Assembly (NCBI GenBank): GCA_900299245.1
Contig: OMJA01000093.1
Location: 1-32,100 of the forward strand
Direction: 5' to 3'
Origin: Nitrospiraceae bacterium
Lineage (GTDB): Bacteria > Nitrospirota > Nitrospiria > Nitrospirales > Nitrospiraceae
DNA: 32,100 bases
Below the pieces are notes generated by a model, which was not told the origin of the DNA, ran no database searches, and worked only from the letters and a program-made list of their open reading frames with translations. The position numbers and the translations under genes are program-made. Below, one piece after another: positions 1 through 32,100 of this stretch. How positions within the stretch are numbered: the stretch's first letter is position 1; each line of letters opens with the position of its first letter.

Positions 1-674
1 AACCCTATATTGGCCATATGGGGCTGGCGGGGGTCGGAAAGTCCCGGCGGCTGATGGAGGATGAGTTTGCCGAACATTCCATCAAGCCGCTCTCGAATAT
101 GTCGATAAAGGAAGTGCAGCCGGGAAAGATGCTGTTGGAGGATGGCCAGGAAGTGCCCTTTCGGTACTCGATGATGATCCCGCCGTTTGCCGGGGTAGAC
201 GCGGTGGCAGGAACAGCGGGCCTGTGCAACCCGAAAGGATTCGTGAACATCGATGCCTATCAGGCGAATCCCAAGTATCGGAACATCTATGCCGTGGGTG
301 TCTGCGTGGCGATTCCTCCGGTTGAACAGACCCCGGTGCCGACCAGCGCGCCGAAGACCGGGTACATGATCGAGTCGATGGTCTCGGCGGCGGTGCATAA
401 CATACACGCCGATATCGAAAACAACGCCAAACGGGACACGGCGACCTGGAATGCGATCTGCCTCGCCGACATGGGCGATACGGGTATGGCGTTCGTCGCG
501 TTGCCGCAGATGGCACCGCGCAATGTCACCTGGGCGAAGAAGGGCAAATGGGTGCATCTGGCCAAGATCGGTCTGGAGAAGTATTTCCTGATGAAGATGA
601 AGCGGGGGGTGAGCGAGCCCTTCTTCGAGAAGGCGATCTTGAAGGCGATGGGAATTACGAAGCTGGAGAAGTAG
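1..674 (+). CDS. sqr: Sulfide:quinone oxidoreductase, type I (5' truncated)
   Basis: This is the C-terminal part of a membrane-associated flavoprotein that oxidises sulfide to sulfane sulfur and reduces quinone. The frame is open to the window edge (first whole codon at base 3), so the N-terminal FAD-binding region lies upstream. Visible family signatures are PYIGHMGLAGVGKS near the start, IPPFAGVDAV, PTSAPKTGYMIESMVSAA, WNAICLADMGD and the C-terminal GVSEPFFEKAILKAMGI. As I recall the Acidithiobacillus-type enzyme, the Cys in WNAICLADMGD matches one of its redox-active cysteines; the other is outside the window. The C-terminal segment is the amphipathic part that docks such enzymes to the membrane. 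The stop lies 2 bases before the Rieske start, so the two genes are almost certainly cotranscribed. A different flavoprotein family is unlikely given how much of the tail matches. Confidence 0.9.
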   Translation, partial: PYIGHMGLAGVGKSRRLMEDEFAEHSIKPLSNMSIKEVQPGKMLLEDGQEVPFRYSMMIPPFAGVDAVAGTAGLCNPKGFVNIDAYQANPKYRNIYAVGVCVAIPPVEQTPVPTSAPKTGYMIESMVSAAVHNIHADIENNAKRDTATWNAICLADMGDTGMAFVALPQMAPRNVTWAKKGKWVHLAKIGLEKYFLMKMKRGVSEPFFEKAILKAMGITKLEK

Positions 675-676
675 AG

Positions 677-1228
677 ATGACGCCTGGGGATGACCATCAC
701 GTCGAGGGTGAGTCAGGCCTGCACACGCCGGTCGGCACGCGCCGTTCGTTCTTCAGTCGGATCACCGCCGGCATTGCCGGCCTGATCGGTATGGGGCTGG
801 CGGTTCCCCTGCTCGGCTATGTCATCTCGCCTGCGTTGAAGCGGCGGGAACGGGCGTGGGTCGATGTCGGCGGTGTCGGGGACGTGCCGGTCGGTGAGCC
901 GAAACAGCTCGACCATGTGACGACCATTCAGGACGGCTATTTGCAGACCCGCTCTCAGAAGGCGGTCTGGGCCGTAAAGCAGCAGGATGGACAGGTGACG
1001 GTCTTCGCGCCGAAATGTACCCATCTCGGCTGCGGGTATCGCTGGGCGGACGAGGAGAAGCAGTTCAAGTGCCCGTGTCACGGCAGTGCGTTCGGCATCG
1101 ACGGGCAGGTGCTGGCCGGTCCGGCGCCGCGTCCGTTGGACCGGCTGCCTGCCAGGATCGAGAACGGCCGGCTGATGGTGGTGTTTGAGGAGTTCAAATC
1201 GGGTGTAGCGAATTCCGAGGCATTGTGA
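677..1228 (+). CDS. petA: Rieske iron-sulfur protein of the bc complex
   Basis: The 183-residue protein carries the [2Fe-2S] cluster that takes the first electron from quinol at the Qo site of a cytochrome bc complex. Cluster motifs are CTHLGC (residues 114-119) and CPCHGSAF (132-139). A single N-terminal membrane anchor spans about residues 30-52, preceded by TRRSFF, a twin-arginine-like motif consistent with Tat export of a folded Rieske protein. I chose the ATG at 677 because it follows the SQR stop by 2 bases and has GGAGAAG upstream; a longer reading from 548 would overlap SQR by more than 120 bases and adds no recognisable sequence. The gene ends overlapping the cytochrome b start. Confidence 0.93.
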   Translation: MTPGDDHHVEGESGLHTPVGTRRSFFSRITAGIAGLIGMGLAVPLLGYVISPALKRRERAWVDVGGVGDVPVGEPKQLDHVTTIQDGYLQTRSQKAVWAVKQQDGQVTVFAPKCTHLGCGYRWADEEKQFKCPCHGSAFGIDGQVLAGPAPRPLDRLPARIENGRLMVVFEEFKSGVANSEAL

Positions 1229-2547
1229 TGCAGCTCTATCGATGGCTGGACAGCCGGCTCAATCTCAAGCCGGTGGAGCGCACGCTGCTCGATGAGCCGA
1301 TCCCGGGCGGCGCCAGCTGGATCTATGTGTTCGGGTCGGTCACGCTGTTCCTCTTTCTGCTGCAAGCCGTCACGGGGATGTTCCTCGCGGTCTATTATGC
1401 GCCGACCCCCGATCATGCCTACGACAGCATCCGGTACATCGAAACGGAGGTCATGTTCGGCGCCTTTGTGCGCGGGTTCCATCACTGGGGCGCGTCGGCG
1501 ATGGTGGTGGCGATCGGGCTGCACATGCTGCAAGCCTTTCTCTATGGTGCCTACAAGCCGCCGCGGGAAGCGATGTGGATGGTCGGGGTACTGCTGTTTC
1601 TCCTCGTCATGACTTTTGCGTTTACCGGGTATCTGCTGCCGTGGGATCAGACTGCCTACTGGGCGACGCAGATCGGGATCAACATGGTAGGGACGGTTCC
1701 GGTAGTTGGCGACTTCATGATGCGGGTGATGCGCGGGGGCGAAACCCTCGGTGCTTTGACTCTGTCCAGGTTTTTTGCGATTCATGTGCTGTTTCTCCCC
1801 GGGGTCATCATTGCGCTGATCGGACTGCATCTCTTTATCCTGCGCCGTGTCGGACCGGCCGGACCCTGGACCGACGAACGAAGCTCCCTGACCAGAGAGA
1901 CCTTCTATCCCCGCCAGGTCTATATGGATGCCGTTGTGATCGGGGGCGTCTTCGCGTTGGTGGCAGTAGCCGCCTGGGTGCTGCCGTTTCCGTTGACGGA
2001 CAAGGCTGATCCGTCGGATACGAGTTTCGTCCCGGTACCGGAATGGTATTTTCTCTTCTACTACGAATTGCTGAAGTACGTGCACGGGCCACTGGAGCCG
2101 TTGGCCACCTGGATTCTTCCGATAGGAGTGATTCTGATCATGTTGTTGTGGCCGTTCATCGATCGGAACCCTGCCAGAAATCCGATCCGGCGCCCTGTGG
2201 CGCTCGGCGCAGGGGCGGTATTTCTGGTCGTGGTGCTGTCTCTCTTGGGGCTGTCGGTCAGGAATCTCTATGCCGTCCCGCGCATCGATCCGGCGGTCGC
2301 CCGTGGGAAGGCGTTGTATGCCGGGTTTGGCTGTGCGGGTTGTCACCGGATCCATGGTGCCGGCGGGGCGGTCGCGCCGGACCTGTCGTTTGTCGGCGAT
2401 ACCAGGCCGGAGCGGGAATGGCATTTGAAACATTTCAAGGATCCCCAATCGGTCTCACCCGGTTCGTTCATGCCGAAGTTTCCGCTTACCGACCAACAAC
2501 TGCATGATCTGACGAGCTATATGCTCAGCCTCACACGTACGCCCTGA
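1228..2547 (+). CDS. petB: Cytochrome b fused to a C-terminal cytochrome c domain
   Basis: The 439-residue protein combines the quinol-oxidising cytochrome b core with a covalent c-type haem domain that would replace a separate cytochrome c1/f. Residues 1-345 hold about eight membrane helices. Haem b ligand pairs are H85/H99 and H186/H201; the second pair has 14 intervening residues, the spacing of b6-type cytochromes, not the 13 of mitochondrial-type b. The Qo motif PEWY is at 271-274. The C-terminal domain has CAGCH at 369-373 and a likely Met ligand near 415 (SFMPKFPL). The ATG at 1228 overlaps the Rieske stop (TGATG); a GTG three bases earlier is possible. No separate cytochrome c1 gene follows, supporting the fusion as the functional form. 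Confidence 0.93.
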   Translation: MQLYRWLDSRLNLKPVERTLLDEPIPGGASWIYVFGSVTLFLFLLQAVTGMFLAVYYAPTPDHAYDSIRYIETEVMFGAFVRGFHHWGASAMVVAIGLHMLQAFLYGAYKPPREAMWMVGVLLFLLVMTFAFTGYLLPWDQTAYWATQIGINMVGTVPVVGDFMMRVMRGGETLGALTLSRFFAIHVLFLPGVIIALIGLHLFILRRVGPAGPWTDERSSLTRETFYPRQVYMDAVVIGGVFALVAVAAWVLPFPLTDKADPSDTSFVPVPEWYFLFYYELLKYVHGPLEPLATWILPIGVILIMLLWPFIDRNPARNPIRRPVALGAGAVFLVVVLSLLGLSVRNLYAVPRIDPAVARGKALYAGFGCAGCHRIHGAGGAVAPDLSFVGDTRPEREWHLKHFKDPQSVSPGSFMPKFPLTDQQLHDLTSYMLSLTRTP

Positions 2548-2616
2548 CCGGCGTAATCGAATCCTTTCTCCGTCAGATGTCTCACAGGAGTAGAGGGGAA
2601 GAGGAAAGGAGGCCTT

Positions 2617-2805
2617 ATGAAACTCAACGAGTTGCTGCGGTTGATCGCCGGAGTGTTTGTGCTGCTGGCTATTATCCTGGGGGCGACGGTCCATCCCTAT
2701 TGGAATTATTTTGCTGCCTTTGTGGCGGCGAATTTGATCCAGTCGGCGTTTACGGGCTGGTGTCCGATGATGGCGTTGCTGAGAAAGCTCGGCGTGCAGG
2801 AGTAA
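2617..2805 (+). CDS. Small DUF2892 (YgaP-like) inner-membrane protein
   Basis: A 62-residue protein with two predicted membrane segments (about 8-24 and 28-44) and the family-typical GWCPMMALLRKLGV tail. DUF2892 proteins match the membrane part of YgaP, a membrane-bound rhodanese, but no rhodanese domain is present here, so the biochemical role is unknown. The start has a near-perfect Shine-Dalgarno (AAAGGAGG) a few bases upstream. It follows the bc genes by about 70 bases. A second DUF2892 gene lies at 15999 beside the TsdA-like gene, so in this window the family tracks with sulfur genes. Confidence 0.8.
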   Translation: MKLNELLRLIAGVFVLLAIILGATVHPYWNYFAAFVAANLIQSAFTGWCPMMALLRKLGVQE

Positions 2806-2853
2806 CTGCCTGGTGAAAAAACAGCGGGCTTAGGATAAGGTTGGTGCCGGTTT

Positions 2854-2875
2854 CTCCTCCCGCCGGAGGGAGGAG
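2854..2875 (+). terminator. GC-rich hairpin before the efflux genes
   Basis: CTCCTCCC and GGGAGGAG form a perfect 8-bp stem around a 6-base loop, between the DUF2892 gene and the efflux adaptor. There is no T-tract after it, so intrinsic termination is uncertain; it may be a leader structure. A second small hairpin (CTGCG-CTA-CGCAG, 2892-2904) sits immediately beside the adaptor's ribosome-binding site. Confidence 0.35.
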
Positions 2876-2916
2876 CGGTTCGTAATAGTGTCTGCGCTAC
2901 GCAGGAAAGAGTCGAC

Positions 2917-3972
2917 ATGACGGGCAAGTATTGGCTCATTGCCGCCGTGCTCTTCGCGGCCGGCTGTGGTTCGAAAGAGGAACCGGTTCCGGCAGTGGTG
3001 TCGGCGGCAGCGCAATCCACTATTCAGGCTGTGGTCGTCGAGATCAAGGCGGTTCAGGTTCCCGTACGTGTCGAAGTCACGGGTCAGGTGATGCCTATTT
3101 TCCAGGCGACACTGTCCAGCCGTATTCAGGGGACGATCGACACGTTGCTGGTAAGAGAAGGTAGCCGTGTTTCAAAAGGACAGACACTCATTCAGTTGGA
3201 TAGCCGTGACGTGCAGGCGGATGTGGCGCGTGCTTCCGCGGAGGTTGAAAATGCCAAGGCCCAGCTGGATCGCATGCAGTCGCTGTATAGCCAGGATGCG
3301 GTGTCGAAACAGGAAATGGAAAACGCCACCCGTTCGTATAAGGTGGCAGAGGCCAATCGGAAGGCCGCCCTGGCGCAGCTCAGTTATACCGTGGTGAAAG
3401 CTCCGTTCGACGGCGTGATCACCGAAAAGAAAGTGGAGGCCGGGGAGTTGGCGTCACCCGGTCAACCCCTGCTGAAGATGGAAGACCCGCACCAGCTCCG
3501 TTTGGAGGCGACAGTGGCGGAAAGCGATCTGAAAGCAATTGCCCGGGGTGATAAGATTCTGGTGCTCATCGATGCGCTGGAGGCGCAGACGTTGAGTGGG
3601 GTTGTGAGCCAGATTCTGCCGGCCGGCGATCCGCAAACCCACACCTTCATGGTCAAAGTCGATCTTCCCAAGACGGCCGGGTTGAAGACCGGCATGTTCG
3701 GCCGGTTTCAGCTGGATAAGGGGACCACCCATACGATTCTCATCCCTGCGTCGGCCGTGGTGGAGCGCGGGGAATTGACCAGTGTCTATGTCGTCGGAGC
3801 CGACCGGATTGCCCGGCTTCGCTGGATCAAGGCCGGCCGGCGGTTTGAGCAGCAACTGGAAATTCTTTCCGGCGTCAATCCGGGCGAACGGGTGCTGCTT
3901 GACGGGAGCCGGGGGGTCGACGGTGCTACCGTGCAGATCTCCAATCCCGTAGCCACTCCGGCGGCGCCCTAA
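2917..3972 (+). CDS. RND efflux periplasmic adaptor (membrane fusion lipoprotein)
   Basis: A 351-residue adaptor linking an inner-membrane RND pump to an outer-membrane channel. The N-terminus is a lipoprotein signal (VLFAAGC, Cys17), so the protein is probably lipid-anchored in the periplasm. It then shows the usual order: first half of a lipoyl/barrel-sandwich domain around 60-90 (SSRIQGTIDTLLVREGSRV), an alpha-helical hairpin at about 100-145, the second lipoyl half (VVKAPFDGVITEKKVEAGE), a beta-barrel domain and a membrane-proximal domain ending near 345. AGGAAAGAG precedes the ATG. The permease starts 9 bases downstream, so they form one transcription unit. No outer-membrane channel gene is adjacent. 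The substrate cannot be read from the sequence. Confidence 0.9.
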   Translation: MTGKYWLIAAVLFAAGCGSKEEPVPAVVSAAAQSTIQAVVVEIKAVQVPVRVEVTGQVMPIFQATLSSRIQGTIDTLLVREGSRVSKGQTLIQLDSRDVQADVARASAEVENAKAQLDRMQSLYSQDAVSKQEMENATRSYKVAEANRKAALAQLSYTVVKAPFDGVITEKKVEAGELASPGQPLLKMEDPHQLRLEATVAESDLKAIARGDKILVLIDALEAQTLSGVVSQILPAGDPQTHTFMVKVDLPKTAGLKTGMFGRFQLDKGTTHTILIPASAVVERGELTSVYVVGADRIARLRWIKAGRRFEQQLEILSGVNPGERVLLDGSRGVDGATVQISNPVATPAAP

Positions 3973-3981
3973 CCGCGCACC

Positions 3982-6900
3982 ATGGAACCCTACCGACCAG
4001 GACTCAGTGGCCGGATCGCGGCGTTGTTCATCGGGAGCAAGCTGACGCCCCTGATCATGCTGGCGGCGCTGTTGCTCGGATTGTTCGCTGTCGTTGTCAC
4101 GCCCCGCGAAGAAGAGCCTCAGATAGTGGTCCCGATGGCCGACGTGTGGCTGTCCTTTCCCGGTGCCTCCGCCAAGATCGTCGAAGAGCAACTGACCAAA
4201 CCGTTTGAACGAAAAATCTCCGAGATCAAGGGGGTGGAGTATGTCTATTCGACTTCGCGCCCGGGCGGCGCCCTGATCATTGTGCGGTTTTATGTCGGTC
4301 AGCCGATGGAGCAGAGCCTGGTCGATTTGTACGACAAGCTGATGTCGAACCAGGACCTACTGCCGCCTGGCGCCGAGCCCTTTCTGGTCAAGCCCAAAGA
4401 TGTCAACGATGTGCCGATTGTGACGATCACGCTGTCAAGCCAGCGATATGGCGAGTTTGAACTGCATCAACTGGCTGAGCAGGTGCTGGAAGAGACAAAG
4501 AAAGTGCCCGGCACGTCTAACGGCTTCATCGTAGGGGGGCGGTCGCGCGAGTTGCGTGTGCAGATTGACCCGACGCGACTCAAGGCCTATGGGCTGACCC
4601 CCTTGCAGGTGGCCGGGGTCATTCGCGGTGAGAATCGGGCTCTGCCGACGGGCCGGTTCGACAGCCGGAATCAGAGTTTCCTTGTGGAGACAGGGCGTTT
4701 CATTCGATCCCGAGAGGATCTGGAATCGCTCGTCGTCGGTGTCAACGAGCAGCGTCCGGTCTATCTGCGGCAGGTGGCGGAGGTCACCGATGGACCGCAC
4801 GAGGTGAATCAGTATGTCTGGTTCGGGGCACGCGATCTTGAAGAAAGCCCAGCCGTGACGGTCGCGATCGCCAAACAGGGCGGAACGAATGCCGTGAGCG
4901 TGGCCGAGCGTGTCATCCGTAAGATGGAGGATATGCAGGGGCGGACGGTTCCCGCAGATGTGCGCGTGACGGTGACCCGCGACTATGGAGAGACCGCTCG
5001 CGAAAAGGCTGATGAGTTGCTGTGGCATCTGCTGGTTGCGGTGGCGGCGGTTGTCGTGTTCCTGGGGGTCACGCTGGGCCCGCGTCCGGCGATGGTCGTT
5101 TCACTGGCCATCCCGCTGACGCTGGCGTTGACCTTGTTTACGTCCATGCTCATCGGGTACACGATCAACCGGGTCACGCTCTTTGCGCTGATCTTCTCCA
5201 TCGGCATTCTGGTGGACGACGCCATCGTCGTCGTCGAAAACACCTACCGCCATCTGACGCTGCGGCTGAAGCCTCACCAGGAAGCGTCGATCTATGCGGT
5301 CGACGAAGTCGGCAACCCCACGATCCTGGCGACGTTCACCGTCATCGCCGCGCTGCTGCCGATGGCGTTCGTGTCGGGATTGATGGGCCCCTACATGCGG
5401 CCGATTCCGGTGAACGCCTCCATTGCCATGTTCTTTTCGCTGCTTGTCGCGTTCATCGTCATTCCCTGGTTCTGCCAGACCTGTTACCGGCCGGGGGCGG
5501 TCGTCAAGGGTGTCGATCATGAAGGCAGCGAACAGGGCTTCACGGCGCGTCTCTACCGCCGGATGCTGGCGACGTTGCTGGCTCACCCGGTGCTGGCCTA
5601 TGTGTTTCTGGGTGGCGTTGCGCTTCTGCTGGTCGGATCCTGCGCCTTGTTCTATACCCGGCATGTGGTGGTGAAGATGATGCCGTTCGACAACAAGAGC
5701 GAATTGCAGTTGGTGGTGGATATGCCGGAGGGCACGACGCTGGAGGAGACGGCGCGCGTCACGCAGGCGCTCGGCCGCTATGTCAGCACCGTCCCGGAGG
5801 TGCGGGACTATCAGGCCTATGTCGGCACGGCCTCGCCGTTCAACTTCAACGGATTGGTGCGCCACTATTATCTGCGGGAACAGCCGCATGAGGCTGATAT
5901 TCAGGTCAACCTGGTAGCGAAGGATTCGCGGTCTGCGCAAAGTCATCAGATCGCCCAACGGCTGCGGCCGGAGGTGCAGGAGATTGCCCGCCGGTATGGG
6001 GCCAACGTGAAAGTCGTCGAAGTCCCGCCGGGGCCTCCGGTGCAATCGGTGCTGGTGGCCGAAATATATGGACCTGAGTATGACCGGCAACTCGCTGTCG
6101 CGCGGGAGATCCGGGCGCTGATGGAATCCACGACCGGGGTCGTCGACGTCGATGACTATATCGAAGCCGAGCAGGTGAAGTACCTGTTTACCGTGGACCG
6201 GGCGAAAGCGGCGCTGGCCGGCATCCCTTCCGAGGAAATCGTGAACACGCTGCGGATGGCGCTGGAAGGCGCGAATGTGGGAATGGTCCACATTCCCCGT
6301 GAAAAAAGCCCGGTGCAAATCATGTTGCGCCTGCCCCTGGCCGAGCGGACCGGACTGGAGCACATCGGGGAAATCGGCCTGCGGACGAATACCGGGGGGA
6401 TGGTGCAACTCTCCGAACTTCTGACGATCGAGCAGACGAAGCTGGAGAAGGCGATCTATCACAAGAATCAGAAACCGGTGGTTTATGTCGTGGCCGATGT
6501 CGGCGGGCCCGGAGCGGAGCAGGCGGAGAGCCCGGTGTACGGCGTTCTCGGGGTCGGCAAGAAGCTGGACGCCTATCGGCCGGCAGAAGGCTATCGGGTG
6601 GAACAGTACTATGCGTCGCAGCCCTGGTCGGAAGAGCAGTTGGCGATGAAATGGGACGGGGAGTGGCAGATCACCTATGAAACGTTCCGCGACATGGGCA
6701 TCGCGTTTGCCGTCGCGATGCTCTTGATCTATCTCCTGATCGTCGGTCAATTTCAGTCCTTCCTCACCCCGGTCATCATCATGGCGCCGATCCCGCTCAC
6801 GCTCATCGGGATTCTGCCGGGGCACTGGCTGACCGGTTCCTACTTCACCGCGACCTCCATGATCGGCTTCATTGCGCTTGCGGGGATCATCGTGCGGAAC

Positions 6901-7185
6901 TCCATCCTCCTGGTGGACTTCATCCAGCTGCAGGAACGGACGGGAGTCCCGTTACGGGAGGCGGTCATCACCGCCGGTGCCATTCGTACCAGACCTATTG
7001 TATTGACGGCCGCCGCGCTGATGGTCGGCGCGTTCGTGATCATCCTCGATCCCATCTTTCAGGGGTTGGCCGTGTCGCTGCTGTTCGGTGTCGGAGCCTC
7101 GACCCTGCTGACACTCATCGTTATTCCGCTGTTGTATTACCACCTGATCGGGCGCCGTCTCGTGAGCTCCGGTGGCGGCTCCTAG
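3982..7185 (+). CDS. RND efflux permease (AcrB/MexB-like superfamily)
   Basis: A 1067-residue proton-driven inner-membrane pump, full length for the family. The first membrane helix is at about 20-40; two large periplasmic loops alternate with two bundles of membrane helices (about 345-490 and 905-1055). The fourth-helix motif GILVDDAIVVVEN contains the Asp pair D412/D413 used for proton translocation. The C-terminal half shows IGFIALAGIIVRNSILLVDF, the typical helix-10 signature. It resembles hydrophobe or general RND pumps more than heavy-metal (CusA) pumps, but I cannot assign a substrate. The start ATG lies 9 bases after the adaptor stop with only a weak Shine-Dalgarno, suggesting translational coupling. 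Confidence 0.9.
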   Translation: MEPYRPGLSGRIAALFIGSKLTPLIMLAALLLGLFAVVVTPREEEPQIVVPMADVWLSFPGASAKIVEEQLTKPFERKISEIKGVEYVYSTSRPGGALIIVRFYVGQPMEQSLVDLYDKLMSNQDLLPPGAEPFLVKPKDVNDVPIVTITLSSQRYGEFELHQLAEQVLEETKKVPGTSNGFIVGGRSRELRVQIDPTRLKAYGLTPLQVAGVIRGENRALPTGRFDSRNQSFLVETGRFIRSREDLESLVVGVNEQRPVYLRQVAEVTDGPHEVNQYVWFGARDLEESPAVTVAIAKQGGTNAVSVAERVIRKMEDMQGRTVPADVRVTVTRDYGETAREKADELLWHLLVAVAAVVVFLGVTLGPRPAMVVSLAIPLTLALTLFTSMLIGYTINRVTLFALIFSIGILVDDAIVVVENTYRHLTLRLKPHQEASIYAVDEVGNPTILATFTVIAALLPMAFVSGLMGPYMRPIPVNASIAMFFSLLVAFIVIPWFCQTCYRPGAVVKGVDHEGSEQGFTARLYRRMLATLLAHPVLAYVFLGGVALLLVGSCALFYTRHVVVKMMPFDNKSELQLVVDMPEGTTLEETARVTQALGRYVSTVPEVRDYQAYVGTASPFNFNGLVRHYYLREQPHEADIQVNLVAKDSRSAQSHQIAQRLRPEVQEIARRYGANVKVVEVPPGPPVQSVLVAEIYGPEYDRQLAVAREIRALMESTTGVVDVDDYIEAEQVKYLFTVDRAKAALAGIPSEEIVNTLRMALEGANVGMVHIPREKSPVQIMLRLPLAERTGLEHIGEIGLRTNTGGMVQLSELLTIEQTKLEKAIYHKNQKPVVYVVADVGGPGAEQAESPVYGVLGVGKKLDAYRPAEGYRVEQYYASQPWSEEQLAMKWDGEWQITYETFRDMGIAFAVAMLLIYLLIVGQFQSFLTPVIIMAPIPLTLIGILPGHWLTGSYFTATSMIGFIALAGIIVRNSILLVDFIQLQERTGVPLREAVITAGAIRTRPIVLTAAALMVGAFVIILDPIFQGLAVSLLFGVGASTLLTLIVIPLLYYHLIGRRLVSSGGGS

Positions 7186-7193
7186 CCGTCATC
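7171..7193 (+). terminator. Hairpin overlapping the RND pump stop codon
   Basis: GGTGGCGGCT and AGCCGTCATC pair over 10 positions (two are G-U wobbles) around a 3-base loop. The structure contains the pump's stop codon and has no following T-run. It may slow or end transcription before ftsH, but this is a structural reading only. Confidence 0.35.
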
Positions 7194-7488
7194 CGCCTTC
7201 TGGTCAGGGGGTCGGAGTGGGCCGGTGGCCTTCTACGAACAAGCGGCGTATCCCGACGATTGACGACTTCTGCTACAGTGCGGTGTGCCGTTGCTGGGGT
7301 AAGACTCCCCTGCGAAGAGAGTGGCATTGTTCCGTGCCATCAGAAGGCATAGGATTGCGTGTCGGCAGCACCGGTCGTTTCTGAACGCCGTTCTGGTGTC
7401 CGGCTTGCACGCTCCGAGGATGGCCTGTGAAGACTCACACGGTGCGTACGCTGCAGGAGGATGTTTGCCGTGACAGGAGCGAGGCGTT
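7194..7488. other. Intergenic region upstream of ftsH
   Basis: About 295 bases without a credible gene. Open frames here have no family resemblance and poor starts. I looked for a sigma-70 pair; TTGACG and TGCTACAGT occur close together (about 7260-7280), but their spacing does not fit a -35/-10 pair. No sigma-54 site, tRNA or riboswitch was recognised. The ftsH promoter is expected here but not located. Confidence 0.5.
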
Positions 7489-9303
7489 GTGAATAAAAAA
7501 GTCTCCTTTTCCATCTGGTACGTTTTTCTTGCCATCTGGGCGGTGATCCTCGTCCACGACTTCATCTCTGCGCTGCAGAAAATCGAAGAGCTTCCCTACA
7601 GTGAATTCCGGCAGCTCGTGGCGGCGGACAAAGTTGCCGAGGTGGCGGTCGGCAGTCACACCCTGACGGGAAAGCTCAAGCCGGAGGGCGACGCCAAAGA
7701 GTCGAAGCTGTTCTCGACCATCCGGGTGGAAGATCAGGATCTTGTTCGGGAGTTGAATCAGCACAAGGTGAAATTTGTCGGGGTGATCGAGACGACGTTC
7801 TGGCGCGATGTGCTGTCCTGGATTCTGCCTGCCGCCATTTTCGGGGCCATTTGGTATTTCTTCATTCGCCGGCTGGGACAGGCCCAGGGCGGGTTTATGC
7901 AGGTCGGTCAGTCCAAGGCCAAGATTTACGCCGAGACAGACATCAAGGTGACGTTCGCCGATGTCGCCGGGGTGGATGAGGCGAAGGAGGAACTCCGCGA
8001 AGTGATCGAGTTCCTGAAGACGCCGGAGAAATTCACCAAACTCGGCGGGAAAATTCCCAAGGGCATCCTGCTCGTCGGACCGCCGGGAACGGGTAAGACC
8101 CTGCTCGCGCGGGCCGTGGCCGGCGAGGCCGGCGTGACGTTCTTCAGCATCAGCGGGTCGGAGTTCGTCGAAATGTTCGTGGGGGTGGGGGCCGCGCGGG
8201 TGCGTGACCTCTTCGAGCAGGCGAAGCTGAAGGCTCCATGCATTATCTTTATCGACGAACTCGATGCGCTGGGGAAAGCCCGCGGCATGGGACCGATGGC
8301 CCATGAAGAACGCGAGCAGACGCTCAATCAACTCCTGGTCGAAATGGACGGGTTTGATCCCCGCATCGGCGTCATTCTGATGGCCGCGACCAATCGGCCG
8401 GAGATTCTGGATCCCGCGCTGTTGCGGGCCGGCCGGTTCGACCGTCAGGTGCTGGTCGACCGCCCGGATAAGATCGGCCGGCTGGCCATTCTGCGGGTCC
8501 ATGCGAAGCAGGTGGCCTTGGGGCCCGATGCGGACTTGGAGGTGATCGCCGGGATGACGCCCGGCTTCTCGGGCGCCGATCTCGCCAATATCATCAACGA
8601 AGCCACGCTCCTCACCGTGCGCCGGAATAAGGAACTGGTCGGCCTTCCGGAATTACAGGAAGCGGTGGAGCGGGTGGTGGCCGGTCTGGAAAAGCGGAAC
8701 CGGGTGCTCAACAAGATGGAGAGGGAGCGTGTCGCCTACCATGAAGTCGGTCATGCGCTGGTGGCCCTCTCGCTTCCCGGAGCCGATCCGATCCAGAAGA
8801 TTTCGATCATCCCGCGCGGGATTGCCGCGTTGGGCTATACCCTTCAACTTCCGACCGAGGACCGCTTTCTGATGACCAGGACGGAGTTGGAGAACAAAAT
8901 TGCGGTGTTGCTGGGAGGGCGGATTGCAGAGGAGCTTACCTTTGGCGAAGCCTCCACCGGTGCGCAGAACGATCTGGTGAAAGCCACGGATATCGCCAAG
9001 AGCATGGTCAAGGCCTACGGCATGAGCGAGAAGCTGGGCGCGATCACATTGGAACGGGAGCGCCAGCCGCAGTTTATGCAAATTCAGCTGTCGCAGGAAA
9101 AGGGCGATTACTCCGAGGAGACGGCCCGTGAAATCGATTGCGAGATCCGACGGATCGTGGACGAGCAGTTTGCGCGGGTGAAGCGATTGCTGGGAGAACA
9201 GCGAGCGGCGCTGCAGGCGGGAGCTACCATGCTGATGGAGCGGGAAGTCATCACCGGTGCCGAATTGAAAACGATCATGGAGAACCAATCGGCCGGCCGG
9301 TAG
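7489..9303 (+). CDS. ftsH: ATP-dependent zinc metalloprotease FtsH
   Basis: A 604-residue membrane-anchored AAA+ protease that extracts and degrades misfolded membrane proteins and selected soluble regulators. Two membrane helices (about 8-25 and 108-127) flank a small periplasmic domain. The AAA domain shows Walker A GPPGTGKT (197-204), pore motif [14 protein letters not shown], Walker B IIFIDE (252-257) and the second region of homology [20 protein letters not shown]. The protease domain has HEVGH (418-422), with the third zinc ligand expected in the Asp of [11 protein letters not shown] at 7489 is preceded by GGAGCGAGG. It is slightly shorter than the Escherichia coli enzyme (about 640 residues), mostly from a short C-terminal tail. 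It stands apart from its neighbours functionally; Nitrospirota often have several ftsH copies, so this may not be the only one. Confidence 0.95.
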
Positions 9304-9323
9304 GTCCGGCCGAACGGAGCGCG

Positions 9324-10439
9324 ATGGCGGGAGAGCAGGCTTCAATCGACATTGGCGATAACGTGATCCGCTGCCGCGGGCGATGGACCTTGCAGAATCT
9401 GGCGGATCTTGAACAGCAGGTCGTCGCGCTTCACTGGCCGGAAGGGGCGGGGGCTCCCTGCGACATGAGCCAGGTGACGGCGATGGATACCGGGGGCGCG
9501 GTGCTGCTGCAGGAGATCGTCGCCGACAGGCGCCGGCGGGGACAGCAGGTGACGCTCCGCGGGTTGCAGGAGGACTTCCGTGTTTTGTTGGATCGCATTG
9601 ACGGTCAGATCAGGAGGGTGGATGCCGGCGCTGCGGCTGTTCCGGTCGGATGGCTCGCGCGTTTGGGGCAAACTCTGTGGACGCAGTGGGAGTCCGGCCT
9701 GCGGGGCGTGGCGTTTCTCGGCGAAAGCGCCGTGACGTTCACTCATGCGTTCCGGCATCCGCGCTACATCCGCTGGCGTTCGCTCTTGCGGATTCTTCAC
9801 GTCGACGGGGTGAACGCGCTCCCGATCACCGGCTTGCTGACGTTTCTGGTCGGCGTCGTCATCGCGTATCAGGGCGCGGAGCAGTTACGCAAGTTCGGAA
9901 CGAACATTTTCATCGTCGATCTGGTGGGCATTTCGCTGTTACGCGAAATCGCGCCGCTGATCGTCGCGATTCTCATCGCCGGCCGGTCGGGATCGGCCTA
10001 TGCGGCGGAGATCGGCACGATGAAGGTGACAGAAGAACTGGATGCCGTGCGAACGCTTGGGATCTCGCCGATGGCGTTGCTCGTGCTCCCGCGCACGCTG
10101 GCGCTGATGATCGCCGTGCCGTTGCTCACGGTCTATGCCGATGTGCTGGGTGTGTTCGGCGGGATGCTCATCGCGTCGGGCCAGTTGAATGTCAGCTTTA
10201 CGGAATTCGTGTCCCGCTTTCAGGAAGCCGTGGCCGTGCGGCACTTCTTGATCGGCATCGGGAAGGCGCCGTTCTTCGCCATGCTGATCGCCCTGGTCGG
10301 ATGTTATCAGGGGTTTCAGATCCGCGGCGGAGTGGACGACGTCGGTCGCCATACGACGATCAGCGTGGTGCAGGGGATTTTTCTGGTCATTGTGTTCGAC
10401 GCGATTTGCTCGATCCTTCTGAACTGGTGGGATCTGTGA
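9324..10439 (+). CDS. mlaE: STAS-MlaE fusion, permease of an MCE lipid ABC transporter
   Basis: A 371-residue inner-membrane permease for phospholipid or hydrophobic-substrate transport. Residues 1-100 form a STAS domain (MlaB-like; the MDTGGAVLLQEIV segment matches its nucleotide-contact region), fused to the MlaE permease (about 120-365) with five to six membrane helices and signatures GLLTFLVGVVIAYQGAEQL, AILIAGRSGSAYAAEIGTMK and PRTLALMIAVPLLT. I chose ATG 9324 (CGGAGCG upstream), 20 bases after the ftsH stop; an open frame from 9138 would overlap ftsH and adds unrelated residues. The STAS fusion replaces the separate mlaB gene. It heads a four-gene operon with ATPase, MCE protein and lipoprotein. 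Confidence 0.92.
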   Translation: MAGEQASIDIGDNVIRCRGRWTLQNLADLEQQVVALHWPEGAGAPCDMSQVTAMDTGGAVLLQEIVADRRRRGQQVTLRGLQEDFRVLLDRIDGQIRRVDAGAAAVPVGWLARLGQTLWTQWESGLRGVAFLGESAVTFTHAFRHPRYIRWRSLLRILHVDGVNALPITGLLTFLVGVVIAYQGAEQLRKFGTNIFIVDLVGISLLREIAPLIVAILIAGRSGSAYAAEIGTMKVTEELDAVRTLGISPMALLVLPRTLALMIAVPLLTVYADVLGVFGGMLIASGQLNVSFTEFVSRFQEAVAVRHFLIGIGKAPFFAMLIALVGCYQGFQIRGGVDDVGRHTTISVVQGIFLVIVFDAICSILLNWWDL

Positions 10440-10473
10440 CCGGAAGCGGAGCGAAGCGAGAAGGTGCGCTCGG

Positions 10474-11304
10474 ATGTCGCTAGTCTCAACGAATGCACCG
10501 CCGGTCATTGAGGTAGCGCATGTCGCTACCCGTTTCGGGCAGGCGGTCGTGCACAGGGATGTCAGTTTGACGGTGTTGCGCGGGGAAGTCTTTGCGATTG
10601 CGGGCGGCAACGGCTGCGGGAAATCGACGCTGCTCCGTGAAATTGTCGGACTGCTGACCCCTTCTTCCGGATCGATCCGGATCTTCGGCCTGGACAGCCG
10701 CTCGCTGGAGGAATATGACGGCCGGCCGGTTCACCGGCGGTTCGGCGTGATGTTTCAGCACGGAGCGCTGTTCAGTTCGCTGACGCTGGCGGAAAACGTC
10801 GCGGTCCCCTTGCGTGAACACACGGCATTGAGTCCGCGCCTGATCCGTGACATTGTGGTCGCCAAGATCGCGATGGTGGGGCTGCCGCCGGACAGTGCGT
10901 CGAGATATCCCAACGAACTGAGCGGCGGGATGCGGCGGAGGGCCGCGCTGGCCCGGGCGATCGTCATGGATCCGGAACTGCTGTTTCTCGACGAACCGAC
11001 GGCCGGCCTGGATCCGATCATCGCGGCGGGATTCGACGACCTGGTGCTGTCTCTGAAAAGTCTTCTGGGGTTGACGGTGGTGATGGTGACGCACGATCTG
11101 GACTCATTGTGGCGGATCACCAGCCGGGTGGCGGTGTTGGGCAACGGGACGGTGTTGGGGGTGGGCACGATGCAGGAATTGTCGCAGTCCGAGGATCCTG
11201 TGATCCGAGAGTATTTCCATGGTCCGCGAGGGCGGGCGGCGACCGAGCAGGCCTCCTGGAACAGCCGCGGCGGAGCGGCATCGGCCGATCGTCCCGGAGC
11301 ATAA
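10474..11304 (+). CDS. mlaF: MlaF-type ABC transporter ATPase
   Basis: A 276-residue cytoplasmic ATPase that powers the MlaE permease. Walker A is GGNGCGKST (44-52), Q-loop MFQHGALFS (93-101), signature LSGGMRRRAALARA (149-162), Walker B LLFLDEP (169-175), and the H-loop His is in MVTHDLDSL. The GALFSSLTLAENVAVPL segment is typical of MlaF. The last about 25 residues are a low-complexity Arg/Ala/Gly-rich tail that looks non-conserved. The gene begins 34 bases after mlaE and ends 11 bases before the MCE gene. Confidence 0.93.
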   Translation: MSLVSTNAPPVIEVAHVATRFGQAVVHRDVSLTVLRGEVFAIAGGNGCGKSTLLREIVGLLTPSSGSIRIFGLDSRSLEEYDGRPVHRRFGVMFQHGALFSSLTLAENVAVPLREHTALSPRLIRDIVVAKIAMVGLPPDSASRYPNELSGGMRRRAALARAIVMDPELLFLDEPTAGLDPIIAAGFDDLVLSLKSLLGLTVVMVTHDLDSLWRITSRVAVLGNGTVLGVGTMQELSQSEDPVIREYFHGPRGRAATEQASWNSRGGAASADRPGA

Positions 11305-11315
11305 GGGAAGGACGT

Positions 11316-12278
11316 ATGGAACCGAAAGTGAACTATGTCGTGGTGGGCGCCTTTGTGCTGCTGCTCGGCGCAGCCCTGCTTATAGGCGTGCTCTGGCTGG
11401 GGAAAACGGACTATCGGGGCGTCTATGACCGGTATGAAGCCTCGATGCGGGAGTCGGTCGCGGGGCTGAGTGTGGATTCGACCGTCAAGTATCGCGGCGT
11501 GGACGTGGGGCGGGTGAAAGCGATCGCCTTGAATCAGAGCAATCCCGAAGAAGTGCTGCTGACGCTGGATATCGTGCGCGGCACGCCGATCAAGACCGAT
11601 ACGATCGCCGTTCTTGAAACCCAGGGTCTCACTGGGCTGGCCACCATCAACTTAACCGGGGGCAGCCGGGATGCGCCGCCGTTACAGGCGTTGCCGGGGC
11701 AGGAGTATCCGGTCATCAGAACGGGCCCGTCGCTGTTTTTCCGGCTCGACGAGGCGATCTCGCGGCTGTTGTCGGAAAAGGGGCTGACCAAGCTGCTCAC
11801 GGATATGGACACGGTGGCAAAAGGGGCTGCGGAGATCCTGGATGAAGAGAATCGCACGGCGTTGAAACGGACGATCAAGGATCTTGCCGATGTGGCGCAG
11901 ACGGTGGCGGCGCATAAGGCGCAGATGGAGCAGGGGTTGAACGGTGCCGCCCTGAGCGCCGACAATCTGGTGAAGGTCACCACTTCGCTCAATGAGCAGG
12001 TGCCAGTGTTGCTTACGCGCATCAATAAAAGCGCCGATGCCCTGCGGACGTTGACGGATGAGCTGGCGAAGACCAGCAAAGCTGTCGGCTCGGTCGTTAA
12101 TGACACCAGGCCGGAGTTGGAGCAGTTCTCCCGGCAGACGTTGCCGGAAACCGGCCTGCTGGTGACGGAACTCCGGCAGCTGGCCGGGACGTTGACTCGG
12201 GTGGCCCGGGATCTCGAACGTGAGCCGAATGCGCTGGTGTTCGGCCGTCCGCCTTCCCGGCGGGGGCCGGGGGAGTAG
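11316..12278 (+). CDS. mlaD: MCE-family lipid-binding protein (MlaD-like)
   Basis: A 320-residue protein with one N-terminal membrane helix (about 8-26) and a periplasmic MCE domain (about 36-115) containing GLSVDSTVKYRGVDVGRVKA and TQGLTGLATINLTGG. MCE rings form a hydrophobic channel or shuttle for lipids between the membranes. Residues about 150-290 are long helices, likely coiled coil, as in larger MCE proteins that build a tube or needle; E. coli MlaD is much shorter (about 180 residues). ATG 11316 has AAGGGAAGG upstream and starts 11 bases after mlaF. A frame open from 11109 was rejected because it overlaps mlaF. Confidence 0.92.
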   Translation: MEPKVNYVVVGAFVLLLGAALLIGVLWLGKTDYRGVYDRYEASMRESVAGLSVDSTVKYRGVDVGRVKAIALNQSNPEEVLLTLDIVRGTPIKTDTIAVLETQGLTGLATINLTGGSRDAPPLQALPGQEYPVIRTGPSLFFRLDEAISRLLSEKGLTKLLTDMDTVAKGAAEILDEENRTALKRTIKDLADVAQTVAAHKAQMEQGLNGAALSADNLVKVTTSLNEQVPVLLTRINKSADALRTLTDELAKTSKAVGSVVNDTRPELEQFSRQTLPETGLLVTELRQLAGTLTRVARDLEREPNALVFGRPPSRRGPGE

Positions 12279-12286
12279 GGAGCGTA

Positions 12287-12922
12287 ATGATGAAGTGGGG
12301 AATCGCACGAACAGCGGCGGTGGTGATGCTGGCAACGGCGGGCGGATGCCTCTCGCCTCGCGGGGACGCACCGCCCATGCATACCTATCAGTTGAGCCTT
12401 GATACGGCGTCGGGAGAAGGGCGTCCGGCCGATGTCACCGGTTCCGTACTCCTGGTCGGCCAGCCGCAACCTCATCCGGGCTTTGAGTCGCCGCGGATGG
12501 TCTATCTCAAGCGGCCGTATGAGCTGGAGTTCTACGCGACGAATCAATGGACCGACTCGCCCGCACGTTTGTTCGCGCCGCTGTTGGTGCAGTCGTTGAG
12601 CCAGACCGGAACCTGGCGCGCCGTGGTTGCGTTGCCGGGGTCGGTGCGCGGCGATTACCGGCTGGATTCGTCGGGATTCATCGTGCAACAGGAATTTCTC
12701 CGGCAGCCGAGCCTGGTGCGGATGGCCCTCCGCGGCCAGTTAGTCGATCTGAAAGAGTCCCGGGTCGTCAGCACGAAACTGTTCGAGGTGGAGGAGCCGG
12801 CTCCGAGCGAGGATGCCTACGGGGGGGTGCTGGCGTCGAACCGGGCGGCGGCGGCGATGCTGGCGCAGATCACGTCGTGGCTCCAGAGTTGCGCGCGGCA
12901 TGCGCCGGAGTGCAACCGGTAA
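12287..12922 (+). CDS. ABC-type transport auxiliary lipoprotein
   Basis: A 211-residue lipoprotein (lipobox TAGGC, Cys21) of the ABC transport auxiliary/PqiC-like family, which commonly ends MCE operons and may contact the outer membrane. Family-like segments are HTYQLSLD (after the signal), PRMVYLKRPYELEFYATNQW and WTDSPARLFAPLLVQSL in the first half, and the C-terminal ASNRAAAAMLAQITSWL. It starts 8 bases after mlaD; ATG codons at 12287 and 12290 are both possible. No MlaC- or MlaA-like gene is present, so the route to the outer membrane is not the E. coli arrangement. Confidence 0.82.
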   Translation: MMKWGIARTAAVVMLATAGGCLSPRGDAPPMHTYQLSLDTASGEGRPADVTGSVLLVGQPQPHPGFESPRMVYLKRPYELEFYATNQWTDSPARLFAPLLVQSLSQTGTWRAVVALPGSVRGDYRLDSSGFIVQQEFLRQPSLVRMALRGQLVDLKESRVVSTKLFEVEEPAPSEDAYGGVLASNRAAAAMLAQITSWLQSCARHAPECNR

Positions 12923-12961
12923 GCGAACAGTGCGGCCCGAGCAAAGGAAGGTAAGGAGATC

Positions 12962-13312
12962 ATGACGGTTTTCCGCAAACAGATGGCCGGAGCGGCGATG
13001 ATCGGCTGGTGGCTGGCAGCGGCCGTTTCGGGAGCGGCGGCGGGCGAGCCGGATCTTGCCAGGGGAAAACAGGTCTATGAGAAATATTGTCTGGCCTGCC
13101 ATGGCCCGCAGGGGCGGGGGGATGGCGCAACCCAATTCGATCCGCCGGTGGCCGACCTGACATCGAGTGATGTGCTGATGAAGCCGGACTCCCGGCTCCT
13201 CAAGAGCATCCATGACGGCCGGACGAACACGGCGATGGATGCGTGGAAAACAACGCTGTCGGATGAGGCGATTCGTGCCGTGCTGGCCTATATTCTGACG
13301 TTTCCCCGATGA
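12962..13312 (+). CDS. Exported monohaem cytochrome c
   Basis: A 116-residue periplasmic electron carrier. A signal peptide covers about residues 1-28 (cleavage near AAAGEP); the haem site is CLACH (43-47) and a candidate sixth ligand is the Met in NTAMDAW. The tail SDEAIRAVLAYILTF is the usual final helix of class I cytochromes. A Shine-Dalgarno AAGGAAGG(T) lies upstream. It is clearly paralogous to the cytochrome at 15535: both share PADLTS or close variants, IHDG, NTAM-AW and LSD-I-VLAY. Its redox partner is unknown; position suggests service to the following DsrE/OsmC genes or the sulfur block. Confidence 0.9.
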   Translation: MTVFRKQMAGAAMIGWWLAAAVSGAAAGEPDLARGKQVYEKYCLACHGPQGRGDGATQFDPPVADLTSSDVLMKPDSRLLKSIHDGRTNTAMDAWKTTLSDEAIRAVLAYILTFPR

Positions 13313-13345
13313 GGACGGCATGATCGACGGCATGGCGGTTGTGTC

Positions 13346-13834
13346 ATGAGAGCCTCGTGGAAAACCGGGTTGAGTTTCGGATTGACGTCCGGGGTGATTA
13401 CCACACTGGGACTGATGGTAGGGTTGAATTCCGGGACGCATTCACGCCCTGTCGTGATCGGTGGAATTTTGACGATTGCCATCGCCGACGCGATGTCGGA
13501 TGCGCTCGGCATCCATGTGTCGGAAGAGTCGAAAAACAACAGTCCGGCTTTGCAGATCTGGGAAGCGACCGGGGCCACATTTCTGGCGAAATTCGTGATC
13601 GCGCTGACGTTTCTCGTTCCGGTGTTGCTGGTGCCGCTCGATCGCGCGATTCCCCTCAGCGTGCTCTGGGGCCTGCTCCTGCTGGCCGGGCTCAGTTTCT
13701 TCATCGCCAGGGCGCAGGCCATCGCGCCATGGAAAGTCATCGGCGAGCATCTTGTCATCGCGCTCTGTGTGGTCGCCCTGACGCATGCGGTCGGGGATTG
13801 GGTTGCGTCGTATGTGGCGGACGGGGGGCCGTGA
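13346..13834 (+). CDS. VIT1/CCC1-like metal transporter (short form)
   Basis: A 162-residue integral membrane protein with about four to five helices. The opening GLTSGVITTLGLMVGLNSG and the following AIADAMSDALGIHVSEES match the start of the VIT family, which moves Fe(II) or Mn(II) out of the cytoplasm. Typical VIT proteins are about 230 residues, so this is a compact member and probably lacks the cytosolic metal-binding helical domain. It begins 33 bases after a cytochrome gene with a poor Shine-Dalgarno and overlaps the next gene by one base (ATGA-type junction). Metal specificity cannot be read here. Confidence 0.7.
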   Translation: MRASWKTGLSFGLTSGVITTLGLMVGLNSGTHSRPVVIGGILTIAIADAMSDALGIHVSEESKNNSPALQIWEATGATFLAKFVIALTFLVPVLLVPLDRAIPLSVLWGLLLLAGLSFFIARAQAIAPWKVIGEHLVIALCVVALTHAVGDWVASYVADGGP

Positions 13835-14376
13835 TGGGAACAGCCGATGAAATTGCGTGCGATTCCACCTATGAGCATCTGCTGATGCTCTGGACTTCCG
13901 GTGTGCGCGATTACCATACGATGCTCTCCGACTATCTGACGGCCCACTCCATTTTCGTGGCGGTGATCGGTTTGATCGTGTCTCGGGAAGCACTCCCGCT
14001 CTCGTTCACGGTTCTGATCGTCCTGCTGTGCGCATTCGGCGTGCTCATGTGCCTGCAGATGGCGATCGTGCTGGGACGGTTGTCGGGTCAGAATGCCTTA
14101 TGGGAGTGGCGGTTGAGGAGCGTCGAGCAGGCGCCGGACTGGCAGAAGCCGAAACTGATCACGAGCCTGTATCAGCTCCATGAGACCAGGCAGTCGCTCG
14201 AGGATCCGCGGAACGTGCCGCCGGTCTTTCTGCCGAATTGGGCGTTTCGGCAGCACCGCCAGTGGTGGGCGCATCGCGCCGTCAGCTTCCCCTGGTTTTT
14301 CGGATCGGTGTACGGAGTCTTCTTTGTCTGGGCGGCGACACAGGTGATCCGGCTGATTGCAGGCGGTTCGCCATAA
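13834..14376 (+). CDS. Membrane protein of unknown function
   Basis: A 180-residue protein that I do not recognise with certainty. It shows hydrophobic segments at about 36-50, 56-80 and 152-175, with a charged cytoplasmic-looking stretch (85-145) between them, rich in Trp, Arg and Gln. The overall plan (two N-terminal helices, a soluble domain, one C-terminal helix) is reminiscent of RipA-type octameric membrane proteins, but this is only a resemblance. The chosen ATG overlaps the stop of the VIT-like gene; GTG at 13831 is an alternative. Coupling to the VIT gene suggests related function or co-expression. Confidence 0.7.
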   Translation: MGTADEIACDSTYEHLLMLWTSGVRDYHTMLSDYLTAHSIFVAVIGLIVSREALPLSFTVLIVLLCAFGVLMCLQMAIVLGRLSGQNALWEWRLRSVEQAPDWQKPKLITSLYQLHETRQSLEDPRNVPPVFLPNWAFRQHRQWWAHRAVSFPWFFGSVYGVFFVWAATQVIRLIAGGSP

Positions 14377-14398
14377 TGGAAGAGCTGAGGGAGGACCT

Positions 14399-14848
14399 AT
14401 GTGGAAACTCCGGGTAATTGGCGTGATGTTCGCGGCGGTGTTGTCGTCCCTGCATGTCCTGCCGGGAGACAGCATCGGTCAGCAACTTCCGTCTGATCCG
14501 CACCATCGTGTCGTGATGCATCTGAACTCCGGCGACGAGAAGGTCCAGCGGGGGGCGTTGAACAATATCCGCCATCTCTATCAGGAAGTGGGCCGCGAGC
14601 ATCTTCAAGTGGAGTTGGTCGTGCACGGAGCGGGGCTGGCCCTGCTCATCAAGGGCACGACCGGGTTCGGTTCCGAGTTGGCGCAATTGAAAAACGAGTA
14701 CGGCGTACAGGTCACGGCTTGTTCCAACACCATGAAAGCCATGAACGTGACACGCGAGCAGCTGCTCGACGAGGTCGGCGATACGGTTCCGGCGATGGTG
14801 CGGTTGATGGAGCGGCAGGAACAGGGGTGGGCCTATATCAAGCCGTGA
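14399..14848 (+). CDS. Exported DsrE-family protein
   Basis: A 149-residue protein with an apparent signal peptide (about 1-28) followed by a DsrE/DsrF-like fold: HRVVMHLNSGDEKVQRGALN, VELVVHGAGLALLIKG and VTACSNTMKAMN, whose Cys108 is in the position of the conserved sulfur-carrying Cys of the family. DsrE relatives move sulfane sulfur between proteins. An exported form would act in the periplasm, where the TsdA-like and SorA-like enzymes also reside. ATG 14399 has GAGGGAGG upstream; an upstream extension to 14357 overlaps the previous gene and was rejected. Confidence 0.8.
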   Translation: MWKLRVIGVMFAAVLSSLHVLPGDSIGQQLPSDPHHRVVMHLNSGDEKVQRGALNNIRHLYQEVGREHLQVELVVHGAGLALLIKGTTGFGSELAQLKNEYGVQVTACSNTMKAMNVTREQLLDEVGDTVPAMVRLMERQEQGWAYIKP

Positions 14849-14903
14849 ACCGTGCAGCATAACAGGTGGAATGCAGAGGCTCACATCAGGAGGAGAGACG
14901 ACG

Positions 14904-15338
14904 ATGGAATCGAAACCGAAAGTCTATCTGTACCACACGGCCGTGCGATGGACGGAGGAGCGCAAAGGGGTGATCTCCTGCGCGGGCAAACCCGATGTCG
15001 AGGTGGCGACGCCGCCGGAGTTCAAAGGGCATGACGGGATCTGGTCGCCGGAGGATCTCTTTGTGGCGTCGGCCAATATCTGTTTGATGACGACGTTTCT
15101 CGCCGTCGCCGGGCGGGCCGGCTTGGCGTTTACATCGTACGAAAGTTCGGCCGAGGGACGGCTTGAACTGGTGGAGGGAAAATTTCAATTTACCGAGATC
15201 ACGTTGAAGCCGGTGATTACGCTCCCTGCCGGCGGGGACGCGGCCAAGGCCAAGGAACTGATCGAGAAGGCCGAAGCGAACTGCCTGATTTCCAATTCGA
15301 TGAAGGCACATGTGACGCTAGTTCCAACCATCCGATAG
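14904..15338 (+). CDS. OsmC-family protein
   Basis: A 144-residue OsmC/Ohr-fold protein. The two conserved cysteines that form the redox pair in this family are present at Cys60 (ASANICLMTTF) and Cys127 (EKAEANCLISNSM). Family members reduce organic hydroperoxides; some act on sulfane sulfur or have unknown substrates. A strong AGGAGGAG sequence precedes ATG 14904. It follows a DsrE-like gene, and a second OsmC gene lies at 18151 inside the sulfur block, so a thiol or persulfide substrate is possible but inferred from context. Confidence 0.85.
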   Translation: MESKPKVYLYHTAVRWTEERKGVISCAGKPDVEVATPPEFKGHDGIWSPEDLFVASANICLMTTFLAVAGRAGLAFTSYESSAEGRLELVEGKFQFTEITLKPVITLPAGGDAAKAKELIEKAEANCLISNSMKAHVTLVPTIR

Positions 15339-15349
15339 AAATTCCTGTG

Positions 15350-15380
15350 GGGCATTCTGGGACCATCACTTAGAATGCCC
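15350..15380 (+). terminator. Hairpin after the OsmC gene
   Basis: GGGCATTCT (15350-15358) and AGAATGCCC (15372-15380) form a perfect 9-bp stem with a 13-base loop, starting 11 bases after the OsmC stop. No T-tract follows. Its place at the end of a gene cluster favours a transcription end or mRNA 3' structure. Confidence 0.4.
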
Positions 15381-15488
15381 TGGGGAGTTCCTCTCCAATC
15401 AACGCCGTACAGCAGAGCCTTGTGTGTCTGTAAACCTCTAAGCCGCTGAAAACAGAGTTGAATGTTGGTTTTGTAATTGGGCCTTGCA

Positions 15489-15504
15489 TGGCACATCGCT
15501 GGCA
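15489..15504 (+). promoter_or_regulatory. Sigma-54-like promoter candidate
   Basis: TGGCAC-N5-TGGCA keeps the -24 GG and -12 GC dinucleotides at the correct 10-base spacing of sigma-54 promoters (consensus TGGCAC-N5-TTGCW); the one deviation is G for T in the -12 element. It lies 30 bases before the cytochrome gene at 15535, leaving a short leader with AGAAGAGG. A very similar site lies at 23753. No rpoN or enhancer-binding regulator is in the window. Confidence 0.35.
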
Positions 15505-15534
15505 ATACTGACTTTGCAGAAAGAAGAGGTGTGT

Positions 15535-15903
15535 ATGCGTGTGATCGGAATCGTGGTCAGTATTCTGATCGGACTGATCTCTGTCGGTTTCGGGGGCGGC
15601 GGGCTCAAAGATCTGCCGGCTGCGTCGGGGAAGCAAGCTGATGCGGTGACCGGCCGGGAAATTTATTCCAATACCTGCATTCGCTGCCACGGGATCGACG
15701 GCAAGGGAGCCCTGGGATTGCAACTCGTGCCGAAGCCTGCCGATTTGACGTCGCCTGGGATCCAGGGCCGGTTGGATGCGAGTCTCTTTAAACGGATTCA
15801 CGACGGAAAGCCCAATACTGCGATGGGGGCGTGGAGCGCGGCGTTGTCCGACGACGAAATCTGGGACGTCTTGGCCTATGTCCGGACATTCCGGCAGGAG
15901 TAA
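15535..15903 (+). CDS. Exported monohaem cytochrome c
   Basis: A 122-residue exported cytochrome. A hydrophobic N-terminus (1-23) acts as signal or anchor; the haem site is CIRCH (48-52), followed by DGKGALGLQLVPKPADLTS. The NTAMGAW Met is the probable distal ligand and LSDDEIWDVLAYVRTF the final helix. It is a close paralogue of the protein at 12962. ATG 15535 was preferred over an upstream frame start at 15484 because a purine-rich AGAAGAGG sits just before it. It opens the sulfur block and is a plausible electron acceptor for the TsdA-like or SorA-like enzymes. Confidence 0.9.
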   Translation: MRVIGIVVSILIGLISVGFGGGGLKDLPAASGKQADAVTGREIYSNTCIRCHGIDGKGALGLQLVPKPADLTSPGIQGRLDASLFKRIHDGKPNTAMGAWSAALSDDEIWDVLAYVRTFRQE

Positions 15904-15944
15904 TCGATTTGAAAAACGGACGAATCCCTTTCAGATTCCCTGTC

Positions 15945-15959
15945 TCTCAATAATTGAGA
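15945..15959. promoter_or_regulatory. Perfect 15-base palindrome, Fur-family-like 7-1-7 operator
   Basis: TCTCAAT-A-ATTGAGA is a perfect 7-1-7 inverted repeat with the AATNATT core common to Fur, PerR and Zur boxes. It lies 40 bases before the DUF2892 gene, in the gap following the cytochrome gene. The outer bases differ from all three standard boxes, so the binding regulator is not identified. Confidence 0.4.
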
Positions 15960-15998
15960 CTGTGAGTCAGCTTACCTCTCAGACAAGGAGGTGCCATT

Positions 15999-16217
15999 GT
16001 GATCTGTAATGTCGGAGGAATAGAGCGGCCTGTTCGTATCGTCGTTGGCATCGGGGCGCTGGGCATCGGGGCTTTTGGCGGATTGCCGCCGGTGGGTACC
16101 GGGATAGCCCTGTTGGTCGGGACAATTGCTCTGGTCACAGGTGCGATCGGATATTGTCCCCTGTGGACAGTGTTCGGGATCAATACCTGTCCGGTCGCTC
16201 CAGGCAAGAAGGGATAG
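15999..16217 (+). CDS. Small DUF2892 (YgaP-like) membrane protein
   Basis: A 72-residue protein starting ICNVGGIERPVRIVVGIGAL, a typical DUF2892 opening, followed by two hydrophobic segments (about 13-28 and 33-50) and GYCPLWTVFGINTCP. Such proteins match the transmembrane part of the YgaP rhodanese. The GTG start is supported by a strong ACAAGGAGGT sequence 7 bases upstream. It lies 10 bases before the TsdA-like gene, so likely cotranscribed. Conserved cysteines (3, 51, 64) could handle sulfur, but that is inference. Confidence 0.8.
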   Translation: MICNVGGIERPVRIVVGIGALGIGAFGGLPPVGTGIALLVGTIALVTGAIGYCPLWTVFGINTCPVAPGKKG

Positions 16218-16227
16218 GGAGTAATCG

Positions 16228-17082
16228 ATGCGTTCACGTGTGGTGAGTAGCCTGCTTGTGGCGGGTGTCTTGGCTGGATGGGCTGGATGTACTCCGACAC
16301 CGAAAGTCGATCCGCCGCTTCACGCCGGGGAGAGGAAAGCGGGCTTAACCGCTGCCGACGTGTTGTTTGCACCGCCGTATCCGGAGCAAATACCGGGCGA
16401 CCAGCGGGGTGAGCAAATCCGCCTGGGGTACAAGATCGTGGTCGATACGCAGGAGTATGGCAGGCCCTATGCGGGCAACCGGTTGAATTGTACGAACTGT
16501 CACCTTGATGCCGGAATGAATCCGAATACCGCTTCCTTTGTCGGCATCAGCCGGTTGTATCCGGAATATCGGGCGCGGGCTGATCGGAAGATGACGTTGG
16601 CGGATCGCATCAACGAATGTTTCGAACGCAGCATGAACGGCAAGGCGGCTCCACCCGATAGTTCGAAGTTGCAAGCCGTCGTCGCCTACATCGATTGGCT
16701 CTCGGAAAATGTGCCGCCGGGCAGCGCCGTTCCGTGGCGCGGTATTCCGCGGGTCGCTTCCAGCCGCACTCCGGATCCTGTAAACGGAAAAAAGATCTTT
16801 GCCGCGAAATGCGTGTTTTGCCATGGCGCGGACGGGCAGGGGACGATGGCCGCCCCGCCGCTCTGGGGACCGCACTCGTACAACATTGCAGCAGGGATGG
16901 CTCGCGTGAGCGTCGCGGCGTCGTTCATCAAATCCAACATGCCGAGGGGTTGGGGGTGGACCTTGACCGACGATGAGGCCTATGACGTGGCGACCTATAT
17001 GAACAGCCAGCCGCGTCCGGACTTTCCCGGCAAAGAGCAGGATTGGCCGAAGGGCGGCAAACCGGCGGATACACCCTACTAG
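16228..17082 (+). CDS. tsdA: TsdA-like dihaem cytochrome c (probable thiosulfate dehydrogenase/tetrathionate reductase)
   Basis: A 284-residue exported protein with two haem sites, CTNCH (88-92) and CVFCH (195-199). TsdA oxidises thiosulfate to tetrathionate in the periplasm, or the reverse. The key TsdA mark is a Cys that ligates the first, active-site haem; here Cys131 in RINECFERSMNGKA is in the expected place. The second haem's ligand is probably Met238 in IKSNMPRGWGWTLTDDEAYD. The N-terminal signal contains WAGC and could be a weak lipobox (Cys21) or an ordinary signal. It sits between a DUF2892 gene and sulfur-transport genes, 9 bases upstream of the latter. Related dihaem cytochromes without thiosulfate activity exist, so the function is likely, not certain. 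Confidence 0.72.
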   Translation: MRSRVVSSLLVAGVLAGWAGCTPTPKVDPPLHAGERKAGLTAADVLFAPPYPEQIPGDQRGEQIRLGYKIVVDTQEYGRPYAGNRLNCTNCHLDAGMNPNTASFVGISRLYPEYRARADRKMTLADRINECFERSMNGKAAPPDSSKLQAVVAYIDWLSENVPPGSAVPWRGIPRVASSRTPDPVNGKKIFAAKCVFCHGADGQGTMAAPPLWGPHSYNIAAGMARVSVAASFIKSNMPRGWGWTLTDDEAYDVATYMNSQPRPDFPGKEQDWPKGGKPADTPY

Positions 17083-17091
17083 GAGCGCCTG

Positions 17092-17627
17092 ATGGCCTCG
17101 CACTCTCCGGTCGAACCAGTGCTTCCCTGGTGGGCCGGTGGTCTCGGAATCGGTCTGGTGCTGATCGTGGCTGTCGGGTTGGTGCAACCGATCGGAGTAT
17201 CCACCCAATATGTCGCATTAGACGGCGTGCTGCTGTATCGCGTCCTTCCCGAGGTGGCCGCGCAGACACCCTATCTGCAGGAAACAACCGGAGAATGGAC
17301 CCTGGCCACCTACGAAATTTGTTTGTGGCGGGAATCCCGCTCGGGGCCTTTCTCTCAGCCCTGGCGACCGGTCGATTTACGACCAGGCTCGTGCCGGACG
17401 AATGGAATCGCCGTTTCGGATCAGGACCAGGCCTGCGGCTGGTGTGGGCATTCATCGGCGGTTTCCTTCTGCTCTTCGGAGCCCGATTTGGGGGCGGATG
17501 CACATCCGGCCATATGATCAGCGGGGTTTCGCAGTTGGCGGTGAGTTCGATCGTATTTTCCGTGACGCTCTTTGCCAGCGCCATCGTCACGGCGCGGTGG
17601 CTCTACTCGAACGGGAGACGCGGATGA
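17092..17627 (+). pseudogene. YeeE/YedE sulfur-transport protein, frameshifted
   Basis: The gene is split across two frames. The first frame (from ATG 17092, AGGAGCG upstream) gives PWWAGGLGIGLVLIVAVGL and LGVSTQ-like IGVSTQYVALDGVL; the second frame (to TGA 17627) gives FVAGIPLGAFLSALATGR and GARFGGGCTSGHMISGVSQL, the conserved Cys motif of YeeE/YedE transporters, which bring thiosulfate or sulfur groups across the membrane. Adding one A to the AAA at 17315-17317 gives TYENLFVAGIPLGAF and restores a protein of about 178 residues. No slippery heptamer is seen in the reading frame, so a real mutation or a sequencing/assembly error is more likely than programmed frameshifting. The next gene encodes the partner half and overlaps by 4 bases. 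Confidence 0.8.
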
Positions 17628-18154
17628 AGCTGTTGTTGGGATTAGTGTTGGGTGCGGCGTTCGGCGCCATGCTTCAGCTGTCCGGCGCATCCAGCCACAC
17701 GAAGATCACCAATACGCTCCGGTTGAAAGATCTGACGGTCATGAAGGTGATTCTGACGGCGATCGGCGTCGGATTGATCGGCGTGCATATGTTGGATGCG
17801 GCCGGCTGGGCTCATATGAAAGTCAAAGACCTCTATCTGCCCGGCATGGCGTTGGCCGGAGGAATCTTCGGAGTAGGCTTTGCGGTGACCGGCTATTGTC
17901 CCGGCACGGCCCTGGCTGCCGCAGCCGAAGGGAAACCGGATGCGTGGGCCACGGTCCTCGGCGGGCTCGTCGGTGCGCTCGTCTTTGCATTCATGTTTCC
18001 CGAGCTCGAGGGATATTTGCTTTCGATGGGTCAGTTCGGTCCGGTCACGGTACAGGGCTTTCTGGGCATGCAAGGAATCTGGCTCGCCGCGCCGCTGGCT
18101 GCGGGCTGTCTGTATCTTGCATGGCGGTTGCCCGGAGCGGGAGGGACACGATGA
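17624..18154 (+). CDS. YeeE/YedE family sulfur-transport subunit (second half)
   Basis: A 176-residue membrane protein with about five helices and the family motif GYCPGTALAAAAEG, whose Cys is thought to relay sulfur through the pore. Two half-size proteins encoded in tandem, as here with the preceding gene, are a known arrangement equivalent to one full-length YeeE. The start ATG overlaps the stop of the preceding gene (ATGA). Residues 20-70 contain a charged loop between helices. It would import thiosulfate or a related sulfur compound, or move sulfur for the adjacent TsdA/SorA-like enzymes; direction is not shown by the sequence. The gene is intact although its partner is frameshifted. Confidence 0.82.
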   Translation: MKLLLGLVLGAAFGAMLQLSGASSHTKITNTLRLKDLTVMKVILTAIGVGLIGVHMLDAAGWAHMKVKDLYLPGMALAGGIFGVGFAVTGYCPGTALAAAAEGKPDAWATVLGGLVGALVFAFMFPELEGYLLSMGQFGPVTVQGFLGMQGIWLAAPLAAGCLYLAWRLPGAGGTR

Positions 18155-18564
18155 CACTGACGGTCTCCTACCATGGCGGCATGCGGCACGATATCGTGAG
18201 TGGGAAGCATCGCATTATTACAGACCAGCCGGCCGAAGACGGCGGGCAGGATGCGGGGATGAGTCCGGTTGAATTGTTCGTCGGCTCGGTCGCCAGTTGC
18301 GTCGGATACTTTGTCGGGCAGTTCTGCGCCCGGCATCATATTTCACGCGAAGGCCTTGCGGTCGATGCCGAATGGGAAATGGCCGAAGGCCCTCATCGCG
18401 TGGGGAAGATTGCTCTGGCAATCAGGCTGCCGCACCGGCTCACGCCGGAGATGAAGGAGCGGTTGTTGAAAGTTGCGCACGGGTGCACGGTGCACCAGTC
18501 TCTCTCGGGCTCGCCGGCGGTCAGTATCCAGCTCAATCCTCATACCACGGGAGCGCACCCATGA
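18151..18564 (+). CDS. OsmC-family protein
   Basis: A 137-residue OsmC-fold protein with the redox cysteine pair at Cys50 (GSVASCVGYFVGQFC) and Cys112 (VAHGCTVHQSL). The segment MSPVELFVGSVASC is a typical OsmC signature. Family members are thiol peroxidases or handle sulfane sulfur. ATG 18151 overlaps the transporter stop and the gene's stop overlaps the SorA-like start, so it is translated as part of a tightly coupled chain. This placement between a sulfur transporter and a sulfite dehydrogenase favours a persulfide-related role, by inference. Confidence 0.85.
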   Translation: MTLTVSYHGGMRHDIVSGKHRIITDQPAEDGGQDAGMSPVELFVGSVASCVGYFVGQFCARHHISREGLAVDAEWEMAEGPHRVGKIALAIRLPHRLTPEMKERLLKVAHGCTVHQSLSGSPAVSIQLNPHTTGAHP

Positions 18565-19745
18565 GTGACTCCGGCGCATTGTCCCGCCGCACGTGCTTCC
18601 AGCGGATCGCGTTTCTGCTCGGCGGTCTTGCCCTATGGCGACGGGTACAACCGGCGCAGGCTGAACCGGCTGGCGTGGTCGAGACCGGCCCCCAGACCGT
18701 GCGGGTCATGCGACCCTACGATGCAGAAACCCCGGTGCGAGAATTTGCCTCGTACCTGACTCCCAATCATCGATTTTTTGTAAGAAGTCATTTCGGCCCG
18801 CCTGAAGCGGCGCTGATTGCCGAGGCCGACTGGCGGCTCCGTGTGGGGGGACTGATCGAGCATCCGCTGGAGTTGACGCTCAAGGACCTCAAACAGTTTG
18901 AACGGATCACGATCACGGCGGTGGTGCAATGCAGTGGCAATGGCCGCGCGTTTCATCGTCCGAAAGTGCCGGGCGTGCAGTGGGAGCGGGGCGCGGTCGG
19001 GAACGCCCAATGGACGGGGGTGCGGTTGCGGGACCTGTTGGCGAAAGCCGGTGTGCGTCCTGCTGCGAAGCACGTGCAACTCCAGGGCGCCGATCGCCCG
19101 GTGGTCACGTCCGTGCCATTGTTCACCCGCAGCATTCCATTAGAGAAAGCGGTTCATCCGGACACGATCCTCGCGTACGAAATGAACGGGCGGCCCCTGC
19201 CGCTGTTGCACGGCGCACCGTTGCGGGTGATTACGCCAGGCTGGATGGCTGATTCCTGTATCAAGTGGCTGACCGACATCACTGTGCAGGCGGACGAGGC
19301 CAAGGGCTATTACATGCAGACGGCCTATCGCGTGCCGGTCACGGCCATTCAGCCGAATTCCGGTCTGCCGGGGACCTCGATGGTTCCGGTGGAAGCGATG
19401 GTCCTGAAATCGCTGATCGCCTCGCCCGGCAACGGTGATGAGGTCGGGCGCGGGCCGGTGACCGTGCAGGGCGTAGCCTGGAGCGGGGAATCGGCGATTA
19501 CGACGGTGGAATTGTCCTTTGACGAAGGCAGGACCTGGGAGCAGGCGAGGCTGGTCGGAGAGGATGAGCCCTACGCCTGGCGGCAATGGCAGTTTCTCTG
19601 GAAACCGAAGGCGGCCGGCTCCGCCAGCATACTGTGTCGTGCAACGGATTCGGCGGGCCAGGTTCAGCCGCAGACGACGGCCTGGAACCCAAGCGGGTTT
19701 TTATGGAACGGGTGGGACCGCGTGACTGTGACGGTGCAGGCCTGA
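18561..19745 (+). CDS. sorA: Sulfite dehydrogenase, molybdenum subunit (SorA/sulfite oxidase family)
   Basis: A 394-residue periplasmic molybdoenzyme that oxidises sulfite to sulfate. The N-terminus has a Tat-like signal (SRRTCFQRIAFLLGG). The molybdopterin domain (about 60-285) contains VVQCSGNGR with Cys124 as the molybdenum ligand, and HGAPLRVITPGWMADSCIKW. The C-terminal domain (about 290-394) is the Ig-like dimerisation domain, with the family features GVAWSGESAITTVELSFDEG and WQFLWKP. ATG 18561 overlaps the OsmC stop. The gene immediately downstream encodes a dihaem cytochrome, matching the SorAB plan. A different sulfite-oxidase-family enzyme (for example YedY-like) is less likely because of the dimerisation domain and partner cytochrome. 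Confidence 0.87.
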   Translation: MSDSGALSRRTCFQRIAFLLGGLALWRRVQPAQAEPAGVVETGPQTVRVMRPYDAETPVREFASYLTPNHRFFVRSHFGPPEAALIAEADWRLRVGGLIEHPLELTLKDLKQFERITITAVVQCSGNGRAFHRPKVPGVQWERGAVGNAQWTGVRLRDLLAKAGVRPAAKHVQLQGADRPVVTSVPLFTRSIPLEKAVHPDTILAYEMNGRPLPLLHGAPLRVITPGWMADSCIKWLTDITVQADEAKGYYMQTAYRVPVTAIQPNSGLPGTSMVPVEAMVLKSLIASPGNGDEVGRGPVTVQGVAWSGESAITTVELSFDEGRTWEQARLVGEDEPYAWRQWQFLWKPKAAGSASILCRATDSAGQVQPQTTAWNPSGFLWNGWDRVTVTVQA

Positions 19746-20350
19746 TGATGTTCAGTCGTATGTTGATCAGCGTGATTGTGTTGGGCGTGGCCGGGGGCGC
19801 GGCCATGACCGGAGCGCAGGAGGAGGATGTCGTGGCGGCCCTGGCACCGCGGGCGGAAACATTGATTCTCGCACGCTGTTCCGTCTGTCATACGCCGGAC
19901 CTTGTCGCGCAGCAGCGGCTGCCGAAAGACCGATGGGAGGCGACGGTCCAGAAGATGCGGCATTGGGGCGCCGAGATCACGGAGGAAGAGGCGGGGCTGC
20001 TCGTGCGGTTTCTGTCCGCCCGCTATCACCCAGGCGCGCCGGATCAACTGCCGCCGCTGGACAGCGAGTTGCGGAAGGCAGAGCCGTTGACGCAGGAGCC
20101 GGCAGCCGAGGGGCCGCTCGTCGGCGTGGCCGTGCGGGGAGCGGGTATTTTTGAACACAATTGCCAGGCATGCCACGGAACCGGGGCTACCGGCGGGTTC
20201 GGACCCAAACTCGCAAAGAATCCGATACTGAAACACGAAGACCTGTTCTGGGAAACGGTGCTGCACGGGCGCGGGCCGATGCCGGCCTGGGGTGCCGCGC
20301 TCAGCCATCAGGACATTGCCGACATTCACGCCTGGTTGTTGACGAAATAA
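19745..20350 (+). CDS. sorB: Dihaem cytochrome c, probable SorB-type partner of sulfite dehydrogenase
   Basis: A 201-residue exported cytochrome with a signal peptide (about 1-24) and two haem sites, CSVCH (45-49) and CQACH (140-144). The first domain (LILARCSVCH then DRWEATVQKMRHWGAEITEEE) resembles the SorB cytochrome of sulfite dehydrogenases; the second looks like a fused class I cytochrome, with Met in GPMPAWGAALS as likely ligand. SorB normally has a single haem, so this is an enlarged version. Its second domain is clearly similar to the cytochrome at 28737 (GPKLAKNPIL, FW, GR-MP, IADIHAWL). The start overlaps the sorA stop (TGATG); ATG 19748 is an alternative. Confidence 0.8.
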   Translation: MMFSRMLISVIVLGVAGGAAMTGAQEEDVVAALAPRAETLILARCSVCHTPDLVAQQRLPKDRWEATVQKMRHWGAEITEEEAGLLVRFLSARYHPGAPDQLPPLDSELRKAEPLTQEPAAEGPLVGVAVRGAGIFEHNCQACHGTGATGGFGPKLAKNPILKHEDLFWETVLHGRGPMPAWGAALSHQDIADIHAWLLTK

Positions 20351-20387
20351 GAAGGTACGCAGTTCAACGCAACGGAAAGGAGCGGTC

Positions 20388-21398
20388 ATGAATGTGAGAA
20401 GGAACGTGATGCTTGGAGGGGCGCTGCTGACGCTAGTGGGATTGATGTCCACTCCGAAGCTGTTGTTCGGAAGCGACCAGCCCCGGGCGAAAGAATTGAT
20501 TCAGCAGGCCTGCGTCCAATGCCATCGGCTGGAAGGGCAAGCCGACTCGCGATTCAACCTGCGCGCCCCGGATCTGATCTGGGCCGGGAGCAAGTACAAC
20601 CGGCCCTGGTTGATCCGCTGGCTGACCGGGAAGGAAGCGCCGCTCTATGTGAAAGGCTATCGCTGGGATCTCAGCGAAGGAGCCGTGAAGCATCCGGTCG
20701 TGACGGAGTCAGAGGCGAATGCCATTGCCGATTACTTTGACAAGCACAACAAGGATCCGCGGGTGACAGTCGGCGCGTATGACGTGACGAAGGTCACCAA
20801 GTTTGAAGCCGCGTTCGGCGGGATGGCCTATAAGGCGCATGCCTGTCTCGGTTGCCACACGGTCGAGGAAAACGGAAAACTCATCGGCGGGCAGCAGAGC
20901 GCGGCGCTGGAAAAATCCGGTCAACGCTATAACATGGACTGGCTGTTCCGGTTCGGATTGAACCCGCAGGATTTCGTGCCGCACAGCGGCGAGTTCCTCG
21001 CCGATGCGACCGAGCCGCAGTTACGTGCCGTGCTCGGATACCTGGCGACGCAGGGCGTGCCGGACTTTAAATATTACGAGCCCTGGACGGCTCCCGAATT
21101 CGGGAAGGCCAGCGTCGGGCGCGGAAAAGTCATCTACAAGGAGTATTGCATGCAGTGCCACGGGGCGACCGGGAAGGGCGATGGGCCGGCCGCGGCGACG
21201 CTGGAGCCGAAACCGGCGATTCATGCCAACATCAATTTCAGCGAGGTGCCGACGGAATATCTCTACAACATGATCAATCACGGGGGGGCGGCGATGGGCA
21301 AGTCTGCCAATATGCCGTACTGGGGATTGACCATCGGGCAGCAGGGCGTCGCGGACGTCATGGTCTATCTGAAGGCCACGTTCAAGGGACCGAAGTAG
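20388..21398 (+). CDS. Trihaem cytochrome c
   Basis: A 336-residue exported protein with three CXXCH haem sites: CVQCH (42-46), CLGCH (153-157) and CMQCH (254-258), each in its own class-I-like domain. The signal peptide is about residues 1-29. The third domain ends with GGAAMGKSANMPYWGLTIGQ, giving a Met ligand. The start ATG is preceded by AAAGGAGCG. It follows the SorB-like gene by 37 bases and probably accepts electrons from it, passing them to a terminal oxidase or another carrier; no functional name is secure. The three-domain architecture is not one I can assign to a named enzyme. Confidence 0.88.
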   Translation: MNVRRNVMLGGALLTLVGLMSTPKLLFGSDQPRAKELIQQACVQCHRLEGQADSRFNLRAPDLIWAGSKYNRPWLIRWLTGKEAPLYVKGYRWDLSEGAVKHPVVTESEANAIADYFDKHNKDPRVTVGAYDVTKVTKFEAAFGGMAYKAHACLGCHTVEENGKLIGGQQSAALEKSGQRYNMDWLFRFGLNPQDFVPHSGEFLADATEPQLRAVLGYLATQGVPDFKYYEPWTAPEFGKASVGRGKVIYKEYCMQCHGATGKGDGPAAATLEPKPAIHANINFSEVPTEYLYNMINHGGAAMGKSANMPYWGLTIGQQGVADVMVYLKATFKGPK

Positions 21399-21416
21399 AC
21401 ATTCACGTATGAGCTG

Positions 21417-21449
21417 CGTTCGTCGCTCGCCACATGCGAGCGACGAACG
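21417..21449 (+). terminator. Perfect 14-bp hairpin between trihaem cytochrome and DsrE genes
   Basis: CGTTCGTCGCTCGC and GCGAGCGACGAACG pair without mismatch around a 5-base loop (CACAT), 18 bases after the cytochrome stop and 20 before the DsrE start. It is the strongest inverted repeat I found. No T-run follows, so it could be a terminator acting without one, an mRNA-stabilising element or an attenuator. Confidence 0.5.
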
Positions 21450-21469
21450 GCGCATAAGAAGAGGTTACG

Positions 21470-21829
21470 GTGGCGACGTTTATTATTTCCGGCAGTCGGG
21501 GCACAGATGATCCCACGATGGCGACACTCCCGTTCGTCGCCGCCAAAGCAGCCAAAGAGCAGGGACACGATGTCGTCCTCTGGCTCTGGAACGAAGCTGT
21601 CACGCTGGGACGGAAGGGCACGGCCGATCATGTCCATGGCGTGAATCTGACTCCGCTAAAAGACTTGCTTGCCGGGGTGCAAGCTGCAAATATTCCTATA
21701 TGGGTCTGCGGCGCCTGCGCGGTGGCCAGGCAGATCGGCGGAGCGGATCTGGTGGCCGGCGCGTCCATTAAAGGCATGCCGGACTATATCAAGGCCGTGG
21801 CCGAACGAGACCGGAACGTGGTGTTTTAG
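21470..21829 (+). CDS. Cytoplasmic DsrE-family protein
   Basis: A 119-residue protein with a DsrE fold: ATFIISGSRGTDDPTMATLP at the start, AAKAAKEQGHDVVLWLWNEA, and the Cys-containing IPIWVCGACAVARQIG (Cys80, Cys83). No signal peptide is visible, so it acts inside the cell, unlike the DsrE-like protein at 14399. DsrE relatives carry sulfane sulfur. Start GTG 21470 is preceded by AGAAGAGG. It closes the sulfur block. Its partner (for example a TusA or sulfurtransferase) is not in the window. Confidence 0.82.
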   Translation: MATFIISGSRGTDDPTMATLPFVAAKAAKEQGHDVVLWLWNEAVTLGRKGTADHVHGVNLTPLKDLLAGVQAANIPIWVCGACAVARQIGGADLVAGASIKGMPDYIKAVAERDRNVVF

Positions 21830-21859
21830 TTCGGGGGATTGTTTCTAACGCGGGGGGGC

Positions 21860-22921
21860 ATGATGGCTGCTGAAGGCGAGTCGACCGGCAAATCGAAGCA
21901 GAAAAAAGAGAATCGAGTCGGGCGCGATGCCGGGGCGGTGGACAACGACGGCGAGTTCTTGGCCGACGACCTGGAGACGATTCCCACCGCCGTTCCGAAA
22001 CTCGGCGACGGCTATCGGCAGCGACAGTCCGGAACCGGTGATCAGCTCGCCTATGCGATCGGGGTCGCTGGGCATACGTTGACGGATGAGGATCTGGGCC
22101 GGATCAACACCAGAAGAGGTCTGCTGACACTGCTCAAGCGGAAAGAAGTGGATGTGGAGGAAGTGCGCAAGACCTTGCTGTACGAGCAGGAGTTGCGGGC
22201 GCTTCAGGTCGAACTCGTCCGGTTGCAGCGGTGGGTCCAGGAGAGCGGGCAGCGGATCGCCATTCTGGTCGAAGGACGTGACGCCGCCGGCAAGGGCGGC
22301 ACGATCCGCCGCTTCACCGAACATCTGAATCCCCGCGCCATGCGGGTCGTCGCGCTGCCCAAGCCCACGGATGAAGAGCGGGGGCAGTGGTATTTTCAGC
22401 GGTACATCCGGCAATTGCCGAACAAGGGCGAAATCGTGTTCTTCGATCGCAGCTGGTACAACCGGGCCGTGGTCGAGCCGGTGATGGGGTTCTGCAGCAA
22501 GAAGGACCACCAGCGCTTCCTCCAGCAGGTGACCGAGTTCGAGCATATGCTCTATGAAGACGGCGTGACGATCATCAAGTTCTGGTTCTCGATTTCCAAG
22601 GAGGAGCAGGCGAAACGGTTTGAGGCACGCCGGCAGAATCCGCTGAAACAGTGGAAGCTGAGTCCGGTCGATGAAAAAGCGCAGGAGCTGTGGGATTCGT
22701 ATACCCGCTACAAAGAGGAAATGTTCAGCAAGACCCATGCGACCTTCAGCCCCTGGATCATCGTGAAAGCCAACGATAAACAGTCGGCGCGATTGGAGAG
22801 CCTGCGCTATGTCCTGAATCTGCTGCCGTACAAGGGCAAGGACCAGGCGCAGATCCGTCTGACGCCGGACCCGAATATCATCACCCGTTTCCATCGCAAG
22901 ATGGTCGAGCTGGATTTCTAG
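21860..22921 (+). CDS. ppk2: Polyphosphate kinase 2
   Basis: A 353-residue cytoplasmic kinase that transfers phosphate between polyphosphate and nucleotides. The core has Walker A GRDAAGKGG (139-147), the Walker B-like DRSWYNRAVVEPVMGF and the lid arginines in RRQNPLKQWKLSPVD. The conserved C-terminal segment LRYVLNLLPYKGKD is present. The first about 100 residues are a charged, low-conservation extension. I chose ATG 21860 (ATGATG) after GCGGGGGGGC; a TTG frame start at 21839 is less likely. Substrate class (ADP or AMP preference) cannot be fixed by eye. It starts about 30 bases after a DsrE gene and 20 bases before a cytochrome gene. Confidence 0.93.
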   Translation: MMAAEGESTGKSKQKKENRVGRDAGAVDNDGEFLADDLETIPTAVPKLGDGYRQRQSGTGDQLAYAIGVAGHTLTDEDLGRINTRRGLLTLLKRKEVDVEEVRKTLLYEQELRALQVELVRLQRWVQESGQRIAILVEGRDAAGKGGTIRRFTEHLNPRAMRVVALPKPTDEERGQWYFQRYIRQLPNKGEIVFFDRSWYNRAVVEPVMGFCSKKDHQRFLQQVTEFEHMLYEDGVTIIKFWFSISKEEQAKRFEARRQNPLKQWKLSPVDEKAQELWDSYTRYKEEMFSKTHATFSPWIIVKANDKQSARLESLRYVLNLLPYKGKDQAQIRLTPDPNIITRFHRKMVELDF

Positions 22922-22941
22922 CAACTGGAAAGAAGCGGATT

Positions 22942-23508
22942 ATGCGAAACCATCGTGGGCTGACAGTCCTTGTCGCGGTTGGCGTGCTGAGCGCATCGGC
23001 CTTGTGGGCGGCGGAGCGCCACATGATGCAGCCGCGGGTGCCGGCCGACAAGCTGGCCGAAGCGCGCGTGTTGGTGAGCCCATTGCCGGAATCCGCAGAG
23101 ACGGCGGAGAAGGGGAAAACCCTCTATCACGGCAAAGGGACCTGCTTCAATTGCCACGGCAAAGACGGGTCGGGCAACGGCGTGGCGGCGGTCGGACTCG
23201 ATCCCTCCCCCCGCAATTTTCAGCACCATGGATTCTGGCGCCATCGGACGGAAGGTGAGATCTTCTGGGTGATCAAGCATGGTTCGCCCGGCACCGCGAT
23301 GATCGGGTTCGGCGATCAACTCAGCGACGAAGAGATCTGGTCGATCATCCAGTATGAGCGCGGTTTTGCCGGAGACCATGGCCACGGAATGATGGGGCAC
23401 GGCGAAGGTATGGGGTCCGGGATGGGACCAGGCGGGATGGGGGGCATGGGGCATCGTGGGCCAAGAGGCATGATGGGTGAATGCGAAGGCGAAGCCTGCG
23501 GCCGGTAG
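22942..23508 (+). CDS. Monohaem cytochrome c with Met/Gly/His-rich tail
   Basis: A 188-residue exported cytochrome with signal peptide (1-24), haem site CFNCH (68-72) and probable Met ligand in GTAMIGFGDQLSDEEIW. A conventional class I domain ends near residue 140. The last about 45 residues (144-188) are Gly/Met/His-rich with repeats of MG, HG and GMG and two late Cys residues, unlike any other protein here. Such tails can bind copper or other soft metals, but this is inference. AAAGAAGCGG precedes the ATG. Confidence 0.87.
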   Translation: MRNHRGLTVLVAVGVLSASALWAAERHMMQPRVPADKLAEARVLVSPLPESAETAEKGKTLYHGKGTCFNCHGKDGSGNGVAAVGLDPSPRNFQHHGFWRHRTEGEIFWVIKHGSPGTAMIGFGDQLSDEEIWSIIQYERGFAGDHGHGMMGHGEGMGSGMGPGGMGGMGHRGPRGMMGECEGEACGR

Positions 23509-23809
23509 AACAGAGATCACCTGTGTAATTGCAGCGGTTCCCCTCCTCCTGATCCCCATCCTTGCGCTCATACAGCGACTGTAAATAAGCCTGCTCAGAC
23601 CGATTTCCCAAATCCAGGGCACTGGTGCCTTTTGCATCAGGCTCCTTTCTCCTCCAGACCTGGAATGCCCCAGGCGGCTTCTACTTTCCTCCTCCCGGAT
23701 TTGTAAGCCCTCATCAATCCAACGCAATTGATCATCGCTCAGCTTGACGATCTGGCATGAACCTGGCTTTTCGATTGGTGAAGAACACTTTCAGCAGGGA
23801 GGAATTGCC
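23509..23809. other. Intergenic region with possible degraded minus-strand gene
   Basis: About 300 bases without an intact gene. The base use is visibly different from the flanking genes: pyrimidine-rich on the + strand and less GC-rich. On the minus strand, between about 23765 and 23540, short protein-like stretches occur in different frames (KLSDDQLRWIDEGLQIREEE in one, ALDLGNRSEQAYLQSLYERK in another) interrupted by stops, as expected of a decayed gene. I do not recognise the family. A sigma-54-like site (23753-23768) lies at the downstream end. Confidence 0.4.
23753..23768 (+). promoter_or_regulatory. Sigma-54-like promoter candidate upstream of the YtxH gene
   Basis: TGGCAT-N5-TGGCT keeps the GG and GC dinucleotides at sigma-54 spacing, with the same T-to-G change in the -12 element as the site at 15489. 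It is 41 bases before the YtxH ATG, which has GGGAGGAA as ribosome-binding site. Confidence 0.35.
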
Positions 23810-24121
23810 ATGGATACCCACGAGACACGTTGTTCATCGCAAGCCATCGCGCTGGCCTTTCTTGGCGGGGCGATTGCCGGAGCCGTCGCCGGGATTCTGC
23901 TCGCGCCCAAGTCGGGGGAGGAAACCAGGCGGGAGTTGCGCGGATATGCAAGGAAGGCGGAGGAAGAGGTGATCGAGAAGGCCAAGGAGGCGCGCGCCGC
24001 GCTCGATGACATGATCGAGCGGGGGAAGCACTACATGGATGAGCGCCGGGCCGATGTCGAGGCGGTCGTTCATGCCGGCAAAGAAGCGATGAAAGAGCGC
24101 ATGGACAAGTGCTGTAGCTAA
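23810..24121 (+). CDS. YtxH-domain protein
   Basis: A 103-residue protein with one N-terminal membrane helix (about 11-30: ALAFLGGAIAGAVAGILLAP) followed by KSGEETRRELRG, the YtxH signature, and a long charged helix. The family is linked to envelope stress in several bacteria but has no defined activity. ATG 23810 follows GGGAGGAA; a frame start at 23744 was rejected for lack of a Shine-Dalgarno. It ends with CCS at residues 101-103, a Cys pair of unknown meaning. The next gene begins 9 bases downstream. Confidence 0.85.
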   Translation: MDTHETRCSSQAIALAFLGGAIAGAVAGILLAPKSGEETRRELRGYARKAEEEVIEKAKEARAALDDMIERGKHYMDERRADVEAVVHAGKEAMKERMDKCCS

Positions 24122-24130
24122 GGAGCGCCT

Positions 24131-25036
24131 GTGCTGTCGATTCGTTTCCATGGCCGGGGCGGGCAGGGCGCGAAAACCGCGAGCCGTATCGTGGGGACGG
24201 CGGCGTTTCTCGAAGGCTATCACGCGCAGGATTCGCCTGTGTACGGGGCGGAGCGGCGAGGCGCCCCGGTTGCCGCGTTCACGCGCATCGACCACAGTCC
24301 GATCCACGAACGGGGCGTAATCGCCCGACCTGATCTGGTGGTGATTGCGGATGCTTCGCTGATACGCGATCCGGCCGCCCGTGTGGCGGACGGGGTCGAT
24401 GAGCGGACGGTTGTGTTCGTCAATTCCTCCCTGAGTCCCGATCAGGTCAGTGTACAGGCGGCGCTTCCTGGCCGGCTGACGGCGCTGGATCTCACCGGTA
24501 TTGCGCTGCGCGAGTTCGGCAAGCGCGGGGCGATCAGTGCCTTGCTGGGGGCGGTGGCCGGACGGTTGAGCGGATTGCATCGGGACTCGATTAGGGACGC
24601 AGTGGCACGGGAGTTGGCGGATCTCGGGTTGTCTTCTGCGGTTATTGAGCGCAATCAGGCGGTTGCTCTGGATTGTTTTGACCAGGTGCCGGTGGTGTCC
24701 GTCGAACCGGGGGGGCCTCGGCCCGCGCCGCCCGTTCAATTGCACCGCCCGACCTATGATGCGCCCACGAAAGGCACGGCAAGTATCACCGTGGGGCCGA
24801 ATTCCGGCCTGCGATCCATGAGCGGGTGGCGGACGTTCCGCCCGGTGTTGCGTCCCGATCTGTGCAACGGCTGCTGGCTCTGTTTTGCGAATTGTCCGGA
24901 GGGAGCCATCACGATCAAGCCCGACGGGAAGCCGGCGGTGTACTACCCGCATTGCAAAGGGTGTCTGGATTGCGTGGAAGTCTGTCCGACCGACGCGATG
25001 ACCGTTGAGCGGGAGCCGCAGGGAGTGCAGCCATGA
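24131..25036 (+). CDS. porG: Pyruvate:ferredoxin oxidoreductase, fused gamma-delta subunit
   Basis: A 301-residue protein joining the gamma subunit (about 1-185; FHGRGGQGAKTASRIVG is the typical opening) with the delta ferredoxin domain (about 235-295). The ferredoxin domain has two complete [4Fe-4S] motifs, CNGCWLCFANCP and CKGCLDCVEVCP, that pass electrons from the active site to ferredoxin. The enzyme interconverts pyruvate, CoA and CO2 with acetyl-CoA. GTG 24131 follows AAGGAGCG and the stop overlaps the alpha-subunit start by 4 bases. The gamma-delta fusion makes this a three-gene enzyme. The 2-oxoacid specificity rests on the beta subunit. Confidence 0.9.
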   Translation: MLSIRFHGRGGQGAKTASRIVGTAAFLEGYHAQDSPVYGAERRGAPVAAFTRIDHSPIHERGVIARPDLVVIADASLIRDPAARVADGVDERTVVFVNSSLSPDQVSVQAALPGRLTALDLTGIALREFGKRGAISALLGAVAGRLSGLHRDSIRDAVARELADLGLSSAVIERNQAVALDCFDQVPVVSVEPGGPRPAPPVQLHRPTYDAPTKGTASITVGPNSGLRSMSGWRTFRPVLRPDLCNGCWLCFANCPEGAITIKPDGKPAVYYPHCKGCLDCVEVCPTDAMTVEREPQGVQP

Positions 25037-26268
25037 CCGCCGAGATGATGACCGGCAATCTGGCGGCGGCCTGGGGGGCGCGACTGGCCGATGTGGATTA
25101 TGTGCCGGCGTTTCCGATCACTCCGCAGACGGAGATCGTCGAGACGCTCGCCAAGTGGTGCGGGAGCGGTTCGCTGAATGCCCGGTTCGTCACGCTCGAT
25201 TCTGAGCATTCGATGATGACCGCGGCAGGCGCGGCGGCCGCGACCGGGGCGCGTGTCTTCACCGCCACGTCGAGCCAGGGGCTGCTGCATGCGTTCGAAG
25301 TGCTGTATACCGTGGCCGGCTGGCGGGTGCCGTTGGTGCTGGTAAATGTCTCGCGCGCCCTTGCGTCGCCGATCACGCTGGAGCCGGACCACAACGATGT
25401 GCTGGCCGCGCGGGATTGCGGGTTTCTTCAGCTGCATGCGGAGACCTGCCAGGAAGTCGTCGACTCGATTCTCCTGGCCTACCGGATTGCTGAAGATGCG
25501 AGGGTCTGCCTGCCGGTGATGGTGAACCTCGACGGATTTGTGCTCTCGTTTACCCGTGAGCCGGTGACGCTTCCCGATCCGGAAGTGGTGAAGCAATTTC
25601 TGCCGCCCTTTCGCCCGGCCCATCTGGGCTTCACGGCCTCGGCGCCGCGGTCGCTCGGCACGGCGGTCTTCGGCGGCGCGACCTACAGCTACTTCCGGCA
25701 CCAGCTCCATCTCGCGTCGCTCAACGGTCTCCGCGTGTACGAAGAAGCGGCGGCCGATTTCGAGCGGCTCTTCGGCCGCCGGTACGATCCGGTCGAACAA
25801 TACCGCATGGACGATGCCGAGGATGTGCTGGTCATGACCAATGCGTTTGCCAGCAAAGGCAAGGCGGCGGTGGATGCGGCGAGAGCGCAGGGGCGGCGGG
25901 TGGGATTGCTGCGTCTGCGCATGATTCGCCCCTGGCCGGCTGAGACAATTCAGCACGCCTTGCAGGGCCGGCGGGCCGTGGCCGTGGTCGATCAGAACCT
26001 CTCGCCGGGCCAGGGCGGTATTCTCTTTCAGGAAATCGCGGCCTGCCTGTATCACGAAGCCTTGCGGCCCCGGGCGCTCTGCTCATTCATCGGCGGGCTG
26101 GGGGGAAAAAATCTGTCGGAGGGGGAGTTTCAGGCGATCTTCGAGCAGACGGCGGACGCGGGAGTCCGGGGCACGGGCATCGGGCCGGTGCTGTTGTTTA
26201 CCGAGTCCGAGCATCGTGAAGTGGAACAGTTGCAATTCCTCGCCCATGAACTCAAAACGGGCCGGTGA
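25033..26268 (+). CDS. porA: Pyruvate:ferredoxin oxidoreductase, alpha subunit
   Basis: A 411-residue subunit that binds the substrate end of TPP and CoA. It opens with the family segment VPAFPITPQTEIVETLAKW, then SEHSMMTAAGAAAATGARVF and ATSSQGLLHAFEVLYTVAGW, and later FASKGKAAVDAARAQGRRVG and VAVVDQNLSPGQGG. Length is normal for PorA. The start overlaps the preceding gene (ATGA). The stop precedes the beta ATG by 7 bases, so the three genes are one operon. Confidence 0.92.
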   Translation: MTAEMMTGNLAAAWGARLADVDYVPAFPITPQTEIVETLAKWCGSGSLNARFVTLDSEHSMMTAAGAAAATGARVFTATSSQGLLHAFEVLYTVAGWRVPLVLVNVSRALASPITLEPDHNDVLAARDCGFLQLHAETCQEVVDSILLAYRIAEDARVCLPVMVNLDGFVLSFTREPVTLPDPEVVKQFLPPFRPAHLGFTASAPRSLGTAVFGGATYSYFRHQLHLASLNGLRVYEEAAADFERLFGRRYDPVEQYRMDDAEDVLVMTNAFASKGKAAVDAARAQGRRVGLLRLRMIRPWPAETIQHALQGRRAVAVVDQNLSPGQGGILFQEIAACLYHEALRPRALCSFIGGLGGKNLSEGEFQAIFEQTADAGVRGTGIGPVLLFTESEHREVEQLQFLAHELKTGR

Positions 26269-26275
26269 TGGACCG

Positions 26276-27223
26276 ATGACCTGGGAACCGCAGATCTTCA
26301 AGACGCTGCATCAGATTCCCCGCGAGGAGCATGTCTTCCCGGGCACGCCGCTCTGTGCCGGGTGCGGGGGGCTGGAGTCGTTGCGGCTGGCTGCAAAAGT
26401 GCTGGGGAGCCGCGTGGTCTATGTCGATGCCGCGGGCTGCATGACCAACCTGGCCGCATTCCCGTTCACGCCGCTCGATGCCTCGTGGCTCTACACCACG
26501 ATGGGGTCGGCGCCGGCCGGTGCCCAGGGAGTGCGCGATGCGCTGGATGTCCTGATTGCCAAAGGACGGGTGCCGAAAGAAGAAGACGTGCAGGTCGTGG
26601 TGCTGGGCGGAGACGGCTCCACCTATGACATGGCCCTCTCCTCGACGTCCGGGGCCATCACCAGACAGCTCGACTTCTATTACTTCTGCTACGACAACGA
26701 AGCCTACGGCAATACCGGTGTCCAGCTCAGTCCCGCGACCCCCTACGGCGCGCGCACGACGACCTCGCCCTGCGCCGTGCAGCATCCGGCCGGCACGACG
26801 CAGGAGAAGAAAGACATCTTCGAAATCTGGCGGGCGCACAGGCCTCCGTACATGGCGACGGTATCGCCGCGCTTTCCGCTCGATCTGGAGGAAAAGTTTG
26901 CGCGCGCGGCGGCCTATAAAGGACCGAAACTCTTCCTGGCCTTCGCCGCCTGTCCGACCGGCTGGCTCTTCGATCCGGCCCAGACGCCGGACGTGGCGCG
27001 GCTGGCGGTGGAGTGCGGCCTCTGGCCGCTCAAGGAGGCGGTCAACGGCGTGGTCGTGCATACCTACTGGCCGAAGCTGACGCCGGTCGAAGAGTACCTC
27101 AAGCTCCAGGGCCGGTTCCGCCATCTGTTTGAACCGGTGGTGCAGACTGAGGCCATCGCCCATATTCAGGAGCGGGTGCATGGCTATTGGGCCAGGGTGA
27201 AACGGGAAGAAGGGAATTCCTGA
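26276..27223 (+). CDS. porB: Pyruvate:ferredoxin oxidoreductase, beta subunit
   Basis: A 315-residue subunit carrying TPP and a [4Fe-4S] cluster. Cysteines in LCAGCGG, DAAGCMTN and AACPTGW supply four candidate cluster ligands. The TPP/Mg motif is GDGSTYDMALSSTSGAI, followed by DNEAYGNTGVQLSPATPYGA, typical of pyruvate enzymes. I chose ATG 26276; the open frame extends upstream to 26216, but that would overlap porA. 2-oxoglutarate enzymes generally lack the late CPTGW cysteine, so pyruvate is the preferred reading; it could serve CO2 fixation through the reductive TCA cycle or pyruvate oxidation. Confidence 0.9.
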   Translation: MTWEPQIFKTLHQIPREEHVFPGTPLCAGCGGLESLRLAAKVLGSRVVYVDAAGCMTNLAAFPFTPLDASWLYTTMGSAPAGAQGVRDALDVLIAKGRVPKEEDVQVVVLGGDGSTYDMALSSTSGAITRQLDFYYFCYDNEAYGNTGVQLSPATPYGARTTTSPCAVQHPAGTTQEKKDIFEIWRAHRPPYMATVSPRFPLDLEEKFARAAAYKGPKLFLAFAACPTGWLFDPAQTPDVARLAVECGLWPLKEAVNGVVVHTYWPKLTPVEEYLKLQGRFRHLFEPVVQTEAIAHIQERVHGYWARVKREEGNS

Positions 27224-27259
27224 TGCGTCCGGCAGGCTCGTCTGAAGAAAGGGTACGGA

Positions 27260-27775
27260 ATGTCTGAGAAGGGAGTGTCGCCAGTCAAGAAAGAGAGCCG
27301 GATTGTTTTGAACGGCGCGATGCTGGGCGGGCTCTGCATCCTCCTGTTTGCCGGATGCGCCGTCGGCGAATCGCGCCAGGGCGAGCCACGGTCGAATCCG
27401 ATTCTGACCTCCGATATCCGGCAGCCCATTCCGCTGCCGGCGGCAGCAGGGAGAGAGCATCGCGCGGTGATGCTGCAACATTTGGAAACGCTGCAAGTCA
27501 TTATGAACGCGCTGGTCGAGGAGGATTATGAGCTGGCCAGGGGATTAACCGAAACGCATCTGGGGTTCTTTATGCACCGGCAGGCGATGGCGAGTCAGCA
27601 GCCGGAGCATTTTCCCCCGGCCTATCATGATCTGGCCATGGCGCATCACGCCGCCGCTGAGGAATTGGCCCGCATCATCCCGACGAAGGATCTCAAGCAG
27701 ATCCTGCCGCAATTCAATAACGTTCTGAAGGCCTGCGTGGCCTGCCATCTGGAATACAAACTGCGAAGCTCATAA
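27260..27775 (+). CDS. Cytochrome c'-like lipoprotein
   Basis: A 171-residue lipoprotein (lipobox LFAGC, Cys33) with one haem site, CVACH (159-163), near the C-terminus inside an alpha-helical protein. A C-terminal CXXCH in a helical bundle is the pattern of cytochrome c' and c556, which bind NO or transfer electrons. His-rich helices (FFMHRQAM, YHDLAMAHHAAAEELA) lie ahead of it. ATG 27260 follows GAAAGGG; ATG 27320 would give a shorter signal. It follows porB by 36 bases and precedes the hemerythrin gene by 11. Confidence 0.75.
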   Translation: MSEKGVSPVKKESRIVLNGAMLGGLCILLFAGCAVGESRQGEPRSNPILTSDIRQPIPLPAAAGREHRAVMLQHLETLQVIMNALVEEDYELARGLTETHLGFFMHRQAMASQQPEHFPPAYHDLAMAHHAAAEELARIIPTKDLKQILPQFNNVLKACVACHLEYKLRSS

Positions 27776-27786
27776 GGAAGGAGCGC

Positions 27787-28233
27787 ATGATGTCCGAACG
27801 CACGATCAGCAGCATGTTTGACGAAGACCATGACCGCCTTGACGCGCTCTTCAAATCCTTCCAGACGTTGAAGCGGAAGGATTTCCCCAGGGCCAAGCGC
27901 GCGTTCCTCGAGTTCAAGACGGGGATGCGGCGGCATGTGGCGTGGGAGGAGGACGTGATGTTTCCGCTGTGGGAGAAAAAGTCTGGCCAGACCGGCGGCG
28001 GGCCGACGATCGTCATGCGGCGCGAACATCAGGAAATCCAGGACTGCCTGGAATCCATCGATCGCAAACTGCAGGCGCAAAATCCGGAGACTGACCATGA
28101 GGAGGAGATTCTGCTGGATCTCGTGGATCGGCACTATATGTCGGAGGAAGAGGTCCTCTATCCTGAAATGGATCACCTGATGACTCCGGAAGAGCGCGAG
28201 GCCGCAGTGCGCGCCATAGAGAAGATTGCCTGA
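27787..28233 (+). CDS. Hemerythrin HHE-domain protein
   Basis: A 148-residue cytoplasmic di-iron protein. Likely iron ligands are H15 (DEDHDRL), H50 and E54 (MRRHVAWEED), H81 (RREHQE), and H116 with E120/E121 (RHYMSEEEVLYPEMD). Hemerythrin-domain proteins bind or sense O2 or NO, or store iron. ATG at 27787 or 27790 follows AAGGAAGGAGCG. Its position between oxygen-sensitive Por genes and cytochromes suggests an O2/NO-related protective role, which is inference. Confidence 0.85.
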   Translation: MMSERTISSMFDEDHDRLDALFKSFQTLKRKDFPRAKRAFLEFKTGMRRHVAWEEDVMFPLWEKKSGQTGGGPTIVMRREHQEIQDCLESIDRKLQAQNPETDHEEEILLDLVDRHYMSEEEVLYPEMDHLMTPEEREAAVRAIEKIA

Positions 28234-28243
28234 GGTGCACACA

Positions 28244-28708
28244 GTGGACAAAGACAGTCTCAAGCACAGCCGGATGGCGATACGAGCGGGGATGGTGGTC
28301 GTTCTGCTGGCATTAGGAGGCGGGGGTATTTCGGCGCCTGGCTTGTGGGCGGCTCCCTCATCGTCCGGAAAGCCGGCCGCGCCGGGCAATGCCCTGGCAG
28401 GCAGGAGCATCTTTAACGGCAAAGGTGTCTGTTACTACTGTCATGGTGTCGACGGGTATATGGCGAAGCGGCCCGAACTTGCCGCTGATACGGCTGCGTT
28501 GATCGCCCGCCTGAATCCGCCGCCGGCTGATCTGCGGAATCCCAACGTGCTCCATTTGAAAAACGACAAGCAGCGCGCGCAAGCCGTTCGCGAAGGTCAT
28601 CCCGGCACGGGGATGTTTCCCGACACGACCATCACGGATCAGGAACTGGCGGATACACTGGCCTATCTGGCGTTCCTTCGGAAGGAAGGCTCCACGGGGC
28701 AGCAATGA
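28244..28708 (+). CDS. Exported monohaem cytochrome c
   Basis: A 154-residue exported cytochrome with a signal segment (about 11-37), haem site CYYCH (63-67) and a likely Met ligand in GTGMFPDTTITDQELADTLAYL. I chose GTG 28244 because GAGGTG ends 6 bases upstream; TTG 28226 and ATG 28274 are alternatives, and the choice affects only the signal region. The chosen start lies 10 bases after the hemerythrin stop. It could accept electrons from neighbouring oxidoreductases; no specific partner is identified. Confidence 0.82.
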   Translation: MDKDSLKHSRMAIRAGMVVVLLALGGGGISAPGLWAAPSSSGKPAAPGNALAGRSIFNGKGVCYYCHGVDGYMAKRPELAADTAALIARLNPPPADLRNPNVLHLKNDKQRAQAVREGHPGTGMFPDTTITDQELADTLAYLAFLRKEGSTGQQ

Positions 28709-28736
28709 AGGTGAAAAGCAAAAGGGAGTCATGCCG

Positions 28737-29111
28737 ATGAACAGATGGTTGATTGGCGCCGTCCTCTCTCTGGTGGTTGTTGAAGCTGCGGGCAACGGGA
28801 TTGTGAACGGGGCGAACAGCGATGGACGGCAACATGCGGGCATGAATGAATCGAGCGGGAATGTGCCGGTGCGTCCTGCGGGGGACAGTAGCAGAGGCCA
28901 GGGACTCTATGATTCCAGCTGTATCGTGTGTCATGGGCCGCAGGCCGCCGGCGGCATAGGTCCCCGGTTGGCAGGCAACCCCGTGCTGTCGAATGAACAG
29001 GCGTTCTGGAAGGTCGTGTATGAAGGGCGGCACGTGATGCCGCCGCTGAAAGGCTCGATCACCGAGCAGCAGATGGCCGACATCCAGGCCTGGCTGAAGA
29101 CGTTGCGGTAA
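28737..29111 (+). CDS. Exported monohaem cytochrome c
   Basis: A 124-residue exported cytochrome with signal peptide (about 1-20), haem site CIVCH (62-66) and probable Met ligand in HVMPPLKGSIT. It matches the second domain of the SorB-like protein at 19745: both have GPRLA or GPKLA-NP-L, FW-V and IQAWL or IHAWL. ATG 28737 lies 8 bases after AGGGAG, better spaced than ATG 28731. It follows the preceding cytochrome by 28 bases. Possibly an electron carrier for a sulfur enzyme, as the resemblance hints. Confidence 0.85.
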   Translation: MNRWLIGAVLSLVVVEAAGNGIVNGANSDGRQHAGMNESSGNVPVRPAGDSSRGQGLYDSSCIVCHGPQAAGGIGPRLAGNPVLSNEQAFWKVVYEGRHVMPPLKGSITEQQMADIQAWLKTLR

Positions 29112-29166
29112 GGACGGTCGAAAAGAAACGGATGTCCGAGTTGCTGTATCGTGTATCGATTCACGT

Positions 29167-29613
29167 ATGAGTGAAAACGTTCAAGTCGTCTGTCCTCATT
29201 GCCGGAGCATTAACCGTGTTCCGGAAAGGCGGTTGACCGATCAACCCAATTGCGGCCAGTGTCATGCGCCGCTGTTTACTGGACACCCCATCGCGTTGAC
29301 GGAGGCAGACTTCAATCTGCATGTGCTGCGCACGGGGATTCCGCTTGTGGTGGATTTCTGGGCATCCTGGTGCGGGCCTTGTATGGCAATGGCCCCCGCC
29401 TATGAGAGAGCTGCGACGGTGTTGGAGCCGCACGTACGCCTGGCCAAGGTGAACACGGAAGAGCAGCAGGCGCTGGCGGCAAAATTCGGGATTGCCAGCA
29501 TTCCCACTCTGGTGATCTTCCGCGGGGGGCGCGAGGTGGCGCGGCAGCCCGGTGCCATGGGGACACAGGATATCGAACGCTGGGTCCGCGGGCATTTATC
29601 GAACACTCGATAA
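29167..29613 (+). CDS. trxC: Thioredoxin 2 (TrxC-like)
   Basis: A 148-residue zinc-binding thioredoxin. The N-terminal zinc finger has CPHC (9-12) and CGQC (29-32); the catalytic site is WCGPC (68-72), followed by the cis-Pro IASIPTLVIF segment. TrxC reduces disulfides under oxidative stress. ATG 29167 has no clear Shine-Dalgarno; the gene may be translated from a short or leaderless transcript, but the MSENVQVVCPHC start is the natural TrxC beginning. It follows the cytochromes by 55 bases and points towards the convergent acyl-CoA synthetase gene. Confidence 0.92.
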   Translation: MSENVQVVCPHCRSINRVPERRLTDQPNCGQCHAPLFTGHPIALTEADFNLHVLRTGIPLVVDFWASWCGPCMAMAPAYERAATVLEPHVRLAKVNTEEQQALAAKFGIASIPTLVIFRGGREVARQPGAMGTQDIERWVRGHLSNTR

Positions 29614-29659
29614 GCGACATCCGCTCGGGTATCTATCTGATCAGTGAGACAGAGGATGG

Positions 29660-31822
29660 TCAGCGTACAACCCTGATTCTCGCATCCGCAATCCTGCAAC
29701 CTTGTCCCTCTGGTAGCGCGAAGATCGGATTCAGATCGAGTTCGCTGATCTCGGGGATTTCTTCGACGAGACGTGACAGGCGCAAAAGCACATCGCTCAG
29801 TGCGGCCGCATCGGCAGCCGGCTTGCTCCGGTAGCCTTGCAGCAATCGAGCGCCTTTGATTCTCGTCACCATCTCGGTCGCATCGCGGTCGGTTAACGGT
29901 GCGATGCGGAACTGCACGTCGCCGAGAATCTCGACATGAAATCCTCCGAGGCCGAAGGCGACCAGCGGGCCGAAAAGGGGATCGCGGGTCATGCCGGCCA
30001 TCACCTCCACGCCGCCCGACAGCATCGGCTGTACCAGCACGCCTTCCATCGCCTCCGGTTGTCCTTCCTGTGCGAGCCGGGCCCTGATCGATTCGAACGC
30101 GTTGCGCACGGATTGCGCATCGGCCAGGTTCAGATGTACCCCGCCGATCTCGGTCTTGTGGAGAATCGTATGGGACGCCAGTTTCACCGCCACGGGAAAG
30201 CCGATCTCGCCTGCAATCCTGACGGCTTCGTTCGCAGTCGCGGCGATTTCTCCTTGCGCCAGGGGGAGTGTCATCGCTGCGAGGAGCGTACGGGTTTCTT
30301 GTGTGGTGAGCCATCCCGGCCCGCGGTTGGATAATGCGCCGGCGCAAATCGCTCTGGCCTGGTCGATGTCGGCATCGGGGTAGCGCGGCGTCTGTCCGGC
30401 CGACTCGTGTTGCCAGGTGGTGTAGGTGAGCGCCCGGTTGATGACGCGGGCGGGAATCTCAGGGTGCCGGTAGGTGGGAATGGTTTCTTCACCTACGGAG
30501 AAGGTCCGGTCCAGGTCGCCTTCGGCCATCCAGCAGATATAGACCGGTTTCCGTTTTCCGCTGATCCGGCGGGCGGCCTTGATCCCCCGGACGATTCCGG
30601 CTGCCACGGGGGGATTGTCTTCTGGTCTGACCGAGACATGCACGATGATGAGCGCATCAAGCGAGTCCGTGGTGAGCATCGTCTCGACGGCCCGCGCATG
30701 CTGGTCTTTCGTGGCGAAGCCGATGACATCGACGGGATTTCTCAGCGCGGCGGTCGGCGGAAGAAACGATGCGAGGGCGGATTGTGTTGGGTCTGAGAAG
30801 GGCGGCACCGTGAGCCCTTCCGCTGCGCAACTGTCCGCGCAGAGCACACCGGGGCCGCCGGAATTCGTCAGGATGCCGACGCGCCGCCCCTGAGGCATCG
30901 GCTGGGCGGAGAGGCCGGTCGCCAGGGCCAGCATGTCATCCAGCGTCTCTGCGCGGATCGCGCCGCACTGTGTGAAGAGCGCGTCAACGGCTGTGTCGTT
31001 TGTCGCAAGCGCCGCGGTATGCGAGCCGGCTGCGGATTGTCCGGCCGATGTCCGGCCCGCTTTCAGGACGACGATCGGTTTCTTTTTCCCCACCCGCCCG
31101 GCGATGTGTCTGAATCGTCGGGGATCCACGACGGTCTCGAGATACAGCAGGATCACGCCGGTGGATTCATCCTGTTCCCAGTATTCGAGCAGATCGAGGA
31201 CCGACACATCGACGTGGTTGCCGACGCTGACGAAGCCGGAGAGCCCGAGGTTCAACCGTCTGGCAGCGGTCACGACGGCCAGTCCCAGTCCGCCGCTTTC
31301 GGAGGCGATGGACACCCGTCCGGAAGGCGGGATCGCGGGTGTATAGGTGGCGTTCAGCTGCACGTCGGGATGGAGATTCATCAACCCGAAGCAATTCGGT
31401 CCGATCAAACGGATTCGATGCCGGCGGATCGCTGCCTGCAGGTGCTGTTCGAGCGCGAGTCCGGAGCCGCCGGTTTCCGCAAAGCCCGCCGTGATGAGGA
31501 CGACAGCCGGAACGTGCGCGGCGGCACAGTCGTCGATGACTGAGAGTACGAGCGCCGGTGGGACGGCAATGATTGCAAGATCGACAGGGCCTGGTGCAGC
31601 CGTCAACGACGGGAACGATTTGAGTCCGGCTATCTCTGCCGCGTGTGGATTGACGGGGAAGATGCTGCCGGAAAAGCGGCTGCCTAGCAGCGCGAGCAGG
31701 ATGCGATGTCCGATACCGGCCGGGTCCCGCGAGGCGCCGACGACGGCCACCGAACGGGGCTTGAAGAAAGGGGTGAGCGGGGAGCCGGCCCGGGAATGTG
31801 GAGATGCAGGTTGAGCAGACAC
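29660..31822 (-). CDS. Acetyl/acyl-CoA synthetase (ADP-forming)
   Basis: A 720-residue enzyme that converts acyl-CoA, ADP and phosphate to acid, CoA and ATP, or the reverse. The N-terminal CoA-binding domain (about 16-110) begins PFFKPRSVAVVGASRDPAG; a succinyl-CoA-ligase-like middle contains ESGGLGLAVV and TNSGGPGVLCADSC; the C-terminal ATP-grasp half has FPVAVKLASHTILHKTEIGG and ELDLNPIFALPEG. All three domains sit on one chain; no GNAT acetyltransferase domain is fused, unlike Pat-type relatives. GTG 31822 (GGGAG upstream) follows the cytochrome stop by 29 bases. An upstream open frame to 32098 overlaps that cytochrome and was rejected. Substrate may be acetate or another acyl group. Confidence 0.88.
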   Translation of the reverse strand: MSAQPASPHSRAGSPLTPFFKPRSVAVVGASRDPAGIGHRILLALLGSRFSGSIFPVNPHAAEIAGLKSFPSLTAAPGPVDLAIIAVPPALVLSVIDDCAAAHVPAVVLITAGFAETGGSGLALEQHLQAAIRRHRIRLIGPNCFGLMNLHPDVQLNATYTPAIPPSGRVSIASESGGLGLAVVTAARRLNLGLSGFVSVGNHVDVSVLDLLEYWEQDESTGVILLYLETVVDPRRFRHIAGRVGKKKPIVVLKAGRTSAGQSAAGSHTAALATNDTAVDALFTQCGAIRAETLDDMLALATGLSAQPMPQGRRVGILTNSGGPGVLCADSCAAEGLTVPPFSDPTQSALASFLPPTAALRNPVDVIGFATKDQHARAVETMLTTDSLDALIIVHVSVRPEDNPPVAAGIVRGIKAARRISGKRKPVYICWMAEGDLDRTFSVGEETIPTYRHPEIPARVINRALTYTTWQHESAGQTPRYPDADIDQARAICAGALSNRGPGWLTTQETRTLLAAMTLPLAQGEIAATANEAVRIAGEIGFPVAVKLASHTILHKTEIGGVHLNLADAQSVRNAFESIRARLAQEGQPEAMEGVLVQPMLSGGVEVMAGMTRDPLFGPLVAFGLGGFHVEILGDVQFRIAPLTDRDATEMVTRIKGARLLQGYRSKPAADAAALSDVLLRLSRLVEEIPEISELDLNPIFALPEGQGCRIADARIRVVR

Positions 31823-31851
31823 CGCCGCGCTCCCGGGTGGATCGGACCGAG

Positions 31852-32100
31852 CTAGCTCACGATTTCCGGCCTGGCGACGCTTCTGATATATGACAGCACG
31901 TCCACCATCTGCTGATCCGTCAGCTTGCCTCGAAATCCGTGCATCGGACTGAAGAGAACGCCGTTCGAAATCGTGACGAGCAGCTCCCAGTCGGTTTTGC
32001 TGCGGGAGGCTTGCGACTGGAGATTGGCCGGCCGGACGATCAGATCCTGACTGTCCGGTCCTTTCCCGTCGAGTTTGTTGCCGTGGCAGCGCAGGCATTG
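31852..32100 (-). CDS. Cytochrome c, 5' part cut off by the window edge
   Basis: The visible 82 residues begin QCLRCHGNKLDGKGPDSQD, so a CLRCH haem site lies at the window edge. They continue to MHGFRGKLTDQQMVDVLSYI, a Met ligand and final helix typical of class I cytochrome c, and end REVS-like at PEIVS. The signal peptide and any upstream domain are outside the window. Its stop is 29 bases before the ADP-forming synthetase start, on the same strand, so the two are probably cotranscribed. The pairing has no obvious biochemical reason. Confidence 0.85.
   Translation of the reverse strand, partial: QCLRCHGNKLDGKGPDSQDLIVRPANLQSQASRSKTDWELLVTISNGVLFSPMHGFRGKLTDQQMVDVLSYIRSVARPEIVS

Follow-up and report, generated by a model that had tools for sequence, protein, structure and literature searches.

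The dihaem protein of the anammox HAO-like complex has been described as a dihaem redox partner (PMC6423088), and in N. moscoviensis a second complex III cluster encodes, besides a Rieske protein and a fused cytochrome b/c, one extra dihaem cytochrome (PMC6606698). Regarding sulfur oxidation, a tsdA region with cytochromes has been reported in the nitrite oxidiser Nitrotoga (PMC9239080), and according to a survey of the Nitrospirales, sorAB is mostly confined to lineage IV (PMC12342949). For the nitrite oxidisers of the Nitrospirales and Nitrospinota, neither a phenotype of sorAB nor physiological evidence for it has been reported (PMC10579370, PMC10839748). Here, a TsdA homologue and a SorA-like gene prove widespread in the Nitrospiraceae, usually beside one conserved multi-haem cytochrome (hereafter CYT). 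The surprise lies less in the three-haem protein than in how widely nitrite oxidisers carry this thiosulfate/sulfite locus. The CYT copy discussed below is encoded in a window (the whole analysed stretch of 32,100 nucleotides) that belongs to a Nitrospira-like draft genome (G000) of 3.0 Mb, 88% complete. With moderate confidence, we favour the reading that CYT is a periplasmic electron relay from the thiosulfate/sulfite oxidation locus to the cytochrome c pool.

The CYT protein and its haem sites

In the window, CYT (20388..21398, + strand) is a three-haem periplasmic cytochrome of 336 aa, as assessed from its ORF, its motifs, a profile search and a structure model. Its ATG start lies at 20388, with a GGAG stretch resembling a ribosome site 5' of it, and its stop at 21396-21398. 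The protein comprises a signal-like segment (about residues 1-29) and the domains D1 (about 30-125), D2 (about 135-222) and D3 (about 235-332), the hydrophobic, signal-like N-terminus being of low confidence in the structure model. CYT-type matches (E<=1e-20) occur in 132 of 175 Nitrospiraceae genomes, nearly all of them open and full-length, and the three CxxCH motifs recur across the homologues. Since frame and motifs are kept in more than 100 genomes, CYT is a real gene, and its product is a genuine, widely conserved and unnamed multi-domain class I cytochrome.

The assignment to the class I c-type cytochromes is based on the CxxCH motifs and the fold, D1 and D2 being class-I-like by model and motif and having no Met at the usual place, so that a distal Met (Met309) is found in D3 alone. 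D3 is above the Pfam cut-offs of PF00034 and PF13442, and the best Pfam class I stretch covers this domain only. In the profile search no Pfam or NCBIfam model gave the protein a name, and its scores against SorB (NF052246, 15.6 bits) and SoxX (TIGR04485, 33.6 bits) are below the respective curated cut-offs of 93 and 61. The structure model, made with 50 sequences, contains three confident domains (pLDDT 86.3, pTM 0.80); no whole-length fold partner was found for it in the PDB at E<=0.001 (best TM by query, 0.28), and its weak PDB fold matches are class I cytochromes. These data agree with the original prediction of an exported protein with three class-I-like domains (one ORF, three CxxCH motifs and a hydrophobic N-terminus, with the Pfam class I stretch at D3 only), and also with its statement that no named enzyme is known to have such a layout, as neither a named family nor a solved protein matches CYT as a whole.

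Haem site 1 (CVQCH, residues 42-46; 20511..20525, + strand) would have His102 as its distal ligand, a residue that is invariant in 50 of 50 homologues by column counts and occupies the Met-Pro place of class I cytochromes. At haem site 2 (CLGCH, residues 153-157; 20844..20858, + strand) there is no Met at the usual place, and His199 is a candidate ligand, which is kept in 43 of the 45 longer homologues and is Asp/Glu/Gly in five relatives consisting of D1-D2 only. For haem site 3 (CMQCH, residues 254-258; 21147..21161, + strand), the predicted distal ligand is Met309, conserved in 45 of 45. As read from the alignment columns, the haem coordination would be His/His in D1, uncertain in D2 and His/Met in D3. 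In the alignment column taken as the Met place of D2, 49 of 50 homologues have Leu, Val or Ile, and D2 is rich in invariant residues; both observations, like the missing His199 of the D1-D2-only relatives, would suit a catalytic enzyme whose Met-less D2 were an open or exchangeable haem site acting on a small substrate (e.g., a sulfur species or nitrite). However, the His199 of the longer members could simply ligate the haem, and no known catalytic haem protein was found to match CYT over its whole length, so a catalytic CYT is considered very improbable.

The D1-D2-only dihaem relatives (32-39% identity; L086:12391-13041, L089:9819-10508, L091:8555-9250, L096:14685-15371 and L105:8712-9374) are a separate unnamed family, and their genes lie near those for a sensor kinase, a rhodanese, a metallo-beta-lactamase/rhodanese or a MauG-like protein.

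Family distribution and probable loss of a fourth domain

The family search, a six-peptide scan of a species-level genome collection, led to Nitrospira-type and Nitrospinota contigs. Above 50% identity, the family occurs in the order Nitrospirales only, plus the Nitrospinota at 49-56%; within the phylum Nitrospirota, full-length matches of more than 50% identity come from two Nitrospirales families only, the other Nitrospirota giving weak matches, mostly below 33% identity, or matches to D3 alone. The isolate name and the place in the tree suggest that a contig labelled Nitrosospira (L047) comes from a comammox-type Nitrospira. The CYT gene of N. moscoviensis lies at 3727343-3728344 of the chromosome (NZ_CP011801.1). 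Some CYT genes appear broken or truncated (L102, about 8106-8730; L055, about 7710-8620; and the matches in G104 and G105), owing to either decay or assembly error.

Most homologues have about 468 aa and carry a fourth CxxCH domain (D4), which is absent from the window CYT and about 19 other copies and present in the rest and in the Nitrospinota; the D1-D3 that characterise the family, with His102 and Met309, are all found in the window protein. In a tree of D1-D3, the three-haem rows fall into two groups, one of 17, with a single four-haem row among them, and one of three, giving three changes overall. The four-haem proteins of the Nitrospinota lie at the other end of this tree, whose method infers no root. 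The four-haem state at both ends of the tree suggests that D4 was lost, probably on at least two occasions, to give the three-haem form. The three domains noted in the original prediction are real, but a four-haem protein is the probable ancestor from which this layout was shortened. No characterised homologue was found, and hence none with another function and without a sulfur link, as would have refuted that prediction. A possible link between D4 loss and SorA adjacency, which is seen in 19 of 20 three-haem versus 12 of 41 four-haem tree rows, comprises only 2-3 independent contrasts and was set aside.

The gap between CYT and the DsrE gene in the window is only about 70 bp, which leaves no room for a remnant of D4. 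The closest relative of the missing domain in the window is a monohaem cytochrome of 188 aa (22942..23508, + strand; 43% over 115 aa). Its origin as a split-off D4 was rejected because the four-haem loci L011, L017 and L023 carry the same gene, which makes it a paralogue and not a fission product. A transfer of D4 into SorB was likewise rejected, as SorB is dihaem beside four-haem CYT as well.

Genes around CYT in the window

The 5' part of the window holds the end of an SQR-like gene (18-674), the Rieske and fused cytochrome b/c genes (548-2547), efflux, FtsH and lipid-transport genes and small cytochromes; the middle runs through the TsdA homologue, a split YeeE, OsmC, SorA, SorB, CYT, DsrE, PPK2 and the monohaem cytochrome, and 3' of the latter lie 2-oxoacid:ferredoxin oxidoreductase-like genes (genes outside the profile scan were named by sequence inspection). 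More small single-CxxCH proteins are encoded at 12962-13312, 15484-15903, 27260-27775, 28226-28708 and 28731-29111, and the window is an unusually cytochrome-rich region. Searches against phage families and plasmids gave no match.

The TsdA-type thiosulfate dehydrogenase homologue (16228..17082, + strand; 284 aa, dihaem) matches A. vinosum TsdA with an E of 1e-54 and has Asn in place of the Lys that adjoins the Met ligand in wild-type TsdA. It is followed by a YeeE/YedE-type sulfur transporter in two parts (17092..17627 and, with the Sulf_transp domain, 17624..18154, both on the + strand), whose first half is frameshifted near 17320 when compared with the intact relative in L098, through assembly error or decay. 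An OsmC-like protein (18157..18564, + strand), named by its sequence and conserved place, lies directly 5' of the SorA-like sulfite dehydrogenase Mo subunit (18561..19745, + strand; 394 aa). The latter matches S. novella SorA (PDB 2blf) with an E of 5e-71, and the sulfite-oxidase active-site residues (Arg, His, Cys, Arg, Tyr) all align. Together with the retained Cys and Met ligand positions of the TsdA homologue, this conservation argues for the relay reading. Since its score against the NCBIfam SorA model (326) is below the cut-off of 600, the protein is called SorA-like and not a certified SorA, and this may be why the published survey does not count SorA in the window's lineage.

The SorA-like stop overlaps the start of a SorB-like dihaem cytochrome (19745..20350, + strand; 201 aa), which consists of a SorB-like first domain and a second class I domain, and CYT starts 38 bp after it; the adjacency to sulfite dehydrogenase genes, as originally described, is thereby borne out. 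The gene overlaps and short gaps suggest a single transcript from YeeE through OsmC, SorA and SorB to CYT. Directly 3' of the CYT stop there is a hairpin (21417..21449, + strand) with a perfect 14-bp stem and no T run, contained in an 80-nt stretch of -34 kcal/mol (z -3.3). It is possibly a processing, stability or termination element; a terminator scan gave no site at this position, and the hairpin was not conserved in the single comparison made, with L057. A promoter scan gave nothing above chance. The DsrE-family gene (21470..21829, + strand) is the most constant downstream neighbour of CYT.

Co-occurrence with sulfur genes across genomes

The counts, made with relatedness ignored, cover 142 CYT copies in 131 genomes. 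In 102 of 121 cases, CYT and a TsdA homologue are at most 6 kb apart, and in 104 of 126, DsrE is at most 3.5 kb away. A TsdA homologue is present in 122 of 172 Nitrospiraceae genomes; 111 of the 172 have both CYT and TsdA, 20 CYT only, 10 TsdA only and 31 neither, kinship again being ignored. SorA-like genes (>=58% identity) are found in 77 of these 172 genomes, and 62 of the 77 lie within 3 kb of CYT. This proximity, the contiguity of SorA, SorB and CYT in the window and the direct adjacency of SorA and CYT in the second Nitrospirales family as well would be expected if CYT were stably bound to the sulfite dehydrogenase as its third subunit (SorABC-like), with electrons passing from Mo to SorB to CYT in one complex. 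However, SorA is missing within 3 kb of 80 of the 142 CYT copies, 56 of which still have DsrE; conversely, a SorA-like gene is found without CYT in 8 genomes, some incomplete. Because SorA is not near over half of the copies, CYT is not a SorAB-specific subunit, and a stable complex of this kind seems improbable. Regarding the originally proposed electron relay or new oxidoreductase subunit, a relay is the most economical function. The sulfur link is real, recurring in two Nitrospirales families and, by way of a TsdA homologue, in a Nitrospinaceae contig, but the tie to sorAB is not specific: a SorA-like gene is within 3 kb of just 62 of 142 copies, and TsdA and DsrE are more frequent partners.

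The second Nitrospirales family is a better control than counts among relatives. In it, a SorA-like gene (34-38% to that of the window) lies within about 8 kb of CYT in 11 of the 12 genomes having it, and in six genomes it is the next gene, less than 600 bp away; neither PPK2 nor DsrE of the window type was seen beside CYT in this family. SorA is upstream of CYT in most Nitrospiraceae and the next gene downstream in G131, G006, G001 and the six genomes of the second family, and this differing order indicates that CYT and SorA are not one frozen block. In the Nitrospinaceae contig L051, two CYT genes and a TsdA-like gene follow one another.

The main competitor of the sulfur relay is a general respiratory one, in which CYT would serve nitrite oxidoreductase, the bc complex and a bd-like oxidase (or reverse electron flow), its proximity to sulfur genes being secondary. 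Homologues above 50% identity are confined to Nitrospirales and Nitrospinota genomes, a range that nearly coincides with nitrite-oxidiser groups, as would likewise be expected of a core respiratory part; and the Rieske and fused cytochrome b/c genes share the neighbourhood of CYT not only in the window but also in L022, L023, L048-L050, L099-L101 and L104. Furthermore, a four-haem CYT paralogue (L032, L035, L037, L039, L040, L042) is followed by two exported proteins that look like cupredoxins (the L032 pair, which was scanned, has no Pfam match) in a locus with no sulfur gene, which would fit a general respiratory role; response regulator, kinase and phosphate-transporter-like genes come next in most of these loci. 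Nonetheless, the adjacency of TsdA, SorA, DsrE and OsmC is repeated, in two families and with differing SorA order, and several Nitrospiraceae genomes more than 90% complete have no CYT, which would be odd for a core respiratory part if these bacteria oxidise nitrite. On balance, a general role appears rather unlikely. Against the sulfur relay stand the 24 of 142 copies with neither SorA nor DsrE nearby, some of them at contig ends, the genomes that have only one of CYT and TsdA, the fact that sorAB has no reported phenotype in these nitrite oxidisers, and the non-independence of synteny among close relatives.

Proposed role of CYT

A relay role for sulfur electrons is suggested by the persistence of the family beside genes for thiosulfate and sulfite oxidation. 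The observations comprise the sequence, the family, the number of domains, the ligand columns and the synteny, and haem ligation, electron direction, partners and substrate are predicted from them. CYT would be a soluble or loosely anchored periplasmic carrier, a short form of the four-haem family of nitrite oxidisers, receiving electrons in the periplasm from the neighbouring TsdA homologue and, where present, from the SorA/SorB-like sulfite dehydrogenase. Within the protein, electrons might pass from D1 (putatively His/His) and the Met-less D2 to D3 (His/Met), which would hand them on to small monohaem cytochromes and the cytochrome bc/oxidase system. Three-haem proteins lack the exit domain D4, for which the free D4-like monohaem cytochrome could stand in, or D3 could serve as a direct exit.

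More tentatively, and with some doubt on our side, the nitrite oxidisers of the Nitrospirales and Nitrospinota may share a dedicated periplasmic system, in which a four-haem cytochrome with two Met-less domains would feed thiosulfate and sulfite electrons into the nitrite-based chain, these nitrifiers thus being also sulfur oxidisers. Should this electron route exist, a concrete test of reduced sulfur as an energy source for these nitrite oxidisers would become possible.

Comparison with known systems

CYT resembles SorB/SorU in being a c-type cytochrome that adjoins a SorA-type gene, and in a single-domain fold match to SorU, but its family has three or four haems and a separate SorB-like gene is present. 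Like TsdB and TsdBA (5lo9), it is a cytochrome with several haems whose gene lies close to that of a TsdA homologue; however, the profile match is a 33-residue stretch of D3, with no whole-fold match, and the three-haem CYT is neither fused to tsdA nor directly adjoining it in the window, so that it does not qualify as a TsdB. A further counterpart is the dihaem chain of the Kuenenia HAO-like complex (6h5l chain B, kustc0457), a small dihaem electron-transfer subunit. In a search with a profile of the CYT family, its 226 residues were matched almost completely by D3-D4 (E 4.5e-19), both being class I, and this match speaks for the relay. Unlike that chain, the CYT family has the extra D1-D2, and the window CYT has no counterpart of the chain's second domain; no HAO-like partner for CYT was identified here. 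Finally, the dihaem subunit of complex III_2 in N. moscoviensis (PMC6606698) is apparently encoded in the same locus (L049) as a CYT relative, and based on the gene order there (Rieske, cytochrome b/c, TsdA homologue), that additional subunit is probably the TsdA homologue and not CYT.
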